From the NCBI RefSeq assembly GCF_016899935.1, contig NZ_JACJJK010000005.1, positions 124,001 to 188,000 on the forward strand: DNA of 64,000 nt. The letters run 5' to 3'. Below the pieces are notes generated by a model. It was not told the DNA's origin, made no database searches, and saw only the letters and a program-made list of their open reading frames with translations. The position numbers were made by a program, and so were the translations under genes. Of the stretch, positions 1-64,000 are shown in pieces; positions within the stretch are counted from its first letter, which is position 1; the number at the start of each line of letters is the position of its first letter. The stretch is from Olsenella uli (lineage in GTDB: Bacteria; Actinomycetota; Coriobacteriia; Coriobacteriales; Atopobiaceae).

Positions 1-497
1 AGGAGCAGCACGAGCGTGCCCACGATCTGCACCGCCGCCTGCACGAGGTTGGCAAAGCTGTTGTTGAGCGCCTCGGAGACCGTGTCCACGTCGTTGGTGA
101 AGTAGCTCATCACGTCACCATGGCGCGCCCGGTCGAAGAACGAGAGCGGCAGCCGCTCGATGTGCGCGAAGAGGTCGCGCCGGATGTCCAGCACCACGCG
201 CTGCGCCGCGCGCACCATGAGCTGCGTGTAGCCGGCGGCCGAGGCCACACCCACCACGTAGATTACGGCGGCCACGGCCACCCCGCGCAGAAACGCCGCC
301 TGGTCGCCCGCGCCCACCGCGTTCACCACGGGCTTGATCATGTAGGTGCCGAGCAGGTTGGCGAGTCCCGCCAGCGTGACCAGCACCGCCACCATGAGCA
401 TGAGCCAGCGGGCGTGGCTCATGTAGGACAGCAGCTCGCGCAGCGTGGCGAGAAGGTCGTGCGGCCGCGACGGGGCGGCGTTTCCGCGAGCGGGCAT
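1..497 (-). CDS. ABC exporter, permease-ATPase half (3' part outside window)
   Basis: The N-terminal part of a fused transmembrane-ATPase exporter subunit. The reading frame begins MPARGNAAPSR at an ATG at 497, one base after the stop codon of the gene upstream. About 165 residues are visible. They contain long hydrophobic stretches and cytoplasmic loops such as RRDLFAHIERLPLSFFDR, which match the first half of a type IV ABC exporter transmembrane domain. The nucleotide-binding domain lies beyond the window. Immediate adjacency to a second half-exporter with a non-canonical ATP site implies that the two form a heterodimer in the membrane. The substrate (drug, lipid or peptide) cannot be read from the sequence. 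Confidence 0.9.
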   Translation of the reverse strand, partial: MPARGNAAPSRPHDLLATLRELLSYMSHARWLMLMVAVLVTLAGLANLLGTYMIKPVVNAVGAGDQAAFLRGVAVAAVIYVVGVASAAGYTQLMVRAAQRVVLDIRRDLFAHIERLPLSFFDRARHGDVMSYFTNDVDTVSEALNNSFANLVQAAVQIVGTLVLL

Positions 498-2228
498 CTA
501 GGCCACCTCCCCGCTGATCCCCGAGCCCACCTGGGACGCGTAGATCTCCTGGTAGATGGGGTCGGTCGCAAGCAGCTCCTCGTGCGTGCCGCACGCGTGG
601 ACGCGCCCGTCGTCGAGCACCACGATCTTGTCGGCGTCCATCACGGAGGCCACGCGCTGCGCGATCACGATCTTGGTCACGTCGGTGAGGCGAGCCAGGT
701 TCGCCCAGATCGTGGCGTCCGTGGCCATGTCCACGGCGCTCGTGGAGTCGTCCAGGATGAGGACACGCGGGTGCTTGAGCAGGGCGCGCGCAATGCAGAG
801 GCGCTGGCGCTGCCCGCCGGAGACGCCGGCGCCGCCCTGGCCCAGTGACCCGTCCAGCCCGCCGATGCGCTCCAGAAACTCGTCCGCGCGCGCGAGCCGG
901 CACGCCTCGAGCATCTGCTCGTCCGTGGCTGCCGCGTCCCCCCAGGCTAGGTTCTCGCGCACCGTGCCGCTAAAGAGCACGTTCTTCTGCAGGACCACGG
1001 CCACGGCGTCGCGCAGGGCCGCCAGGTCGTAGGCGCGCACGTCGTGGCCGCCCACGCGCACCGCGCCCGAGGTCACGTCGTAGAGCCGCGCCACGAGCTG
1101 CACGAGCGTCGTCTTGCCCGAGCCCGTGCCGCCGAGCACGCCCACGGTGGAGCCGGCCGCAATCTCCAGGCAGACGTCCGAGAGCACGTCCTTCTCGGCC
1201 TCCTGGGCGTACTTGAAGCAGACGTGGTCGAAGACCACCGAGCCGTCCGGCACCTCCGTGAGCGCGTCCGGCGGCGAGACCAGCGTGGGCCTCTCGTCCA
1301 GCACCTCGCGCACACGCTCCACGCTGGTCACGGCGCGCGCGAGCATGAGAAAGACGTTGGAGATCATCATCAGCGAGTTCACGATCTGCAGAACGTAGCT
1401 CATGAAGCCCGTGAACGCGCCCACGGTGAGCGTCCCCGCCAGGATCATCTGCCCGCCAAAGAGCAGGATCGCCACGCTGGTGGCGTACATCGCGCCCTGG
1501 AGGATGGGGACGTTGAGGACCGCAGTGCGGAAGGTGCGCGTGGCCGTGTCCGCCAGGTGCTCGTTCACCTGGGCAAAGCGCGCAGCGACGTGGCCCTCGC
1601 GCACGTAGGCCTTGATCACACGAATGGCGGCGAGGTCCTCCTGCAGGGCGTCGTTCAGCTGGTCCATCGCGCGCTGCAGCACGCGGTAGCGCGGCGCCAC
1701 GCGGGCCACCACGGAGAGCATGGCCACCGCGAGCAGCGGCACCACCACGCAGAACACCACCGCGAGCTCCGGCGACATGAGAAACGCGTAGACGATGCCC
1801 GCCACGAGCGCCGAGGGGCCGCGCACGAGCGGGCGCGTGCCCGTGACCAGGGCGTTCTGCACCACGGTGACGTCCGTGGTGAGGCGCGTCACGAGCGAGG
1901 AGGCCTCGAAGTCGTCGATGTTGGCGAAGGAGAAGGTCTGGAGGTGCGCGTACTCGGCCTCGCGCAGGCGCGCGCCCAGGCCCATCGCCGCGCGGGCCGA
2001 GAAGCGCGCGTAGGCCAGGCCCAGCGCGAGCGCCGCCACCGCGCAGAGCAGCATGAGCGCACCGTCCACGAGGACCACGTGCAGGTCGCCGGCCGTGATG
2101 CCCTGGTCCACAACTTGCGCCATGAGCAGCGGGATGAAGAGCTCGAGCGAGGTCTCCGCGGCCACGCAGAGCACCGCGAGCAGGAAGTCCCGCCGGTACG
2201 GTCCCAGGAACTTTGCTATGAGCCGCAC
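498..2228 (-). CDS. ABC exporter, permease-ATPase half with degenerate ATP site
   Basis: A 576-residue half-exporter: six-helix transmembrane domain (residues 1 to about 310), then an ATPase domain with Walker A GGTGSGKTT, signature SGGQRQRLCIARAL and Walker B region LILDDSTSAVD. In active sites the residue after the Walker B aspartate is glutamate; here it is aspartate. This is the usual mark of the non-catalytic half in heterodimeric exporters (BmrCD, LmrCD, TM287/288 type) and agrees with the partner gene directly downstream. The start is a GTG preceded by GGGGGAGG, and a GAGAAGAAC motif lies between that site and the GTG. A multidrug or lipid exporter is likely; the substrate is unknown. 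Confidence 0.92.
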   Translation of the reverse strand: MRLIAKFLGPYRRDFLLAVLCVAAETSLELFIPLLMAQVVDQGITAGDLHVVLVDGALMLLCAVAALALGLAYARFSARAAMGLGARLREAEYAHLQTFSFANIDDFEASSLVTRLTTDVTVVQNALVTGTRPLVRGPSALVAGIVYAFLMSPELAVVFCVVVPLLAVAMLSVVARVAPRYRVLQRAMDQLNDALQEDLAAIRVIKAYVREGHVAARFAQVNEHLADTATRTFRTAVLNVPILQGAMYATSVAILLFGGQMILAGTLTVGAFTGFMSYVLQIVNSLMMISNVFLMLARAVTSVERVREVLDERPTLVSPPDALTEVPDGSVVFDHVCFKYAQEAEKDVLSDVCLEIAAGSTVGVLGGTGSGKTTLVQLVARLYDVTSGAVRVGGHDVRAYDLAALRDAVAVVLQKNVLFSGTVRENLAWGDAAATDEQMLEACRLARADEFLERIGGLDGSLGQGGAGVSGGQRQRLCIARALLKHPRVLILDDSTSAVDMATDATIWANLARLTDVTKIVIAQRVASVMDADKIVVLDDGRVHACGTHEELLATDPIYQEIYASQVGSGISGEVA

Positions 2229-2716
2229 GCCGTCCGTTCTTCTCGCCTCCCCCGCCGCGCCTTACACCGTTATAACGCAGCCGCGCCTTCCCGCGTGGCT
2301 TAGGCGTCCTGAAAATCGAGGCTGCAGCACGGGCGGACTTGCGCGACCTGTGCGTTCCTGCTCGCGCGTCCTAAAAAACGAAGCTCCGGCACGACGGCAC
2401 TGCCGCAGGTTCGGTTTTCAGGACACGGCGAGAAGAACGGTCGGGAGCGGGGTGGGACACCCAAGAAACGGCAAGGTTGTCCCAGCGGCATCCGGAAATC
2501 GGCACCCTTGTCCCGGCTGCGCCCGGAAGTCGGCACCCTTGTCGCGGCGCCCGTGCCCCGACGGTCCCTCTTTCCTGGAATTCGGGACCGTGCACGCCAC
2601 GCACTCCATAAAACGGCGCCCTTGTTGCGGAGCGAGGCCGCCAACCGCAACAAGGGCGCATTCTTCTAGAAGGTCCCGCGCCAACCCCGGCATTTCCCGG
2701 AGGCGCACCACCCACA
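2229..2716. other. Gene-free spacer rich in inverted and direct repeats
   Basis: No credible gene. The arms at 2306-2315 and 2415-2424 (GTCCTGAAAA and its complement) bracket about 100 bases. Two near-identical 24-base units containing TCGGCACCCTTGTC lie at 2493-2516 and 2524-2547. A perfect 15-base inverted repeat, GCGCCCTTGTTGCGG, occupies 2616-2630 and 2645-2659 with a 14-base loop. Two GAGAAGAAC motifs (about 2236 and 2430) face each other across the left part. The area looks like a pile-up of small palindromic elements between the exporter promoter and the end of aspS. Confidence 0.6.
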
Positions 2717-2741
2717 CTGTAAATTGGGGACTGTCCCCAAT

Positions 2742-2747
<6 letters not shown>
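2717..2747. repeat. 31-bp palindrome, family A (GGGGACTGTCCCC core)
   Basis: A perfect palindrome CTGTAAATTGGGGAC...TTTACAG. It contains the TAA stop codon of aspS (2742-2744). Other copies of the same design are at 6196, 18130, 18172, 52005, 53613, 53653, 58698 and 58738. Confidence 0.9.
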
Positions 2748-4511
<1,764 letters not shown>

Positions 4512-4905
4512 TGGGGTGACCCGCCTTTCTCGTCCCGCCGCCCCGTGCCGGACGGGCGGCTCCTGCCGGATGGTCGCGGCGCACGTAGACGGCGCGCGCC
4601 GCAGCGGGGCTGATTGTACTACGGCCGCCGTCGCCGCTGCCCCCGCGAAAGCAGACAGAAACGTGGGGCCGCGCGCATGCGGCGCGAGGTTATGCGCAGT
4701 CGCGGAGGATATGCGCAGCGCCGCGGGCAGAGGTTCTTCTCGGCAATGCTGTGAGCTGCGGATATATACGACGCAACTGTGCGCATACCCTCCGCAGGCG
4801 CGCACAACCTCAGCGGGTGCGCATAACCTGAGCAACGGCGAGAAGAACGGCGCCGCCCGACGCCCGACGTGCTACCCTGTTCGGCGGTCAACCGAAGGAG
4901 CGCCC
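4512..4905. other. Gene-free spacer with a nested long inverted repeat
   Basis: Divergent spacer between aspS and the HAD phosphatase. AGGTTATGCGCA at 4687-4698 is repeated inverted at 4818-4829. Inside it, GAGGATATGCGCA and TGCGCATACCCTC form a second, imperfect inverted pair. Two GAGAAGAAC motifs in opposite orientation (about 4732 and 4840) lie within or just outside the arms. No RNA gene or clear promoter was recognised. Confidence 0.5.
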
Positions 4906-5574
4906 ATGGCCGCCTATGCAACCGCCGTCTTTGACCTTGACGGCACCCTGCTCAACACCCTCGAGGACCTGCACCTCTCCACCAACGCCGCGCTCGCCGC
5001 GCACGACATGCCGCCGCACTCGATCGACGATGTCCGCCGCTTCGTGGGCAACGGCATCCGCCTGCTCATCGAGCGCGCCGTGCCCGCCGGCACCCCCGCC
5101 GCCGAGCGCGAGGCCGTCTACCAGGACTTCTGCACCCACTACGCCGCGCACTGCGAGGACCACACCGGCCCCTACCCCGGCGTTCCCGAGCTCTTGGCCC
5201 ACCTGCGCGCGGCCGGCGTGCGGCTGGCCGTGGTCTCCAACAAGGGCGACTTTGCCGTGCAGGAGCTCATCGCGCGGCAGTTCCCCGGCGCCTTCGACGC
5301 GGTCCTCGGCGAGAACGAGGCCGCCGGCATCCGCAAGAAGCCCGCGCCGGACATGGTGCTCGCCGCGCTGCAGCGCATGGGCGCCGGGCGCGACGGCCTC
5401 GTCTACATCGGCGACTCCGAGGTGGACGTCCAGACGGCGGCGAGCGTGGGCTGCCCGTGCGTGAGCTGCACCTGGGGCTTCCGCGCTCCGGACGAGCTCG
5501 TTGCCGCCGGGGCGACCACCTTCGTGGACACGCCCGCCGAGCTGGAGCGCGTTCTTCTCGGCCGCCAGAGCTGA
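4906..5574 (+). CDS. HAD-family phosphatase, phosphoglycolate phosphatase-like
   Basis: A 222-residue soluble hydrolase. Motif I is FDLDGTLLNT with nucleophile Asp10 and acid Asp12. Motif II is VVSNKGD, the conserved lysine is in RKKPAPDMV, and motif III is YIGDSEVDVQTA. The cap domain after motif I places it in the Gph/PpaX group, which remove phosphate from phosphoglycolate or related small phosphates. The ATG at 4906 has GAAGGAG five bases upstream; the longer open frame further upstream is spurious. A GTTCTTCTCG motif forms part of the last codons (VLLGRQS). The exact substrate is not certain. Confidence 0.93.
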   Translation: MAAYATAVFDLDGTLLNTLEDLHLSTNAALAAHDMPPHSIDDVRRFVGNGIRLLIERAVPAGTPAAEREAVYQDFCTHYAAHCEDHTGPYPGVPELLAHLRAAGVRLAVVSNKGDFAVQELIARQFPGAFDAVLGENEAAGIRKKPAPDMVLAALQRMGAGRDGLVYIGDSEVDVQTAASVGCPCVSCTWGFRAPDELVAAGATTFVDTPAELERVLLGRQS

Positions 5575-5672
5575 CCGCCCACCTAACAATTCGCGAACAT
5601 CCGCATAACTGTCAGCCCCGCGGGTTACACTCTTGCTAACGTCCGATTGGCCTCCGACGAAAGGGGATCGCC

Positions 5673-5981
5673 ATGGGAAAGAAGGCAGCCGAGGCTCTCG
5701 ACATCAACTACGAGGGTCTGGTCGAGTACCTGCACTGCAATCACTCCGTCTACATGAAGATCGGATCGAGCGTCTACTACCTCACGGATTGCAACTACGA
5801 GTCCTGGCGCGCGCAGGACACGAGCCGTCGCAACGAGAAGAACCACTTCGTGGACTGCTCCGAGCTCGTCCCCACGGTCGACGAGTTCCTCGCGCTCCCC
5901 TTTGTCAACGGCCAGACCATCAAGGACGTCTTTGACCACGCCACGTTCTACGCCTCCCTCCAGGGCGAGAAGGACGCGTAA
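5673..5981 (+). CDS. Small conserved-looking protein of unknown function
   Basis: A 102-residue soluble protein beginning MGKKAAEALDINYEGLVEYL, with AAAGGGG before the ATG. It has no signal peptide or membrane segment. It contains three cysteines in HCNHS, DCNYE and DCSEL contexts and an acidic C-terminus ending LQGEKDA. Codon use matches its neighbours and a good terminator follows, so it looks like a real monocistronic gene. I do not recognise the family. The cysteines and single histidines could bind a metal, but their spacing does not fit a known zinc ribbon. Confidence 0.75.
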   Translation: MGKKAAEALDINYEGLVEYLHCNHSVYMKIGSSVYYLTDCNYESWRAQDTSRRNEKNHFVDCSELVPTVDEFLALPFVNGQTIKDVFDHATFYASLQGEKDA

Positions 5982-6004
5982 CCGCAGCTCACACGTTGCG
6001 CGCG

Positions 6005-6038
6005 GGGCCGGCACCTCAACGGGTGCCGGCCCCCTTTT
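6005..6038 (+). terminator. Rho-independent terminator
   Basis: An 11-base stem, GGGCCGGCACC with its complement, a short loop, then CCTTTT. It lies 24 bases after the stop of the 102-residue protein gene. Confidence 0.85.
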
Positions 6039-6049
6039 GGTCTGTCGGC

Positions 6050-6161
6050 GCGCGCAGGTCGGGATTGCCGGTAATGCCGAGTTACGCGCGCAAGGCGCGG
6101 CGCCACAGCGCGCGTAAGCCGAGAAAACCGTCCGTCCGGACAAGAATCCCGACCTGCGCGC
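6050..6161. repeat. Long inverted repeat, perfect 17-base arms
   Basis: GCGCGCAGGTCGGGATT at 6050-6066 is perfectly complementary to 6145-6161. Inner arms around GTTACGCGCGC and CGCGCGTAAGCC continue the pairing. A partial third copy (AAGTCGGGATTTCCGG) follows at about 6178. Confidence 0.8.
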
Positions 6162-6195
6162 TCTTCTCGGCGTACGCAAGTCGGGATTTCCGGTC

Positions 6196-6226
6196 CTGTT
6201 AATTGGGGACTGTCCCCAATTAACAG
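6196..6226. repeat. 31-bp palindrome, family A
   Basis: A perfect palindrome with CTGTTAATTGGGGAC arms. It ends three bases before the gldA stop codon (6230-6232). Confidence 0.9.
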
Positions 6227-6229
6227 ACG

Positions 6230-7324
6230 CTACTCCTCGCCGAGCGCCGCGCGACCGTAGGCGTCGGCGGCGAGCATGGCGGCGGCGACCTTCTCGGGTG
6301 TGACCTCGAACGGCATGTTGCCCAGGGTGTCGCTCGGCGCGCAGGCCAGGCGCGCCACCTCGAGCACGCGCTCGTAGCTCGCGTCCTCGACGCCGAGCTG
6401 CGCGAACGTCACCGGCAGGCCGACCTCCACGCAGAAGTCGAGCACCTCGTAGAGCTCGTCGGCGTTCTCCAGCACGAGCTGCGTGAGCGTGCCAAAGGCG
6501 ACCTTCTCGCCGTGGTAGTAGGCGTGGGTCTCGGGCATCGCGGTCATGCCGTTGTGGATGGCGTGCGCGCCGGCCAGTCCCGCGGACTCGAAGCCCAGAC
6601 CGGAGAGCAGCGTGTTGGCCTCGATGATCTTCTCGACCGACTCGGTGCAGGCGCCGGCCTCGAGCGCGAGCTTGGCCTTGAGGCCGTCGGAGATGAGCGT
6701 CTCGTAGCAGAGGCGGGCGAGCGCCAGGGCGGCCTCGGTCACGTGGCCGCCGGCGCAGGTGGTGGCGTCGGAGCGCTTGCAGGCGCGGGCCTCGAAGTAG
6801 GTGGCCAGCGCGTCGCCCATGCCGGAGACCGTCAGGCGCACCGGACTCTTGGCGATGACGTCGGTGTCCATCAGAACGAGGTTGGGGTTCTGCTTGAAGA
6901 ACTGGTACTCCTTGAACTGCCCCTCGTCGGTGTAGATGACGGAGAGCGCCGAGCACGGGGCGTCGGTCGCCGCGATCGTGGGGACGATCACCACGGGCAC
7001 GTCCACGGCGGCGGCCACGGCCTTGGCGGTGTCGAAGATCTTGCCGCCGCCCACGCCCACGACCACATCAGCGCCGCACGCGCGCAGGACCTCCACGAGG
7101 CGGTCGATCTCCGCCTGGCAGCACTCGCCGTTGAACTCGTCGTAGGTGCAGGCCACGCCGGAGGCGTCCAGGCTGGCGGAGATGACCTCGCCGGAGCGGC
7201 GCCGGCCGCCTGCGGAGATCACGACGAGCGCGTGGGTGCCGTAGGCCTTCACGTACTCGCCGATGCGGGCGAGCTCGCCGGGACCCTGGACGTACTTGCT
7301 GGGGCTGATGAAGACGCGTGCCAT
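6230..7324 (-). CDS. gldA: Glycerol dehydrogenase (NAD+, zinc-dependent)
   Basis: Oxidises glycerol to dihydroxyacetone with NAD+ in the cytoplasm. 364 residues, the family length. The nucleotide-binding glycine turn is GVGGGKIFDTAK (90-101). The zinc ligands of the family can be placed: Asp171 (GMGDALATYFEA), His254 (GAHAIHNG) and His271 (YYHGEKVAFG). The ATG at 7324 has AGAGGAAC upstream. It follows an EIIA-Glc gene on the same strand with a hairpin between them. Related enzymes use other small diols or hydroxyketones, so the physiological substrate is likely but not certain. Confidence 0.93.
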   Translation of the reverse strand: MARVFISPSKYVQGPGELARIGEYVKAYGTHALVVISAGGRRRSGEVISASLDASGVACTYDEFNGECCQAEIDRLVEVLRACGADVVVGVGGGKIFDTAKAVAAAVDVPVVIVPTIAATDAPCSALSVIYTDEGQFKEYQFFKQNPNLVLMDTDVIAKSPVRLTVSGMGDALATYFEARACKRSDATTCAGGHVTEAALALARLCYETLISDGLKAKLALEAGACTESVEKIIEANTLLSGLGFESAGLAGAHAIHNGMTAMPETHAYYHGEKVAFGTLTQLVLENADELYEVLDFCVEVGLPVTFAQLGVEDASYERVLEVARLACAPSDTLGNMPFEVTPEKVAAAMLAADAYGRAALGEE

Positions 7325-7356
7325 GGTTGGTGTTCCTCTCTCTTTCTCTCATGACG

Positions 7357-7383
7357 AGGGCCCGCACGCGAGGCGCGGGCCCT
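7357..7383 (-). terminator. Hairpin between EIIA gene and gldA
   Basis: A perfect 10-base stem, GAGGGCCCGC with its complement. It lies 27 bases after the EIIA stop codon and has no clear T-run, so it could attenuate rather than stop transcription into gldA. Confidence 0.55.
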
Positions 7384-7410
7384 CCAGGTCCTGACGGGTG
7401 CGGGCGGCGC

Positions 7411-7980
7411 CTACGCGCGGCGCGCCACGAGCAGCGGGTCGCCGATCTTGACGAGCGGGCGGCCGTCGAGCAGCGTGCCGGTGTCGCCCACGTGGTCGAT
7501 CTGCGAGAACTCGTCCGGGTTGGAGATGGTGCAGCAGACCACGTCCTCGTAGCCGGCGAGCTTGATGGAGTCGTCGTTGAAGGTCATGATCGGCTGGCCC
7601 GCGCGGACGGTCTCGCCCTCCTCGACGAAGCGCGCGAAGCCCTTGCCGCCCATGTTGACGGTGCCGATGCCGATGTGGATGAGGACCTCCATGCCACCCT
7701 CGGCCGCGATGACGATCGAGTGGTTGGTCATCGTGGTGGCGCCGATCACGCCGTCGACGGGCGCGTAGACAACGCCGGTGTTGGTCGTGGGCAGGATGCC
7801 GTAGCCGTCGCCGAGAAGGGCCACGGGCAGGACCTCGTCCTTGACCTCCTTGAGGCTCACGAGCATGCCGGAGACCGGCGCGTACACGACGTCCGGGCGC
7901 GTGGCGAACGTGGCGGACGCCGGCGCGGCCTTGCCGTCACCGGAGAGCATCTTGCTGCGGATCTTGTCGAACAGTCCCAT
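7411..7980 (-). CDS. PTS glucose-type EIIA domain protein
   Basis: A free-standing IIA-Glc (Crr-like) phosphocarrier of 189 residues. It accepts phosphate from HPr and passes it to a IIB domain, and may act as a regulator. The conserved histidines are His87 (TNHSIVI) and the phosphorylated His102 (LIHIGIGTVNM), in the positions of His75 and His90 of E. coli IIA-Glc. The N-terminal MGLFDKIRSKML helix is amphipathic, as in Crr. The ATG at 7980 is preceded by AAAAAGGAGG. Proximity to gldA suggests a link to carbon-source control of glycerol or dihydroxyacetone use; the cognate IIBC is not in the window. Confidence 0.9.
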   Translation of the reverse strand: MGLFDKIRSKMLSGDGKAAPASATFATRPDVVYAPVSGMLVSLKEVKDEVLPVALLGDGYGILPTTNTGVVYAPVDGVIGATTMTNHSIVIAAEGGMEVLIHIGIGTVNMGGKGFARFVEEGETVRAGQPIMTFNDDSIKLAGYEDVVCCTISNPDEFSQIDHVGDTGTLLDGRPLVKIGDPLLVARRA

Positions 7981-8012
7981 GTGGGCCTCCTTTTTCGAGT
8001 GCGCGCGACGGC

Positions 8013-8050
8013 GCGGTCCTTCTCGTCCCATGGTAGGCGAGAAGGACCGC
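8013..8050. terminator. Inverted pair of the GAGAAGGAC motif
   Basis: GCGGTCCTTCTCG at 8013-8025 pairs perfectly with 8038-8050 (13-base stem, 12-base loop). It lies between the bceB-like stop and the EIIA gene's 5' end. Facing motif copies that form hairpins are how uptake-sequence pairs act in Neisseria and Haemophilus; there is no T-run here. Confidence 0.65.
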
Positions 8051-8086
8051 GAGGAGGCGGCGCATTCGGCAACCGGTCCCTATGCG

Positions 8087-10207
8087 CTAGGACCTAGGAG
8101 TGCCCCCCCCCGAGCGGGAGATCATGGACCGCGAGGTGAGGTAGGTCACGAGGAAGTAGCCGCCGTAGAGCACCACCACAAAGCAGACCGTCCCCACGAG
8201 CGCCGTGCCGATCTGGTAGCCCGTGAGCAGCGCCACGATGTCGTTCACCACGCTGAGCGCCACCGCCGCGTGCGCCACGGCCACCACCAGCGGGAAGAGG
8301 AAGTACACGCCGATCTGGGCGAGAAGCGCGCGGTCGATCAGGCGCCGCTCGGCGCCGAGCTCGGCGAGCACCCGGTAGCGGCTCACGTTGTCCGCCGCCT
8401 CGGAGAGCTGCTGCAGAGCGAGCACCGTCGCGCAGCACACGAGCAGGGTCACGCCGATGTAGATCGCCAGGTAGGTGACAGACACGGTGGTGCCGGAGCT
8501 CTGGTCGAGAAGCCCCTGGGCGGTCACGAGGTTCCAGACCGGCCAGGCGTCGAGCGTGGAGCCCTGGCCGATGAGGTCGCCGTAGGCTTTGTTGATCGCG
8601 GCACTGGCGGCGTCCTCCGTTTGTTCACGCCCGCCGTTGTACATGAGGTCCACCACGGTCATGGAGGGCCCCAGCCCCTCGGGGACCACGTCATCGGGCA
8701 CCACGAGCGCGCCGGAGACGGTGCCGCTCGCCGCCGTGTCCGAGTAGAGCAGGCTCACGACGGGGTCGTCGACGAAGTGCAGGGTCTGGCCGCAGGCCGT
8801 GACCTCGGGGTGCTGCTCGGTTATGGCCGCCCAGAAGTCGTTGATGGAGGTCATGTCGTTCCAGAGCGCGCACTCATCCGGCCCGAGCTCCAGGGTCTTC
8901 TCGCCCGCCATCTCGGCGAGGGCGTTGTACTCGGAGACGGGCACGAGCGTGAGGGACTGGTCGGTCTGCCCCTGGACGAGCGTCTGGACCGTCGCGTTGC
9001 TCGTGAAGTCCGTGGTGTCGACGAGCTCGGAGAGCGTGGGCTCCACGAGCGGCCGGCCGCTGGCGTCGAGCTGGTACTGGTTCACCTGCACGGCAGCCGA
9101 GAAGAGCTCGTCGAACTCCGGGATGTCCGCGCGCAGGCGGGCGATGGCGTCGTAGTCGTCCGCGGCGGCCGGGCCGTCGGAGCGCTGCTCGCCCAGCATC
9201 CCCGTGGGGTAGCTCACGAGCGACATGTCGTAGCGCGTGCCGGCGGCCAGGCTCTCGTTCATGCCCGTGGCCACCGAGAAGCCGGTGCACACGCCGCAGA
9301 TGGCGATGAAGAGCATCGCGCAGACCAGGCTGATGGAGAGCCACGCGGTGTTGATGCGGCTGTTGAGCTGGCGCATCACGAACATGTTGAGGCCGGAGAG
9401 ATAGGCGCGGGGGCTCGCCTGGAGCGCGCGCAGCAGAAAGCCGGAGATCGAGAAGAAGAAGAGCAGCGTGCCCACCGTGACCAGGCCCGTGGCCAGCGCG
9501 AAGTACGGGCCCTCCTCCATCATGCCGTGCTCGAGCAGCGTCTGGTACGCCACGCCGATCAGGGCCACCGACACCACGAAGAGCGCGACCGACAGCGGCA
9601 GGCTGCGCAGACGGACCTTCTCGCTCACCTTGTCCGCGTTGATGAGGTCGATCAGCTTGTAGCGGCTGACCGTGGACACGTTGAAGACGAGCGTCACGAG
9701 GAAGATGCCCGCGAAGCAGCCGACCGTGGAGAGCGCGGCGGAGGGCGAGAACGCAAAGACGAAGCCGGAGATCGTGGCCTCGAAGAGCCCCGCCGTCACG
9801 TACATCATGACCTGCGAGAGCGCGAGGCCCAGAAGCAGGCCCACCCCGAGCGCGACCACGCCCACCGCGAGCGTCTCGATGACGATGATCCAGGAGACGT
9901 GGCGGATGTCCATGCCCAACGTGAGGTAGACACCAAACTCGCGCTTGCGCCGCCGGATGAGGAAGCGGTTGGCGTAGACGACGAGAAACCCGAGGATGAT
10001 GACAACAAAGACGGAGAGGCCGGACAGGATGTCCGTGAGCGCCTGCACGACGCGGCGCTGGTCCTCGGCCATGTTGAGGACGGCGGCTTGGTCGGTGATC
10101 GAGCCGAAGGCGTAGAACACGCACACGCCAAAGGCCAGCGTCAGGAAGAAGACCGAGAAGTCCCGGAAGGACTTGCGGACGTTGCCGAGCGCGATCTTAG
10201 CGTACAT
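8087..10207 (-). CDS. Bce-type ABC transporter permease (FtsX family)
   Basis: A 706-residue membrane protein with about ten transmembrane segments. The N-terminus begins MYAKIALGNVRKSFRDFSVFF, and a large extracellular loop lies between mid-protein helices (roughly residues 310-560). This is the BceB/VraE layout, in which the loop senses bacitracin-like or lantibiotic peptides and the complex frees the lipid target. The start overlaps the ATPase stop by 11 bases. Near its 3' end the coding strand has a run of nine G (8103-8111 on the given strand); slippage would change the tail from GGGTPRS to GGGHS. The specific peptide is unknown. Confidence 0.9.
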   Translation of the reverse strand: MYAKIALGNVRKSFRDFSVFFLTLAFGVCVFYAFGSITDQAAVLNMAEDQRRVVQALTDILSGLSVFVVIILGFLVVYANRFLIRRRKREFGVYLTLGMDIRHVSWIIVIETLAVGVVALGVGLLLGLALSQVMMYVTAGLFEATISGFVFAFSPSAALSTVGCFAGIFLVTLVFNVSTVSRYKLIDLINADKVSEKVRLRSLPLSVALFVVSVALIGVAYQTLLEHGMMEEGPYFALATGLVTVGTLLFFFSISGFLLRALQASPRAYLSGLNMFVMRQLNSRINTAWLSISLVCAMLFIAICGVCTGFSVATGMNESLAAGTRYDMSLVSYPTGMLGEQRSDGPAAADDYDAIARLRADIPEFDELFSAAVQVNQYQLDASGRPLVEPTLSELVDTTDFTSNATVQTLVQGQTDQSLTLVPVSEYNALAEMAGEKTLELGPDECALWNDMTSINDFWAAITEQHPEVTACGQTLHFVDDPVVSLLYSDTAASGTVSGALVVPDDVVPEGLGPSMTVVDLMYNGGREQTEDAASAAINKAYGDLIGQGSTLDAWPVWNLVTAQGLLDQSSGTTVSVTYLAIYIGVTLLVCCATVLALQQLSEAADNVSRYRVLAELGAERRLIDRALLAQIGVYFLFPLVVAVAHAAVALSVVNDIVALLTGYQIGTALVGTVCFVVVLYGGYFLVTYLTSRSMISRSGGGTPRS

Positions 10208-10976
10208 CGGCGCCCTCCCCTCCCAGGAAGGACACGACGTCCATGATCTCGTTGAAGAACTGCTTGCGCGTCTTGGACCCGCGGACGAGCTCGTTCCAGA
10301 CGCGACCGTCCTTGAGGAAGAGCGCGCGGCGGGCGTAGCTCGCGGCGAAGGAGTCGTGCGTGACCATGATGATCGTGGCGCCGGCGTTGTTGAGGTCCTC
10401 GAGGCTCTCCAGCAGCAGGCGCGAGTTGCGCGAGTCGAGGGCGCCGGTGGGCTCGTCGGCCAGCACGAGCGAGGGGTCGGTCACGATGGCGCGGGCCGCG
10501 GCGACGCGCTGCTTCTGGCCGCCGGACATCTCGTGCGGGAACTTGTCGAGCACCTCCGTGACGCCCAGGCGCTGCGCGACGCCGGTCACGCGCGCGACGA
10601 CCTCCTTGGGCGGCACGCGGTTGATCGTCAGCGCGAGCGCGATGTTCTCGCGCGCGGTGAGGGTGTCGAGCAGGTTGGAGTCCTGGAAGACGAAGCCCAG
10701 GCGCTCGCGGCGGAACTTCGAGAGCTGGCCGGGGCGCAGGGCGGTGATGTCCTGGCCGTCCACGTAGATGTGGCCGGAGGTGGGCCGGTCGATCGTGGAG
10801 ATGCAGTTGAGCATCGTGGTCTTGCCCGAGCCGGACGGGCCCATGATGGCGATGTACTCGCCGGCGGCGACGTCGAAGGAGACGCCGTCGAGGGCGCGCG
10901 TGACGTTGTCGCGGGTGCCGTAGAGCTTCTCGACGTCCTGACAGGACAGGACGGGTCTGGTGTGAGCAGGTGCCAT
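10197..10976 (-). CDS. Bce-type ABC transporter ATPase
   Basis: A 259-residue MacB/LolD-like ATPase. Walker A is GPSGSGKTT, the signature is MSGGQKQRVAAARAI, Walker B is LVLADEPTGALD and the switch is VTHDSF. It powers the adjacent FtsX-type permease. The ATG at 10976 has GAGAGGAAC upstream; the open frame extends 13 codons further without a better site. Overlap with the permease start indicates translational coupling. Order and family match BceA of bacitracin/lantibiotic resistance systems. Confidence 0.92.
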   Translation of the reverse strand: MAPAHTRPVLSCQDVEKLYGTRDNVTRALDGVSFDVAAGEYIAIMGPSGSGKTTMLNCISTIDRPTSGHIYVDGQDITALRPGQLSKFRRERLGFVFQDSNLLDTLTARENIALALTINRVPPKEVVARVTGVAQRLGVTEVLDKFPHEMSGGQKQRVAAARAIVTDPSLVLADEPTGALDSRNSRLLLESLEDLNNAGATIIMVTHDSFAASYARRALFLKDGRVWNELVRGSKTRKQFFNEIMDVVSFLGGEGADVR

Positions 10977-11135
10977 TGCGGTTCCTCTCAAGCGTGGCCG
11001 TTCGTACACGACCATACTCGCCCGGCGAGAGGGACGGTGCCATCGACGGGGCTTATCGCTCCCTTACGCTTTCGCAAGGTTGCGGGCGGGCGGCGAGCTC
11101 GCCCCCGCTGCGCCACCGGCTGCCCGCCCGGAGCC

Positions 11136-11214
11136 GATTAACGTGCAGAATCAAGCACAACTTTCTATATCCGCAGTTGAGAATAACGTACATGTTCGAT
11201 TCTGTACGTTATTT
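11136..11214. repeat. About 80-bp inverted-repeat element, family F, copy 1
   Basis: GATTAACGTGCAGAATC at 11136-11152 pairs with the complement at 11198-11214 with few mismatches; the centre is AT-rich. Copy 2 at 32010-32089 has nearly the same arms and size. It lies between the ATPase and the kinase gene, in the spacer where the transporter promoter should be. Confidence 0.75.
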
Positions 11215-11234
11215 CGCGGGGGCGGGGGCGGGCG

Positions 11235-12263
11235 CTACGCGCGGTCGGCGCTGTCGGGGAAGCCCAGATAGACCGTCGTGCCGACGCCCTGCTCGGACTC
11301 CAGCCACGCCGAGACGCCCATCTTCTCGCAGAGCTCGCGCACGAGGTAGAGCCCCATGCCGGTGGAGCGCGCGTAGCGCCGGCCGTTCTCGCCGGTGAAG
11401 CCCTTGTCAAAGACGCGGCCCACGTCGGCGGCCGGGATGCCGATGCCGTCGTCGGCGATCGCGAGCCGCGTCTCCCAGGCGTCGAGACCCGTCTCCTGGC
11501 GCTCAGCCCAGATGCGCACGCGACCCCCGCCGTCCTTCTCGCCCTGGTACTTGGCTGCGTTGACGAGAACCTGGCCGATCACGAAGGCCAGCCACTTGGG
11601 GTCAGCGCGCACCGTGTAGTCAAGGTTGCCCAGCTCGGGGGCCACGTGGGCGCCTATCAGCGTGCGGGCCTTGTGGCGCAGCGCGTCGCGCACCACGTCG
11701 GCGAGCGCGACCTGACGGATCTGGAAGTCGCGCTCCAGCGAGGTGCCGCGCGAGTAGTAGAGCGCCTGCTCCACGTAGCCCTCGATCTGGTCCAGCTCGG
11801 CGTCCATGGACTCGGTGGCCGGCGAGGGGTTGTTGCGCGCCACGAGCCGTGCGGCGGCGATCGGCGTCTTGATCTCGTGCACCCAGGTCTCCACGTACTC
11901 GCGGTACTCGCGCGAGCGGCGGCGCGCGGCGGCGATGCGGTCGCGCATGGAGCGGGACTCGCGCTCGAGCGCGTCGTAGAAGAGCTGGCCCTCCAGAAAG
12001 CCGGGGCGCTCGGTGAGCTCCGTGGCGAGGTAGGTCTCGTCGAGGGCGTCCAGCGCGTCGGCGAGCCGCCGGTAGAACGCGCGCCGGTGCAGCCAGTCCA
12101 GCACGAGCGCCACGGCTGCGGCCACCACGAGCACGCCGCAGACAAAGGCCACGGCCGCCGGGTCGAGCCCGTAGACGGTCATGACCAGCGCGCAGAACGC
12201 GAGCGCCACCGCGCCCACGACGAGCGGCACCAGCCGGTCCGCGACGTACGCCCCAAAGCCCAC
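11235..12263 (-). CDS. Intramembrane-sensing histidine kinase (BceS-like)
   Basis: 342 residues. Two transmembrane helices with almost no extracellular loop occupy residues about 8-55, followed by a dimerisation domain with phospho-acceptor WVHEIKTPIAAARL and an ATPase domain with GIGIPAADVGRVFDKGF and GMGLYLVRELCEKMG. A short paired-helix sensor is the hallmark of BceS-type kinases, which receive the signal from the BceAB transporter rather than from the ligand. The start is GTG at 12263 with AGGAGGG upstream; it lies 15 bases after the regulator stop. It probably phosphorylates the regulator encoded just upstream. Confidence 0.92.
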   Translation of the reverse strand: MGFGAYVADRLVPLVVGAVALAFCALVMTVYGLDPAAVAFVCGVLVVAAAVALVLDWLHRRAFYRRLADALDALDETYLATELTERPGFLEGQLFYDALERESRSMRDRIAAARRRSREYREYVETWVHEIKTPIAAARLVARNNPSPATESMDAELDQIEGYVEQALYYSRGTSLERDFQIRQVALADVVRDALRHKARTLIGAHVAPELGNLDYTVRADPKWLAFVIGQVLVNAAKYQGEKDGGGRVRIWAERQETGLDAWETRLAIADDGIGIPAADVGRVFDKGFTGENGRRYARSTGMGLYLVRELCEKMGVSAWLESEQGVGTTVYLGFPDSADRA

Positions 12264-12278
12264 GCGCTTCTCGCCCTC

Positions 12279-12950
12279 CTACTCCACCAGGTAGCCCATG
12301 CCGCGCTTGGTCCGCACGAAGTCCTCAATGCCGATCTTGGCGAGCGTGGCGCGCAGGTGGCTCACGTTCACGGTGAGCGTGTTGTCGTCCACGAACTCGT
12401 CCGAGGCCCAGAGCTCCTCCTGGATGCGCTGGCGGGAGACCACCGCGCCGGCGTTGCGCATGAGCAGCGCCAGGATGCGCAGCTCGTTCTTGGTGAGCTC
12501 GGCCGTGCGGCCCTGGTAGCTCACGCGGCAGCGGGCCGTGTCCAGCGTGACGCCGCCGTGCGCGATCTCCGCCGACGCGGCCCCCTCGCCGTAGCTGCGC
12601 TTGAGCACGGTGGCCACGTGGGCGAGCAGGACCTGGTCGTTGTAGGGCTTGGGCACGAAGTCGTCCGCGCCAAAGGAGAGCGTGAGCAGCTCGTCCATGT
12701 CGTTGTCGCGGGAGGTCACCACGACGATGGGCACGGGGCTCGCGCGGCGCACCTCGCGGCAGACGTAGGTGCCGTCGACGCCGGGCAGGTTGAGGTCGAG
12801 CAGCACCAGGTCGGGCGCCGCAGCCAGAATCTGCGCGGCCACGTCGTCAAAGCTCGTGAGCGCCTTCGCCTCGTAGCCGTTGCGCCCGAGCAGCACGCAG
12901 AGCTCGTCGCGCAGGCGCGCGTCGTCCTCAACCACGAGCAGCCGTCGCAT
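12279..12950 (-). CDS. OmpR-family response regulator (BceR-like)
   Basis: 223 residues. Receiver domain with acidic pair Glu8/Asp9-Asp10, phospho-acceptor Asp52 (LLDLNLPGVDG) and Lys in PKPYN. The C-terminal winged helix is TKNELRILALLMRN...VNVSHLRATLAKIG...RTKRGMGYLVE. The ATG at 12950 is preceded by GGGAGG. It is first in a regulator-kinase-ATPase-permease series on one strand and is expected to switch on the transporter genes when antimicrobial peptide flux is sensed. Confidence 0.93.
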   Translation of the reverse strand: MRRLLVVEDDARLRDELCVLLGRNGYEAKALTSFDDVAAQILAAAPDLVLLDLNLPGVDGTYVCREVRRASPVPIVVVTSRDNDMDELLTLSFGADDFVPKPYNDQVLLAHVATVLKRSYGEGAASAEIAHGGVTLDTARCRVSYQGRTAELTKNELRILALLMRNAGAVVSRQRIQEELWASDEFVDDNTLTVNVSHLRATLAKIGIEDFVRTKRGMGYLVE

Positions 12951-13266
12951 GTGTGCCTCCCGAGTACGCGGTCTTCTCGCCACGAGGGTAGCATACGGCT
13001 CGGGGCACATCCGGCAGTACGCGACTTCCAACGTTTTGGCCGCCGGAAACGTTGGAAGTCGCGTACCGGCAAAACCCAATACGCGATTTCACACGGAATC
13101 GAGCCTCAAAACGTTGGAAATCGCGTATCGGGACGCCAGGCGAGAAGAACGTCCGCCCGCGCGCCGGCACGTCACGGGTCCGTTACCGCCCGGCGAGCCG
13201 CCCGTCCCTCTCGTCCGCCGTCGGTCTATGATGGTCAGACTGTGTGACGAGACCGAAAGGCTCCCC
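12951..13266. other. Divergent spacer with two hairpins
   Basis: Perfect 20-base arms (start GTACGCGACTTCCAACG) lie at 13017-13036 and 13047-13066. A second, related unit has ATACGCGATTTC at 13080-13091 and its complement at about 13117-13128. A GAGAAGAAC motif follows at about 13140. Promoters for bceR and the CoA ligase must be here, but none is clear. Confidence 0.6.
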
Positions 13267-14901
13267 ATGACCATCGTCGACATGCTGCGCGCCAACGCCG
13301 AGCGCTACCCCAGCGAGGTCGCCCTCGTGGAGGTCAACCCCGAGCGGCGCGAGAACCGCCACATCACCTGGCGCGACTACGACCTGGTAGAGACCACCGA
13401 CGACGAGCCGTTCCGCCGCGAGATGACGTGGTCGGTCTTTGACGAGAAGGCCAACCGCTTTGCCAACCTGCTGCTGTCCCGCGGGGTGCGCAAGGACGAC
13501 AAGGTGGCCATCCTGCTCTACAACTGCATCGAGTGGCTGCCGCTCTACTTTGGCGTGCTCAAGTCCGGCGCCACGGTGGTGCCGCTGAACTTCCGCTACT
13601 CCGCCGACGAGATCGAGTACTGCCTGGACAAGGCGGACGTGGACATCCTGGTGTTTGGCCCGGAATTCATCGGGCGCGTGGAGGAGATCGTGGACCGCAT
13701 CCGGCAGGGGCGGCTCCTGTTCTACGTGGGCGACGACTGCCCCACCTGGGCGGAGAGCTACCGCGAGCTGGCTTCCCTGTGCTCCTCGGCGGACCCGCGC
13801 GTGCCGCTCAGCGAGGACGAGGACGCGGCCATCTACTTCTCCTCCGGCACCACGGGTTTTCCCAAGGCGATCCTGCACCACCACCAGAGCCTCACGCAGG
13901 CGGCCGAGATGGAGCAACACCACCACGGCCAGACCCACGACGACGTGTTCCTCTGCATCCCGCCGCTCTACCACACGGGCGCGTGCATGCACTGGCTGGG
14001 CAGCCTCATGGTGGGCGGGCGCGGCGTGCTGTTGCGCGGCGTCTCCCCCAAGACCGTGCTGGAGACCGTCTCCAGCGAGCGCTGCACCATCGTGTGGCTG
14101 CTCGTGCCGTGGGCGCAGGACATCCTCGTGGCGCTCGAGGAGGGCACGGTGAGCCTCTCCAACTACCACCTGGACCAGTGGCGCCTCATGCACATCGGCG
14201 CGCAGCCGGTGCCGGAGAGCCTGATCCGCCGCTGGCGCGCGGTCTTCCCGCACCACGCCTACGACACCAACTACGGCCTCTCGGAGTCCATGGGGCCGGG
14301 CTGCGTGCACCTGGGCCTGGAGAACATCGACCACGTGGGCGCGATCGGCGTGCCCGGCTACCGCTGGCGCTGCAAGATCGTGGACGAGGCCGGCGCCGAG
14401 GTGGCGCCCGGCGAGGTCGGCGAGCTCTGCGTGCAGGGCCCCGGCGTCATGGAGTGCTACTACAAGGACCCCGAGGCCACGGCCGAGACCCTCGTGGACG
14501 GCTGGCTCCACACCGGCGACATGGCCCGTCAGGACGCCGACGGCTTCTACTGGCTCGTGGACCGCAAGAAGGACGTGGTCATCATGGGCGGCGAGAACAT
14601 CTACCCCGTGGAGATCGAGGACTTCCTGATGGGCCACCCCGCGATCAAGGACGTGGCTGTGATCGGCCTTCCCGACGAGCGCCTGGGCGAGATCCCGGCC
14701 GCCGTGATCGAGCTCAAGCCGGACGCCACGCTCACCGAGGACGACGTCATGACGTTCTGCGGGCGGCTGCCGCGCTACAAGCGGCCCCGCCGAGTGATCT
14801 TTGCCCCCGTGCCCAGAAACCCCACGGGCAAGATAGAGAAGCCGGCGCTGCGCGCAAAGTACGGGGCGGACGCCCTCGTCGCGCGCGAGACGCGCCGCTA
14901 G
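13267..14901 (+). CDS. AMP-forming acyl/aryl-CoA ligase
   Basis: A 544-residue ANL-superfamily ligase. The P-loop is YFSSGTTGFPKAILHHH, the A5 motif is YGLSESMG, and the hinge region is GWLHTGDMARQDADGFYWLVDRKK. The lysine that completes the adenylation site is in NPTGKIEKPAL. It makes an acyl-CoA from a carboxylic acid, ATP and CoA via an acyl-adenylate. The ATG at 13267 has GAAAGG upstream. It lies 71 bases before iorA, so the substrate may be an aryl acid related to arylpyruvate oxidation (for example phenylacetate or indoleacetate); a fatty acid is also possible. Confidence 0.88.
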   Translation: MTIVDMLRANAERYPSEVALVEVNPERRENRHITWRDYDLVETTDDEPFRREMTWSVFDEKANRFANLLLSRGVRKDDKVAILLYNCIEWLPLYFGVLKSGATVVPLNFRYSADEIEYCLDKADVDILVFGPEFIGRVEEIVDRIRQGRLLFYVGDDCPTWAESYRELASLCSSADPRVPLSEDEDAAIYFSSGTTGFPKAILHHHQSLTQAAEMEQHHHGQTHDDVFLCIPPLYHTGACMHWLGSLMVGGRGVLLRGVSPKTVLETVSSERCTIVWLLVPWAQDILVALEEGTVSLSNYHLDQWRLMHIGAQPVPESLIRRWRAVFPHHAYDTNYGLSESMGPGCVHLGLENIDHVGAIGVPGYRWRCKIVDEAGAEVAPGEVGELCVQGPGVMECYYKDPEATAETLVDGWLHTGDMARQDADGFYWLVDRKKDVVIMGGENIYPVEIEDFLMGHPAIKDVAVIGLPDERLGEIPAAVIELKPDATLTEDDVMTFCGRLPRYKRPRRVIFAPVPRNPTGKIEKPALRAKYGADALVARETRR

Positions 14902-14910
14902 GAAGCAGCA

Positions 14911-14951
14911 CTGCCGAGAAGAACCTGGCAGCCGCACGTTCTTCTCGGCAG
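14911..14951. terminator. Inverted pair of the GAGAAGAAC motif
   Basis: CTGCCGAGAAGAAC at 14911-14924 pairs perfectly with 14938-14951 (14-base stem, 13-base loop) between the CoA-ligase stop and iorA. It is the clearest example of the motif used as a hairpin. Confidence 0.7.
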
Positions 14952-14972
14952 GCAAACGAGGAGAGGAGCAAT

Positions 14973-16742
14973 ATGGACAAGCACCTCATGTCCGGAAACG
15001 AGGCCATCGCCCAGGGCGCCTGGGAGGCGGGCGTGGCCGTGGGCGTGGGCTACCCCGGCACGCCGTCCACCGAGACGCTCGAGGCCCTCGTGCGCCACGA
15101 GGACGTCTACTGCGAGTGGTCGCCCAACGAGAAGGTCGCCTTTGAGGTGGGCCTCGGCGCCGCCATCGCCGGCGTGCGCTCGCTCGTCACGATGAAGCAC
15201 GTGGGCGTCAACGTGGCCGCCGACCCCTTCATGGCCGCCGCGTCCACGGGCGTGAACGCCGGCCTCGTGCTCCTGGCCGCGGACGACCCGTCCTGCTACT
15301 CGTCCCAGAACGAGCAGGACTCGCGCTTCTACGCCGCCTTCGGCCGCATCCCCTGCCTCGACGTCACCGACTCGCAGGACTGCTACGAGATGACGCGCGC
15401 CGCCTTTGCGCTCTCCGAGCGCTTTGACACGCCGGTCATGCTGCACGAGACCATGCGCATCGCGCACACCCGCACGCTCGTGGCTGCGGCCGGCGCGCGC
15501 GAGGACGTGGCCCCGCGCGACTACGCGGACGACATCCCCAAGTACGTCATGATGCCGGCCAACGCCGTCAAGCGCCGCGCCGTGGTGGACGAGCGCCAGG
15601 CCGCGCTGGAGGCCTACGCGGAGACGTGCCCCTTCAACCACGTGGAGATGCGGGACGAGAAGATCGGCGTCATCTGCGCCGGCGCCGTCTACCAGCACGT
15701 CCGTGAGGCGCTGCCCGAGGCCTCCACGTTCAAGCTCGGCCTTGCCTGGCCGCTGCCCGCCCGCGCGCTCGCCGACTTCGCCGCCTCCGTGGACGCGTGC
15801 TACGTGGTGGAGGAGGCGAGCGACTACTTCTCCTCGCACGTCCGCGCCCTCGGTATCGCACTCGCCGAGCCGCCCGCCGCGCCGCTCCCTGTGGCCGGCG
15901 AGCTCAAGCCCGAGCTCATCCGCGCCGCCTTCGGCGAGGCGCTGCCTACGCACCTGGCGCCCGCCACGGACCTGCCGCCGCGCCCGCCCGCGTTCTGCCC
16001 GGGCTGCCCGCACCGACTCGTCTTCTGCGAGCTGCGCCGGCTCAAGGCCATCGTGACCGGCGACATCGGCTGCTACACGCTCGGCGCCGTCGCACCCTAC
16101 GGCGCGTGCCACACGGTCATCGACATGGGTGCCTCGCTCTCCATGGCGCACGGCATGGAGCTTGCGCACGCGCCCGAGCGCGCGGGCCGTCCCGTCGTGG
16201 GCGTCATCGGCGACTCCACGTTCGCGCACTCCGGCATCACGAGCATGCTCGGCACCATCTACAACGGCGGCACCGGCACCCTCTGCATCCTGGACAACCG
16301 CACGACGGCCATGACCGGCACGCAGGGCAACCCCGTGAACGGCGTCACCCTCACGGACAGCTCGCACAAGATCGGCCCGCTGGACAACCCCACCGGCAAG
16401 GCGCTCGACCTTCTCGCCCTGTGCCGCGCGATGGGCGTGGAGGACGTGGCTGAGGTGGACGCGCAGGACCTCCAGGCCGTGCGCTCCGCGCTGCGCGCCG
16501 CGGTGGCCGCGACCGACCGCCTCTCCGTCATCGTGTTCAAGGCGCCGTGCCGCCTCATCGACCGCAGCCGCGGCAAGGAGCCCACGATTCGCAACTGCCG
16601 CGCGTGCGGCCAGTGCGTCAAGATCGGCTGTCCCGCGCTCGGGCGCGCCAAGGACGGCACGGCCGTGATCGACCCCACGCAGTGCGTCGGCTGCGACCAG
16701 TGCGTCCAGTCCTGCCCGTTCGGCTGCATCACGAAGGAGTAA
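14973..16742 (+). CDS. iorA: Indolepyruvate ferredoxin oxidoreductase, alpha subunit
   Basis: 589 residues. With IorB it oxidatively decarboxylates aryl-pyruvates from Trp, Tyr and Phe to aryl-acetyl-CoA, reducing ferredoxin. The N-terminal pyrimidine-binding domain starts at MSGNEAIAQGAWEAGV. The thiamin-diphosphate domain includes CPGCPHRLVFCELRRL and GDIGCYTLG. The C-terminus carries two [4Fe-4S] motifs, CRACGQCVKIGCP and CVGCDQCVQSCP. The ATG at 14973 is preceded by GAGGAGAGG. iorB follows after two bases, and its ribosome site lies in the iorA tail. Confidence 0.95.
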   Translation: MDKHLMSGNEAIAQGAWEAGVAVGVGYPGTPSTETLEALVRHEDVYCEWSPNEKVAFEVGLGAAIAGVRSLVTMKHVGVNVAADPFMAAASTGVNAGLVLLAADDPSCYSSQNEQDSRFYAAFGRIPCLDVTDSQDCYEMTRAAFALSERFDTPVMLHETMRIAHTRTLVAAAGAREDVAPRDYADDIPKYVMMPANAVKRRAVVDERQAALEAYAETCPFNHVEMRDEKIGVICAGAVYQHVREALPEASTFKLGLAWPLPARALADFAASVDACYVVEEASDYFSSHVRALGIALAEPPAAPLPVAGELKPELIRAAFGEALPTHLAPATDLPPRPPAFCPGCPHRLVFCELRRLKAIVTGDIGCYTLGAVAPYGACHTVIDMGASLSMAHGMELAHAPERAGRPVVGVIGDSTFAHSGITSMLGTIYNGGTGTLCILDNRTTAMTGTQGNPVNGVTLTDSSHKIGPLDNPTGKALDLLALCRAMGVEDVAEVDAQDLQAVRSALRAAVAATDRLSVIVFKAPCRLIDRSRGKEPTIRNCRACGQCVKIGCPALGRAKDGTAVIDPTQCVGCDQCVQSCPFGCITKE

Positions 16743-16744
16743 CC

Positions 16745-17377
16745 ATGGCAGACACCGAGAAGAACGTGGAAAAGGGACAGTCCCTTTTCCACGGCACCAA
16801 GACCATCCTGCTCGTGGGCGTGGGCGGCCAGGGCACCATCCTCGCCGGCAAGCTGCTCGCGAGTGTGGCCGCCGGCGCGGGCCTCGACGTCAAGGTCTCC
16901 GAGATCCACGGCATGAGCCAGCGCGGCGGGTCCGTGAGCACGGTCATCCGCCTGGGCGAGCACGTGTCCACGATGGTCTGCGACGACGGCTGCGCGGACG
17001 TGATCGTGGCCTTTGAGGCGGTGGAGGCCCTGCGCGCCCAGCACTACCTCGCCGAGGGCGGCCGCATGTTCGTGAACGACGAGGAGATCACGCCCGTCTC
17101 GGTGAACATCGGCAACTTCACGATGCCCGAGCGCGTGGACGAGCGCCTGCGCGAGCTGGGCGCGCACCTGCTCGACGCCGGCGTGATCGCGCGCGGGCTG
17201 GGCTCGCCCCGTTCCACCAACGTGGTCCTCGTGGGCGCGCTCTCCACGGCGCTGCCCTTCGACGCCGAGCTCTGGCGCGACGCTGTGCGCGCCTGCGTGC
17301 CGGCCGCCACGGTGGAGGCCAACCTCGCGGCCTTCGAGGCCGGCCGCGACGCCGCGCTGCGCGGCGAGGCGCGGTAG
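16745..17377 (+). CDS. iorB: Indolepyruvate ferredoxin oxidoreductase, beta subunit
   Basis: 210 residues, gamma-type domain of the 2-oxoacid:ferredoxin oxidoreductases, with ILLVGVGGQGTILAGKLLA and SEIHGMSQRGGSV. The normal N-terminus would start just before KTILLVGVGGQG. Here about 17 extra residues precede it (MADTEKNVEKGQSLFHG). These are encoded by a GAGAAGAAC motif followed directly by a 27-bp palindrome (16767-16793) read in frame. The ATG at 16745 has GAAGGAG, so the extension is probably translated. Catalysis should not be affected, because the nucleotide-fold glycine loop is intact. Confidence 0.94.
   Translation: MADTEKNVEKGQSLFHGTKTILLVGVGGQGTILAGKLLASVAAGAGLDVKVSEIHGMSQRGGSVSTVIRLGEHVSTMVCDDGCADVIVAFEAVEALRAQHYLAEGGRMFVNDEEITPVSVNIGNFTMPERVDERLRELGAHLLDAGVIARGLGSPRSTNVVLVGALSTALPFDAELWRDAVRACVPAATVEANLAAFEAGRDAALRGEAR
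16767..16793. repeat. 27-bp palindrome, family B, inside iorB
   Basis: A perfect palindrome with GTGGAAAAGGGAC arms. It is identical to the copy at 30385-30411. It is read in frame as VEKGQSLFH near the start of iorB. Confidence 0.92.
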
Positions 17378-17417
17378 GGGCCGCGGCGGGAGACTCTTCT
17401 CGCCCGCACACACGACG

Positions 17418-17450
17418 GGACCCCGGCCGCCACGGCGACCGGGGTCCTTC
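17418..17450 (+). terminator. Terminator after iorB
   Basis: A 9-base stem, GGACCCCGG with its complement, a 12-base loop and a weak TTC tail, 40 bases after the iorB stop. Confidence 0.65.
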
Positions 17451-17695
17451 ACGTCCTGGTGGGCCGGCGCGTCCCCCGACCACGCCGACCCGTCTGTTCG
17501 GGGGATGTAAAGAGATAGTACCCCAAACGGGGCTCGCATATCTAGCGGGAGCGGAACCGCCGGCGCACCGTCCTTCTCGCCGTCCTTCTCCCCGAGCAAA
17601 ACCGACCGCCCGCGTACTTCTTGCCGATGTGCGGCGCGCGTCACGGTAGGGTAAGGAATAATCTGTTCGCTGCGATCATGTGGTGGTGATTTCCC
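17451..17695. promoter_or_regulatory. Leader region of the DUF1508 gene
   Basis: Gene-free. It holds a CCCCCGA/TCGGGGG inverted pair around 17475-17505 and a tandem GTCCTTCTC motif at 17571-17590. GGTAAGGAATAATC near 17650 could contain a -10. No confident promoter call is possible. Confidence 0.3.
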
Positions 17696-18067
17696 ATGGG
17701 ACAGTACGTCGTGGTTGAGAACGAGGGCCGCTACTGCTTCAACCTCTGCGCCTCCAACGGGCACATCCTGATGTCGTCGATCATCTTCCCGTCCAAGGAC
17801 GAGTGCCTGCACGGCATCGAGTGCGTGCGCGCCACCGCCGAGCAGGCGGAGGTCGAGGACAGCACGATCGATGCCTTCGACCGCGAGCCCACGCCCAAGT
17901 TCCGCATCTACGAGGACTTTGACGGCCACTACTTCTTCCGCTACATCACGCAGGAGGCCGGCGACATCGCGCGCTCGCACACCTACGAGCACAAGGAGTC
18001 GCTGCTGCGGCGCATCGAGCGCACGCGCGCGGAGGCCGACTCCTCGCTCGCGGCGGACGAGAACTAG
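17696..18067 (+). CDS. DUF1508 (YegP-like) protein
   Basis: 123 residues. The first half (MGQYVVVENEGRYCFNLCASNGHILMSSIIFPSKDECLHGIECVR, read in sections) fits the YegP/DUF1508 fold, in which each about 50-residue repeat has an FxxxAxNGxxI...F-Y-S-x2 pattern. The second half, with FRIYEDFDGHYFFRYI, could be a diverged second repeat. There is no signal peptide or membrane segment. The ATG is at 17696, with only a weak GGTGG upstream. Function in the family is unknown. It lies upstream of selD but is separated from it by a terminator-like hairpin and two palindromes. Confidence 0.78.
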   Translation: MGQYVVVENEGRYCFNLCASNGHILMSSIIFPSKDECLHGIECVRATAEQAEVEDSTIDAFDREPTPKFRIYEDFDGHYFFRYITQEAGDIARSHTYEHKESLLRRIERTRAEADSSLAADEN

Positions 18068-18100
18068 CGGCATCAATCGGCACAGAGCGACCGACTCGGC

Positions 18101-18129
18101 ACGCCCCCGGGACCTGCGCCCGGGGGCGT
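18101..18129 (+). terminator. Hairpin after the DUF1508 gene
   Basis: ACGCCCCCGGG pairs with CCCGGGGGCGT, with a 7-base loop, 33 bases past the stop. No long T-run follows. Confidence 0.65.
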
Positions 18130-18200
18130 CTGCAAATTGGGGACAGTCCCCGATTTACAGAAAAGTTTTATGTGATTTGGGGACTGTCCCCAATTTGCAG
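18130..18200. repeat. Twin family A palindromes (REPIN-like pair)
   Basis: Two GGGGAC-GTCCCC palindromes (18130-18160 and 18172-18200) are separated by AAAAGTTTTAT. The outermost arms CTGCAAATTGGGG and CCCCAATTTGCAG match each other, so the pair as a whole is also an inverted repeat. It directly precedes selD. Confidence 0.88.
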
Positions 18201-18216
18201 ACACACGGAGGAAGCG

Positions 18217-19263
18217 ATGGACATGACGGGCGTGCGGCTTACGGAGCTCGTGGAGGCGGCCGGGTGCGCGGCCAAGATCGCGCCGGGCGAGCTCGCGGGC
18301 GTGCTCTCCGGCCTGCCGCGCCTGGACGCGCCGGAGCTCGTGGTGGGCTTTGACGCCTCCGACGACGCGTGCGTGTGGGACCTCGGCGACGGGCGCGGCC
18401 TCATCGCCACGACGGACTTCTTCCCGCCGATGGTGGACGACCCGTTCCTGTTTGGCCAGGTCGCGGCCACCAACGCCCTCTCGGACGTCTACGCGATGGG
18501 CGGCCGGCCGGCGCTGGCGCTGAACCTCCTGTGCTTTCCCAACTGCCTGGGCATCGAGATCGCAGGGCAGATTCTGGCCGGTGGTGCGGAGACGTGCCGG
18601 CGCGCGGGATGCGTCGTGGCGGGCGGCCACTCGATCAACGACCACGAGCCCAAGTACGGCCTCGCGGTGACGGGCTTCGTACAGCTGGACGAGCGCCTGG
18701 AGAACGGCGGCGCCCAGGTCGGGGACGCTCTCGTGCTCACCAAGGCACTCGGCACGGGCGTCCTCACCACCGCGCGCAAGGGCGGCATCCTGGACGACGC
18801 CGGGCTCGCCGTGGCCACGGACTCCATGACCACGCTCAACGAGGCGCCGATCCGCCTGGCGCGCGAGCTGGGATGCTGGCCGCACGCGGCCACCGACGTC
18901 ACGGGCTTCTCGCTCATGGGGCACGCCTGCGAGATGGCGGAGGCCTCGGGCGTCACGCTTGCGCTGGACGCCACGGCCGTGCCCGTCATGGCGCACGCCT
19001 GCGAGATGGCGGCGCTCGGGCTCATCCCGGCGGGCGCCTACCGCAACCGGGACTTCTTCGGCCCGCGCGTGGAGCTAGCGGAGGCTCTGCCGCGCGACCT
19101 CGCCGACGTGCTCTTTGACCCGCAGACCTCCGGCGGCCTGCTGCTGGCGCTGCCCGAGTTGGACGCGGAGCGCCTCACGGACGCCCTGCGCGCCGAGGGC
19201 CTTCCCGCCGCCGTCATCGGCCGTGCCGTGACGCGCGGCAAGAAGAGCGTCGTCGTGGCCTGA
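18217..19263 (+). CDS. selD: Selenide, water dikinase (selenophosphate synthetase)
   Basis: Makes selenophosphate from selenide and ATP, the selenium donor for selenocysteine, selenouridine and the labile Se cofactor of molybdenum hydroxylases. 348 residues. The catalytic pair is present as Cys17 and Lys20 in EAAGCAAKIAPG; position 19, Cys in E. coli, is Ala here. ATP/Mg sites include GFDASDDACVW, TTDFFPPMVDDPF and GGHSINDHEPKYG. The ATG at 18217 has GGAGG upstream. selA and selB were not seen, but yqeB, yqeC, yedF and a DUF3343 gene 32-44 kb away suggest use in the labile-Se pathway. Confidence 0.96.
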   Translation: MDMTGVRLTELVEAAGCAAKIAPGELAGVLSGLPRLDAPELVVGFDASDDACVWDLGDGRGLIATTDFFPPMVDDPFLFGQVAATNALSDVYAMGGRPALALNLLCFPNCLGIEIAGQILAGGAETCRRAGCVVAGGHSINDHEPKYGLAVTGFVQLDERLENGGAQVGDALVLTKALGTGVLTTARKGGILDDAGLAVATDSMTTLNEAPIRLARELGCWPHAATDVTGFSLMGHACEMAEASGVTLALDATAVPVMAHACEMAALGLIPAGAYRNRDFFGPRVELAEALPRDLADVLFDPQTSGGLLLALPELDAERLTDALRAEGLPAAVIGRAVTRGKKSVVVA

Positions 19264-19319
19264 GACGGGAGCAGCTCATCGAGGCCCATGGCCTCGCGTT
19301 CTGATGTAGTACGGAATGG

Positions 19320-19664
19320 CTAGAGCATCGCGGCGATCTTGGAGAACGGCGTGATCTTCTTGAGCTCGGGCTCCAGCTTGCGGCGTGCGACCTCGATGTC
19401 GTAGGCGGCCTGCGCACGCAGCCAGTAGCCGTCCGAGAGGCCGAAGAACCGACAGAGCCTGAGGTCCGTGTCTGCCGTGACCGAGCGCCGGCCCAGCACG
19501 ATCTGTCCGATGCGCTGAGCGGGGATGCCCGTCTCCTTGGCCAGGCGATACTGGGAGATGCCCATGGGCTCGAGAAACTCCTCCTTGAGCAGCTCCCCCG
19601 GCGTGACGGGAGCGAGCGCGACGGCGTCCTCCGCCCGCTCAGTGGTAGTCGACGATCTCGACAT
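19320..19664 (-). CDS. higA: HigA-type antitoxin (HTH)
   Basis: 114 residues. After about 20 variable residues comes a HigA/VapI-type helix-turn-helix region: PGELLKEEFLEPMGISQYRLAKE, GIPAQRIGQIVLGRRSVTADTDLRL, then FFGLSDGYWLRAQAAYD. It should bind the toxin and repress the operon. The ATG at 19664 lies inside the toxin's end (26-base overlap) and has GAGGGAGG upstream. Toxin-first order is normal for higBA. The palindrome at 19959-19972 is a likely operator. Confidence 0.9.
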   Translation of the reverse strand: MSRSSTTTERAEDAVALAPVTPGELLKEEFLEPMGISQYRLAKETGIPAQRIGQIVLGRRSVTADTDLRLCRFFGLSDGYWLRAQAAYDIEVARRKLEPELKKITPFSKIAAML

Positions 19665-19917
19665 CCTCGGCACCTCCCTCGGCCCATCTAAAGCAGATGC
19701 GGAACTGGTCGTTGATTCGGATGCTGTGCTGTCCCGCCCTGTCGCCCGTGAGCGCCTCCAGCCGGTCGCCCGGAGGAACACGCAAGTCAGCAAGGGTCAG
19801 CGCAACCTGCAGCTGACGCAGCTTCCTTAGTGCAACCCGCTCGAACGCCACAAAGCGAGCAACCCGAAACCCCGCAGCCAGCCTCTCCGTATCCCTGTCC
19901 GCAAACGTCCTAATCAT
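19639..19917 (-). CDS. higB: HigB-type toxin (RelE superfamily ribonuclease)
   Basis: 92 residues. The HigB pattern is visible: MIRTFADRDTERL, RKLRQLQVALTLADLRVPPGDRLEAL, then HSIRINDQFRICFRW and VEIVDYH at the C-terminus. This family cleaves mRNA on the ribosome. The ATG at 19917 is the family start, but a good TTGACA-17-TACTAT promoter has its -10 over this codon, so either a second promoter upstream is used or the shorter transcript mainly serves higA. Confidence 0.9.
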   Translation of the reverse strand: MIRTFADRDTERLAAGFRVARFVAFERVALRKLRQLQVALTLADLRVPPGDRLEALTGDRAGQHSIRINDQFRICFRWAEGGAEDVEIVDYH

Positions 19918-19944
19918 AGTATCGTCTCACGTTACTATTGTCAA
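19916..19944 (-). promoter_or_regulatory. Sigma-70-type promoter at the start of higB
   Basis: On the minus strand, TTGACA (19939-19944), a 17-base spacer and TACTAT (19916-19921). The predicted start falls inside higB, so it may preferentially express the antitoxin. Confidence 0.6.
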
Positions 19945-19958
19945 TGTGTCCACAGTAT

Positions 19959-19972
19959 AGAACATATGTTCT
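19959..19972. promoter_or_regulatory. Palindromic operator candidate for HigA
   Basis: AGAACATATGTTCT is a perfect 14-bp palindrome. TATACT on the minus strand (19954-19959) touches it and could be an upstream -10. Confidence 0.55.
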
Positions 19973-20050
19973 TATTTAGCAAACACGAGACGTTTGACGT
20001 TCGCAAGGAGGGACGAATCAACACGCACCCAGGGCTCTGTCACCCAACGG

Positions 20051-20893
20051 TTAATTGGTGCGCAACGCCGCGCGGAGGCGCCACAGGTGGTCGACGGGAC
20101 CGGAGCCGTGGCCCAGGCCGAGCCCGGCCGAAAGCGCGCCGGTGAGGTAGGCCTTCGCGCGCGCCACCGCCTCGGGAAGCGCACGGCCCTCCGCCAGGCT
20201 GCAGGCGATGGCGCTCGAGAGCGTGCAGCCCGTGCCGTGGGTGTTTTCGGTCTCCACGCGCGGGGCGCGCAGCCACGTCACGCGCGGGGCGCCATCGTCC
20301 TCGACGGCCGGCTCCACCAGCACGTCGTTGGCGTCCGCCACGCCGTGCCCGCCCTTCACGAGCACCGCGCAGCCCAGACGCCCGGTGAGCGCCACGGCGG
20401 CCGCCTCCTGCTCGCCCTCGTTGCGCACCGGCTCGCCGAGAAGCGCCTCGGCCTCGGGGATGTTGGGCGTGACCACGCGCGCGAGCGGCAGCAGGCGCCC
20501 CACGAGTGCCGCGTCCGCGCCCTCGCCCATGAGCCGCGCGCCCGAGGTGGCCACCATCACCGGGTCCACGACCACGTTCTCGGCGTTCCAGCGCTCGAGC
20601 CGCTCGGCGATGGCCTCGGCGATCGCCGCCGACCCCACCATGCCCACCTTGACCGCGACGGGCGGGATATCCTCGAAGACCGCGTCGATCTGCTCGGCCA
20701 CCATCTGCGGCGTGGCCTCCATGACGTCGCGCACGCCACAGGTGTTCTGCGCCGTGAGCGCGGTGATCGCGGTCTCGGCAAAGAGCCCGTGCGCGGCGAT
20801 GGTCTTGATGTCCGCCTGGATGCCCGCGCCGCCGCTCGAGTCCGAGCCGGCGATCGCGAGCACTGCGGGAACGCTCCAGCCTCCCATGCCCAT
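20051..20893 (-). CDS. thiD: Hydroxymethylpyrimidine (phosphate) kinase
   Basis: Phosphorylates HMP and HMP-phosphate to HMP diphosphate for thiamin synthesis. 280 residues, ribokinase fold. Motifs: AIAGSDSSGGAGIQADIKT at the N-terminus, VDPVMVATSGARLM in the middle and the anion-hole/catalytic motif ETENTHGTGCTLSSAIA. The ATG at 20893 has AGGGGG upstream; a second ATG lies two codons in. Last gene of the thi operon, eight bases after thiE. Confidence 0.95.
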   Translation of the reverse strand: MGMGGWSVPAVLAIAGSDSSGGAGIQADIKTIAAHGLFAETAITALTAQNTCGVRDVMEATPQMVAEQIDAVFEDIPPVAVKVGMVGSAAIAEAIAERLERWNAENVVVDPVMVATSGARLMGEGADAALVGRLLPLARVVTPNIPEAEALLGEPVRNEGEQEAAAVALTGRLGCAVLVKGGHGVADANDVLVEPAVEDDGAPRVTWLRAPRVETENTHGTGCTLSSAIACSLAEGRALPEAVARAKAYLTGALSAGLGLGHGSGPVDHLWRLRAALRTN

Positions 20894-20901
20894 GAGACCC
20901 C

Positions 20902-21597
20902 CTATCTCGACCCCACGGCCGCCTCGGCAAGACCGCGCAGCTCGCGCGTCGCCGCCTCGATGTCCCCAGCGGCAAAGATGGCCGAGACCACCGCCGCCCC
21001 GTCCGTGCCCGTACCGGCGAGCGATCCCATCGTGCGCGCGTTGATGCCGCCGATGGCCGTCACCGGGATGTCCACGGCGGCGCAGATGCGCGCGAGGCCC
21101 TCAGGGGACACGGCCACGGTGTCGGGCTTGGTGGACGTTCCAAACAACGCCCCCACGCCCAGGTAGTCGGCGCCGGCCGCCTGCGCGGCGAGCGCTTCCT
21201 CCACCGTGTGGGCGGAGACCCCCACGATGGCGTCCGGCCCGAGCGCCTTGCGCGCGGCGGCGCACGCCGTGTCCGACTGTCCCACGTGAACGCCGTCCGC
21301 GCCGCTGCGCCGGGCCGCCTCAACGTCGTCGTCGATCACAAGGGGCACGCCCGCCGCGCGACAGACGGGGAGAATCTCCGCCGCCTCCGCCACGATCTGG
21401 TCCGTCGAGAGGTGCTTCTCGCGCAGCTGGACGAAGGTGGCTCCGCCGGCGACGGCCTCCCGCACGCAGTCGGCGAGCGTCCGGCCGGCGAGCCAGGCCC
21501 GGTCCGTCACCGCGTAGAGCAGCATGCCGTGCCGGATGGCCTCGGGCGAGAAGGACCCGCGGGCGACGGGGCCAACTTCCCTGTTATCGACATCCAT
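20902..21597 (-). CDS. thiE: Thiamine phosphate synthase
   Basis: Joins HMP diphosphate and thiazole phosphate to thiamin phosphate. 231 residues, TIM barrel. Motifs: YAVTDRAWLAG, FVQLREKHLS, LVIDDDVEAARRSGADGVHVGQSD, GADYLGVGALFGTSTKPD and VTAIGGINARTM, all in family order. About 24 residues precede the usual start, and the ATG at 21597 has AAAGGAG. A second, divergent ThiE/TenI-like gene lies immediately upstream, so this is the better candidate for the synthase. Confidence 0.94.
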   Translation of the reverse strand: MDVDNREVGPVARGSFSPEAIRHGMLLYAVTDRAWLAGRTLADCVREAVAGGATFVQLREKHLSTDQIVAEAAEILPVCRAAGVPLVIDDDVEAARRSGADGVHVGQSDTACAAARKALGPDAIVGVSAHTVEEALAAQAAGADYLGVGALFGTSTKPDTVAVSPEGLARICAAVDIPVTAIGGINARTMGSLAGTGTDGAAVVSAIFAAGDIEAATRELRGLAEAAVGSR

Positions 21598-21614
21598 GAG
21601 GGGTGTCTCCTTTC

Positions 21615-22184
21615 CTAGGCGCACGCCATTGCGCCGGACATGCGGACGGCACCGGCGGCGCCGGCGGCGCGGACGGCAAGCTCGGTGGCGTCGGTGATGC
21701 CGCCGAGGGCGAGCACAGGCACGTGGGCCGCAGCGATAACCTGCTCGAGAAACGCGACCCCGCGGCCCGGGAGCGGCTTGCACGACGGTGCGAAGACAGG
21801 GCTCGCCACAAGATAGTCGGCGCCGAGCCCCTCGGCAGCCGCCACCTCGGCCACCTCGTGCACGTTGGTGCCGACGAGGTCGAACCCCTCCGGGCGACCA
21901 GCGCGCCCGAGCGCGGGCAGCGGCAGATGCAGGCGCGACACGCCGAGCTCGCGGGCGGCGGGCACGTGGCCGTGGGCGACAAAGGCGACGCCCGCGCGCC
22001 CGCAGGCCGCCATGACCTCACGGGCGAGCGCGACGTACGCACCGTCGTCCAGGTCCTTCTCGCGCAGGATGAGCGCGTCGTAGGTGCCGGCGATCCGCGC
22101 CACCTGCTCGGGCAGCGGCCGCGCGCACCGGCGCCGGTCCGTCATGGCAACGCGCAGGAAGCCTCCGTCAAAGAGCGAGCCCAT
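21615..22184 (-). CDS. ThiE/TenI-family protein, possible thiazole tautomerase
   Basis: 189 residues, a shorter and more divergent member of the thiamine phosphate synthase fold: LILREKDLDDGAYVALAREV, RLHLPLPALGRAG, GADYLVASPVFAPSCKPLPG and VLALGGITDATELAVRAAGAAG. It lacks the VHVGQ(S/E)D signature that thiE shows. TenI aromatises the thiazole made by ThiG in B. subtilis and sits in similar operons, so that role is plausible; a second synthase is the alternative. The ATG at 22184 lies eight bases past the thiH stop, with TGAGGG upstream. Confidence 0.82.
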   Translation of the reverse strand: MGSLFDGGFLRVAMTDRRRCARPLPEQVARIAGTYDALILREKDLDDGAYVALAREVMAACGRAGVAFVAHGHVPAARELGVSRLHLPLPALGRAGRPEGFDLVGTNVHEVAEVAAAEGLGADYLVASPVFAPSCKPLPGRGVAFLEQVIAAAHVPVLALGGITDATELAVRAAGAAGAVRMSGAMACA

Positions 22185-22192
22185 GGGCGCCC

Positions 22193-23461
22193 TCACACCA
22201 GAACGTGGTCGTTCATGACCGGCTCGAGCCCCATGCGGCGCATGGCCGAGCACATCTCGGCCAGGCTGCGGCTGTCGTCGATCTCAAACTGGTCGTCGCC
22301 CTCCTCGGCCTGGTGCGTGTGCTCGCCGATGCCCGTGGACACGCCGGCCGAGACCTTGGTGGCCGTGATCGTGGCCACGTGGTCGCGGAAGCGGGCGGAC
22401 TCGCGCGACGAGACCGTGACGCCGGCAAAGGGCATGAACAGGCGGTAGGCGCAGATGACCTGCAGGAGCTGCGCCTCGCTCACGTGCGGCCCGTTGGGCG
22501 TGACGGCGCCGGCCGCCGGTCGCAGGCGCGGGCAGGAGAACGAGATCTCCGCGTGCGGGTAGGCGCGGCTCACGTAGTAGGCGTGCAGCGCGCAGGCGAG
22601 CGCGTCGTGGCGGAACTCCGAGAGCCCGAGCAGCGGCGCAAAGGCCACGCCGCGCATGCCGCCCCTGAGCGCGCGCTCCTGCGCCTCAAAGCGGTAGGGC
22701 ATGATGCGCTTGCGGCCGCGCAGGTGGAGCTTGGCGTAGCGTGCCGGGTCGTAGGTCTCCTGGAACACGGTCACGAAGTCAGCGCCGGCCTCGTGCAGGC
22801 GCGCGTAGTCGGCCACGTTGGCGGGGTACACCTCGACGCCGACGTTCCTGAAGCGCGCGGCCGCGAGCTCGCAGGCGCGCGCGATGTAATCGATGTCGGA
22901 CGTCACCGGGTCCTCGCCGGTGAGCAGCAAGATCTCCTCCTGGCCCGTGGCGGCGATGGCGTCGAGCTCGGCGATGGTCTGCCCCTCGTCCAGGCGCGCG
23001 CGGCGGATGCCGCTCTCGCAGTTGAAGCCGCAGTACACGCAGCGGTTCTCGCAGTAGTTGGCCAGGTAGAGCGGGGTGAAGAACTGGATGTTGGTGCCAA
23101 ACCACCGCAGGCGCTCGGCGCGGGCCCGCCGGGCCATCTCCTCGAGGAAGGGCTCGGCCGCAGGCGAGACGAGCACGCCGAAGTCGGCGGGCTCCACCAC
23201 GTCGGCGTCCAGCACGCGGCGCACGTCGACGGCGGTCACGGCATCGGGGTCGTAGGCCTCCACGGCGTCCAGCACGCGGTCGAACATGCCGTTGTCCAGG
23301 ACGTCCATGTCGGGCAGGAAGGTCATGGGGTCCAGGCCGTAGTCCGTGTGGATGGCGCGCTCCAGGTCCTTCTCGCCCATCGCGGTGATGCGCCGGCAGC
23401 GCTTGCCCACGGGCACGGTCTCGGGCTCCGCGGCCCGCACGCTCTTCTCGTCCTCGCTCAT
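22193..23461 (-). CDS. thiH: 2-iminoacetate synthase (radical SAM)
   Basis: Cleaves tyrosine to dehydroglycine for the thiazole ring, the anaerobic alternative to glycine oxidase ThiO. 422 residues. The radical SAM cluster motif is [10 protein letters not shown] (CxxxCxxC). Around it are [23 protein letters not shown] and GVEVYPANV; the C-terminal BATS-type region includes [15 protein letters not shown]. The ATG at 23461 overlaps the thiG stop (ATGA) and has GGAGGAGG upstream. Use of ThiH fits an anaerobe. Confidence 0.95.
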
Positions 23462-24270
23462 CGCGCCTCCTCCCCCAGAAAGCCGGTGAGCGGGCTCGAG
23501 GCCTCGCCCGTGCCGTCGAGCACGCGCCCGGGGCCCGCGAGGAACCCGGCGCGGCCCGCGCGCACCGCCTCGCCGAAGGCCCGTGCCATGAGCGGGATGT
23601 TGCCGGCGGTGGCCACAGCGGTGTTGGCCATGACGGCGGCGGCGCCCATCTCCATGGCCTCGCATGCCTGCGACGGACGTCCGATGCCCGCGTCCACGAT
23701 CACCGGCAGGTCGACCTCCTCGATGAGGATGCGGATGAAGTCGCGCGTCACCAGGCCGCGGTTGGAGCCGATGGGCGCGCCGAGCGGCATGACGGCCGCC
23801 GCGCCCGCGCTCACCAGGTCGCGCGCCACGTTGAGATCGGGGTACATGTAGGGCAGCACCGTGAAGCCCTCGCTCGCCAGCATGTCGGTGGCACGGACGG
23901 TCTCGGCGTTGTCGGGCAGGAGGTAGCGAGCGTCGCGGATGACCTCCACCTTGACGAAGTCGCCGCAGCCGAGTTCGCGCGCCAGCCGCGCGATGCGCAC
24001 CGCCTCCTCAGCCGTGCGCGCGCCCGAGGTGTTGGGCAGAAGCGTCACGCCCTCGGGGATGGAGTCCAGGATGCTGTCCTGCTGGTCGGTGTTGGCGCGG
24101 CGCACGGCGAGCGTGACGATCTGCGCGTCCGCGTCCTCGACCGCAGCCTTGACCACGTCGAGCCTGAACTTGCCCGAGCCCAGGATGAAGCGGGAGGTGA
24201 ACTCCTTGCCCCCGAGGGTCCAGGTGTCTGCGGTGGGCGCGACGGCGTCCGATGTGATGTGTTCCGTCAT
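23458..24270 (-). CDS. thiG: Thiazole synthase
   Basis: Builds thiazole phosphate from deoxyxylulose phosphate, dehydroglycine and ThiS-thiocarboxylate. 270 residues. Motifs: [27 protein letters not shown]-like [14 protein letters not shown], the Schiff-base lysine in [10 protein letters not shown], and phosphate sites [12 protein letters not shown] and [17 protein letters not shown]. The ATG at 24270 has AAGGGAAG upstream. A 91-base gap separates it from thiF, the only sizeable gap in the operon; no second riboswitch was recognised in it. Confidence 0.95.
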
Positions 24271-24361
24271 GGTGCTTCCCTTCGTTGATGGGCGCCTCGG
24301 GCGCTGGGCCCCGCAGAACAGGTCAGCCCGCGGCGCGCTTGGTTGCCAGATAACCGGGGCG

Positions 24362-25036
24362 TCACGAGCCCTCGAACCCCAGGATGATCCTCACGGCGAG
24401 AAGGGACTGCTGGGCGGCGCAGAGCGTGACGCGCGGCGAGAAGAGCGCCTCGCCGTCGGCCACGTCCGACGTCCCGTCGCCGCAGAGGTAGAGGCGCCTG
24501 CCCACCCGCCGGGTGACGACCTCCGCCGCCGGGCCCAGCCCCGCCATGCCGTTGCCGGAGACGAGCGTCGGCCCGTCCGGGACCGTGAGCAGCCGCTCGA
24601 CGAGCAGCGCCTTGGCCTCGGGGTCGTCGAAGGCCTCGCAGACGATGTCGCACCCCCCGAAGATCCCCCGGACGTTCTCGGCCGTGACGCGGGTGCGTAG
24701 CGCCCGCACGCGCGTGCCCGCGCCGATGGCGCGAATCTGCTCGGCCAGCGCCTCGACCTTGGGCCGTCCCAGGTCGGACCGGAAGTAGTGCTGGCGGTTG
24801 AGGTTGCTCTCGTCCACCGCGTCAAAGTCGGCGACCACGAGCTCGCCCACCCCGCTGCGCGCGAGCATGACGGCGATGTTGGAGCCGAGCCCGCCCGCCC
24901 CCGCCACGCCGATGCGCGCCGCGCGCAGGCGCTCCCGCGCCTCACGCCCGATGCGCCGCTCGAGGGCATCCGGGGGCGCGACCGAGCCCTCGCGCTCCAG
25001 CCTCGCCCCGGACGGGACGTTCTTCTCGCCAGCCAT
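24362..25036 (-). CDS. thiF: ThiS adenylyltransferase
   Basis: Adenylates the C-terminal glycine of ThiS so that sulfur can be attached. 224 residues, E1-like fold. Motifs: [19 protein letters not shown] (ATP loop), [19 protein letters not shown] and [16 protein letters not shown]. This is the short ThiF form found with ThiS in clostridia and coriobacteria. The start overlaps the thiS stop by one base. Codons 3-6 (GEKN) come from a GAGAAGAAC motif. Confidence 0.93.
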
Positions 25037-25233
25037 CAGCCGCCCCCCACGAACCGCACGACCTCGAGCGCGTCCTCGGCCGTCAGCCGGCGAGCGTCGA
25101 ACTCCGCGCGCGGCAGGATCTCCCCGTTGAGCTCGCACGCCACGCGGGCACGCTCGTATCCCATCTGCTCGAGCAGTTCGGCGACGGTCCGGCCGTCGGC
25201 CTCGGGCGCGGGCCTGCCGTTTATCCGTACCAT
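25036..25233 (-). CDS. thiS: Sulfur carrier protein ThiS
   Basis: 65 residues, ubiquitin-like fold, beginning MVRINGRPAPEADGRTVAELL and ending RFVGGG with the C-terminal Gly-Gly that becomes the thiocarboxylate. It lies nine bases after thiC and overlaps thiF by one base. Confidence 0.94.
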   Translation of the reverse strand: MVRINGRPAPEADGRTVAELLEQMGYERARVACELNGEILPRAEFDARRLTAEDALEVVRFVGGG

Positions 25234-25242
25234 GGCGGTCCC

Positions 25243-26604
25243 CTATTCCAGGTCGAGGTCGATCGTGGTGCCCTCGAAGACCTTGTTCACCGTGCGGACG
25301 GCGCACATCTTGCCGCACATGGTGCAGGTCCCCTCCGTCGAGGCGGGCGAGGCCTCGTAGCGCGCGCGGGCCGTGTCCGGGTCGAGCGCGTAGGCCCACA
25401 TCTCGTCCCAGGCCAGGCGACGACGGGCGTCCGCCATGCGGTCGTCCGCCTCGCGCGCGCCGGGCACGCCCTTGGCGATGTCGGCCGCGTGCGCTGCGAT
25501 GCGCGTGGCGATCAAGCCATCGAGCACGTCCTTGGCGTCCGGCAGGCAGAGGTGCTCGGCCGGCGTGACATAGCAGAGGAAGTCCGCACCGGCGCTCGCC
25601 GAGATAGCCCCGCCGATGGCCGCCGTGATGTGGTCGTAGCCCACGCCCACGTCGGTCACGAGCGGCCCGAGCACGTAGTAGGGCGCGCCGTGGCAGAGGC
25701 GCTTCTCCATCACCACGTTGGCGGCGATCTCGTTGATTGCCATGTGGCCCGGCCCCTCGATCATCACCTGCACGCCCGCGTCCCAGGCGCGCTTGGCGAG
25801 CTTGCCGAGCTCGATCATCTCGGCCGTCTCGGCGGCGTCGTTGGCGTCGTAGAGGCAGCCCGAGCGGCACGAGTCGCCGAGCGAGATGGTCACGTCGTAC
25901 TCGTGGCAGATCTCGAGCACCTCGTCGTAGTGCTCGTAGAAGGGGTTCTCGTTGCCCGTGACCTCCATCCAGCCAAAGAGAAGGCTCCCGCCCCGGGAGA
26001 CGATGTTCATGAGGCGGCCGGTCTCCTTGAAGGTGCTGATGACGGAGCGGTTGATGCCGCAGTGGATGGTGAGGAAGTCCACGCCGTCCTCCGCGTGGGC
26101 GCGCACCGTGGCGAGAAGGTCCTCGGCGGTGAGCTTGACGAGCGGCTTCTCCATGTAGCCGATGGCGTCGTACATGGGCACGGTGCCCACCATGAGCGGC
26201 GTGCGCGCGACGAGCTCCTGGCGGAAGAAGCGCGTCTTGCCGGAGTTGGAGAGGTCCATGATGGCGTCCGCGCCGTACTTCTCAGCCGTGCGGACCTTCT
26301 CCCACTCCACGTCCGCATCGGCCACGTCCCCGGAGATGCCCAGGTTGACGTTGACCTTGGTGGAGAGGCCCTCGCCCACGCCGCGCGGCACGAGGCCCTT
26401 TTCGAGGTGGCGGACGTTGGCCGGGATGGCGATGCGCCCCGCCGCCACGCCCGCGCGGATGAACTCCGGGTCGCGCCGCTCCACCTCGGCAACGGCGCGC
26501 ATCTCGGGCGTGACCTGCCCGGCGCGGGCGTAGTCGAGCTGCGTGACGAGGTCCTTCTCGCCGCGCGGCGTCCGTCCGCCCGATTTCTCTACAGCTGTGC
26601 TCAT
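25243..26604 (-). CDS. thiC: Phosphomethylpyrimidine synthase (radical SAM)
   Basis: Converts aminoimidazole ribotide to HMP phosphate. 453 residues, the short form of the family without the extra N-terminal domain. Hallmarks: GLSTKVNVNLGISG, MDLSNSGKTRFFR, LTIHCGINRSVI, SRGGSLLFGWM, EGPGHMAINEI, YDHITAAIGGA and DFLCYVTPAEHLCLP. The C-terminal cluster motif is CTMCGKMCAVR. The ATG at 26604 has GGAGGGAG upstream. A TPP riboswitch lies 14 bases further up and should switch the whole operon off when thiamin diphosphate is plentiful. Confidence 0.96.
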   Translation of the reverse strand: MSTAVEKSGGRTPRGEKDLVTQLDYARAGQVTPEMRAVAEVERRDPEFIRAGVAAGRIAIPANVRHLEKGLVPRGVGEGLSTKVNVNLGISGDVADADVEWEKVRTAEKYGADAIMDLSNSGKTRFFRQELVARTPLMVGTVPMYDAIGYMEKPLVKLTAEDLLATVRAHAEDGVDFLTIHCGINRSVISTFKETGRLMNIVSRGGSLLFGWMEVTGNENPFYEHYDEVLEICHEYDVTISLGDSCRSGCLYDANDAAETAEMIELGKLAKRAWDAGVQVMIEGPGHMAINEIAANVVMEKRLCHGAPYYVLGPLVTDVGVGYDHITAAIGGAISASAGADFLCYVTPAEHLCLPDAKDVLDGLIATRIAAHAADIAKGVPGAREADDRMADARRRLAWDEMWAYALDPDTARARYEASPASTEGTCTMCGKMCAVRTVNKVFEGTTIDLDLE

Positions 26605-26617
26605 ACGCAAGACTCCC

Positions 26618-26703
26618 TCCGTTGGCATTACCCATGTCAGGTTCCTCGGGTCGGGGCGGGCGCGCCCCCTCTCAGCCTGCCGTCCTGCAAGCTCCCCGCG
26701 CTA
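26618..26703 (-). promoter_or_regulatory. TPP riboswitch (THI element)
   Basis: On the minus strand the leader reads GGGGAGC...GGCTGAGAGGG...ACCTGACATGGGTAATGCC, the conserved CUGAGA and ACCUGAUnnGGnUAAUGCC blocks of the thiamin diphosphate aptamer in the right order and spacing. It lies directly before thiC's ribosome site, so control is likely by hiding that site or by termination. Confidence 0.95.
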
Positions 26704-26750
26704 TGCGATTGTCCGGCGGCGCGCCGTCCGTGCGCCGGCCGCCTGCGGGC

Positions 26751-26756
26751 AGTATA
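26751..26756 (-). promoter_or_regulatory. Candidate -10 of the thi operon
   Basis: TATACT on the minus strand, about 45 bases upstream of the aptamer. The region before it is very GC-rich and has no good -35. Confidence 0.35.
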
Positions 26757-26845
26757 GCGCGCCGGCGCGCGGGGCGCGGCGACAAAATCCGCGCGGGCGG
26801 CCGTGGGCCAGGCGCCGGGCGAGAAGGACGCCGCGCCGCAGCCGG

Positions 26846-27790
26846 TCACCGCCGTGCGAGCCAGGTGTACGCCGTCACGGCGTCCCAGGCGTTCTGCCCG
26901 CTGTCCTGCGCGCCCGGCGCGTGCGCCGTCACGAGCACGTAGAGCCGGCCGTCGACCTCCGCGGCGCTCGCGAGGCACAGGCCCGCACCCTCGGTGTAGC
27001 CCGTCTTGCCGCCCAGGATTCTCCCGTCCGGCACCTCATAGCTGGTCAGGCTCTCCGAGAGCGTGCTGCGCAGCGTGAAGCCGCCAGGGTGCTGGTTGGT
27101 CGGCGGGACCACGTGGGTGGCACACGTGAACGCCGCGCGGAAGTCCTCGTTTTGGAGCGCCGCGCGCAGCAGCGTGGCCATGTCGGCGACCGTCGAGTAG
27201 TGGCCGTCCTCGTCCAGCCCCGTCGTGTTGCAAAAGTGCGTGTCCGTCATGCCGAGCTCCGCCGCCCGCTCGTTCATCAGGGCGACGAAGGCGTCCGTGG
27301 ACCCGGCCGTGACGCGGGCGAGCGCCTGGCAGCACTCCGCACCCGACGGCAGCAGCGCCCCGTACACGAGCTCGCGCGCCGTGGTCCGCTCGCCCGGCTC
27401 AAAGCCCGCGAGCGAGGCGTTCGCCTCGTAGAGCCCGGCAAAGTCGTCGCCCGTCACCGTGACCGGAGCGTCCAGGTCGCCGATGCGCTCGACGGCCACG
27501 AGCACCGTCATCATCTTGGTCATGCTGGCGGGCCGCATGCGCTCGTGCGCGCCCTTCTCGGCAATCACCGCACCCGAGGCGTCCTCGAGCACGGCGTACT
27601 CGCTGTACAGCTGGGGCAGGCCGGAGCCGTCGGCCCCGAGGTCCCCGACGCCCCGGGCCGCGCCGCCGGCCCACAGGACCACGAGGCCCACGATCAGGGC
27701 CGCCAGCAGCGCCACCGCGAGCGCGGCGAAACACCCCCTCCGGCGCCGCGCCCTTCTCGCAAAGATCATGCGCCCCCTCGAGCGAACCAT
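26846..27790 (-). CDS. D-alanyl-D-alanine carboxypeptidase (S11 family)
   Basis: Trims the terminal D-Ala of peptidoglycan side chains outside the membrane. 314 residues. An arginine-rich N-terminus and one hydrophobic helix (about 20-43) form a signal anchor. The catalytic SxxK is RPASMTKMM and the KTG motif is LGGKTGYTEGAG. The second motif reads LPSGAECCQALA, so the usual SxN asparagine is Ala, as in some related family members. The ATG at 27790 has GGGGGAGG upstream. It is short for the group and lacks the C-terminal beta-domain of PBP5. Confidence 0.9.
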   Translation of the reverse strand: MVRSRGRMIFARRARRRRGCFAALAVALLAALIVGLVVLWAGGAARGVGDLGADGSGLPQLYSEYAVLEDASGAVIAEKGAHERMRPASMTKMMTVLVAVERIGDLDAPVTVTGDDFAGLYEANASLAGFEPGERTTARELVYGALLPSGAECCQALARVTAGSTDAFVALMNERAAELGMTDTHFCNTTGLDEDGHYSTVADMATLLRAALQNEDFRAAFTCATHVVPPTNQHPGGFTLRSTLSESLTSYEVPDGRILGGKTGYTEGAGLCLASAAEVDGRLYVLVTAHAPGAQDSGQNAWDAVTAYTWLARR

Positions 27791-27925
27791 GGAAGCCTCC
27801 CCCTGCCGCGCGGCCGTCTGTCAGGCGCCACGCTACCGGAGGAGGCCCCGTCGTTCGTTATGGTCGGGTTGACCCTTGCTTAAGGTTGTCCTAAGGGCGC
27901 CGGGCGAGAAGGACCTCGCGCCGCG

Positions 27926-29608
27926 TCACGCCTCCCAGCCGGGGCCAGGAAGGCCACGCCGCGCGACGGAGCGCAGCGCCGCCAGGCCCGCAGCGGCCGC
28001 GACGAGCGGGGCCGCGAGGTTCACCGCCACGGACGCCCACGCGCCGAGCGCGCCGCACGCCATGACGGAGAGAAATCCGCAGCCCAGCGCGGCAACGATG
28101 CCGCCGAAGACGCCCACCATCATGGGCAGGCCGCGCTTGACGACCTCGGCGGGCGTGGTCCAGGCGAGGTTGGGGCGGGACGCGTCGATCGCGAGGGCGA
28201 GCGCGGCAAAGCCCGTGAGCAGGCCGAGCGCGGCCACGGCGCACTGAAGCACCGTAAGCGGCGCCATGCCGCCCGCGAGCAGCGCCACGACGCAGACCAC
28301 GACCGCCGCCCCGCCGAGCGCGAGGTTGGCGAGCAGCTTGGACGCCAGCACGGTCCCCGCGCCCACCGGCGCCGTGAGCATGAGCCAGGCCGCGCGACCC
28401 TCGAGCGAGACCGACGGCCCCGCCGTGAGCGACATGGCGCCGCAGAAGCCGAAGACCCAGGGCAGCGCGGCGTCGATCTGGTCGCGCAGGGCGGCCACGG
28501 TGCGAGCGTCGAGCTCCACGCCGTTCACGGCGCCGCTCGCGAGCAGCGCGTCCACGCCGACCACGGCCATCGCGACCGCCGCCACAACCATGAGAATCAT
28601 CCCCACGCAGCAGTTCATCGCGTAGAAGGGCATGGAGCCGATGCGCCGCAGCTCCTTGACCGCGAGCGCGACGAGCGGGCTCGCGGCGGCGGACCCTGCC
28701 GCGACAGCCCGGCGAGAGGAGCGGCGCGGCCCGGACATGGCCACGGCGTTCACCGCCGGGTAGCAGGCCGCGAGCCCCGCGGTCACGACAGCCGGCAGCG
28801 CGAGCGAGAGCGCCGCGAAGCCGGCGAGCCCCGCGAGCGAGCCCTCCCCCACCGCCGCCGCAGCCCAAGCGGCCGGCGGGTAGGCTGCCGCCACAGCGGC
28901 GGAGAGCATGGCCGCGACGTCGCCCATCGCGGCGAGCGTCGCGGCGTCGTCCTTCTCGCCGGACGCCCCGCCGAGCGCGAAGGACCCGGCCACGATGCCC
29001 GTCACCAGCAGCACCGAGAGCACGAGCTGCACCGCGCCCGCATGTCGGAACCGCACGGCCACGGCCGTGAGCGCGAGCGAGACCAGCGTGGCCACGGCCG
29101 CCGGCGCGAGCGGCGCCAGCACCGCGCAGAGCAGCGCGGACAGGACCGCCGGCGGCGTCGGCGCGACCGCCGAGAAGTACGCCGCGTAGAGGGGCGCCGC
29201 CAGCAGCACCGAGACCGCCACGCCAAAACCGTAGAGCGGCGCCGTCCGCGCGAGCACCACCGTGCGCGTGGGCACCGGCAGTGCCGCCACGAGGTCGTAG
29301 TCCCGGCAGCCGAAGACCGTGCCGGGCGCCTTCACAAAGACGAGCGCCACCGAGGCGAGCGAGCCCATGAGCGCGGCGAGCGCCGGGATGGCTCCCGCAG
29401 CCCCGGCGGCAACCATGCCAAAGCCGAGCGCCCCCAGGTAGACCACGGCCATCCCGGCGAGCAGGACCACGAGCGCCGCCACGCCCACGGCCCGCAGCCG
29501 GCCGGAGCCGCGCCGGACGCCGAGGCCGTAGAGGAGCGCGCGCACTTGGAGAAAGAGCAGTGGACCGAGCGCGCGGCCGGCGGATGACGTCGTTGCCATG
29601 GCGCTCAC
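27926..29608 (-). CDS. ABC transporter permease (ABC-2 type, large)
   Basis: 560 residues, very hydrophobic, with about 12-14 membrane segments and no ATPase. A central cytoplasmic region contains KELRRIGSMPFYAMN. Size and layout resemble the putative exporter permeases paired with YtrB-like ATPases. The GTG at 29608 overlaps the ATPase stop (GTGA); the ATG at 29599 is an alternative with AGGTG upstream. AAGGA within a GAGAAGGAC motif may act as its ribosome site. Substrate unknown; the GntR/YtrA-type regulator nearby suggests a cell-envelope stress role. Confidence 0.85.
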   Translation of the reverse strand: MSAMATTSSAGRALGPLLFLQVRALLYGLGVRRGSGRLRAVGVAALVVLLAGMAVVYLGALGFGMVAAGAAGAIPALAALMGSLASVALVFVKAPGTVFGCRDYDLVAALPVPTRTVVLARTAPLYGFGVAVSVLLAAPLYAAYFSAVAPTPPAVLSALLCAVLAPLAPAAVATLVSLALTAVAVRFRHAGAVQLVLSVLLVTGIVAGSFALGGASGEKDDAATLAAMGDVAAMLSAAVAAAYPPAAWAAAAVGEGSLAGLAGFAALSLALPAVVTAGLAACYPAVNAVAMSGPRRSSRRAVAAGSAAASPLVALAVKELRRIGSMPFYAMNCCVGMILMVVAAVAMAVVGVDALLASGAVNGVELDARTVAALRDQIDAALPWVFGFCGAMSLTAGPSVSLEGRAAWLMLTAPVGAGTVLASKLLANLALGGAAVVVCVVALLAGGMAPLTVLQCAVAALGLLTGFAALALAIDASRPNLAWTTPAEVVKRGLPMMVGVFGGIVAALGCGFLSVMACGALGAWASVAVNLAAPLVAAAAGLAALRSVARRGLPGPGWEA

Positions 29609-30366
29609 CTCGTCCTTCTCGCCGGATCGGCGGACGCGGCCGCGGCGTCCTTCTCGTCCACCAGCTCGAGGAACACGTCCTCGAGGGACTCCGAGCCGCG
29701 CACCTCGTCGGTGGGGCCCGAGGCCACGAGCTCGCCGCGCCGGATCACGGCCACGGTGTCGCAGAGCTTCTCCACCACCTCGAGCACGTGGGACGAGAAG
29801 AACACCGCGCCGCCGGCCTCGGCGCGCTCGCGAAGTATCGCCTTGAGCTCGTGGGAGGCCGACGGGTCCAGGCCCACGAACGGCTCGTCCAGCACGAGGA
29901 GCGTGGGGTCATGGAGGAACGCGCCCACGAGCACGAGCTTCTGGCGCATGCCATGGGAGTACGCGGAGACCGGCTCGCCGAGGGCGTCCGCGAGCTCCAG
30001 GCGCCCCGCGAGCTCGTCCACGCGCCGGCGGCGCACGTCCGCCCCCACACCAAAGACGTCGGCGATGAGGTCCAGGTACTGTACGCCGGTGAGGAAGTCG
30101 TAGACGTCCGGGTTGTCCGGCACGTAGGCCATGCGGCGCTTGGCGGCCACGGGCTCGGCCCAGACGTCCGTGCCGCAGACGCGGATCGTGCCGGACGTGG
30201 GCGGCTGCGCGCCCACGACCGAGCGGATCAGCGTGGTCTTGCCCGCGCCGTTGTGGCCGATGAAGCCGCAGATCTCCCCGGGCGCCACCACGAGCGAGAG
30301 GTCGCGCACGGCGACCTTGCCCCGGTACTCCTTCCGATAGTGACTGACCTCGAGCACGCGTTCCAT
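29605..30366 (-). CDS. ABC transporter ATPase
   Basis: 253 residues. Walker A is GHNGAGKTT, the signature region is YSHGMRQKLVLVGAFL (SHGM in place of LSGGQ), Walker B is LLVLDEPFVGLD and the switch is FSSHVLEVVEKLC. It drives the adjacent large permease. The ATG at 30366 has GAAGGAGGAG. The frame remains open upstream through a family B palindrome, but that extension has no ribosome site and is not used here. It is transcribed divergently from a GntR regulator. Confidence 0.92.
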   Translation of the reverse strand: MERVLEVSHYRKEYRGKVAVRDLSLVVAPGEICGFIGHNGAGKTTLIRSVVGAQPPTSGTIRVCGTDVWAEPVAAKRRMAYVPDNPDVYDFLTGVQYLDLIADVFGVGADVRRRRVDELAGRLELADALGEPVSAYSHGMRQKLVLVGAFLHDPTLLVLDEPFVGLDPSASHELKAILRERAEAGGAVFFSSHVLEVVEKLCDTVAVIRRGELVASGPTDEVRGSESLEDVFLELVDEKDAAAASADPARRTR

Positions 30367-30384
30367 CTCTCCTCCTTCGGGAAC

Positions 30385-30411
30385 GTGGAAAAGGGACAGT
30401 CCCTTTTCCAC
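30385..30411. repeat. 27-bp palindrome, family B
   Basis: Identical to the copy inside iorB (16767-16793). It lies 19 bases upstream of the ATPase start, beside the GntR operators. Confidence 0.92.
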
Positions 30412-30413
30412 AT

Positions 30414-30437
30414 CTGCTATAGCTGGTCTATAACAGA
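30414..30437. promoter_or_regulatory. GntR operator candidate 1
   Basis: CTGCTATAG, 5 bases, CTATAACAG: an inverted repeat with one mismatch. It is repeated in slightly changed form at 30469-30492. Confidence 0.6.
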
Positions 30438-30468
30438 TGACGGGTATGCTAGCACTTCTCCGCGCAGA

Positions 30469-30492
30469 CTGCTATAGTTCACATAGAACAGA
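30469..30492. promoter_or_regulatory. GntR operator candidate 2
   Basis: CTGCTATAG, 4 bases, CATAGAACAG: same half-sites as candidate 1. It lies about 20 bases before the gntR start, consistent with autoregulation. Confidence 0.6.
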
Positions 30493-30511
30493 TTTCCGCA
30501 ACAAGAGGCTC

Positions 30512-30889
30512 ATGGTCATCTCGGTCGACAAGCTCTCGGACACGCCGCTCTACCTGCAGCTGCGCGACGCCGTCATCGCCGGCATCGCGTCCGGCGGGCT
30601 GCGCCCCGGCGACGCCCTGCCCTCCGTGCGCTCGCTCGCCGAGGACCTGGGCATCAACCTGCACACCGTCAACAAGGCCTACGCGACGCTGCGCGACGAG
30701 GGCTACGTCATCATGCTCGGCCGGCGCGGCGCCTACGTGGCCGACGCCCCCGCCGACCCCGCCGCCGGCATGGACGAGGCCGCGCTCGCCGAGGCACTCG
30801 CCAAGCTCGCCACGGAGTTCAAGGCGTCCGGCGGCACGCGCGCGGCGTTTCTCGCGGCCGCAGGGCGCGCGGCGGCGGACCTGGACTAG
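30512..30889 (+). CDS. GntR-family regulator (YtrA subfamily)
   Basis: 125 residues. An N-terminal winged helix (TPLYLQLRDAVIAGIASGGL, DALPSVRSLAEDLGINLHTVNKAY) is followed by a short C-terminal dimerisation segment, the size that defines YtrA-type repressors. These usually control adjacent ABC exporters and respond to cell-wall antibiotics or other envelope signals. The ATG at 30512 has AGAGG upstream. The divergent ABC operon and the downstream DUF1648 gene are its likely targets; two matching inverted repeats lie in the promoter region. Confidence 0.9.
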   Translation: MVISVDKLSDTPLYLQLRDAVIAGIASGGLRPGDALPSVRSLAEDLGINLHTVNKAYATLRDEGYVIMLGRRGAYVADAPADPAAGMDEAALAEALAKLATEFKASGGTRAAFLAAAGRAAADLD

Positions 30890-30898
30890 GAGCCGCCC

Positions 30899-32011
30899 AT
30901 GTCACCCGACCTCATAGCGCTGGTCACGAGCGCGTCGATGGCGCTCATCACCTTCCTCTCCGGCTGCCTCATCGCCGCGACGCCCTGGCTCACCCGCGGG
31001 CGCGAGGCCTTTGCGGTGAGCGTGCCCGAGGCCGCGCAGGCGGACCCCCGCATCCGTCGCATGCGCCGGGTCTTTCTCGCCTGCGTCCTCGCGGTCTCGG
31101 CCGCGTCCGCCGGCGCCGCCCTGCTGCTCTACGCCACGCACCCGCTCGCGATGGCGGCGGTCGTGTGCGCACCGGTTGTGACGGGCTTCGTGCTCATGCT
31201 GGTCTTCCGCGCCCGCGTGCAGGCCATCAAGCGCGCCGAGAGCTGGGAGACGCGCACGACCCGGCTCGCCGCCGTCGCCGGCGCCGCCGAGACGAACGCG
31301 CCCCGCCCGCTCCCGCTCGCTTGGAACCTCCTCTACGTGCCCGTGATCCTGGCGACGCTCGCCCTCACGCTCGCGCTCTACCCGCAGATGCCCGACCCGG
31401 TGCCCGTGCACTTTGACGCCGCAGGCGTGGCCGACGACTGGATGGCCAAGGGCTGGCAGGTCGTTGCCATGCCGGTCGCCGTGCAGGCGTTCATGGCGCT
31501 CTGCCTCACCGCGTCTCACTGGCAGATCCTGAGGAGCCGCAGGCCGACCTCCCCCGAGCACCCCGTTGCCTCCGCCATCGCCTACGGCATGTTCGCCCGC
31601 GCCCAGAGCGTGGCGCTGCTGGTCTCGGGCATCGTGATATGCGCGTCGATCGCGATCATGCCGCTCGCCTTCGCCGGCGTCGTCACCTCGGACCAGTCCT
31701 TTGTGGCGCTCATCGTCATCATCGTCGGCGCGATACTTCCCAACCTCGCCGTCGCGCTCGTCTACGGCCAGGCCGGCTCGCGGCTGCTGCGCCGCATGAC
31801 GGCCGCCGGCGAGCTTGCCTTTGACGACGACGCGCACTGGCGCCTGGGCCTCTTCTACGTGAACCGCGAGGACCCCTCCGTCGTGGTGCCGCGCCGCTTT
31901 GGCGTGGGCTGGGCCATGAACTGGGGAAACCCGCGCGCCTGGGGTCTCGTGGCGGCGTTCGTGGTTGTGGTCGCGGCGTTCGTGGTGGGGCTGGAGGTTC
32001 TTCTCGGCTGA
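30899..32011 (+). CDS. DUF1648/DUF5808 membrane protein
   Basis: 370 residues with about eight membrane helices. The DUF1648 signature is PDPVPVHFDAAGVADDWMAKG, here around residues 165-185. The C-terminal DUF5808 motif is LGLFYVNREDPSVVVPRRFG followed by GWAMNWGNP. Such proteins often travel with YtrA-type GntR regulators, as here (nine bases after gntR, with TAGGAG). Function unknown; roles in envelope stress have been proposed for relatives. The last codons VLLG are a GTTCTTCTCG motif, and the stop codon overlaps the first bases of an inverted-repeat element. Confidence 0.88.
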   Translation: MSPDLIALVTSASMALITFLSGCLIAATPWLTRGREAFAVSVPEAAQADPRIRRMRRVFLACVLAVSAASAGAALLLYATHPLAMAAVVCAPVVTGFVLMLVFRARVQAIKRAESWETRTTRLAAVAGAAETNAPRPLPLAWNLLYVPVILATLALTLALYPQMPDPVPVHFDAAGVADDWMAKGWQVVAMPVAVQAFMALCLTASHWQILRSRRPTSPEHPVASAIAYGMFARAQSVALLVSGIVICASIAIMPLAFAGVVTSDQSFVALIVIIVGAILPNLAVALVYGQAGSRLLRRMTAAGELAFDDDAHWRLGLFYVNREDPSVVVPRRFGVGWAMNWGNPRAWGLVAAFVVVVAAFVVGLEVLLG

Positions 32012-32089
32012 TTAACGTACATAATCTGATTCCGCTTCATATAAGTGCAGGTTTCAGGTTTGTGGATTGTCGAATTATGTACGTTAATC
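32010..32089. repeat. About 80-bp inverted-repeat element, family F, copy 2
   Basis: Perfect 16-base arms GATTAACGTACATAAT at 32010-32025 and inverted at 32074-32089. It shares arm sequence and length with copy 1 at 11136-11214. It lies exactly between a stop codon and a headless regulator fragment. Confidence 0.85.
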
Positions 32090-32846
32090 GCCGGGCCGCC
32101 GACGGCGGCGCCGCTCGTCCTCATCGTGGACGACGAGCGCGACATCGCTGACCTGCTCGAGTCGTACTTCCGGCTCGAGGGGTACCGCACGCTCGAGGCC
32201 CACGACGCCGCCGGCGCCGTGGCCGCCGCCCACCGCTCCCCCGACGTCATCCTCCTGGACGTGAACCTGCCCGACGCCGACGGCTTCTCCGTCTGCCGAG
32301 AAATTCGTGAGCTCGTGACCTGCCCGATCATCTTCCTCACCGCCCGCGTGGAGGACGCCGACGCGCTCACCGGCTTTGCCGCCGGCGGGGACGACTACGT
32401 GACCAAGCCCTTCTCGCTCGACGTGCTCGGCGCCCGGGTGCGCGCCCAGCTCGCACGCGACCGCCGCCAGCTCGACCGGGCCACCATGCGCTTCGCGAGC
32501 GGAGTGGCGGTTGACCTCGCGCGCCGCGAGGTGCGCGTGGGCGGCCAGAACCCGCAGGTCGCAGAGCTCGCTCGGAAGGACTTCGGCATCGTGGCACTGC
32601 TCGCCAGCCGACGACGGGCCGGGCTTTGTCGAAGCCGCCCTCGCACGCGCCGCCGAGCCTTTCTGGGGCGAGTCCAAGGGGTCGGGCGGGCACCTGGGCC
32701 TTGGGCTCTACGTCGCGCGGACGCTCGCCGAACGGCACGGCGGCAGGCTTGAGCTTGCCAACCGCACGGGCGGCGGTGCCCTCGTCCGGGTGTGCGCCCA
32801 GGCGCCCGGGACCCCGCAACGTGACGAAAACGCCACCTCCCGTTGA
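32090..32846 (+). pseudogene. Remnant of a two-component system: response regulator joined to kinase tail
   Basis: From about 32117 one frame reads LVLIVDDERDIADLLESYF, LLDVNLPDADGF and DDYVTKPFSLDVLGARVR, an OmpR-type receiver, then the start of a winged helix (ARKDFGIVALLA). There the match ends. In another frame the next residues are DDGPGFVEAALARAAEPFWG, GGHLGLGLYVARTLAERHGG and ALVRVCAQ, the end of a histidine-kinase ATPase domain. The middle (rest of the DNA-binding domain and most of the kinase) is missing, so a deletion fused two genes. The 5' end has no start codon or ribosome site and abuts an inverted-repeat element. Confidence 0.85.
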
Positions 32847-32909
32847 GAGTTTCTTGACCTTCGTCCCGTAGGCTTATGCCCGGACAGCAACGAGCGAGAG
32901 GAGCCCCCG

Positions 32910-33590
32910 ATGGCGAGAAGAACGACGCGGTTCGGCACGGTCGTGGCGGCGGTCGCCGCCGTCCTGCTCCTCGGCGCGGCCGTCGTGGCGTTTGGCCCCA
33001 GCCTCTGGGCGTTCTTCACCGACGGCGACGCGGTGCGCGCGTGGGTGGACGCGCAGGGCCCGCTCGCGCCTGTGGCCATGGGAGCGCTCGTCGTGGCGCA
33101 GATCGTGGTGGCGGTGCTGCCCGGCGAGCCGGTGGAGCTCGCGGCGGGCTACCTCTTCGGCGCGTGGGAGGGCACGCTCGTGTGCCTGGCGGGCGGGCTC
33201 GCGGGAACGCTCGTCGTGACGGCGCTGGTCCGGGTCCTCGGCATACGCCTCGTGCGGACGTTCTTCTCGGCCGAGCAGCTGGAGGGCGTCGCGTGGCTCA
33301 GGGACTCCGCGCGCTTTGAGCTGCTGATGCTCGTCGTGTTCCTCATCCCCGGCACGCCCAAGGACGTCCTCACCTACGCGGCCGGCCTCACCACGTGCCG
33401 CTGGTGGCGCATCGCGCTCATCGCCACGGTGGGCCGGATCCCCTCGATCGTGACCTCGACGCTGGCGGCGGGCTTCGCCTCTGCCGGCAACTGGGGCGCA
33501 GCGGGCGTGACCCTTACCGTCACCCTCGCCCTCGTGGCCGCCGGCGGCGCCGGCTACGCCGCCCTCCGCCGCCGCGAGGCCGCTCGCTGA
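32910..33590 (+). CDS. TVP38/TMEM64 (DedA-like, VTT domain) membrane protein
   Basis: 226 residues, about six membrane segments. VTT-domain features are VVAVLPGEPVELAAGYLFG, GGLAGTLVVTALVRVLG and FLIPGTPKDVLTYAAGL, with a conserved Pro/Gly pattern (LIPGTPKD). Relatives move lipids such as undecaprenyl phosphate or affect membrane homeostasis. The ATG at 32910 has GAGAGGAG, and codons 2-5 (ARRT) are formed by a GAGAAGAAC motif. Its own promoter is not evident. Confidence 0.9.
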   Translation: MARRTTRFGTVVAAVAAVLLLGAAVVAFGPSLWAFFTDGDAVRAWVDAQGPLAPVAMGALVVAQIVVAVLPGEPVELAAGYLFGAWEGTLVCLAGGLAGTLVVTALVRVLGIRLVRTFFSAEQLEGVAWLRDSARFELLMLVVFLIPGTPKDVLTYAAGLTTCRWWRIALIATVGRIPSIVTSTLAAGFASAGNWGAAGVTLTVTLALVAAGGAGYAALRRREAAR

Positions 33591-33606
33591 TTCACGTTCT
33601 GATATA

Positions 33607-33912
33607 TCAGACGTAGCGCGCGTAGTCCTGCAGCGAGTGGAAGATGTGGGCGATCACGACCTTGCCCTCGCGGAATGCGTACAAGACGACATAGCGCATG
33701 ACAGGCATCACGCGATAGCCGCGCGCGGCGACCTCCGGCATCTGGCTGAGCGGATGCATCTCCGGATGCTCGCAGGCAAGAAGGACCTTTGACTCAAACT
33801 CCTCGACAAAGCGCCGGGCAGCCTTCCTGCTGTCGAGCTCAACCGACAGGTAGCGCACGATCTCCTCGAAGTCCGCCTGGGCGCGCGGGAGAAGGACGTA
33901 GTCACAGGCCAT
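33607..33912 (-). CDS. ParE/RelE-family toxin
   Basis: 101 residues. The family pattern is YVLLPRAQADFEEIVRYL, ARRFVEEFESKV, ARGYRVMPVMRYVVLYAF and VVIAHIFHSLQDYARYV. Members either poison gyrase (ParE) or cleave mRNA on the ribosome (RelE); sequence alone does not decide. The antitoxin gene lies upstream and overlaps by 11 bases. Translation starts at ATG 33912 with GGAGAGGT just ahead. Confidence 0.9.
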   Translation of the reverse strand: MACDYVLLPRAQADFEEIVRYLSVELDSRKAARRFVEEFESKVLLACEHPEMHPLSQMPEVAARGYRVMPVMRYVVLYAFREGKVVIAHIFHSLQDYARYV

Positions 33913-34171
33913 ACCTCTCCCTCACGCTCGAGACGAACGCGGCGCCATCGACGTAGTCGCCCTCTTCGTACGACCTGTCCGCATCCGCGAGCACGCGCAG
34001 GAGGCGCGCCTTGGCAACCTCCTCACGCATGAGGTCGTAGTCCTCGGCGCGCATGACCACGAACTCGCTGTAGCCGTTCTTGGTGACGGTGACGGGTTCG
34101 GAGGACTCCCTCACGAGCTTTGCAAACGCCGCCGTGTCCTTCATGTCGCGAACGGGAACGCAGACTGCCAT
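33902..34171 (-). CDS. Phd/YefM-family antitoxin
   Basis: 89 residues. The DNA-binding N-terminal domain reads VPVRDMKDTAAFAKLVRESSEPVTVTKNGYSEFVVMRAEDYD, typical of Phd/YefM. The C-terminal tail after about residue 55 should wrap the toxin. The ATG at 34171 has GGAGAGG upstream. Antitoxin-first order is normal for this class. Confidence 0.9.
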   Translation of the reverse strand: MAVCVPVRDMKDTAAFAKLVRESSEPVTVTKNGYSEFVVMRAEDYDLMREEVAKARLLRVLADADRSYEEGDYVDGAAFVSSVRERYGL

Positions 34172-34312
34172 GTCAGCACCTCTCCTCATGCACGCGTGAC
34201 CGTGGCCCAATAATACCACGCTGGCGCAGACGCACCGATTGGCTGACAATCATCTCAATGTAAGCAAATTAGATTTCACCTACACGGGCCACAAACTACG
34301 GAAGCTAAACTG

Positions 34313-35578
34313 CTACGCCACCTGGTGTCGGCGGAAGGAGAGCGCGGCCACCGGGGTCGCCACGAGCGCGCATGCCACGTAAACGACGAGCACCATGCCG
34401 ATGAGATCGAGCACGACCGGACCGAGCGGGTAGGACTCGAGCGCCGAGAAGAGCACGCTGAAGTTGGCAAAGTTGAGCGGGAAGAGGGCGAGCACGCGCT
34501 CGAGCGCGCCCACGCCGGCCGAGGGGACGAGCCCCGTGAGCAGCACGAGCACCACGTCCGCGAGAAAGACCGCGAGCGTGGAGCGGGTGCGCGAGGACGC
34601 CGCCAGCGTGAGGCACGCAAAGCCCAGGCACGCGGCGTACATGAGGCCCACGGTTGCGAGCGCGGCCTGGCCCGCCGTGAGCGGGTACGGCGAGGTGAGC
34701 GCCATGCTCTGGACGGAGAGCCCGAAGCCGTCCGCCCCGTAGAAGGCCAGGGACACACCCACGATGATCGCCGCGCAGAGCGCGAAGTAGGCCGTTACGT
34801 AGGCGAGCGCGGCCACGACCTTGGCCACCACGAGCGACGAGCGCCCGCGCCGGGTGGCGAGCACCACCGCATCCGCGCCGGAGCTGTACTCGAAGGAGAA
34901 CGTGGGCGCCAGCGTCACGGTGACCGCCAGGATCGCAAAGACGAGAAACGCCGCGCAGTTGACGATGTTGTCCCAGCCGCCCGAGTAACCGTACGTGATC
35001 GGCTCGGGCACCCCAGCGCGCAGGTCCGTCCAGTAGGCGCGCTCGGCGTCGGAGTACTCCCACATGCCGCCCTGGCCGTCGTCGAGCGTCTGCTGGGTGA
35101 GCTCGGCCGCCGCGCCGTACCAGTCGGCCGCCATCTCCGGCGTTACGCGGGCCGCCGTCTGCGCGGGCTCCTCCCTCGCCACGCGCCAGGGACGTAGGAG
35201 CCAGCTCCAATAGGGGTTGTAGAGCTCATCCACCTCCTCGGGCGAGAAGCTCTGAGCGATGAGGGAGTAGACCGCTTCGCCCGTCATCTGGTTCACGGCA
35301 TCGCGGTCGATCCGCGAGAAGAGCCGCTCCTGGTAGGCGGCGATGTCCGATGCGGCGCGCTCGGCGGTGACGACGCCCGCGTACTTCTCGGCCTCCGCAC
35401 GGTTGTACGCGATGGCATCGATGCCGTTGTACTCCTCGCCGGCAAAGCTCACCGTCCGGTTCTGCGTCACGTTGAGCGCCATGATGGCCACGAGAAACAC
35501 GAGCACACCGACGTTGGCCGCGAGCGCCACGCGGCGGGAGAGCATCTTCTTGAGCTCGAACAGGATGAGCCTAGGCAT
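34313..35578 (-). CDS. ABC-2 type permease
   Basis: 421 residues. One N-terminal helix (about 18-38) is followed by a large extracytoplasmic domain (about 40-215), then five or six helices to the C-terminus. The first residues MPRLILFELKKMLSRR are typical of ABC-2 exporter permeases. The ATG at 35578 has AAGGAGG, and the gene overlaps the ATPase by eight bases. Last gene of an ECF sigma - membrane protein - ATPase - permease series. Substrate unknown. Confidence 0.88.
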   Translation of the reverse strand: MPRLILFELKKMLSRRVALAANVGVLVFLVAIMALNVTQNRTVSFAGEEYNGIDAIAYNRAEAEKYAGVVTAERAASDIAAYQERLFSRIDRDAVNQMTGEAVYSLIAQSFSPEEVDELYNPYWSWLLRPWRVAREEPAQTAARVTPEMAADWYGAAAELTQQTLDDGQGGMWEYSDAERAYWTDLRAGVPEPITYGYSGGWDNIVNCAAFLVFAILAVTVTLAPTFSFEYSSGADAVVLATRRGRSSLVVAKVVAALAYVTAYFALCAAIIVGVSLAFYGADGFGLSVQSMALTSPYPLTAGQAALATVGLMYAACLGFACLTLAASSRTRSTLAVFLADVVLVLLTGLVPSAGVGALERVLALFPLNFANFSVLFSALESYPLGPVVLDLIGMVLVVYVACALVATPVAALSFRRHQVA

Positions 35579-36503
35579 GGCGGTCCTCCTTGAAGTGGGC
35601 GCCGCGGGAGGCGCGCGGGGCACCGGCCCCGGCAGCCGCACCGTCGCGGAACAGATACAGGTACAGGTCCTCGAGCGTGGGCTCCACCGGCGCCGAGCCC
35701 GGCACGCGCGGTTCGTCGGCCACGTAGCGCAGCAGCACGCGCCCGTCCTCCGCGTGGCGGACGTTGCCCACCGTGAGCGCGGCCTCCAGCGCCTCGGCCC
35801 GCTCGGCCGGGACCGCGGCCTCCCAGACCTTGCCCTCGGCCTCCGCCACGAGCGCGTCAGGCGGTCCAGACAGCACCACCGAGCCCGCGCGCATCACGAG
35901 GATCTCGTCGGCGATGTGCTCCACGTCAGAGACGATGTGGGTGGAGAGCAGGACGATCTTGTCGCGCGCGAAGCCGGCGATGAGGTTGCGGAAGCGCACG
36001 CGCTCCTTGGGGTCGAGCCCGGCCGTGGGCTCGTCGAGCACGAGGACCTCGGGGTCGTTGAGGACGGCCTGCGCGATGCCCAGGCGCTGGCGCATGCCGC
36101 CGGAGAAGGTCCGGATGCGGCGGCGCTCCTCGCCCGCGAGGCCCACGCGCTCCAGCAGCGCAAGCGAGCGGTCGCGCGCGTCGCGCCGTCCCAGGCCCTT
36201 GAGCGCCGCCAGGTACTCCATGAAGTCAAGCGCCGTGAACTCCGGGTAGTAGCCAAAGTCCTGCGGCAGGTAGCCGAGAAGCGCGCGGTACTCGTCGCCC
36301 ATACGCGCGACGGGCGCGCCATCGTAGCGCACCTCACCCGAGGTGGGGCGCAGCACCCCGCACACCATCCGCATGAGCGTGGTCTTGCCGGCGCCGTTGG
36401 CACCGAGCAGGCCGTAGACGCCGGGGGTGAGCGTCGCGCTCACGCGGTCCACGGCGATCTTGGGCCCGAACTCGCGGGTCAGCCGATCGAGCGTCAGTTC
36501 CAT
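35571..36503 (-). CDS. ABC transporter ATPase
   Basis: 310 residues. Walker A is GANGAGKTT, the signature is FSGGMRQRLGIAQAVL, Walker B is VLVLDEPTAGLD and the switch is LSTHIVSDVEHIA. About 80 extra C-terminal residues follow, as in the DRA/NosF-like exporter ATPases. The ATG at 36503 has GAAGGGA upstream. It works with the overlapping permease; both follow an ECF sigma factor gene and are probably induced by it. Confidence 0.93.
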   Translation of the reverse strand: MELTLDRLTREFGPKIAVDRVSATLTPGVYGLLGANGAGKTTLMRMVCGVLRPTSGEVRYDGAPVARMGDEYRALLGYLPQDFGYYPEFTALDFMEYLAALKGLGRRDARDRSLALLERVGLAGEERRRIRTFSGGMRQRLGIAQAVLNDPEVLVLDEPTAGLDPKERVRFRNLIAGFARDKIVLLSTHIVSDVEHIADEILVMRAGSVVLSGPPDALVAEAEGKVWEAAVPAERAEALEAALTVGNVRHAEDGRVLLRYVADEPRVPGSAPVEPTLEDLYLYLFRDGAAAGAGAPRASRGAHFKEDRHA

Positions 36504-36543
36504 CCTGCACGTCCCTTCTCATCCATGTTCTTCTCGCCTGGTC

Positions 36544-37314
36544 TCAGAGCGCCCCAGCGGGGGCGGGCGCGTCGGCAAAGCCGGATGCCGCCGCACGGAG
36601 CCACGCGCGGGCCTCGGCCGCCGCAAAGGCGAGTGCGAGCGCGGCGGCCACCCACCAGGCGAGCGCGGCGGTCGGACCGAAGGCCGTCGGCCAGAGCGTG
36701 CGCGCCGCGACGCAGAACGCGCACACCCCGGCTGCAGCGACAACGGCGGCGACGGTCGCGTCCGGGCTCGCCGCGCGGCGGGCGGCGAGCAGTCCCGCCC
36801 CGAGCGCCGCGAGGTAGGGCGCGAGCCCCTGAGCGAGCACGGCCCAGGGCGTCCCACCCGCCGGCCCCGCGAGGACGGCGAACGCCGCGATGACGAGCGC
36901 GTCTGCGCCGCAGAGCGCGAGCCCCCGGGCGCACGCGGCGGCTTGGGCGTTCACCGGGCAGGCCGCCTCAAGCTCGGCCATGCCGCAGGAGCGCGAGCGC
37001 GTGACCCCCGCGACCGAGGTCAGCGCGAGCGCCGCCCCCAGGACGGCCGCCGCCGTCCCCACGCCGACCCCGGAGAGCGCGCACGCCATGGCGAGAAGGA
37101 CGAGCGCCGCGTGCAGCGCCCACGTCCCCGCCCCGACGTGGCGGGCCTGCTCGGCGACGACCTCCAGCGCGTGCGGGCGCGCGGGCCGGGCCAGCTCGGC
37201 CGCGACCGCCTCCACGAGCGCGCGGGGCACGACGGCGCCTGCCGTGGCACCGGCCGCCGTCCGGTAGTGCTCCCGCAGCGCGTCCTCGAGGGCACGTCTT
37301 TCTCGCCGTCTCAT
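36544..37314 (-). CDS. Membrane protein, possible anti-sigma or sigma-operon partner
   Basis: 256 residues. The hydrophilic N-terminal 75 residues begin MRRRERRALEDALREHY; six or so hydrophobic helices follow. It overlaps the ECF sigma gene by four bases (ATGA), the usual arrangement for an anti-sigma factor, and precedes the ABC genes. I see no zinc-binding HxxxCxxC motif and do not recognise the family, so the anti-sigma role rests on position only. Two cysteines (RSCGMAELEAACP) lie in the third hydrophobic region. Confidence 0.78.
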   Translation of the reverse strand: MRRRERRALEDALREHYRTAAGATAGAVVPRALVEAVAAELARPARPHALEVVAEQARHVGAGTWALHAALVLLAMACALSGVGVGTAAAVLGAALALTSVAGVTRSRSCGMAELEAACPVNAQAAACARGLALCGADALVIAAFAVLAGPAGGTPWAVLAQGLAPYLAALGAGLLAARRAASPDATVAAVVAAAGVCAFCVAARTLWPTAFGPTAALAWWVAAALALAFAAAEARAWLRAAASGFADAPAPAGAL

Positions 37315-37820
37315 CGTGTGCCTCCCCGCTCGTCCGTCGTAACGCCCAGGTCCGCCCGCAGCGCCTCGAGCGCCGCGTTCAAGGTCCTTGCCGCCGCGAA
37401 CCTGCTCATCCCCAACACGGCGCCCACCTCGCCCACCGTGAGGCCCTCCCCGTAGCGCAGCTCCAGCGCCTCGCACTGGGCGCGGGGCAGCCGGGCGAGG
37501 GCGGCGGCCAGGTCGCGCGCGTCGTCGGCGTCCCCCGGGTCGCCCCCGCCGGGAAGCGTCTCCGGCAGCGGCTCCCAGCCGACGGCGCGGCCGCGCGCCA
37601 GGTCGGCGCAGACGTTGCGGGCGATGGTGACGAGGTAGGCGCGGGCCCGACCCCGCTCCCGGTAGCGCGAGCGCGCACGGACGAAGCGCAGAAACGTCTC
37701 CTGAGCCGCGTCCTCGGCGAGCCCCGCCGGCGCGTGGCGGCGGCAGTACCGCAGCACGTCCGCGTAGTGCTCGCCGACCAGCCGCTCCGCCTCGTCGATG
37801 TGACCGTCCTTCTCGCCCAC
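37311..37820 (-). CDS. ECF-type RNA polymerase sigma factor
   Basis: 169 residues. Region 2 (LVGEHYADVLRYCRRHAPAG, AEDAAQETFLRFVRARSRY, AYLVTIARNVCADLARGR) and region 4 (LARLPRAQCEALELRYGEGL, VGEVGAVLGMSRFAAARTL) are complete. GTG at 37820 has AGAGGGGGTGA upstream and is preferred over an ATG 15 codons earlier with no site. Codons 2-5 (GEKD) are a GAGAAGGAC motif. It probably drives its own operon with the membrane protein and ABC exporter. Confidence 0.9.
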   Translation of the reverse strand: MGEKDGHIDEAERLVGEHYADVLRYCRRHAPAGLAEDAAQETFLRFVRARSRYRERGRARAYLVTIARNVCADLARGRAVGWEPLPETLPGGGDPGDADDARDLAAALARLPRAQCEALELRYGEGLTVGEVGAVLGMSRFAAARTLNAALEALRADLGVTTDERGGTR

Positions 37821-37904
37821 GCGCTCACCCCCTCTATTCGTAATAACGTCGCGAGGGCCCGCCATGAGCGGAAGAATTTGCGTTCCCGGCTGCGCCGACC
37901 CGAA

Positions 37905-38003
37905 AAAACCTCACAGGTGGTGTCTCTTTTCCTGAAAGTCTCCGACGTTTTCCCAGTTGGCGGAGAAACTGGTTTGAAAAAGATTCACCACCTGTGAGGT
38001 TTT
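37905..38003. repeat. About 98-bp inverted-repeat element, family C, copy 1
   Basis: AAAACCTCACAGGTGGTG at 37905-37922 is inverted at 37986-38003. Inner complementarity (TCTCCGAC with GGCGGAGA) extends the fold. Copy 2 at 62493-62590 has the same arms and almost the same length but a different centre. Confidence 0.88.
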
Positions 38004-38028
38004 GCCGCAGGTCCAAAGAGCCGAGCGG

Positions 38029-38670
38029 TCACGCGCCCTTGCGCGCGACCGCGACACAGGCGGTCGAGCCCACGCGGCGCCAGGAGACGTCGCTGAACCA
38101 GGTTCCGAGGATGCGGCGCAGCTCGGCCTCGGAGTAGATGCGGACGTCTCCCTCGCGCGAGCGCGGCATCCAGGCGTTCATGATCGCACGGGCCGGGGCC
38201 GGCTGCCACGCGTCGCCGACGACGAGCGCGCCGCCGGGCGCGAGCACGCGCCACACCTGGAAGGCCGCGCGCTCGGGGTCCGGGTAGTGGTGGAAGGAGT
38301 CGTTGCACCAGGCGGCGTCGAAGCTGGCGTCGTGGAATGGCAGGCGCTCCGCGTCGGCGAGAAGAACGTCGGCCCGGTCGCGCAGGCGCGAGCGGGCGGC
38401 CTCGACCATGCGCAGCGAGAGGTCGACGCAGGTGAGTCGCGCATCCGGCAGCGCGTCGAGCATGAGCTCCGCGAGCGCGCCCGTGCCGCAGCCCAGATCG
38501 AGCAGGCGCGGCGCGGAGTTGCCCGCCACGGCACGCATCACCTCCGCGAGCACGTGCGGGTAGAGCCGACGCGCGTGCTCGCCCTGCATGCCGGCGTCGT
38601 AGGTCGCCGCCTGCGCGTCGAAGGCCGCGCGGGAGCGTGAGCGCAGCAGCTCGGCGTTCTTCTCGTCCAT
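38029..38670 (-). CDS. SAM-dependent methyltransferase (class I)
   Basis: 213 residues. Motif I is RLLDLGCGTGALAELML, post-I VDLSLRMVEAAR, motif II region FDAAWCNDSFHHYPDP and motif III VLAPGGALVVGD. It resembles UbiE/Methyltransf_11 proteins acting on small molecules. ATG at 38670 has GAAGGGAA; codons 2-5 (DEKN) are a GAGAAGAAC motif. A TTGANCAATGTTCAA-type palindrome 15 bases upstream also occurs before the neighbouring tetR, so the two are probably co-regulated. Substrate unknown. Confidence 0.87.
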   Translation of the reverse strand: MDEKNAELLRSRSRAAFDAQAATYDAGMQGEHARRLYPHVLAEVMRAVAGNSAPRLLDLGCGTGALAELMLDALPDARLTCVDLSLRMVEAARSRLRDRADVLLADAERLPFHDASFDAAWCNDSFHHYPDPERAAFQVWRVLAPGGALVVGDAWQPAPARAIMNAWMPRSREGDVRIYSEAELRRILGTWFSDVSWRRVGSTACVAVARKGA

Positions 38671-38684
38671 CTTGTTCCCTTCTG

Positions 38685-38699
38685 TTGAGCAATGTTCAA
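38685..38699. promoter_or_regulatory. TetR operator candidate, methyltransferase side
   Basis: TTGAGCAATGTTCAA, an imperfect palindrome that recurs inverted as TTGAACATTGGTCAA at 39372-39386. Confidence 0.65.
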
Positions 38700-38710
38700 T
38701 ACTGTCGACC

Positions 38711-38740
38711 GAAAGAAGCCCCGGCCGCAGCCGGGGCGAG
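38711..38740 (-). terminator. Terminator after the tetR gene
   Basis: On the minus strand GCCCCGG, a short loop and CCGGGGC, then TTCTTTC. It lies seven bases past the tetR stop. Confidence 0.75.
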
Positions 38741-38744
38741 GTCC

Positions 38745-39335
38745 CTAACCCGTGGCACCCGTCGAGCGGAACTCGGCGAGAAGGACGCGGAGGTAGCGGC
38801 GGGCAGCCGCAACGGCGGCCTCGTCCGGCATGCCCGGGCCCGAGGCAAGTCCCACGCAGGCGTAGACCATGATCGCCGCGAGCTCGTCGGCGTCCCCGGC
38901 CGACGCGCCCCGCCCCGCCGCGTCCGCCTCGAGCGCCGCGCGCAGGTGCGGACGCACCGCCTCGCACATGGCGAGCGAGAGCCGGTCGTGCAGGGCCCCG
39001 TGCCCCTTGGCGTGGAAGAACTCGGCATAGGGGTAGCCCCCGTGCCGCGCGCCGGTGGCGAGCGCGCGTTCGAGCTTCTCGTCCAGCGGGAGGTCCTTAT
39101 CGTCCAGAATCTCGCAGACGCCCTCGGCGCAGCAGCGGGCATAGTCCTCGATGGCTTCCGCGAACAGGCGCTCCTTGGAGTCGAAGTAGTGGTAGGCGAG
39201 CCCCGGCGCCACCCCAGCCGCGCGCGCCACGGCACGGACGGACACGTTGTCGTAGCCCTCCTCGGCGAAGAGCCTCATGGCGCACGCCAGCAGCTCGCGC
39301 CGGCGCTCCTCGGGGTCCATCACGGTTCTGGGCAT
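38745..39335 (-). CDS. TetR-family regulator
   Basis: 196 residues. The N-terminal HTH reads RRRELLACAMRLFAEEGYDNVSV, AVARAAGVAPGLAYHYFDSKERL. The remainder is a helical ligand-binding domain. The ATG at 39335 has GGAGGTG. A palindrome immediately upstream and a matching one before the downstream methyltransferase gene suggest that it represses itself and that gene. The ligand is unknown; such pairs are often drug-modifying or detoxifying. Confidence 0.9.
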   Translation of the reverse strand: MPRTVMDPEERRRELLACAMRLFAEEGYDNVSVRAVARAAGVAPGLAYHYFDSKERLFAEAIEDYARCCAEGVCEILDDKDLPLDEKLERALATGARHGGYPYAEFFHAKGHGALHDRLSLAMCEAVRPHLRAALEADAAGRGASAGDADELAAIMVYACVGLASGPGMPDEAAVAAARRYLRVLLAEFRSTGATG

Positions 39336-39371
39336 GGCCGCCACCTCCTCTCCCGGCATCGTACCCCACTA

Positions 39372-39386
39372 TTGAACATTGGTCAA
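39372..39386. promoter_or_regulatory. TetR operator candidate, own promoter
   Basis: TTGAACATTGGTCAA; the inverted form of the palindrome at 38685-38699 with one change. Confidence 0.65.
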
Positions 39387-39426
39387 TACCGAGAACTACC
39401 TCGTTGGAGTGGGCCCGGGAGCCGCG

Positions 39427-40251
39427 TCACGCGCACGCGTGGATCGCGTCGCGCAGGAACTGCGCGGCGCCCGGTACCACCTCGTCGTAGTAGGCGCGGA
39501 ACCGCTCGTCGGAGACGTAGCTGTCCGCCAGGCTCTTGTGGGCCTCGGGCGTATAAGTGCCTTCCGGCCAGTACCTGCGCAGCCAGTGGCCGTGCATCGC
39601 CACGAGCCGGCGCGCCTCGGGGCCCGCCGCGTCGCCCGTCTCCATCGCGCGACGCAGCTGCTCCTTGATGGCGACCGCCAGCTCCTCTGCCTGCAGGTGC
39701 GCCGCCTCGCCCATCGAGAGGTACTTCTCGTTGGCGGCATCCACCACCTCGTCGCCGTACGCCGCGCGCACCTCCTCGCCGTAGGCCTCCTCGTTCTTGG
39801 TGACCTCCCGCCAGCGGCGCAGCGTCGGCAGGATTGCGCCCAGAAGGGACGCCGCCTCGTCCACGCTCCAGCCCATCGCCTCGGCCATGCGCGGGGCGCA
39901 GTCCTCGATCATCTCGTCCATCGTGACGTCCTCGGTATAGCGGCCGTCCTCGTAGCACCAGCGGCAGAGGTCCTCGGCCTCGGAGCCGTCCGCCTCGTGG
40001 CCGTACTGGTCAGGCGCGGTGAACATCATGCCGCAGCTCTGGCAGTAGTGCTCGGGCATGTCGAGCAGGGCGCTCACGGGCACGTCCAGCTCGCGCGCGA
40101 TGAGCTTGATCATGTCGATGGACGGCTCCGTCGTCCCGACCTCCCAGCGGCTCACGGCCTGGCGGGTGATGTAGAGCCGGCGCGCCAGCTCCTCCTGGGT
40201 GAGCCCGCGCTCGCGGCGCAGGCGGGACAGGGCGTCTTTCAGCATGAGCAT
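39427..40251 (-). CDS. XRE regulator with zinc ribbon and TipAS antibiotic-binding domain
   Basis: 274 residues in three parts. An XRE helix-turn-helix (RRERGLTQEELARRLYITRQAVSRWEVG, residues about 11-40) comes first. A zinc ribbon follows with CQSCGMMF and CRWCYEDG. The C-terminal TipAS domain (about 110-274) has AAYGDEVVDAANEKYLSMG, RLVAMHGHWLRRYWP and HKSLADSYVSDERFRAYY. TipAS domains bind thiopeptides and similar drugs. They usually follow a MerR HTH, so the XRE plus zinc-ribbon front end is unusual. The ATG at 40251 has GAAGGAG. Confidence 0.9.
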   Translation of the reverse strand: MLMLKDALSRLRRERGLTQEELARRLYITRQAVSRWEVGTTEPSIDMIKLIARELDVPVSALLDMPEHYCQSCGMMFTAPDQYGHEADGSEAEDLCRWCYEDGRYTEDVTMDEMIEDCAPRMAEAMGWSVDEAASLLGAILPTLRRWREVTKNEEAYGEEVRAAYGDEVVDAANEKYLSMGEAAHLQAEELAVAIKEQLRRAMETGDAAGPEARRLVAMHGHWLRRYWPEGTYTPEAHKSLADSYVSDERFRAYYDEVVPGAAQFLRDAIHACA

Positions 40252-40274
40252 GTGGTGCTCCTTCCAACGTCTCG

Positions 40275-40309
40275 ATCTTCTCGCCACCCATTATCCGGGC
40301 GAGAAGGAC
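40275..40309. repeat. Inverted pair of the GAGAAG motif
   Basis: CTTCTCGCC at 40277-40285 faces GGCGAGAAG at 40298-40306, with a 12-base loop, between the TipAS regulator and a small membrane protein gene. Confidence 0.6.
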
Positions 40310-40472
40310 GGCGGAGCAAGCAACGGATTGTTGCGGCGTCCGTCCCGCGGTCTCGCGCCCTGCGCGCCTGTTTCGACTCGGGAAACACTTGGTGAAAGAA
40401 GCCGGCCTCATTCGGCGTGGAGCCGCCGAACGGGGATACTTGTCCACGTCGTACGCCTCGGGAGGTGGCAGC

Positions 40473-40688
40473 GTGAAGGGTAAGGGTTGGAGAACGCTCC
40501 AGGTCGTCCAGCTTGTCGTGTTCCTCTGCTTCAGCGTCTTCCTGTTCGTCAGGCCTGTGGACGGGCACGGGGCCGTCCAGACGCCCGAGGCAAAGCTGAT
40601 CAGCTTTGCGGTGTGGGCCCTCTTCTATCTGGGCATCCTGGCCGTGGAGGGATTGATCTACCTCATTGGTCGCCGCGCCAGGAGGTAG
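40473..40688 (+). CDS. Small two-helix membrane protein
   Basis: 71 residues from a GTG at 40473 with GGGAGGTGG upstream. Two hydrophobic segments (VVQLVVFLCFSVFLFV and ISFAVWALFYLGILAV) are followed by a basic tail IGRRARR. No family recognised. The frame is open further upstream but without a ribosome site. Confidence 0.6.
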   Translation: MKGKGWRTLQVVQLVVFLCFSVFLFVRPVDGHGAVQTPEAKLISFAVWALFYLGILAVEGLIYLIGRRARR

Positions 40689-40747
40689 GCCTCGCCGCCC
40701 ACAGGACGCCGCCGCGCACGCTGCGGCTACCCGGACCGCCACTCCCG

Positions 40748-41233
40748 CTAGAGCCGCACGAACATGCGCCGAGAATCGCTCGACAGGCGTTGGAACCCAA
40801 AGTGGGCGTAGAAGCCCTCGGCATACTCGTCGGCCGGGTCAACGACCAGCGCCCGGGACGCCACGATGCGCGACGCTGCGGACGCACGGAGAATGGCGTC
40901 CTGCAACAGCCGTGCACCGGCGGACTCTCCCTGGTAGCGCCCATCCACGGCAAGCTGGCCGAGCAGCGTGCAGGGGATCGGGTTCGGGGCGTTTCGACGC
41001 AGCGATCCCACAAGCGTCCCAACGCGCGCAACCGCATGGGCACTCAAGGCGTAGAAGCCGCAAATCTCGCCGGTCGCGAGCGGCAGGACGTACACGCGTG
41101 CCGTCCCGTCGCGAATCGAACAACGCGCCCGCTCCTTGAGCCAGGCGTCGTTGTCACTGTTGCCCGAGCAGAACCCGCTCAGATCATCCTCGTCAAGCAG
41201 CGGGCGAATATGGCGAAACGCTAGCCCTCCCAT
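40748..41233 (-). CDS. GNAT acetyltransferase, probable toxin
   Basis: 161 residues. The GNAT pattern matches the TacT/AtaT group: FCSGNSDNDAWLKERA at the N-terminus, CGFYALSAHAVA-like GEICGFYALSAHAVARV, LLGQLAVDGRYQGESAGARLL (acetyl-CoA site) and FYAHFGFQRL near the end. These toxins acetylate aminoacyl-tRNA and stop translation. The gene overlaps the upstream antitoxin-like gene by 13 bases. TacT-type toxins normally pair with a DUF1778 ribbon-helix-helix antitoxin; here the partner looks like RelB/DinJ. Confidence 0.87.
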   Translation of the reverse strand: MGGLAFRHIRPLLDEDDLSGFCSGNSDNDAWLKERARCSIRDGTARVYVLPLATGEICGFYALSAHAVARVGTLVGSLRRNAPNPIPCTLLGQLAVDGRYQGESAGARLLQDAILRASAASRIVASRALVVDPADEYAEGFYAHFGFQRLSSDSRRMFVRL

Positions 41234-41511
41234 GCGTATTCGCGATCAAGCAGCTCACGGGTTGCCGTGGGGACGGCCGCGTCGAGAGCAGCCGCAAAGC
41301 GCTCGTAGTCCTCTGCGGAGAGGTACGTCGTGGCCTCGTCGCTCATCTGCCTGCGAACCTCAAACGGGAAGCCGCCGCACTGGTTGAACATGTGGACGAA
41401 CACCTTGATCGCAGCGGACGGCGTCAGGCCCAGGGCGGCAGTGTTCCTGACGAAGGCGTCCTTCTCCTCGACGCTCAGCTTGGTGTTGAGCGATGCTACC
41501 GTCGTTGCCAT
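41221..41511 (-). CDS. RelB/DinJ-like antitoxin
   Basis: 96 residues. The N-terminal ribbon-helix-helix reads ASLNTKLSVEEKDAFVRNTAALGLTPSAAIKVFVHMFNQ, close to RelB/DinJ. The C-terminal half is acidic and probably contacts the toxin. It overlaps a GNAT toxin-like gene rather than the usual RelE/YafQ nuclease. Upstream on the minus strand, TTGACA lies in the gene-free stretch, but no good -10 follows at 17 bases. Confidence 0.85.
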   Translation of the reverse strand: MATTVASLNTKLSVEEKDAFVRNTAALGLTPSAAIKVFVHMFNQCGGFPFEVRRQMSDEATTYLSAEDYERFAAALDAAVPTATRELLDREYAWEG

Positions 41512-41663
41512 GATGCCTCCTTCGCAGCTCTTCCAGATGGCGTCCTACAGCTGAGTTTATACCACGACAGACCACAATGTAGTCGATTTGGGTATTGTCA
41601 AGGCACCGCTGGCCATCACAGCAGATGCTACTGGCGCATCCCCGTGCGCCTGGGGCAGACGCG
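41512..41663. other. Spacer upstream of the RelB-like gene
   Basis: Relatively AT-rich for this window, and probably the promoter of the toxin-antitoxin pair. TATAAA on the minus strand lies about 45 bases before the start. No gene is seen. Confidence 0.4.
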
Positions 41664-41777
41664 TCACACCACGAGGTACGAGGGACGGCGCTTCGCGCAC
41701 TTGAGCGTGAACGCGGCGCGGGCGGCCGTGAGCGCCGTGCCGCTGAAGTAGACGACCGTGGCCGACCTGACCTCCAT
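41664..41777 (-). pseudogene. Short flavodoxin-like N-terminal fragment
   Basis: A 37-codon frame starting at ATG 41777 with GAGGGGG upstream: MEVRSATVVYFSGT followed by ALTAARAAFTL. The opening matches the first strand and phosphate loop of flavodoxin-like proteins, but the frame stops at once and the sequence beyond shows no continuation. It may be a truncated gene or a short leader; low certainty. Confidence 0.3.
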
Positions 41778-41878
41778 GAGACCCCCTCGCCTCGCGTTTT
41801 CCTCGCGTAGAATTGAAGCACATGCAACCACCTCTGCCGACGAGGTCCTGCGGCCGGCAGCCGTCCGAAGGGGGTCCC

Positions 41879-42235
41879 ATGGCGCGCCGGTCCATCGCAA
41901 AGATGTCCTTCTCGCAGGTCTACCCGCTGCTCGTGCAGAAGGCGGAGCGCAAGGGGCGCACGCGCGCCGAGGTCGACGCCGCGTGCTGCTGGCTCACCGG
42001 CTACGACGAGGCCGGGCTCGCCCGGCAGCTCGAGCGCGGCGTCACCTACCAGGAGTTCTTCGACGAGGCGCCGGCGATGAACCCCGACCGCGCGCTCATC
42101 ACCGGCAAGGTCTGCGGCGTGGACGTGACGACGATCGAGAACCCCGTCGAGCAGAACGCCCGCTACCTGGACAAGCTCGTGGACGAGCTCGCCCGCGGGC
42201 GCGCCCTGGAGAAGGTGCTGCGGCGCCGGGCGTAG
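41879..42235 (+). CDS. DUF2200 family protein
   Basis: 118 residues, the normal length of DUF2200. Family pattern: KMSFSQVYPLLVQKAERKGRT, VDAACCWLTGYD, YQEFFDEAPAMNPDRALITG, VCGVDVTTIENPVEQNARYLDKLVDELARG. Small soluble protein of unknown function, widespread in gut bacteria. The ATG at 41879 has GAAGGGGG upstream. Monocistronic. Confidence 0.88.
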   Translation: MARRSIAKMSFSQVYPLLVQKAERKGRTRAEVDAACCWLTGYDEAGLARQLERGVTYQEFFDEAPAMNPDRALITGKVCGVDVTTIENPVEQNARYLDKLVDELARGRALEKVLRRRA

Positions 42236-42569
42236 CGCGGACGGCAACTCTGGTCTCAGCGCTCCCGATATCCGATAGTTTTACTTTTTTCGTACTCCAA
42301 CAGATGCGTAACGCGGGTTTTATGGTCATGCGCTCTGCCGGGATGCCGTCTCCGCGCGCTTCTCTGCGGTATTGGGCAGCATGTTTTATGCTCGGCACAC
42401 TGGAGCTCGGAAAACGGCGCCCCGCCGGAGGAAGCGGACGATGTTTCCGCAGGTCGTTCTTCTCGCTGGGCGTGCCTTAACGTGCAAGGGCGTCCGCTGC
42501 ATAAAACTTGCCACCCAATACCGGAGAGAGTGCGCCAGGCGAGAAAAACGGTGGGGCCGAAGCCCCCTG
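42236..42569. repeat. Gene-free region with long inverted repeat
   Basis: 32-base arms at 42360-42391 and 42499-42530, both containing GGTATTGGG and ending GTTTTATGC, pair with only a few mismatches across 107 bases. Inside are a GTTCTTCTCG motif (42463) and further short inverted segments; a variant GAGAAAAAC follows at about 42540. No gene is visible. Confidence 0.75.
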
Positions 42570-43796
42570 TCAGCCCCTCGCGGCGCGTGCGAGCCATGCC
42601 GCGACGACGGCGGTGGCTGCGGCTGCCGCGAGCGCGATGGCCCACGCGGGGACGAGGTCGAGCGCCACTCCGTAGCCGAGCTGTCCCAGGGGCGTGGCGA
42701 AGTTCGCCAGCATGAGGGTGAGCGCCATGACCTTGCCTACGAGGGTGCCAGGGCTCTCGGTCTGGAGCCAGCTCGTGGCCACGACACTCATGCACATGCA
42801 GACCGCCATCGTGGGGAGGTAGAGGGCGGCGAGCGCCCCGAAGGTGCCGAGCGCCGGCAGCGGGGCGGCGAGCGCGCCGGCGATGAGCGCGATGCCGCCG
42901 GCAACGCATGCAAGCAGGTCCGGAACCGAGCGGATGGAGAACCTGCCGGGCGCCGCCGCAACGACCGCCCCTCCGACGAGCCCGCCCACCGCGAGCGCGC
43001 CCTGCAGCGCACCCATGAGCTGGTTGGGCAGGTCGAGTGTCTCGGTCACGATGTAGGGTGAGCAAACGTTGAAGAACGACGAGCCGAAGAGGTTCACGAG
43101 CGTCGCGCCCAGGATGGTACGCCACATGAGCGGGCTCGAGCGCAGGAAGCCGAGCGCGTCGGCGAGGTCCGCGCGGGCGGTGGCGAGGGCGCCTGCCGTG
43201 CGCTCGGGCGGCTCGTAGGGGACGCACACGATGAGCGCCGCCACGACGGCCGACGCTGCAAAGCAGGCCACGCACGCGACGACGATGGGCGCGAGGCCGA
43301 GGAATCCGAAGGCCAGCCCGCCCACCACGGGTCCTCCGATGCCCGTGAGCATGCCCGCCTGGTTCACGAGCGCCACGGCGCGCCCGACCTCCGACGGCGC
43401 CACGAGGTGTGGGATCGCCGACTGGACGCAGGGCTGCTCGAGCGCCTGCGCCGCGAAGGCGAGCATGAGAACGGCGACCGTCGCCGGCACGACCGCGGCC
43501 GTCCCCGCGAGGGGGAGGTAGGCCGCCATCGCCGTCGCGGACGCCGCGCCCACGGCGACCATGACGCCCCGCTTGCGCGTGCGGTCCGCGATGACGCCGC
43601 CCACGGGCGCGAGCAGTGTGTAGGGCACGAAGCCGGTCGCGACCACACCGCCGTAGAGGGCGCCCGACCCCGTGAGGTTGAGCAGGTGCAGGGGCAGCAC
43701 GAACTGCAGGATCTCCATGCCGAGGAGGCTCAGCGCCTGGGACGCCATGACCGCCACGAAGCGCGGGGTGGCGACGCCTCCGTTCTTCTCTCCCAC
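42570..43796 (-). CDS. Major facilitator superfamily transporter
   Basis: 408 residues, twelve membrane helices. The MFS loop between helices 2 and 3 is GGVIADRTRKRGVMV. It resembles the enterobactin/macrolide exporter group (MFS_3-like, as in MefA), so drug or siderophore efflux is plausible. The start is GTG at 43796, preceded by one GAGAAGAAC motif and followed at once by another (codons 2-5 GEKN). A TATAAT on the minus strand at 43824-43829 could be its -10; no -35 is evident. Confidence 0.9.
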   Translation of the reverse strand: MGEKNGGVATPRFVAVMASQALSLLGMEILQFVLPLHLLNLTGSGALYGGVVATGFVPYTLLAPVGGVIADRTRKRGVMVAVGAASATAMAAYLPLAGTAAVVPATVAVLMLAFAAQALEQPCVQSAIPHLVAPSEVGRAVALVNQAGMLTGIGGPVVGGLAFGFLGLAPIVVACVACFAASAVVAALIVCVPYEPPERTAGALATARADLADALGFLRSSPLMWRTILGATLVNLFGSSFFNVCSPYIVTETLDLPNQLMGALQGALAVGGLVGGAVVAAAPGRFSIRSVPDLLACVAGGIALIAGALAAPLPALGTFGALAALYLPTMAVCMCMSVVATSWLQTESPGTLVGKVMALTLMLANFATPLGQLGYGVALDLVPAWAIALAAAAATAVVAAWLARAARG

Positions 43797-43823
43797 GCGG
43801 TTCTTCTCGTCTCCAATGCGCCA

Positions 43824-43829
43824 ATTATA
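43824..43829 (-). promoter_or_regulatory. Candidate -10 for the MFS gene
   Basis: TATAAT on the minus strand, 28 bases before the GTG start. The upstream DNA is GC-rich and has no good -35. Confidence 0.35.
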
Positions 43830-43862
43830 GCGCGCGGCGGTCCGCCCGTGCGGGCGCCCCGC

Positions 43863-44660
43863 CTAGACGCTGAGGTCACGGCGCGAGAAGCGCGCAATCC
43901 CGAGTGCCGAGAGCGCAAGCCCCGACAGCGCGAGGATGACGGACCCCGAAATCGCCGCAGCGTCACCTGATGCGACTCCGAGCGGGTCGAAGAGCGCGAG
44001 CGGGGTGAGGTCGGCGAGCCACGAGAGGCCCTCCCCCACTCCCGAGGCCATCTTGACGAGCACGAAGGCGACGCAGACGGCCACACCCGCCCAGCGCGCG
44101 GCCGCCGCGTTGGGCAGCGCGCAGGCGCTCAGCCAGCAGACGCCCGCGAAGAGCGCCCAGAGGCAAAGCGTCGCCGCGTTGGCAGCGAGGAGGTCCGCCG
44201 CCGCGAGTTCTCCGGGGAAGAGCGCCCCCGCGACGGCGAGCTCGAGCGCCGTGAGCGACGCCATGAGCACGATCAGGCAGGCGACAAGAACGAGCAGCTG
44301 CGAGAGCGCCAGACGCACGCGCCCGACGGGCTGCGCCAGCAGGTAGGTGATGCTCCCCCGCTCCACATGGCGCACCATGAGCCGGTCCGCAAGCATAGCC
44401 ACGAGCACGAGCGGGAACGCCACAAGCAAAAAGCCATAGAGGTAGTTGACGAGAAACTCCAGGAGCGTGGAGCCCTGGTCGGCCATGCCGAAGGCGGCGA
44501 AGAGCTCGGGCATGGCTTCGCGCATGAGCTCGAGCGACGCGCCGAGCTCAGGGTCGTACATGCTCACGATCACTCCGGCGTAGAGCGCGCAGACGCACGC
44601 GATGACAAGGGTGGGCAGGGCGCACGCGCGCAGCTCCCGCCTGAACAGCGGCCAGACCAT
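43863..44660 (-). CDS. ABC-2 type permease
   Basis: 265 residues with six membrane helices. It begins MVWPLFRRELRACALPTL, and the loop MLADRLMVRHVERGSITYLLAQPVGR resembles ABC2_membrane_3/YhcJ-type exporter permeases. The ATG at 44660 has GGGAGG and lies two bases after the ATPase stop. Third gene of a TetR-ATPase-permease operon. Substrate unknown. Confidence 0.9.
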   Translation of the reverse strand: MVWPLFRRELRACALPTLVIACVCALYAGVIVSMYDPELGASLELMREAMPELFAAFGMADQGSTLLEFLVNYLYGFLLVAFPLVLVAMLADRLMVRHVERGSITYLLAQPVGRVRLALSQLLVLVACLIVLMASLTALELAVAGALFPGELAAADLLAANAATLCLWALFAGVCWLSACALPNAAAARWAGVAVCVAFVLVKMASGVGEGLSWLADLTPLALFDPLGVASGDAAAISGSVILALSGLALSALGIARFSRRDLSV

Positions 44661-44662
44661 GG

Positions 44663-45595
44663 CTACCTCCCGTCCTCGGGAACGGACGCCTGCCCGTCCC
44701 CCTCGTAGAGCCCCATGAACAGCTCCTCGAGCGTCTGCTCGCGCGAGGAGAGCGCCACCACGTCGAAGGCGGCGAGCCCGCGGATGAGGGCGTTCACGTC
44801 CGTGACGTTGCGCAACTCGGCAACGGCGCCGTCCTTCTCGCCCTCCGCCAGGCCCTGGGACCGCGCCCAGCGCTGCCGCTCCCCCGCGCTTGCGAACTCG
44901 ATGACGTACGTGCGCCCCCGTCGGGCGCGAACGTCGGCCATCGAGCGCTCCAGGACCACGTGCCCCGCGCGAATGAAGGTCACCCGGTCGCAGGCGTGCT
45001 CGACTTCCTCGAAGATGTGGGATGAGAGCAGGATGGCGGCGCCGCGGGCGCGCTCCTCGGCGACCAGATCCAGGAAGCGCTCCTGCATGAGCGGGTCGAG
45101 GCCGCTCGTGGGCTCGTCGAGCAGCAGCACGTCGGGGCGCGCCATGAACGCCGCCACAATGGCGACCTTCTGCCGGTTGCCCTTGGACATGCCGCCGATC
45201 CGCGCGCGGGGATCGAGGTCGAAGCGCTCGGAGAGCTCCCGCATGCACGAGCGGTCGGAGAGGCCCCTTATGTCCGCCATGAGGCGCAGGAACGCTCCCG
45301 CGGTCATCTCCCGCATGCAGGCGTTCTCACCGGGGAGGTAGCCCAAGCGGGCCTGGACGGCGGGCCGCTCGCGGAAGCAGTCGTGCCCGAGGATGCGAGC
45401 CTCGCCCGCCTGGGGACGCACGAGGCCCATGAGGTGACGCATGGTGACGGTCTTGCCCGCTCCGTTGGGGCCGAGGAACCCCAGCACCTCCCCGGGCGCC
45501 ACCGTAAGATCCACGCCGAAGACCCCGCGTCCCCACCCGTAGTCCTTGGTGAGCCTGTGCACGCAAACCGCGGGCTCCGCCGTTCTTCTCGTCAT
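44663..45595 (-). CDS. ABC transporter ATPase
   Basis: 310 residues. Walker A is GPNGAGKTV (Val replaces the second Thr or Ser), the signature region is GMSKGNRQKVAIVAAFM, Walker B is LLLDEPTSGLD and the switch is LSSHIFEEVEHAC. About 80 C-terminal residues follow. The ATG at 45595 has AAGGAGGAG and overlaps the TetR stop (ATGA). Codons 2-4 (TRR) come from a GAGAAGAAC motif. Partner of the permease directly downstream. Confidence 0.92.
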   Translation of the reverse strand: MTRRTAEPAVCVHRLTKDYGWGRGVFGVDLTVAPGEVLGFLGPNGAGKTVTMRHLMGLVRPQAGEARILGHDCFRERPAVQARLGYLPGENACMREMTAGAFLRLMADIRGLSDRSCMRELSERFDLDPRARIGGMSKGNRQKVAIVAAFMARPDVLLLDEPTSGLDPLMQERFLDLVAEERARGAAILLSSHIFEEVEHACDRVTFIRAGHVVLERSMADVRARRGRTYVIEFASAGERQRWARSQGLAEGEKDGAVAELRNVTDVNALIRGLAAFDVVALSSREQTLEELFMGLYEGDGQASVPEDGR

Positions 45596-46221
45596 AGGAA
45601 CTCCTCCTTGTAGGTCGCCCGCCTGAGCAGGTCGCTCCACACCAGAAACTCGGCGAGCATCGCATCCATGTCGAGCTCTCCGCTCGCGCGCAGCCGCTCG
45701 TGCAGGTAGCCGTCGGCCATCCACACGAGCATGCGCACCACGCGCATGGGGTCCACGTCGTCACGGAAGCGATCCCAGCGCACATGAGGGAGGTAGGTTT
45801 TGATCATCGCGGGCACCGCGTCCGCCATGAAGGCGTCGAGCGTCGCGGAAACCTCCTTGCCGCGCGAGTAGAACGCACGAACGAAGAAGCCCAGGACGCG
45901 CGGGCTAATCCGCAGGTCGTCCACCTCGCGCGTCGCGGCATAGCGCATAAGCTCAAAGAAGTCGTCGATCTCGTGCCAACGCTCGTCCACCACGGCGCTG
46001 GCCACGCGCCGGGTGAGCGCGGCGAGCACATAAAGGTAGAGCTCACGCTTGTTCCTAAAGTAGAAGAACAGCAGGCTCTTGGAGATACCGACCCGCCGCG
46101 CGATGTCGGCAGTGGAGGCGCGGCCGTAGTCCTCGCCGCCGAACACCTCCGCCGCGGCATCCAGCACCGCGCGCCTGCGATCCTCGGGGAGCGCCTCGAA
46201 GCGCTCGAATCTTTCGTCCAT
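45592..46221 (-). CDS. TetR-family regulator
   Basis: 209 residues. The HTH reads RRRAVLDAAAEVFGGEDYGRAST, ADIARRVGISKSLLFFYFRNKREL. First gene of the operon, with the ATPase start overlapping its stop, so it probably autoregulates the exporter. GCGAGG lies before the ATG. No clear operator palindrome was found upstream. Confidence 0.9.
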   Translation of the reverse strand: MDERFERFEALPEDRRRAVLDAAAEVFGGEDYGRASTADIARRVGISKSLLFFYFRNKRELYLYVLAALTRRVASAVVDERWHEIDDFFELMRYAATREVDDLRISPRVLGFFVRAFYSRGKEVSATLDAFMADAVPAMIKTYLPHVRWDRFRDDVDPMRVVRMLVWMADGYLHERLRASGELDMDAMLAEFLVWSDLLRRATYKEEFL

Positions 46222-46306
46222 GGGGCCTCGCTCTCTTGATCCTCGGGAACAAGGCTACCCCGTTGACCCAGAGATGGAAGGGGTTCCGAGCAGGGGCGCA
46301 GGCCCA

Positions 46307-46690
46307 CTATTCCCCGATGATCTCCCGCTGCACGCGCTTGGGCAGCTTGGCGAGGACCAGCTCGTAGCTCATGTCACAGAGACTGAGCACAAGGTCCTCG
46401 GGCAGATCGGCGTCGAGGTCGATAGAGACCCACGTGCGCCCGTCGGAGTAGTAGCCGGGCAGCACAGCCTCCGAGTACTCGGCGCGCAATTCCAAGATGC
46501 GGTTGGGGTCGCACTTGAGCGAGAGCAGATGGCGCCCCGCATAGGGCGGCTTCGCGTCGGGAGAAGCGGTGAACTCGCAGGCGAACTGCCTGCCGCCCAC
46601 CCAGTAGACCATCCACCCCCACGTTTCGTGGAGGGCCTTCGTGGCGCCGGGGTGCGAGAGCAGACGGGCGTCTATGCGCGAGAGGTCCAA
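46307..46690 (-). CDS. MmcQ/YjbR-family protein
   Basis: 127 residues. The family pattern is GATKALHETWGWMVYWVGGRQFACEF, LLSLKCDPNRILELRAEY and PGYYSDGRTWVSIDLD, ending DMSYELVLAKLPKR. MmcQ/YjbR proteins have a CyaY-like fold and may bind nucleic acid; function is unclear. The TTG at 46690 is preceded by AAAGGAGG, which fixes the start. Confidence 0.87.
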   Translation of the reverse strand: MDLSRIDARLLSHPGATKALHETWGWMVYWVGGRQFACEFTASPDAKPPYAGRHLLSLKCDPNRILELRAEYSEAVLPGYYSDGRTWVSIDLDADLPEDLVLSLCDMSYELVLAKLPKRVQREIIGE

Positions 46691-46724
46691 GGCGCGCCTC
46701 CTTTGGCCGGGCTTACGCTCCCGA

Positions 46725-47291
46725 TTATACCGGGCGCGCCGCCGGCCCCGACGCACCCCATGGGATAATTGGGGAGCCGGGGCACGGGCGAAGGACTCCC
46801 CCTCGGGCGCTCTCGTCGCGTCCGCCGAGCGGGAGCGCCATCACGGCCTCCCTGTCGTCGCCGGAGATCTCCTGGAAGCCAAGCCGCTCGTAGAGTCGCG
46901 CGGCGGGGTTGGAGCGCTGCACCGAGAGTGACAGCGCGGGGCAGCCGAGCTCGGAGCACCGCTCGATGAGGGAGGAGAGCAAGGCGGTTCCCAGCCCGCG
47001 GCCGCGATGGCCCGGCAGGACGGAGACGGCGAGCTCCGGCACGCCGTCCCCCGCGAAGCCGTAGCCGCGCATGAGGCGCGCCCAGGCGGCCCCCACGACA
47101 TCGCCGTCCTCCTCGGCGCAGACGGCGACGTCGCCGGTTCGGCCGAAACCCTCGACGTAGGCGCGCAGCGCCGGGTCTGCGGTCACGGAGCGCGGCGGGC
47201 GCGGCTCGTCCGGCTCGGTGTGGATCGCCTGGTACAGGAACTCGTCCAGCAGCCCGTACTCACCGGACAGCATCTCCCTGATTCTCGACAT
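46725..47291 (-). CDS. GNAT-family N-acetyltransferase
   Basis: 188 residues. The acetyl-CoA motif is VSVLPGHRGRGLGTALLSSLIE, followed by LSLSVQRSNPAARLYERLGFQEI. The N-terminus MSRIREMLSGEYGLLDEFLY is typical of GNAT proteins in firmicutes and actinobacteria. The ATG at 47291 has GGAGGGA. The last about 25 residues after GRDE are low-complexity and may be a recent extension. Substrate unknown. Confidence 0.88.
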   Translation of the reverse strand: MSRIREMLSGEYGLLDEFLYQAIHTEPDEPRPPRSVTADPALRAYVEGFGRTGDVAVCAEEDGDVVGAAWARLMRGYGFAGDGVPELAVSVLPGHRGRGLGTALLSSLIERCSELGCPALSLSVQRSNPAARLYERLGFQEISGDDREAVMALPLGGRDESARGGVLRPCPGSPIIPWGASGPAARPV

Positions 47292-47489
47292 AGCTGTCCC
47301 TCCATCCGATAGCGAAAGCATTAGGCGTCATCGGCTAGAGGTCCGTCGTCATGCGTGCCTCCTCGGGAGGGAAGGTCTGAGGCGATTGTACCCGCAGGGG
47401 GTACATGGATGCACAGAGACGCGGAGACGCCCCGTAGGAGGCTCCCTTGGGGCACCCAACGGCCTCGTCGATTCCGGCGAGGCAGCACC

Positions 47490-47717
47490 TTACCCTCGCC
47501 GCCTCCGCCCGATCGCCCAGAGCGCAAGGAGCGAGATGGCGCCGCCCGCAACGGCAATCCAGCCGCGCGGCGTGCCGAGGCCGCCCGTCGCAGTGCCGAG
47601 GGCAATCGCGCCTACGACCCAGATTGCCGGCAGGATGGCCTCCGTCCACACGGGGCGGGCATAACGGCCCAGCATCCGCGCCGCCACCAGCGCAACAACG
47701 ACGCCGACGGCCGCCAC
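47490..47717 (-). CDS. Small two-helix membrane protein
   Basis: 75 residues from GTG 47717, with two hydrophobic segments (VWTEAILPAIWVVGAIALG and WIAVAGGAISLLALWAIG) and a basic tail. It lies 15 bases after the frameshifted XRE/membrane regulator gene and may belong to it. The start is uncertain because only GAGGA, 12 bases away, is present. Confidence 0.45.
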   Translation of the reverse strand: MAAVGVVVALVAARMLGRYARPVWTEAILPAIWVVGAIALGTATGGLGTPRGWIAVAGGAISLLALWAIGRRRRG

Positions 47718-47732
47718 AGGCCCGATGAATCC

Positions 47733-48315
47733 TCACGCGTCAAGCAGCAGGCTGCCCAACACGAGCACGCCGATGCCCACGGCGAGCCCCACGAACACCT
47801 GGAGTACCACCCGCATGACGTTGGCGGAGACACTCTCCTGCGCCGCCTCCACCGGGTCACCCGACGCCGCCCCCAGAAGCTCCGCCGCGCTCTTGGCGTC
47901 ACGCCCGCCCTCCTGGCGCCGCGCGACGGAGGCGACCACGGCAGATGCCACCACCAGCACCGCGAGCAGCAGACGCAGCACCAGCTCAAGATAGGCGCGC
48001 CCCACCACCTCTATGAGAACGAGTACTGCGATCACCGCGACCTCGACCGCCCCCCAGCGCCATGGCGAACGCCCTCGTCCTCCGCTCGTTCTTCTCGACC
48101 ATCTCACGCATCTCGTCCACGTCCCCTCTCACTAGCTCGTCGATCGTGGTGCCGAAGAGGTTGGCGAGCAGGAGCATGCTCTGGACGTCGGGCAGGGTCT
48201 TCGAGGTCTCCCAGTGGCTCACCGTGACGCGGCTCACGTAGAGCCTCTGCGCCAGCTCGTTCTGGGAGAGCCCGAGCCGCGTGCGCCGTTCACGAATCTG
48301 GTTGCCGATGTCCAT
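47733..48315 (-). pseudogene. XRE regulator with membrane C-terminus, split by a frameshift
   Basis: From ATG 48315 the frame gives a complete HTH (RERRTRLGLSQNELAQRLYVSRVTVSHWETSKTLPDVQSM) and then FGTTIDELVRGDVDEMREMVE. At ERRTRAFAMALG it enters a run of six G (coding strand; C at 48050-48055) and continues as nonsense. Removing one G joins it to AVEVAVIAVLVLIEVVG and a three-helix membrane domain that ends at 47733. This is a common gene type in which an XRE domain is tethered to the membrane. It is either a recent pseudogene, a slippage-switched gene, or a sequencing error. Confidence 0.8.
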
Positions 48316-48869
48316 GCGCTTCCTCATCCCTCGCAACCTCGCCGACGCCCCCAACGTAGTCAGAGGACGCACGCTTCGCTGCATAAAGTGCTTTACAGCC
48401 CGTCCGAGCTGCGGGGATAACCAGCATCCTCCAACCGCGGCCAGCACGGCTCACTTCGCCGCGCTTTCAGACCATCTATGCGGGAGCCCCGCACCCCTGT
48501 ACGTACAGCGCTGCACCCAGCTCCTGCGCCTCGATCTTCGGATGGAATCGCTGACCATGGTAGCCAGGGGGACAGCTGTGCCTGGAGAAGGTCCTGCGGA
48601 GGCCGTCATAACCCCCCCTCCTGATGAACGCATCGCGCGATGCACGTTCTTCTCGGCACGTTCCCCTCTGCCGCCGACACTCATGAGTGCCGGCTGGGAG
48701 TGTCGGCTGCGGGAGCCCTTTTCGCGCAGGAGTGTCGGCGCCTTCTTGGAATCTGGTGAGAGGTGTCGGCTGAAGCGTGATGTCTTGCCGGCACTCATGA
48801 GTGCCGGCCGGCGAGAGGAACCCGACACAGCGCGCCCGCACATCGTCGGAAAAAACTTCCCGTTCTCGC
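48316..48869. repeat. Gene-free region with repeated inverted element
   Basis: GCCGACACTCATGAGTGCCGGC at 48673-48694 and GCCGGCACTCATGAGTGCCG... at 48787-48808 are palindromes of one design, about 115 bases apart, with three TGTCGGC units between them. A GTTCTTCTCG motif lies at 48645. The left part contains a GCATAAAGTGCTTTA segment but nothing I can name. Confidence 0.65.
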
Positions 48870-48897
48870 TTGCACTGTGTATAGGTGAGTATATACT
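48870..48897 (+). promoter_or_regulatory. Promoter of the gntR-ABC operon
   Basis: TTGCAC (48870-48875), a 16-base spacer and TATACT (48892-48897). It lies 68 bases before the TTG start of the regulator. Confidence 0.7.
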
Positions 48898-48916
48898 GTA
48901 CTTACCGGGTATACAC
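48877..48916. promoter_or_regulatory. GntR operator candidate over the promoter
   Basis: GTGTATA at 48877-48883 and TATACAC at 48910-48916 are inverted, and AGTATATACT at 48888-48897 is a perfect 10-bp palindrome covering the -10. Binding of the YtrA-type regulator here would block transcription. Confidence 0.55.
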
Positions 48917-48964
48917 GGTAGGCTCGCAGGAGACGTCCGGCGGGCCAGCAGGGAAGGACACGGC

Positions 48965-49333
48965 TTGGACATCATCATCTCGAACTCGAGCGGCAAGCCC
49001 ATCTACGAGCAGATCACCGCCCAGATCAAGGCCGCGATCGTGACCGGCCAGCTCACGGAGGGCGAGCAGCTCCCCAGCATCCGGGCCCTCGCCAACAGCC
49101 TGCGCGTGAGCGCGATCACCACCAAGCGCGCCTACGCGGACCTGGAGGCAACCGGCCTCATCGAGACCGTGCAGGGCAAGGGCAGCTTCGTCGCCGGCGG
49201 CAACGCCGAGCTCATCCGCGAGGAGCAGCTGCGGGAGGTCGAGGGGCTTCTCGCCCGCGCCGTTGAGCGCGGACGGGCCTGCGGCCTCACGGACGACGAG
49301 CTCACCGAGATGCTCGCCCTGGTACTGGAGTAG
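48965..49333 (+). CDS. GntR-family regulator (YtrA subfamily)
   Basis: 122 residues. Winged helix: KPIYEQITAQIKAAIVTGQL, QLPSIRALANSLRVSAITTKRAYADLE and GLIETVQGKGSFV, plus a short dimerisation tail. The start is TTG at 48965 with GGGAAGGA; no in-frame ATG is near. It is followed by an ATPase and a permease on the same strand, so it is probably the self-regulated repressor of this exporter. Confidence 0.9.
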   Translation: MDIIISNSSGKPIYEQITAQIKAAIVTGQLTEGEQLPSIRALANSLRVSAITTKRAYADLEATGLIETVQGKGSFVAGGNAELIREEQLREVEGLLARAVERGRACGLTDDELTEMLALVLE

Positions 49334-49369
49334 CGCGCGAGAGGGACCTCGCGCGGAAAGGACGTCAGC

Positions 49370-50257
49370 ATGAGCGCACTCATCGAGGCGCACGGCCTCA
49401 CCAAGCACTACGAGGGGTTCTCCCTCGAGGGCGTTGACCTCACCGTGAGCGAGGGCGAGGTCGTGGGCTTCGTCGGCCAGAACGGCGCCGGCAAGTCCAC
49501 CACCATCAAGGCCCTTCTCGGCCTCTTCCCCACCGACGGCGGCACCTCAAGCGTGCTGGGCACCCCCAGCGACGAGCTCTCCCGCCCCTCGGGCGCGGCC
49601 ACCAAGGAGCAGGTGGGCGTGGTCTTTGACGCCATCTCGCTGCCGGAGCACCTGCGCGTTGCGGACGTGGGCCGCATCTACGGGCGCGCCTACGCAACCT
49701 GGGACGCGCACCGCTTCTCTCGCCTGACGGCGGAGCTCGGCCTGGACGCGCGCAAGACCGTGAAGGAGCTCTCCCGCGGCATGGGCATGAAGCTCTCCCT
49801 GGCCTGCGCGTTCTCCCATGACGCACGCCTGCTCATCCTGGACGAGGCCACGGCGGGCCTGGACCCGATGGCGCGCGACGAGGTGCTCGACCGCCTGCGG
49901 GACTTCGTGGCCGAGCCGGGCCGCGCCGTCCTCATGAGCAGCCACATCACGAGCGACCTGGAGCGCATCGCGGACCGGATCGTCTGCATCGAGGCGGGAT
50001 GCATCGTCTTTGACCTGCCCAAGGACGCCATCACCGACGAGATGGGCATCGCGCGCTGCCGCGTGGCGGACCTCGAGAAGATCGCGGACTCGGGCGTCAT
50101 CCCGGAGCGCGACCTCCGCTACCTGCGGCACGACTACGGCATCGACGTGCTGGTCCCCGACCGCTTCGCCTTTGCCGAGAGCTTCCCGGAGATCCCGGTG
50201 GACCGCATGACCATTGACGACTACCTGGCACTCACGCTGAAGGGCGGTGTCCGATAA
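49370..50257 (+). CDS. ABC transporter ATPase
   Basis: 295 residues. Walker A is GQNGAGKST, the signature region is KELSRGMGMKLSLACAF, Walker B is LLILDEATAGLD and the switch is MSSHITSDLERIA. The C-terminal segment (IPVDRMTIDDYLALTLKG) is typical of the group paired with ABC2_membrane_5 permeases. The ATG at 49370 has AAAGGA. Its stop TAA shares one base with the permease start (TAATG). Confidence 0.92.
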   Translation: MSALIEAHGLTKHYEGFSLEGVDLTVSEGEVVGFVGQNGAGKSTTIKALLGLFPTDGGTSSVLGTPSDELSRPSGAATKEQVGVVFDAISLPEHLRVADVGRIYGRAYATWDAHRFSRLTAELGLDARKTVKELSRGMGMKLSLACAFSHDARLLILDEATAGLDPMARDEVLDRLRDFVAEPGRAVLMSSHITSDLERIADRIVCIEAGCIVFDLPKDAITDEMGIARCRVADLEKIADSGVIPERDLRYLRHDYGIDVLVPDRFAFAESFPEIPVDRMTIDDYLALTLKGGVR

Positions 50258-50982
50258 TGAGGCGCGCATACCTGATCGAGATGGCGGTGTTCCGCGACTA
50301 CGCGAGGCAGCTCCTGGGCCTGGGGCTTCTGGTGAGCCTGTGCATCGGCGTGGGCATGCAGACGCCGCTTGCGATGCCGGCGACCCTCACCTGCATGTTC
50401 TTCATGATGGGCGCGATGGGCCTCGCCGCCTACGACGAGCTCAACCACTGGGGGCTCTTCCGCCTCACGCTGCCGCTCTCCCGGCGCGACGTGGTGCTCG
50501 GCCGCTACGCCGCCATCGTGACGCTCGGGCTCATGGGCATGGTCGTGGGCCTCGTGGGCGCGCTTCTCGCCATGGGCGTGATGGGCGCGCTCGGGATCGG
50601 CGGCGAGGTGGGCGAGGCGTTCTCGTTTGACGCGGAGCTCATGGGGCCGATGCTCTTCGTGACGAGCTTCACCCTGCTCATCGGCTCCGTGGTGGCGGGC
50701 GTCGTGACGCCGATCTACTTCCGCCTGGGCCAGACGCGCGCCACGCAGATCCTGCCCACGGTGATCGTGCTGCTCTTCGTGGTGCCGGTGGCGGTGCTCG
50801 GCAACAGCGGGATGCTCGACGGCGGGATCCCGGGGCTGGACCTGCTCTCCGGCCTGCTCGAGGCGCTGGAGACGCCTGCCGGCATGGCGTGCGGCGTGGC
50901 GGCGTGCATGGCCGTCTCCGCCGTGGTGCTCGCCGCCTCCGCCGCGCTCTCCCTCAAGCTCTACGAGCGGCGCGAGCTCTAG
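50257..50982 (+). CDS. ABC-2 type permease (ABC2_membrane_5-like)
   Basis: 241 residues with six membrane helices. DELNHWGLFRLTLPLSRRDVVLGRYA between helices 2 and 3 is the hallmark loop of this permease group. Coupled to the ATPase by a one-base overlap. Its 3' end converges on and overlaps the stop of the DUF364 gene by three bases. Substrate unknown. Confidence 0.9.
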   Translation: MRRAYLIEMAVFRDYARQLLGLGLLVSLCIGVGMQTPLAMPATLTCMFFMMGAMGLAAYDELNHWGLFRLTLPLSRRDVVLGRYAAIVTLGLMGMVVGLVGALLAMGVMGALGIGGEVGEAFSFDAELMGPMLFVTSFTLLIGSVVAGVVTPIYFRLGQTRATQILPTVIVLLFVVPVAVLGNSGMLDGGIPGLDLLSGLLEALETPAGMACGVAACMAVSAVVLAASAALSLKLYERREL

Positions 50983-51782
50983 GGTCGGCCCGCAAGCGCC
51001 TCGCGACCACGAGATCCGACCACGAGCACGTGCTCGAGGGCGCCGGAGCCGTGGAGCGGGGCGCCGCAGGTCACGACCTCGCGAGCCAGCTCGGCGTCGG
51101 CGACCACGCTGCCGGCGACGAGGTCGGCGCCCGCGTCCAGCACCGGCGCGCAGATCGTGGCCGAGGGGCCCACCACGCAGGCGAGCGCGTCGCGCGAGAG
51201 CTCAAGCAGGCGCGGCATGGTCTTGTTGGCGAGCGTCATGCCCGTCATGATGACAAGGTCCGCACCCGGCAGCAGGTACTCGCAGGCGGTGTCCGGCAGG
51301 TCCGTGTCCACGCGGGCGGCGCGCTCCAGCACGGCAACGTCCGCGTGCTCGGCCAGGGCCGCGAGGTGCGGGAAGTGGCCGATCACCACCGCACGCGGCC
51401 GCGAGCCGTCGTTCTTCTCGGCCGCCATGCGCGCGGCCACGGGGGCCAGGAACACGAACGGGTCCGTGCTCTCCGCGTCCGCGACCAGGCCCAGAGCGCC
51501 CAGCCGCCCGCGCTGGTTGTGCCAGGCGTTGAGCGCCGCGACGCCCACCGACGCGACCTCGAAGTCCCAGGACCTCGCGCACGCCGCGAGCGCGCGCAGC
51601 GGGCGGCCCGCCCAACCGCGTTCCATGCGCAGGCGCGGGCCGCCGCGATGGAGCGCGGCCACGCCCGTCCCGCACTCCGCCTCGACGAGGCAGTGGTGCG
51701 CGCCCATGACCACGTGCCGCACGAGCACGTCCCCGGGAATCTGGGCGATCATCCGGTCATAGAGCGACCAAGGGTCTGTCAT
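50979..51782 (-). CDS. DUF364/DUF4213 protein, Rossmann-like, possible metal chelation
   Basis: 267 residues. The N-terminal DUF4213 part contains SLYDRMIAQIPGDVLVRHVVMGAHHCLVEAE; the C-terminal DUF364 part contains AVVIGHFPHL, YLLPGADLVIMTGMTLANKTMPRLLEL and VVGPSATICAPVLDAGADLVAGSVV. DUF364 proteins are described as putative heavy-metal chelators and often lie beside FecCD-type importers. It is divergent from the NTPase gene and close to such an importer, so a role in handling molybdate, tungstate or another metal is plausible. ATG at 51782 or 51785, with GGAGG. Confidence 0.85.
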   Translation of the reverse strand: MTDPWSLYDRMIAQIPGDVLVRHVVMGAHHCLVEAECGTGVAALHRGGPRLRMERGWAGRPLRALAACARSWDFEVASVGVAALNAWHNQRGRLGALGLVADAESTDPFVFLAPVAARMAAEKNDGSRPRAVVIGHFPHLAALAEHADVAVLERAARVDTDLPDTACEYLLPGADLVIMTGMTLANKTMPRLLELSRDALACVVGPSATICAPVLDAGADLVAGSVVADAELAREVVTCGAPLHGSGALEHVLVVGSRGREALAGRP

Positions 51783-51814
51783 CATGTCCTCCAGTCGGGT
51801 AGTCGGGAGGCGGC

Positions 51815-52396
51815 ATGCTGTTCATTCTCACCGGAGGCATCCGAACGGGCAAGACCACGTGGCTCCAGGCGTGTGTGGGCGAGCTCGAGGCGACGGGGGT
51901 TCCCGTGCGCGGCGTGCTCGCGCCGGGCGTCTGGCTCGACGGCGAGAAGCTTGGGATAGAGAACGTGCTGCTGCCCTCGCGCGAGCGCGTCCTTCTCGCC
52001 ACGCCTGTTAATTGGGGACAGTCCCCAATTAACAGATGCGGCTGGGACTTTGACCCGACGGCACTCGCGCACGTGAACGCGCACCTCGCCGAGCTGCGGA
52101 CACGGGCGGACGAGAAGGACGTGCGGCCCGGCCTTCTTGTCATCGACGAGATCGGCCCGCTCGAGCTGCGCTGCGGCGGCGGGCTCACCGCAGGGCTTGA
52201 GCTGCTCGACGCCGGTCCCGCGCCCGCCTGGCCGCACGCGCTCGTCGTCGTGCGCGCGGCACTCGCCGAGGAGGTCGCCGCGCGCCTGCAGGGCGCGTGG
52301 GGCCCCGTCGAGCTCGTCCGACCCGATGAATCGGGCGCCCGCCGCCTGCGCGAGGTTCTTCTCGGCGAGCGATCTTCGCACGGTCCGGAAAATTAG
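51815..52396 (+). CDS. P-loop NTPase with an in-frame palindrome insertion
   Basis: 193 residues. Walker A is LTGGIRTGKTTWLQA and Walker B is LLVIDEIGPLEL, as in the THEP1/NTPase_1 nucleoside-triphosphatases. Between them the peptide VNWGQSPINR is encoded by a perfect 31-bp family A palindrome (52005-52035), inserted without changing frame. The last codons (PEN, stop) come from the first bases of a 91-bp inverted repeat. GGGAGG precedes the ATG. Position between DUF364 and the FecCD importer genes suggests a part in cofactor or metal handling. Activity may or may not survive the insertion. Confidence 0.83.
   Translation: MLFILTGGIRTGKTTWLQACVGELEATGVPVRGVLAPGVWLDGEKLGIENVLLPSRERVLLATPVNWGQSPINRCGWDFDPTALAHVNAHLAELRTRADEKDVRPGLLVIDEIGPLELRCGGGLTAGLELLDAGPAPAWPHALVVVRAALAEEVAARLQGAWGPVELVRPDESGARRLREVLLGERSSHGPEN
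52005..52035. repeat. 31-bp palindrome, family A, inside a coding sequence
   Basis: CTGTTAATTGGGGAC arms, perfect. Read in frame as part of VNWGQSPINR in the P-loop NTPase gene. A GTCCTTCTCG motif lies five bases upstream. Confidence 0.92.
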
Positions 52397-52475
52397 CATA
52401 CACTGGGTTAACGTTTTCAGATAGCCAACTGGGCAAACGTAGCGTACTGGCTTGCCAGTGTATGCTAATTTCCGG
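52385..52475. repeat. 91-bp inverted repeat
   Basis: CCGGAAAATTAGCATACACTGG at 52385-52406 (first 20: CCGGAAAATTAGCATACACT) pairs with 52455-52475 with one gap. The stop codon of the NTPase gene (52394-52396) lies in the left arm. It separates convergent genes and could terminate both. Confidence 0.85.
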
Positions 52476-52513
52476 TCAGTCCTCAGAAGCCAGCCCCTAA
52501 AGGCCCCCCGGCA

Positions 52514-53596
52514 CTACTCCCGCACGGCGCCGGCCATCAGCGCGTCGTACTCCTCGTCCGTGAGATCGTGGCCGTAGAAGAGCTGGTAGTACTCCTCCAC
52601 CACGTCGCGCAAGTCGTCGTCGAAGCGGTCCGGGTAGCACAGGCGCGCGTACCACTGCAGGCCGATGATCTGGTTGACCGACGCCGGCATGGAGATCCAG
52701 TTGTACGGCACGCTCGGCGCGCGGAAGTAGTTGCCAGACTTGATGGCGCTGAGCTCGGCCCACGCGGGGTCGTCGCCCACGGTGTCATAGATCGAGTCGC
52801 CCACGAAGACGATGAGCTCGGGGTCCCAGAGCGCGATCTGCTCGAGGCCGATCTCGTTGCCCTTGCCGCTGGACGATGGGTCGTCCACCACCACGACGTT
52901 ATCGGAGCACAGGTCGATGATGCCGGACTGGAAGCCTCCGCGCGCCATCGCATTGGTGCCCGTGTCGCCGAGCAGGTACGCCGCGCGCGGGCGCTCGTCC
53001 TCGGGGACCTCCGCGACGACGGCCTCGACCTCGGCCACGGCGTCGCGGCAGTAGTCCGCGAGCTCGGCCGCCTTCTCGGAGTCCAGGATGTCGGCGAGCT
53101 GGTCATAGAGGTCGGCGTAGCTGTGAAGGTCGGTCGAGTCGATGTGCACGCACGGGATGCCCAGCTGCTCCTGAAGCGCGTCCAGGTCCTCGGCGAGCGA
53201 GTCCTTGGCCTCGCCGACGTCGATGATCAGCTGCGGGTCCGCAGCGGCCACGGCCTCCTTGTTGAAGTCCCCCTTGCCGCCGTAGATCTGGCCAAAGACC
53301 GGCAGGTTGGCGAGGTCCTCGCCGAGGTAGGCGAGCTGCTCGTCCGTGAGCTCGCTCGAGAGGCCCACCAGGCGCTCCGGAGCCACCGTGAGCAGCACCT
53401 GCTGGGCCACGGGGCCGGAGGCCGCGATGCGCTCGACCTCGGCCGGGATCTCCACCTCGCGCCCGAGCGAGTCCGTGACCACGCGCGTCGCCTGGTCGGT
53501 GGGCACGGGCTCCGCAGCCGGCGCGCCGCCGCACGCCCCGAGCGACGCCGCCACCGCAAGCGCCGCGACCGCCGACAAGAACGTCCTTCTCCTCAC
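52514..53596 (-). CDS. FecB/BtuF-type ABC importer binding lipoprotein
   Basis: 360 residues. The signal peptide ends in a lipobox AVAASLGACGG, so it is a membrane-anchored lipoprotein outside the cell. The Peripla_BP_2 fold shows TRVVTDSLGREVEIPAEVERIAASG at the N-terminus, and the far end has YNWISMPASVNQIIGLQWYA. GTG at 53596 has GGGAGGG; the longer open frame starts inside a family A palindrome and is rejected. The class binds siderophores, haem, cobalamin or, in MolA-like members, molybdate and tungstate. Neighbours for molybdenum-selenium enzymes favour an oxyanion, but this is inference. Confidence 0.9.
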   Translation of the reverse strand: MRRRTFLSAVAALAVAASLGACGGAPAAEPVPTDQATRVVTDSLGREVEIPAEVERIAASGPVAQQVLLTVAPERLVGLSSELTDEQLAYLGEDLANLPVFGQIYGGKGDFNKEAVAAADPQLIIDVGEAKDSLAEDLDALQEQLGIPCVHIDSTDLHSYADLYDQLADILDSEKAAELADYCRDAVAEVEAVVAEVPEDERPRAAYLLGDTGTNAMARGGFQSGIIDLCSDNVVVVDDPSSSGKGNEIGLEQIALWDPELIVFVGDSIYDTVGDDPAWAELSAIKSGNYFRAPSVPYNWISMPASVNQIIGLQWYARLCYPDRFDDDLRDVVEEYYQLFYGHDLTDEEYDALMAGAVRE

Positions 53597-53612
53597 TTCT
53601 TCTCCCTCCCGC

Positions 53613-53683
53613 CTGTGAATTGGGGACAGTCCCCAATTCACATAAATTTTTTCTGTTAATTGGGGACTGTCCCCAATTCACAG
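53613..53683. repeat. Twin family A palindromes (REPIN-like pair)
   Basis: Units at 53613-53643 and 53653-53683 are separated by TAAATTTTTT. Outer arms CTGTGAATTGGGG and CCCCAATTCACAG match perfectly. The stop codon of the ATPase gene (53656-53658) lies in the second unit. Confidence 0.9.
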
Positions 53684-54447
53684 GCCGGCACGCAGGCGCG
53701 CACCCGGTCGTCGTGGAGCGAACTGACCTCCACGGGCAGGCCGTAGAGCTCGCTCAGGAGCGGCCCCGTGATGACCTCGGACGGCGGCCCGCACGCGCGG
53801 ACGCGCCCACCGTCCAGCGCGAGCACCGTGTCCGCGTAGAGATAGGCCAGGTCGGGCGCGTGCGTGGACGCAATGACCGAGAGCCCCTCGCGCGCGAGCC
53901 GCCGCACGACCGCCATCACGCGCGCCGTGTTGCCAAAGTCGAGCGCGCTCGTGGGCTCGTCCATCACGATCGAGCGCGCGTCCTGCGCGATGGCCCGGGC
54001 GATGAGGACGAGCTGCCGCTCCCCGCCCGAGACCTGCATGAAGCTCCGATGCGCGAGGTGCGCCACGCCCACGCGCTCGAGCGCCTCCTCGGCGCGGGCG
54101 CGCTCGGCCGCGCCCGGCGCGCGCAGCGGCCCCAGGCGCGACGCCGCGCTCATGAGCACCACGTCGAGCACCTCGTAGTCAAAGACCTGCGCGTGGCTCT
54201 GCGGGACGAAGGCCATCTCTCGAGCGCGCTCGGCTACCGTGAGCTCCCCGAGCGGCCGGCCGTTCACGAGGATGGTCCCCGCGCGCGGCCGCTCGAGGCC
54301 CAGGACGCAGCGGAAGAGCGTGGTCTTGCCCACGCCGTTGGGCCCGAGCACGCACGCGAGCTCGCCGTCCGCGACGGAGAGGCTCACGCCCTCGAGCACC
54401 GCATGGTCGCCGTAGGCAAAGCTCAGGCCGGAGATCTCAAAGCTCAT
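53656..54447 (-). CDS. FecE/BtuD-type ABC importer ATPase
   Basis: 263 residues. Walker A is GPNGVGKTT, the signature is VSGGERQLVLIARAI, Walker B is SIVMDEPTSALD and the switch is STHAPDLAYLYA. It energises the FecCD permease encoded one base upstream. The C-terminal residues CELGTVPN and the stop codon are supplied by a family A palindrome, so the natural tail was probably replaced or extended. Confidence 0.93.
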   Translation of the reverse strand: MSFEISGLSFAYGDHAVLEGVSLSVADGELACVLGPNGVGKTTLFRCVLGLERPRAGTILVNGRPLGELTVAERAREMAFVPQSHAQVFDYEVLDVVLMSAASRLGPLRAPGAAERARAEEALERVGVAHLAHRSFMQVSGGERQLVLIARAIAQDARSIVMDEPTSALDFGNTARVMAVVRRLAREGLSVIASTHAPDLAYLYADTVLALDGGRVRACGPPSEVITGPLLSELYGLPVEVSSLHDDRVRACVPACELGTVPN

Positions 54448-54448
54448 G

Positions 54449-55465
54449 TCAGCCGCGCCCCCGCTTCACGATGAGCCACAGGAAGAACGGCGCGCCCACC
54501 ACGGACGTAAGGATGCCAATGGGGATCTCGGCCGTGAGCGCAAGGCGCGCGATGTCATCCACCACCAGGAGAAACGTGGCGCCCGCGAGCATGCTGGCCG
54601 GCAGGAGGTGCCGGTAGTCGCTGCCCACCAGGCCGCGCGAGAGGTGTGGCACCACGAGCCCCACCCAGCCGATGAGGCCGGAGACCGCCACGCTCGCCGC
54701 CGTCACGAGCGCCGAGAAGAGCACGGCCACGGCGCGGACGCGCGGGGCGTTGACGCCCATGGAGAGCGCTTCGTCGTCGGACATCGTGAGGACGTTGAGG
54801 CGCCAGCGCATAGCCATGAGCCCGACGAGGCCGATCGCGATGGGGCCCGCCGCCAGCGCGAGGTCGGCCGTCTTGGCGCCGGTGAACGAGCCGAGCAGCC
54901 AGAACGTGATGGCCTGTAGCTGGTTGGACGGGTCGGCCACGAGCTTGGCGTAGGAGACGCCGGCCTCGAAGAGCGACTTCACCATGATGCCGGCGAGCAC
55001 GGTCACGAGGATCCGGTTGCCGCGCGCACGGCCGCTCACCAGCAGCACGATGCCCACCGCGGCGAGCGAGACGACGAAGGCCGAGCCGGAGATCGCAAGC
55101 GAGCCCGCGCCCGCGAGGATGGCCCAGCACGCGCCGAAGGCCGCGCCCTGCGACGCGCCGAGGAAGTCCGGCGAGACGAGCGGGTTCTGGAAGATGCCCT
55201 GGAAGGCGGCGCCGGCGGCCGAGAGGCTCGCACCCACGAGGATCACGAGCAGGATGCGCGGCAGGCGCACGTTGAAGAAGAGCGTCTCCTGCTGCGCGGA
55301 GAAGTCGCCGAGGCCGGGGGCGATGCGGGAGGCCAGGAGCTCGAGCGCGTCCGCAGGACCGATGGGGTAGCGGCCGAGCGCCAGCGACGCGAGCACGGTG
55401 GCGACAAGCAGCGCGCCGAGAAGGGCGATGATGCGGCCGGGATGTCTGCGCAGGGCGGCGGTCAT
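54449..55465 (-). CDS. FecCD-type ABC importer permease
   Basis: 338 residues, about ten membrane helices. FecCD hallmarks: RLPRILLVILVGASLSAAGA, QGIFQNPLVSPDFLGASQGAA, GSFTGAK and SGLIGWVGLVVPHLSR, ending GAPFFLWLIVKR. It forms a homodimeric channel with the downstream ATPase and lipoprotein. Its start overlaps the stop of the YqeB-XdhC gene (ATGA), which ties the importer to molybdenum/selenium cofactor maturation. Confidence 0.93.
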   Translation of the reverse strand: MTAALRRHPGRIIALLGALLVATVLASLALGRYPIGPADALELLASRIAPGLGDFSAQQETLFFNVRLPRILLVILVGASLSAAGAAFQGIFQNPLVSPDFLGASQGAAFGACWAILAGAGSLAISGSAFVVSLAAVGIVLLVSGRARGNRILVTVLAGIMVKSLFEAGVSYAKLVADPSNQLQAITFWLLGSFTGAKTADLALAAGPIAIGLVGLMAMRWRLNVLTMSDDEALSMGVNAPRVRAVAVLFSALVTAASVAVSGLIGWVGLVVPHLSRGLVGSDYRHLLPASMLAGATFLLVVDDIARLALTAEIPIGILTSVVGAPFFLWLIVKRGRG

Positions 55466-57276
55466 GCGCGCTCGCCCTTCCCCGGCCCCGCACCGCGACG
55501 CTCGGCACGCCGGTGGACGAGCTGCGCGACGATGGAGAGCGCGATCTCGGCGGGCGTGACGGCGCCGATGGCGAGGCCAATCGGCATGGCCACGGCGTCA
55601 ACGCGCTCGGCCAGCACGCCGGCAGCCCTGAGGTGCTCACGCGCGAGGGCCGCCTTGCGAGCGCTGCCGATGCAGCCCACGTAGGCGGGCTGGACGTCGC
55701 GCGTCAGCACGGCGAGAAGGACCGTTTCGTCGTGGGCGTGCCCGTGCGTAAGCACGACGACGGAGTCACGTGGGCCGACGGCGGCGCCGACGGCGAGCTC
55801 GTCAAACGCACCGCAGGTCACGGATGCCGCCGCCGGGAGGTTGGCAGGCGTGGCGAGCTCCGGGCGGTCGTCGTAGACGTGGACCTCAAAGCCCGCCTGC
55901 GCCGCCAGGCCCACGAGCGCGGCTCCCACGTGCCCGGCGCCAAAGACGTGGAGGCGGCTCGGCGCGGCAACGGGCTCGCGGTAGATGGCGCAGGCGTCGT
56001 CCCAGGTCGGGGCGGTCAGGCGCGCGGCGGGGCCCACCTCAAGCGTCGGCGCGGCGGGGTCGGCCCAGCGCTCCGTCACGGTGACGGGCTCGTCGCGCCG
56101 GAGGGCGCCCCGCGCGGCGAGAAGAACGGGCAGGTCGTCGACCGTGAGCGCGCGCACGGCGAGCAGCGCGTCGCCACCACAGGCCATGGCGTCCCCGGTG
56201 TGGTACCACTCGAGGCTCGGTGCGCCGCCCGCCTGCGCCGCACGGGCGCGCTCGATGGCCAGCCGCTCGATCGCGCCGCCGCCGACGGTCCCGAGCAGGC
56301 GGCCGTCCTCGGTCACGGCCAACCGCGCGCCCTCGTGGCGCGGCATCGAGCCACGCGTCGCGAGCAGGCTCGCCAGTCCCACGCGCCGCCCGGCCCCGAG
56401 CTCGTGCACGAGCGCGGAGACGAAGCCCTCGTCGGAGAGGGAGCCGTTGACGGGACGGACGTTCTTCTCGGCGTGCATGTCCTTATCGTCCATCGCGCCC
56501 GAGAGCGCGAGAATCGCCTCGAGCACGCCGCCGCCCACGGCCCGCGCCTTGTCGGAGGCGCTCTCGATGTACTCCGGGTGGCAGCGCGGGTCCACGTCGC
56601 CGCACTTCATGCCCGTGTGCACGGGGACGCCCGCCTGGAGGAGCCCCCGCACCACGCCATCAATCGTGGCGTGCATGGGCTCGCAGGCCACCGTGGCGCA
56701 GACGTCACCGGCCGCCACCTGCGCGCCGATCTCCACGCACGGCTCGAAGACGCCGTCCGCCGGCGCGCGCATCACGCGCTCGCCCGCGTAGCCGCCGATG
56801 AGCCCGGGCACCGCCGTGTTGGGGATGGGCGACCCCTCGTAGTAGACGCGCCCCAGGTAGTGGCCGCGCATCGTCTCCACGGCGGCGTCGCAGTCCTCGC
56901 GCGCGGTGAAGCCGGGGCCCACGCCAATGACGACGGGCGCCAGGTCGCGCGTGGTGCCGAGGTTGCGCTTGGCCAGAATCGCGTCCACCAGGGCGTCCGG
57001 CGCGAGCTCGCGCACACAGGCGGCCTCGGGGTCCACGAGCACGGCCACGTCGCCCGCCGCCGCTGCCGCACGTGCCGCCATCGCGTCCGCACAGAGCACG
57101 CCGCGCACGCCCTCCACGCGCGTCTCACCCAGGCGGATGGCCTCGGAGAAGCACACGGTGCGCCGGATGGACGTGGGGACCGCAAGGTCGCACATCACGA
57201 CCTGCATGCCCGCACGACGCAGCCGCAGCGCGATGCCCGATGCGATGTCCCCCGCCCCGCGAATCACGACCAGCAT
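55462..57276 (-). CDS. YqeB-XdhC fusion, selenium-dependent molybdenum hydroxylase maturation
   Basis: 604 residues, two proteins usually encoded separately. Residues 1 to about 265 are YqeB (EF2563 type): LVVIRGAGDIASGIALRLRRAG, GVGPGFTAREDCDAAVETMRGH, GSPIPNTAVPGLIGGY, ending with HPEYIESASDKARAVGGGVLEAI. After a linker with HAEKNVRPVN comes XdhC: GLASLLATRGSMPRHEGARL, LLGTVGGGAIE and Rossmann fold HVFGAGHVGAALVGLAAQAGF...TRDVQPAYVGCIGSARK. XdhC inserts the sulfurated Mo cofactor; YqeB is tied to the labile Se ligand. The ATG at 57276 has AGGAGG, and a 24-bp palindrome lies 22 bases upstream. Confidence 0.92.
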   Translation of the reverse strand: MLVVIRGAGDIASGIALRLRRAGMQVVMCDLAVPTSIRRTVCFSEAIRLGETRVEGVRGVLCADAMAARAAAAAGDVAVLVDPEAACVRELAPDALVDAILAKRNLGTTRDLAPVVIGVGPGFTAREDCDAAVETMRGHYLGRVYYEGSPIPNTAVPGLIGGYAGERVMRAPADGVFEPCVEIGAQVAAGDVCATVACEPMHATIDGVVRGLLQAGVPVHTGMKCGDVDPRCHPEYIESASDKARAVGGGVLEAILALSGAMDDKDMHAEKNVRPVNGSLSDEGFVSALVHELGAGRRVGLASLLATRGSMPRHEGARLAVTEDGRLLGTVGGGAIERLAIERARAAQAGGAPSLEWYHTGDAMACGGDALLAVRALTVDDLPVLLAARGALRRDEPVTVTERWADPAAPTLEVGPAARLTAPTWDDACAIYREPVAAPSRLHVFGAGHVGAALVGLAAQAGFEVHVYDDRPELATPANLPAAASVTCGAFDELAVGAAVGPRDSVVVLTHGHAHDETVLLAVLTRDVQPAYVGCIGSARKAALAREHLRAAGVLAERVDAVAMPIGLAIGAVTPAEIALSIVAQLVHRRAERRGAGPGKGERA

Positions 57277-57297
57277 GTCCGGAAACCTCCTCGTCAA

Positions 57298-57321
57298 CGT
57301 TATATTTTCAAAAATATAACG
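57298..57321. promoter_or_regulatory. 24-bp palindromic operator, copy 1 (ModE-like)
   Basis: CGTTATATTTT, CA, AAAATATAACG: perfect 11-base half-sites. The half-site CGTTATA matches the known ModE-type box and recurs at 61761-61784 in the same 24-bp geometry. Confidence 0.65.
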
Positions 57322-57422
57322 CTCTGCGCGACGCCTACTTCCAACAAGTAAGTCTACCTCACAAAATGTTTGCCCCACCGCCCAACGTCGCGAACGGCGG
57401 CCATTCGCACCCAGACGGCTCC

Positions 57423-57534
57423 CAAAACGGGACGTGTTTGCTGGCGCAGCTTTTTTGGGACAAGCCCGGGAATCCCAAGCCCCGGGTCCGAACCTGTCCC
57501 AAAAAAGCGGCAGCGATAAACACGCCCCGTTTTT
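57423..57534. repeat. Long hairpin, about 40-base arms
   Basis: The left arm 57423-57462 (contains ACGTGTTTGCTGGC and CTTTTTTGGGACA) pairs with 57495-57534 with few mismatches. Inner GCCCGGG/CCCGGGT continues the fold. It ends two bases before the stop codon of the cysteine desulfurase gene and probably ends its transcript. Confidence 0.85.
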
Positions 57535-57536
57535 GC

Positions 57537-58682
57537 TTATGCGGCGATGGTTCGGATGGCAGAGATGGCGGTGTCGATTTCATCCTCCGTGTTGAACCAG
57601 CCACAGCTCAAGCGAACGATGCCCTGGCGTTCGGTCCCCAGGGCGCGGTGCATGAGCGGTGCACAGTGGGCACCGGCGCGACACGCGATGCCCCAGCCCG
57701 CAGAGAGCGCGTCCGCCGCCTCCGCGGAATCCAGCCCGTCAACGTTCAGCGCCACCACGGATCCGCAGCGGTCGGGTGCCACGGGCCAGCCGCCGTAGAC
57801 CGTCACACCCGGCACGTCGCGCACGCCCTCCCACAGCCGCCGCGCCAGCGCGTGCTCGCGCGCGCCCACCGCAGCGGGCCCGCCGTTCTTCTCGATAAAC
57901 GCAACGCCCGCCGCAAGGCCGGCCAGGCCGTGGGCGTTGAGCGTCCCCGCCTCCAGCCGCGTGGGCCACTCCAGCGGGTGCCGCCGCTCAAAGGAGTGCA
58001 CGCCGGAGCCGCCCTCGGCCCACGGCCGCACCTCCACGCCCTCGGCCACCGCCATGCCGCCCGTGCCCTGCGGGCCCATGAGGCCCTTGTGCCCGGTGAA
58101 GCACACCACGTCGATACCCATCGCAGCCATGTCCAGCGGCACCGCACCCGCCGTCTGCGACGCGTCCACCAGGCAGAGCGCACCCGCCGCATGCGCGATC
58201 TCGGCCACGCGGGCCACGTCCACGAGGTTGCCCGTCACGTTGGACGCGTGCGTCACCGCCACGAGGTTTGTCCCCGGCGTGACCAGCCGCTCGAGCTCGT
58301 CCATGTCGAGAAACCCGTGCGCGTCACAGCCGGCGCACGTCACGTCCACGCCCCGCTCGTCCGCCAGACGTGCGAGCGGGCGCAGCACGGAGTTGTGCTC
58401 CAGCACCGTGGTCACCACGCGCTCCCCCGGCCCCACCAGGCCGGACAGCGCGGCGTTGAGCGCCGCCGTCGCGTTGGCCGAGAAGCACACGTGGTCGGCG
58501 CGCGGGCAGCCCAGGAGCGCCGCCACCGCCTCGCGACAGCGCTGCACCACACGGCCGGCGTCGAGCGCGCCCGCGGACGCGCCGCGCCCCGCGTTGCCGA
58601 GTGAGCCCATCGCTGCGACGACGGCATCCACGACCTCCTGCGGCTTGCGCATCGTCGTCGCCGCGTTGTCCAGGTAAATCAT
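57537..58682 (-). CDS. Cysteine desulfurase family protein (EF2568 type)
   Basis: 381 residues, PLP enzyme of the SufS-like class V group. MIYLDNAATTMRKPQEV at the start, VTTVLEHNSVLRPLARL, VTHASNVTGNLVDV, the PLP lysine in VVCFTGHKGLMGPQGTGG, and AHCAPLMHRALG with the mobile cysteine. It removes sulfur or selenium from cysteine or selenocysteine. Members beside yqeB, yedF and selD are thought to supply Se to molybdenum hydroxylases. The ATG at 58682 has AGAAGGA about 12 bases upstream. Confidence 0.92.
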   Translation of the reverse strand: MIYLDNAATTMRKPQEVVDAVVAAMGSLGNAGRGASAGALDAGRVVQRCREAVAALLGCPRADHVCFSANATAALNAALSGLVGPGERVVTTVLEHNSVLRPLARLADERGVDVTCAGCDAHGFLDMDELERLVTPGTNLVAVTHASNVTGNLVDVARVAEIAHAAGALCLVDASQTAGAVPLDMAAMGIDVVCFTGHKGLMGPQGTGGMAVAEGVEVRPWAEGGSGVHSFERRHPLEWPTRLEAGTLNAHGLAGLAAGVAFIEKNGGPAAVGAREHALARRLWEGVRDVPGVTVYGGWPVAPDRCGSVVALNVDGLDSAEAADALSAGWGIACRAGAHCAPLMHRALGTERQGIVRLSCGWFNTEDEIDTAISAIRTIAA

Positions 58683-58697
58683 CGGCCCCACGTCCTT

Positions 58698-58768
58698 CTG
58701 TAAATTGGGGACAGTCCCCAATTTACATAAATTATTTCTGTTAATTGGGGACTGTCCCCAATTAACAG
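58698..58768. repeat. Twin family A palindromes (REPIN-like pair)
   Basis: Units at 58698-58726 and 58738-58768 are separated by ATAAATTATTT. A truncated GTCCTTCT motif abuts the left end. The stop codon of the DUF3343 gene (58762-58764) lies in the second unit. Confidence 0.9.
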
Positions 58769-59013
58769 AACTCCAGAAGCTCGATTATGGTCATGGCCTC
58801 CACGGGGACGCCGTCGGCGGCGAGCGCTGCCGCAAGCTCGTCGCGCGCCTCGGGCGCCGTCTTCCACGCCAGCCCGCACCCGGCTGCCACCTGCCCCGGG
58901 ACCGGAATCATCCGCCCGCCCAGGCTGCGCCGCTCGCAGCACTCCTCGCAGGACAGCGCCGCCGCCGTGGTGGGAAACGTCACCACCAACGACGGCACCC
59001 GCACGCGCGTCAC
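58762..59013 (-). CDS. DUF3343 putative Se/S carrier
   Basis: 83 residues with the DUF3343 pattern: VTFPTTAAALSCEECCERRSL, GRMIPVPGQVAAGCGLAWKT and a short end IIELLEFC. The family is annotated as a putative selenium/sulfur carrier and is almost always next to yedF or the EF2568 desulfurase, as here. CGLAWK carries the likely acceptor cysteine. GTG at 59013 is ten bases past the yedF stop, with TAGGGG. The last residue and stop come from a family A palindrome. Confidence 0.85.
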   Translation of the reverse strand: MTRVRVPSLVVTFPTTAAALSCEECCERRSLGGRMIPVPGQVAAGCGLAWKTAPEARDELAAALAADGVPVEAMTIIELLEFC

Positions 59014-59022
59014 CGCACGCCC

Positions 59023-59667
59023 CTACGGCCGCACCACGAGGCTCGCCTGCGTGAGCCGCTGCGCGATCACGTACATGTTGGTGACCTCGCCCACGGCCAG
59101 CGTGTCCGCGATGCCGTAGTGGTCGAGACAGGTTCCGCAGGTGAGCACCTCCACGCCGGAAGCCGCCAAGCCGCGCAGGTCCTCGAGCGCCGCCGACCCC
59201 TCGCAGCTGAGGTGCGCGCCGCCGTTGTAGAGCAGCACGGTCGCGGGCAGCTCGTCGAGCTGCGTGAGCGAGTACACGAAGCTCCCCATGAGCTTGCGCC
59301 CCAGCACGTCGTCGCCGGTGCCCATGCACTCGGAGGTGATGGCCACCACGACGTTCTTCGGCGCGGGCGCTGCAACCGGTGTGCCCGGTACCTCACACGT
59401 CGCCGACTCCGCCTCCGCGTCGCTCACGCCCAGCGCCACGTCCGTGGTCACGGTCACGCGCCATTCCTTCTCGCCCAGGCGCTCGCTCGCCACCGTGCAG
59501 CCCTTGCCCTCACCCATGCGCGTGAGGTTCTGGACCGCAATCTCGTTGTCCACGAGGGTCTCCACGCTGCCCGGGCCTGCCAGCGCGCCCAGCGCCTTGA
59601 GGGTCCGCACCACGGGGATGGGGCACGCCTCGCCCCGCGCGTCGATCGTGAGCACCGTGTCTGCCAT
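59023..59667 (-). CDS. yedF: YedF, sulfurtransferase-like selenium metabolism protein
   Basis: 214 residues. The N-terminal TusA/SirA domain has the CPxP motif ARGEACPIPVVRTLKAL with Cys15. The C-terminal DsrE-like domain has NVVVAITSECMGTGDDVLGRKLMGSFVY and GVEVLTCGTCLDHYGI. This two-domain form is the one found with selD and yqeB in genomes with selenium-dependent molybdenum hydroxylases. The ATG at 59667 has GGGAGAG. It probably transfers Se (or S) between the desulfurase and SelD or the hydroxylase. Confidence 0.94.
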   Translation of the reverse strand: MADTVLTIDARGEACPIPVVRTLKALGALAGPGSVETLVDNEIAVQNLTRMGEGKGCTVASERLGEKEWRVTVTTDVALGVSDAEAESATCEVPGTPVAAPAPKNVVVAITSECMGTGDDVLGRKLMGSFVYSLTQLDELPATVLLYNGGAHLSCEGSAALEDLRGLAASGVEVLTCGTCLDHYGIADTLAVGEVTNMYVIAQRLTQASLVVRP

Positions 59668-59739
59668 GTTCTCTCCCATCCGGCCCGTCCGGGCCTCACT
59701 CGGCGGGCGAGAAGAACCTCGGCCCGCGTCTCGTACAGC

Positions 59740-60525
59740 CTACCCCAGCTCCAGTGCCATGAGCGCCGCACCGAGGGCACCCGCGTAGCGTGCCTCCGGG
59801 CAGGTGGTCACGGGCGCGCCGAGCTTCTCGCCAAGCCGCTCCACCACGTACTCATTGTCACAGAGCCCGCCCGTGAGGTAGTACGGCGCCATGCCGCCCG
59901 CCGACCCCACGAGCGCAGCCACGCGGCCCACCACGCTCTCGATCACGCCGCGCGCGATGTTCTCGCGCGGCTCGCCGCGACCGACGAGGCTGATGACCTC
60001 GCTCTCGGCGAAGACGGTGCACATGCTGGAGATCTGCGTCGGCTCGCCGGCACGTGCGAGCGCAGCCAGCTCGTCGTGGCTCACGCCCAGCCGGTCTGCC
60101 ATGACCTCCAGGAAGCGCCCGGTGCCCGCCGCGCACTTGTCGTTCATCACAAACTTGAACACGCGACCGCCGCGCAGGCGAATGACCTTGGTGTCCTGGC
60201 CGCCCACGTCGATCACGGTTCCGCCGGGCCCAAAGAGCCGCGCGGCACCGCGCCCGTGGCACGTGATCTCGGTCACGACCTTGTCCGCGTACGGCACCGC
60301 CACGCGCCCGTAGCCCGTCGCCACCACGCGCGGGTCGAGCGTCGAAAGGTATCTCTCCCCTTTGCACGCCCCCATCGCCGCGCGGGCGCGCTCGGCGGCG
60401 TCCACGCTGGAGAAGCCTGTGGGCATGAGCTCGGTGCGCACGAGCTCGCCAGCGGCGTCCACCATGGCGACCTTCGTGGCCGTGGAGCCGATGTCAACAC
60501 CTATGCCCAGGCGCCCGGACGGCAC
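59740..60525 (-). CDS. 2-hydroxyacyl-CoA dehydratase-type activator ATPase
   Basis: 261 residues of the BadF/BadG/HgdC ASKHA family. GIGVDIGSTATKVAMVD is the first phosphate loop, GTVIDVGGQDTKVI the second. The interface [4Fe-4S] cysteines are in NDKCAAGTGRFLEVMA and SSMCTVFAESEVISL. It injects an electron at low potential into its partner, encoded upstream. GTG at 60525 follows AGGGGGCGAGAAGAAC, so a GAGAAGAAC motif again fills the ribosome-site spacer. Single-partner systems of this kind include YjiL/YjiM double-cubane proteins. Confidence 0.92.
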   Translation of the reverse strand: MPSGRLGIGVDIGSTATKVAMVDAAGELVRTELMPTGFSSVDAAERARAAMGACKGERYLSTLDPRVVATGYGRVAVPYADKVVTEITCHGRGAARLFGPGGTVIDVGGQDTKVIRLRGGRVFKFVMNDKCAAGTGRFLEVMADRLGVSHDELAALARAGEPTQISSMCTVFAESEVISLVGRGEPRENIARGVIESVVGRVAALVGSAGGMAPYYLTGGLCDNEYVVERLGEKLGAPVTTCPEARYAGALGAALMALELG

Positions 60526-60539
60526 GTTCTTCTCGCCCC

Positions 60540-61703
60540 CTACAGCGTCTCGATGAACGCGGCGATGCGCGTCTCGAGCTGACCCATGTCGCCGGCGGAG
60601 TAGTCGGTCTCCACCTTCATGTACGGGATGCCCGCGCCCTCCACGGCGCGCTCCATGCGCGCGGACTCCACGTTGAAGGTGTGGCACGCCGTGAGCACGC
60701 ACTCGATCACGCCGTCCACCTGGTACTTCCCCGCCATCTCGAGCGTCGCGGCAAAGCGGTCGTCGTTTGGCGTCATGACGGAGCAGTTGATCTTGAGGTA
60801 GCGCTCGGCGATCGCGCGCAGGATATCAGGTGCGTCCTCGTCCACCATGAAGCGGTTGGTGCGCTCGCCGGAGCAGTCGTCCTCGCAGACTACCACGCCG
60901 CCGTTGCGCTCGATCGTGGCACCCACCTTGTTGATGACGCCGCCCACGGGACAGCCGGTGATGAGGATGCGCTTGGCGCCCGCGCTGATAGGGCTGCCGC
61001 CTGCCTGGGCCTCCGCGCGGCGCTGCTCGCACAGGCGCTCGAGGCTCTCCACATACGCGCGCACGTCAAAGTTGAACGTGCCCGCGAACATCGTGCTCAT
61101 GAGCTCAACGCCGCTCATCGCCGGCGGCACGCTCCGCTGCAGGTCGTAGAGGGCCAGGATCGCGCGGCGCAGACGGTTGCGCAGACGCGCAGCCTCACGC
61201 AGGGCGTCGTCGGTGATCTGGATGCCGTAGAGTTGCTCGAGCGCCCGTTTAAGACCAACGACCTCCTGGTACCAGCCCTCGCGCTCGTGCTCGCGCGAGC
61301 GTCCCTGCGGCAGATGCAGCACATAGGTGGGCTTGAGCTCGTTTAGCAGCTCGTACATCTTCTTCTTGCCGTCGCAGGTGGTCTCGCCCACGATGAGGTC
61401 GCTGAAGTGCGTGAACGGGCACTTCTGCGAGTATGCAAAGCCGTAGGTGGACTTGATGAGCGGACAGAGGTTGGCCGGCAGGACCTCCTCTGCCGCGGGG
61501 ATGACCTCGTCGGAGGTGCCGCAGAGCCCCACCCCGGAGGCACCCGCGGCATCAATTACCTCGAGCGGTGTGTAGCTGCAGAGATAGCCCACCAGACGCC
61601 CGCCCGCCTGCTTGAAGTCCTTCACCTTGAGAAAGCTCTGGCGGCGCTGTTCGTTGAACTCCTCGAAGGTGCGCGGGAGCTCGAGGGTGGCAGGCGTGGG
61701 CAT
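60540..61703 (-). CDS. 2-hydroxyacyl-CoA dehydratase family protein (double-cubane type)
   Basis: 387 residues. HgdB-family pattern: [95 protein letters not shown], then NDDRFA and [17 protein letters not shown]. Many cysteines can hold an iron-sulfur cluster. Only one such subunit is present with one activator, which fits the double-cubane proteins (YjiM type) rather than a two-subunit dehydratase. The ATG at 61703 has AGGAGG. Its presence among selenium genes recurs in other genomes; the substrate is unknown. Confidence 0.9.
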
Positions 61704-61760
61704 GTCTCCTCCTGACGTCGTCGAAAAATGAGTTTGGCATCCAAACAAAGAGTAATACAG

Positions 61761-61784
61761 CGTTATAGTTTGGAAACTACAATG
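61761..61784. promoter_or_regulatory. 24-bp palindromic operator, copy 2
   Basis: CGTTATAGTTT, GG, AAACTACAATG: same length and same first seven bases as the palindrome at 57298-57321, with one A/G and one A/C variation in the right half. It lies between the divergent dehydratase-family and yqeC genes. Confidence 0.65.
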
Positions 61785-61825
61785 CGGCAGACGGTAGGAT
61801 TGTGTCGAGGAGCACAAAGGGGGCG

Positions 61826-62494
61826 ATGAGCATGGCGCTGGCAGAGACTCTGGGCGTAAGGCCCGGCGTGACGTCGGTCATCGGCAGCGGCGGCAAGACG
61901 TCGCTCCTCGCGGCACTCGCGCGCGAGCTGCCGGGCACGGTTGTGCTCACCACCACGACGCACATCCTGCCGTTCCCGAACGTGCCGCTCGCGGCCTCGG
62001 CCGACGTCAACGACGTGCGTGCCGCCCTCGCGAAGTCGCGCGTCGTCTGCGTGGGGTCGCAGGCCGAGAAGAACGGCAAGCTCGTGACCCCCGAGCTCGG
62101 CGTCGACGCGCTGGCGTCCCTCGCGGACTACGTCCTTGTGGAGGCCGACGGCGCCCGGCGGCTGCCGCTCAAGGCGCACGCCGCCTGGGAGCCCGTCATC
62201 CCCGCGTGCTCCGGCCGCACGGTCCTCGTGCTCGGCGCCTCCGGCCTCGACCGCCCTGTGCGCGAAGCCGTGCACCGCCCGGAGCTCTTCTGCGAGCTCG
62301 CCGGCTGCTTGCCGGACGACCCCGCCACCCCGGAGCTCGTCGCCCGCGCGGCCAACGCCGAGGCCCTCGCCGACGTCGCCCTCGTCAACCAGGCCGACGT
62401 CGCCCCCGAGCGCTCACGCGACCTCGCCGCCCTGCTCGACGTGCCGGCCGTCACGGGCAGCCTGCGCGCCGGCAGCGCCACATCACCTCGCTAA
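61826..62494 (+). CDS. yqeC: YqeC, selenium-dependent hydroxylase accessory protein
   Basis: 222 residues. YqeC pattern: P-loop [58 protein letters not shown] and [11 protein letters not shown] putative GTP/ATP-dependent factor specific to genomes with selenium-dependent molybdenum hydroxylases. The ATG at 61826 has AAAGGGGG. It is divergent from the dehydratase-family gene, with the shared palindrome between. The stop TAA (62492-62494) overlaps the first bases of a 98-bp inverted-repeat element, so the native C-terminus may have been cut. Confidence 0.92.
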
Positions 62495-62590
62495 AACCTC
62501 ACAGGTGGTGTTTGTCATTTTTAACGATATAATACTTAGGTTTATCTACGCAACGTATGCATGAAAATAGACCTACCACCTGTGAGGTTT
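62493..62590. repeat. About 98-bp inverted-repeat element, family C, copy 2
   Basis: AAAACCTCACAGGTGGTG at 62493-62510 and its complement ending at 62590. The AT-rich centre (TTAACGATATAATACTTAGG) is unrelated to that of copy 1 at 37905-38003. Confidence 0.88.
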
Positions 62591-62624
62591 GTGGCCAAGC
62601 AAAAGGACGGCCGAGAAAAGCGTC

Positions 62625-62660
62625 GGCCCGCCCGGGCGCTGGGTGCGCTCCGGACGGGCC
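62625..62660 (-). terminator. Terminator after ridA
   Basis: On the minus strand GGCCCGTCCGGAGCGC pairs with GCGCCCGGGCGGGCC with one or two mismatches, followed by GACGCTTTTCT. It lies about 20 bases after the ridA stop. Confidence 0.75.
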
Positions 62661-62680
62661 GCTCAGGCGTGTGGCAGAGC

Positions 62681-63067
62681 CTACAGGTAGGCCACGGCCT
62701 TGATCTCGACCTTGGCGGCCTTGGGCAGCGCGGCCACCTCGAAGGCGGCGCGGCTGGGATACGGCGCGGTGAAGAACTCGCCATAGACCTCGTTCATGGC
62801 GCCGAAGTCGGCGATGTCGTCGAGAAGGACGGTGACCTCGGCCACGTCGGCCATGGAGGCGCCGGCGGCCTCGAGGATGTTCTTGATGTTGGTGAGGCTC
62901 TGGCGCGTCTGGGCCTGGATGTCCTCGCCGGCGAACTCGCCGGTCGCCGGGTCGATCGGCAGCTGGCCGGACACGTGGATCGCGCGCGTGCCGGTCGCGG
63001 CCACCGCCGCGGAGTAGGGGCCGAGCGCCGCAGGCGCCTTGTCGGTGACGATTGCCTCGAGTGCCAT
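62681..63067 (-). CDS. ridA: RidA-family reactive enamine/imine deaminase
   Basis: 128 residues. Family pattern: GPYSAAVAATGTRAIHVSGQLPIDPATG, then NIKNILEAAGASMADVAEVTV, and the catalytic arginine in PYPSRAAFEVAALPK. It hydrolyses reactive imines such as 2-aminoacrylate. Members in purine and hydantoin gene clusters may act on aminoacrylate or ureido intermediates. The ATG at 63067 follows AAAGGAGAAGAAC, in which a GAGAAGAAC motif doubles as the ribosome site. The hydantoinase gene lies 54 bases downstream of the start, on the same strand but upstream in transcription. Confidence 0.94.
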   Translation of the reverse strand: MALEAIVTDKAPAALGPYSAAVAATGTRAIHVSGQLPIDPATGEFAGEDIQAQTRQSLTNIKNILEAAGASMADVAEVTVLLDDIADFGAMNEVYGEFFTAPYPSRAAFEVAALPKAAKVEIKAVAYL

Positions 63068-63121
63068 GTTCTTCTCCTTTGTCTTGGGCGCGCGGGCAGC
63101 GGGCGCCGCGCGCGATTAACG

Positions 63122-64000
63122 CTATCTTGCCACGTAGCGGCCGGGGGTGGGGCCGCAGGGCTCGCCGTCACGGGCCACGAGCTCGCCGCCCACGTAGACG
63201 AGGTGAGCGCGCCCGTGCGCCTCGAAGCCCTCCCACGGCGTGTAGTCCACGGCCTGATGCTGCGTCGCCGCGCTGATGGTCCAGCGCGCGGACGGGTCCC
63301 ACACGCAGACATCGGCCGCGGCGCCCACGGCGAGCCGCCCGCGCTCCGGCCACAGGCCAAACGTCCGCGCCGGTCCCTCCGAGAGCAGCCGGCAGAGCTC
63401 CATCGGGCCGAGCTGGCCCTCAAAGCTCGTGGCCATCACGGCCGGGCGGTGCTCGATGCCGGGCCCGCCGTTGGGGATTTTGGTGAAGTCTCCGCGACCC
63501 CGGTCCTTCTGGCCGTGCAGGTTGAACGAGCAGTGGTCCGTCGCGATGGAGTCCACCTCGCCGGCGAGCACGGCCCCGCGCAGCGCGCGCACGTCCGACG
63601 GCTTGCGCAGCGGCGGGCTCATCACGTACTTGGCACCCGCGAAGCCGTCGTCGCCGGCCTCGAGGTAGCGCGTGTCGTCCAGCGTGAGGTACTGCGGGCA
63701 GGTCTCCACGTAGATGCCCCGCTGGCCGCGCGCCCGGGAAGCGCGCACGGCGGCCAGCCCCAGCTCCGTGGACAGGTGCACCACGTTCACGCGCGCGCCC
63801 GCGATCTGCGCCAGGTAGAGCAGGCGGGAGACGGCGTCCGCCTCGGCCTCGGCCGGGCGAGAGAGCGGGTGCCCCTCCGGGCCCGTGATGCCGGCCGCCA
63901 GCACCTGGCGCTGCAGCTCGTTCACCACGTCGCCGTTCTCGCAGTGGACGCAGAGCACGGCATCCAGGTCGCGCACCACCTCCAGGCAGCGTAGCGTCTC
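63122..64000 (-). CDS. D-hydantoinase/dihydropyrimidinase family amidohydrolase (5' part outside window)
   Basis: About 292 C-terminal residues. Metal and substrate motifs: LCVHCENGDVV, NVVHLSTELGLAAV, CPQYLTLDD, SPPLRKPSDVRAL and the catalytic aspartate in SIATDHCSFN. The tail has GRLAVGAAADVCVWDPSARW, typical of cyclic amidohydrolases. It opens hydantoin or dihydropyrimidine rings. Beside selenium-molybdenum maturation genes and ridA it fits the purine/hydantoin catabolic clusters of anaerobic gut bacteria; the hydroxylase itself should lie beyond the window. Confidence 0.92.
   Translation of the reverse strand, partial: ETLRCLEVVRDLDAVLCVHCENGDVVNELQRQVLAAGITGPEGHPLSRPAEAEADAVSRLLYLAQIAGARVNVVHLSTELGLAAVRASRARGQRGIYVETCPQYLTLDDTRYLEAGDDGFAGAKYVMSPPLRKPSDVRALRGAVLAGEVDSIATDHCSFNLHGQKDRGRGDFTKIPNGGPGIEHRPAVMATSFEGQLGPMELCRLLSEGPARTFGLWPERGRLAVGAAADVCVWDPSARWTISAATQHQAVDYTPWEGFEAHGRAHLVYVGGELVARDGEPCGPTPGRYVAR

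Follow-up and report, generated by a model that had tools for sequence, protein, structure and literature searches.

The window, meaning the whole 64,000-nucleotide stretch of DNA that was analysed, belongs to a 2.1-Mb genome in 131 contigs (G000) from an Olsenella-like bacterium (Coriobacteriia, Actinomycetota). At 51815-52396 on its forward strand lies a gene for a P-loop NTPase of 193 residues that resembles THEP1 and NTPCR. The reading frame matches the PF03266 NTPase_1 profile above its cut-off (E 2.4e-11, 44.2 bits, cut-off 23.9) and does not reach the NCBIfam equivalog PRK13695 (32.1 bits versus the 156 needed); in a search with an 18-row profile, human NTPCR (2i3b, E 0.0021) is the sole sequence relative in the PDB at E 0.01. 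The neighbours of the gene are a DUF364/DUF4213 gene and an ABC uptake cluster, and the surrounding gene order is mostly conserved in the 20 relatives compared. Close orthologues occur on six named contigs, which bear the labels uncultured Atopobiaceae, uncultured Olsenella sp., or Candidatus Olsenella stercoravium. A promoter scan around the gene returned no promoter, and the one terminator-like site is a repeat in the downstream spacer. At 52387-52475 lies an element some 88 bp long, bounded at both ends by AATTAGCATACACTGG in inverted order, from which the NTPase gene takes its final codons and its TAG stop; the inner GCCAACTGGGCAAAC of the element is also found 3' of the gene in the related genomes G012 and G024.

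Between the Walker A motif (GGIRTGKTT) and the Walker B region (LLVIDE), both labels assigned by reading, the gene contains a perfect 31-bp palindrome with a central A, CTGTTAATTGGGGACAGTCCCCAATTAACAG, at 52005-52035 on the forward strand. Its in-frame translation as VNWGQSPINR, the starting point of the original prediction, is confirmed, and the protein reads across it as TPVNWGQSPINRCGW. An AlphaFold2 model built from seven sequences, a poor one (mean pLDDT 44.7), predicts coil for residues 63-80, flanked by a strand and a helix. The 66-nt stretch around the palindrome has a predicted folding energy of -32.1 kcal/mol (z -5.9), equalled by none of 200 shuffles.

The palindrome is one copy of a repeat, family A, with 45 sites in the 2.1-Mb G000 genome (17-mer search, at most 3 mismatches). 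Perfect palindromes make up 14 of the 45 31-mers, and 28 copies are followed by AAA. Inverted doublets of the BIME/REPIN type, with the two members in opposite orientation, take up 26 of the 45 copies (13 pairs, spaced by 40 nt in nine, 53 nt in three, and 69 nt in one). In the window, single copies at 2717-2747 and 6196-6226 and inverted pairs at 18130-18200 and 58698-58768 were not flagged as coding, and a further inverted pair at 53613-53683 fills the spacer between a substrate-binding-protein gene and an ABC ATPase gene. Among the relatives listed, the same spacer holds REP-A in at least six, a single REP-B in at least four others, and no REP in several, at divergences mostly too high for exact junctions to be read from the empty sites. 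ORF callers extend the binding-protein gene into the repeat at 53613-53683 with the peptide MNWGLSPIHRR. Family A had been expected to lie between genes outside the NTPase, which is true only in part: four of the 45 copies lie inside three genes, namely the NTPase, a U32 peptidase, and a tandem ECF ATPase with two copies in its linker.

A single Y1_Tnp (RAYT) gene is present in G000 (PF01797, E 2.2e-14, NHVH motif), with REP-A directly at both of its ends; a phmmer search of its product against the PDB gave no relative at E 0.01. PF01797 genes occur in 28 of the 31 genomes of the genus, 76 in total, and the core WWWNGGGACAGTCCCNWWW is found in 29 of the 31. Judged by these sequence features, the palindrome counts as a REP and belongs to a RAYT (Y1 HUH transposase) system. 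It falls outside the GTAG superfamily, the tag of classical RAYT substrates being found at 1 of the 45 family-A copies, and also outside the CGTC superfamily, whose members lack a dedicated transposase, with CGTC or its complement near an end in 13 of the 45 copies and a RAYT present.

A tree was built from the RAYT proteins of 75 genes (all of the 76 except L039, from which no ORF was obtained). In it, the 26 rows flanked by a REP of a named family group largely by that family: A in 8 of the 9 rows of its clade, C in 6 of 6, D in 6 of 7, F in 2 of 2, and B in 2 of 4, where the other two rows were unscanned for flanking hairpins. The exceptions are L261 and L262 (G015 and G030), which fall in a different clade and are flanked at one end by a hairpin resembling REP-C. 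Among these 26 labelled rows REP family and RAYT clade thus go together, in a tree where 49 of the 75 rows are unlabelled, families and clades were assigned partly by eye, clade lists and REP states were entered by hand, and three rows on very long branches (L040, L041, and L062) may be wrong ORFs.

The NTPase gene is present in 22 of the 31 genomes, and at the family level in 28 of 140, six of them outside the genus. The loop between the Walker motifs lacks a REP in 15 of the 22 orthologues and holds one in seven (six of family A, one of family C), with the frame preserved in all seven. Orthologues that have the same peptide without the palindrome, which would have refuted the original prediction, were sought and none was found; the 15 REP-less proteins lack both. 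Loop length is 10 residues in 14 REP-less proteins and 11 in one; among carriers it is 12 in G000, G012, G017, G018, and G022, 16 in G025, and 11 in G023. The single loop compared outside the genus (L128) is shorter still. The palindrome is perfect in G000, G017, and G023 and has uncompensated changes in G022 and G012, whereas that of G018 (L071/L014) is chimeric, joining a family-A right arm to a B-like left arm. The G023 loop holds GGTCAAAAGGGGACAGTCCCCTTTTGACC, a family-C sequence of the kind also present in G003 and G004. Forward matches to the family-C core number 52 in G023, the highest count of the 31 genomes, and this genome has a C-flanked RAYT.

All seven carriers are draft assemblies, in 30 to 320 contigs, and repeats break assemblies, so that misjoined repeats or a spurious ORF could in principle have produced the pattern. 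Such an artefact is extremely improbable: G008, a genome in 3 contigs, also has in-frame REPs (family D in U32 and family A in ECF), the REP is present in three of the six named contigs with the gene, and the orthologues are conserved under purifying selection.

A simple insertion of the palindrome into the gene, as first supposed, does not hold. The loop of carriers is only 1, 2, or 6 residues longer than the usual one, and in G000 the codons at 52007-52039 (forward strand) stand in place of a native loop of the A-x-x-G-C-S-T-G-L type seen in REP-less relatives, with the native ACG CCT on the 5' side and GGC TGG on the 3' side retained. A nearly clean pair of filled and empty sites comes from the sister genomes G025 and G003, which are only about 1% apart in the NTPase gene when the loop is set aside (branches of 0.0077 and 0.0035). 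Between CCTG and CCTGGGC, 22 nt in G003 correspond to 40 nt in G025, and the flanks are identical over 47 nt on the 5' side and 52 nt on the 3' side; the loop of G014 is of the G003 type. In a search for a donor of the G025 tail, CAGATGTGCGGACAGCC, the only exact match in the 31 genomes is the sequence itself, and four other genomes have one two-mismatch match each. Near the iorB N-terminus, similarly, 15 native nt of many relatives correspond to a 27-nt REP in seven. As read from these alignments, the REP took the place of native codons as opposed to being plainly inserted, and block replacement of this kind differs from the outcome of plain IS200/IS605-type insertion.

The NTPase loop is one of four coding positions with REPs. 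A screen that looked for coding signal to the left and right of REPs, covering the REP-A sites of G000 and two REP-B sites of the window, flagged the NTPase and the U32 peptidase (family-A copy at about 8576-8606 of L097); it missed the first copy of the ECF pair, which lies outside its pattern. The other two positions were found from ORF and Pfam reading: a tandem ECF ABC ATPase of 574 residues (L106), whose linker holds its two family-A copies, and the N-terminal region of iorB (PF01558, gene at 16745-17377), in which a 27-nt REP-B palindrome lies in frame at 16766-16792 on the forward strand. A second copy of the iorB-type 31-bp REP-B unit lies at 30381-30411, in a stretch not flagged as coding.

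The occupants of these slots vary between the genomes of these related gut bacteria. In the U32 linker, 19 of 30 genomes are occupied, by six families: A in five (one degenerate), B in three (one partial), C in four, D in four, E in two, and F in one, with none in 11. The iorB codons that hold REP-B in G000 have REP-D-like sequence in six relatives and no REP in 22 (29 genomes); these D copies were named from their likeness to U32 REP-D and are weak hairpins, one of the six reaching a score of 10. The ECF linker (30 genomes) has a REP-A pair in 11, several of them decayed, other sequences in seven (e.g., REP-B in G007 and another palindrome in G028), and none in 12. In G018 and G022 (L223 and L221) the ECF linker contains a long near-perfect palindrome, in frame, with a hairpin score of 39, and in G015, G011, and G019 (L220, L217, and L226) long inverted arms surround GGGGACGTG in frame, in an unclassified repeat family. 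Complete in-frame inverted pairs of REP-B occupy the U32 linkers L147 and L158 (G020 and G026); in species closely related to these two, the linker has a different family or no REP.

Hairpins are concentrated at the slots. Scores of at least 10 are reached by 18 of 30 U32 linkers versus 9 of 980 flank windows, by 11 of 29 ECF linkers versus 0 of 472, by 6 of 22 NTPase loops versus 6 of 645, and by 2 of 23 iorB ends versus 0 of 808, the flank windows overlapping one another in each case. The ECF count covers 29 of the 30 linkers because that of G001 was unsplit, and the iorB count 23 of the 29 ends, with six short ends omitted.

VNWGQSPINR might confer a selected property on the NTPase, such as a binding loop. 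The frame is kept in every carrier, and G-x-S occurs in the loop of most carriers and also of many non-carriers. The dN/dS of the REP codons, however, which number only 10, is 0.70 in five carriers and 0.41 without the chimera, near the 0.74 of REP-less loops and above the rest of the gene (0.37 and 0.35 in the two carrier sets, 0.39 in the REP-less set). The ECF REP pair likewise has a higher dN/dS than the sequence downstream of it (0.57 versus 0.24, eight species). In addition, the tryptophan is missing in G022, G018, and G023, another REP family fills the slot in one species, and the frame in which REPs are read differs among genes (VNWGQSPI, SIGDSPQL, and CELGTVPN). Functional recruitment of the peptide is accordingly very unlikely. 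The proposal that a mobile palindrome had been recruited as coding sequence, by analogy with Rickettsia, keeps its first part, the in-frame coding, while a useful peptide finds no support in these loop-like rates. By the dN/dS comparison the NTPase is constrained and the REP codons evolve approximately like a loop; purifying selection on the non-REP part (0.35-0.39) suggests that the gene is in use. With frames and peptides that vary and a constraint no greater than that of loops, the REP-encoded peptide looks like a tolerated, recurrently overwritten spacer.

The REP could also be selected as an RNA or DNA element, for example an mRNA hairpin or a gyrase or RAYT site, and be coding only incidentally. 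This is quite unlikely. The hairpin is highly stable, the palindromes of three NTPase carriers are perfect as noted above, and, among the genomes scored, the ECF REP-A hairpin reaches at least 13 in 5 of the 6 that have an A-RAYT and in 2 of the 4 that lack one; yet one arm is lost in G018, the changes in G022 and G012 are uncompensated, and 15 of 22 NTPase orthologues do without the REP altogether.

The preferred explanation, considered probable, is that REPs of a RAYT system active now or recently recurrently land in and overwrite tolerant coding slots and are kept only when in frame. The minimum number of state changes on a tree of the 31 genomes is 14 for U32, 12 for ECF, five for iorB, and four for the NTPase; the tree was built from concatenated flanks without the slots, and 10 of its 31 rows have less than half of the columns. 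A single clade of the seven NTPase carriers is rejected (AU p 1.5e-69), as is one of the six family-A carriers (1.4e-63) and, more weakly, one of the five without G025 (0.006), in tests whose groups were picked after the data were seen and whose one-tree assumption is violated by recombination.

Recombination is itself the basis of a competing explanation, in which one or two old insertions in the NTPase loop were spread and lost by homologous exchange between species, without recurrent landing. Just 3' of the NTPase gene, G025 (L075) is identical to G014 over 300 columns, 67 of which set it apart from its sister G003. Homologous import thus takes place near the gene, and the competing explanation gains weight from it. 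As judged from the alignment, the stretch downstream of the G025 gene is a recent import or exchange, and recombination between species at this locus explains part of the patchiness. CAGATG or CAGGTG directly 3' of the palindrome is common to G025 and the G000 group, nearly identical REPs lie in the SBP-ABC spacers of G025 and G008, and the NTPase of G013 also has a mosaic look. In G013 (L025 and L082) the branch is 0.048 for the NTPase versus 0.006 for the flanking genes, which suggests a mosaic gene. Against spread from old insertions stand the different REP family and 3' junction of G023, the six families that fill one U32 linker, and the G003-identical flanks of the G025 slot, between which an imported tract would be very short. 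Spread of old insertions without recurrent landing is therefore held to be rather unlikely.

Recurrent landing also receives support from the RAYTs themselves. Over all slots, a cognate RAYT is present for 32 of 43 occupied cells versus 71 of 512 others (odds ratio 18, Fisher p 5e-17, uncorrected for kinship); families E, G, H, and I (8 site-genome cells), which have no assignable RAYT, are omitted. Broken down by slot and family, and comparing occupied with unoccupied genomes, a cognate RAYT is found in 6/6 versus 2/16 for NTPase-A (p 3.8e-4), 1/1 versus 4/21 for NTPase-C (p 0.23), 6/6 versus 1/23 for iorB-D (p 1.5e-5), 0/1 versus 4/28 for iorB-B, 7/11 versus 2/19 for ECF-A (p 0.004), and 0/1 versus 4/29 for ECF-B. 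For the U32 linker the figures are 4/5 versus 5/25 for family A (p 0.019), 1/3 versus 3/27 for B (p 0.36), 2/4 versus 4/26 for C (p 0.17), 4/4 versus 3/26 for D (p 0.0013), and 1/1 versus 0/29 for F (p 0.033). Counting against the preferred explanation are the missing GTAG tag, the block replacement, and the 11 of 43 occupied cells without a cognate RAYT, which include iorB-B of G000, 2 of 4 U32-C, and 4 of 11 ECF-A. Phylogenetically independent pairs number 1-5 per slot and family, so few that 0.05 is out of reach for any individual test. When the slots are added up, the RAYT goes in the same direction in about 14.6 pairs and in the opposite one in 0.8, the rest having no difference. The REP family in a slot tends to match the RAYT lineages of its genome.

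The proposed course of events would be as follows. A REP would land in one of the slots (the Walker A-B loop of the NTPase, the U32 linker, the linker of the tandem ECF ATPase, or the N-terminus of IorB), placed there, we infer, by RAYT activity itself. The incoming REP would replace native codons, and survivors would be those with the frame kept and no stop. Later, the slot might receive a new REP family, lose its REP, be altered by interspecies recombination, or decay to ordinary coding sequence, a fate that would depend in part on the RAYT carried by the species. Because GTAG is absent, the RAYTs of the genus must recognise something else, perhaps the GGGACAG core common to the families, and replacement may proceed through this core, by template switching or single-strand cleavage, as opposed to fresh insertion plus deletion. 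Exchange at the core would account for the G018 chimera and for switches of family in the same slot. In its strongest form the slots would be docking sites at which RAYTs overwrite the resident REP in cassette fashion, with the half-A, half-B palindrome of G018 caught midway through an exchange; this is possible, though somewhat doubtful. Fresh insertion in a tolerant slot, combined with selection on length and some interspecies exchange, would also suffice.

Several elements of this picture are familiar. Rickettsia palindromic elements are translated in frame in unrelated proteins, and, compared by description, the NTPase REP is like them in being an in-frame palindrome in a coding gene that is missing from 15 of 22 orthologues; unlike them, it is RAYT-linked, family-switching, and found in Actinomycetota. 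Di Nocera et al. (2013) describe intragenic GTAG/CGTC REPs that are translated in known genes of many species, propose that linkers and loops are tolerant, and report one case, recB, in which two Xanthomonas carry different REPs at nearly the same position (PMC3733652). Translation within genes and the use of tolerant linkers and loops are shared with the REPs described here. As far as the portion of that account consulted goes, the differences are that the Olsenella-like REPs are without the GTAG tag (1 of 45), that many families share a coding slot within one genus, in several genes and linked to RAYT lineage, and that native codons are replaced in a near-identical pair.

The abundance of a REP class is known to track its cognate RAYT, with copies decaying when the RAYT is absent, and in a proposed "orthoswitch" new REP classes may partly supplant old ones (PMC3686654). 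In the parts of that work drawn on here, the evidence comprises copy numbers and RAYT-flanking REPs, whereas the present turnover is at orthologous coding positions. The TnpAREP of E. coli is an HUH enzyme that cleaves at CT beside a single-stranded REP hairpin and needs GTAG, and the spread of REPs is described as poorly understood (PMC8266576). The substrates presented in the sections of that study used here carry GTAG, whereas the Olsenella-like RAYTs are known here from sequence alone. No paper on REPs in Coriobacteria or Olsenella was found in the open-access library searched. Intragenic REPs, Rickettsia palindromic elements, and RAYT-REP coupling are already known; with respect to the open-access library searched, the new element is repeated family replacement at fixed in-frame slots, at several orthologous slots of one genus and tied to RAYTs, as read from comparisons of sequence.

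The empty, filled, switched, and decayed slots of close relatives, including the nearly clean G025/G003 pair, provide orthologous before-and-after pairs for the arrival of REPs. Peptides derived from REPs should not be taken for conserved motifs. The slots also show mobile palindromes repeatedly providing loops and linkers of conserved enzymes.
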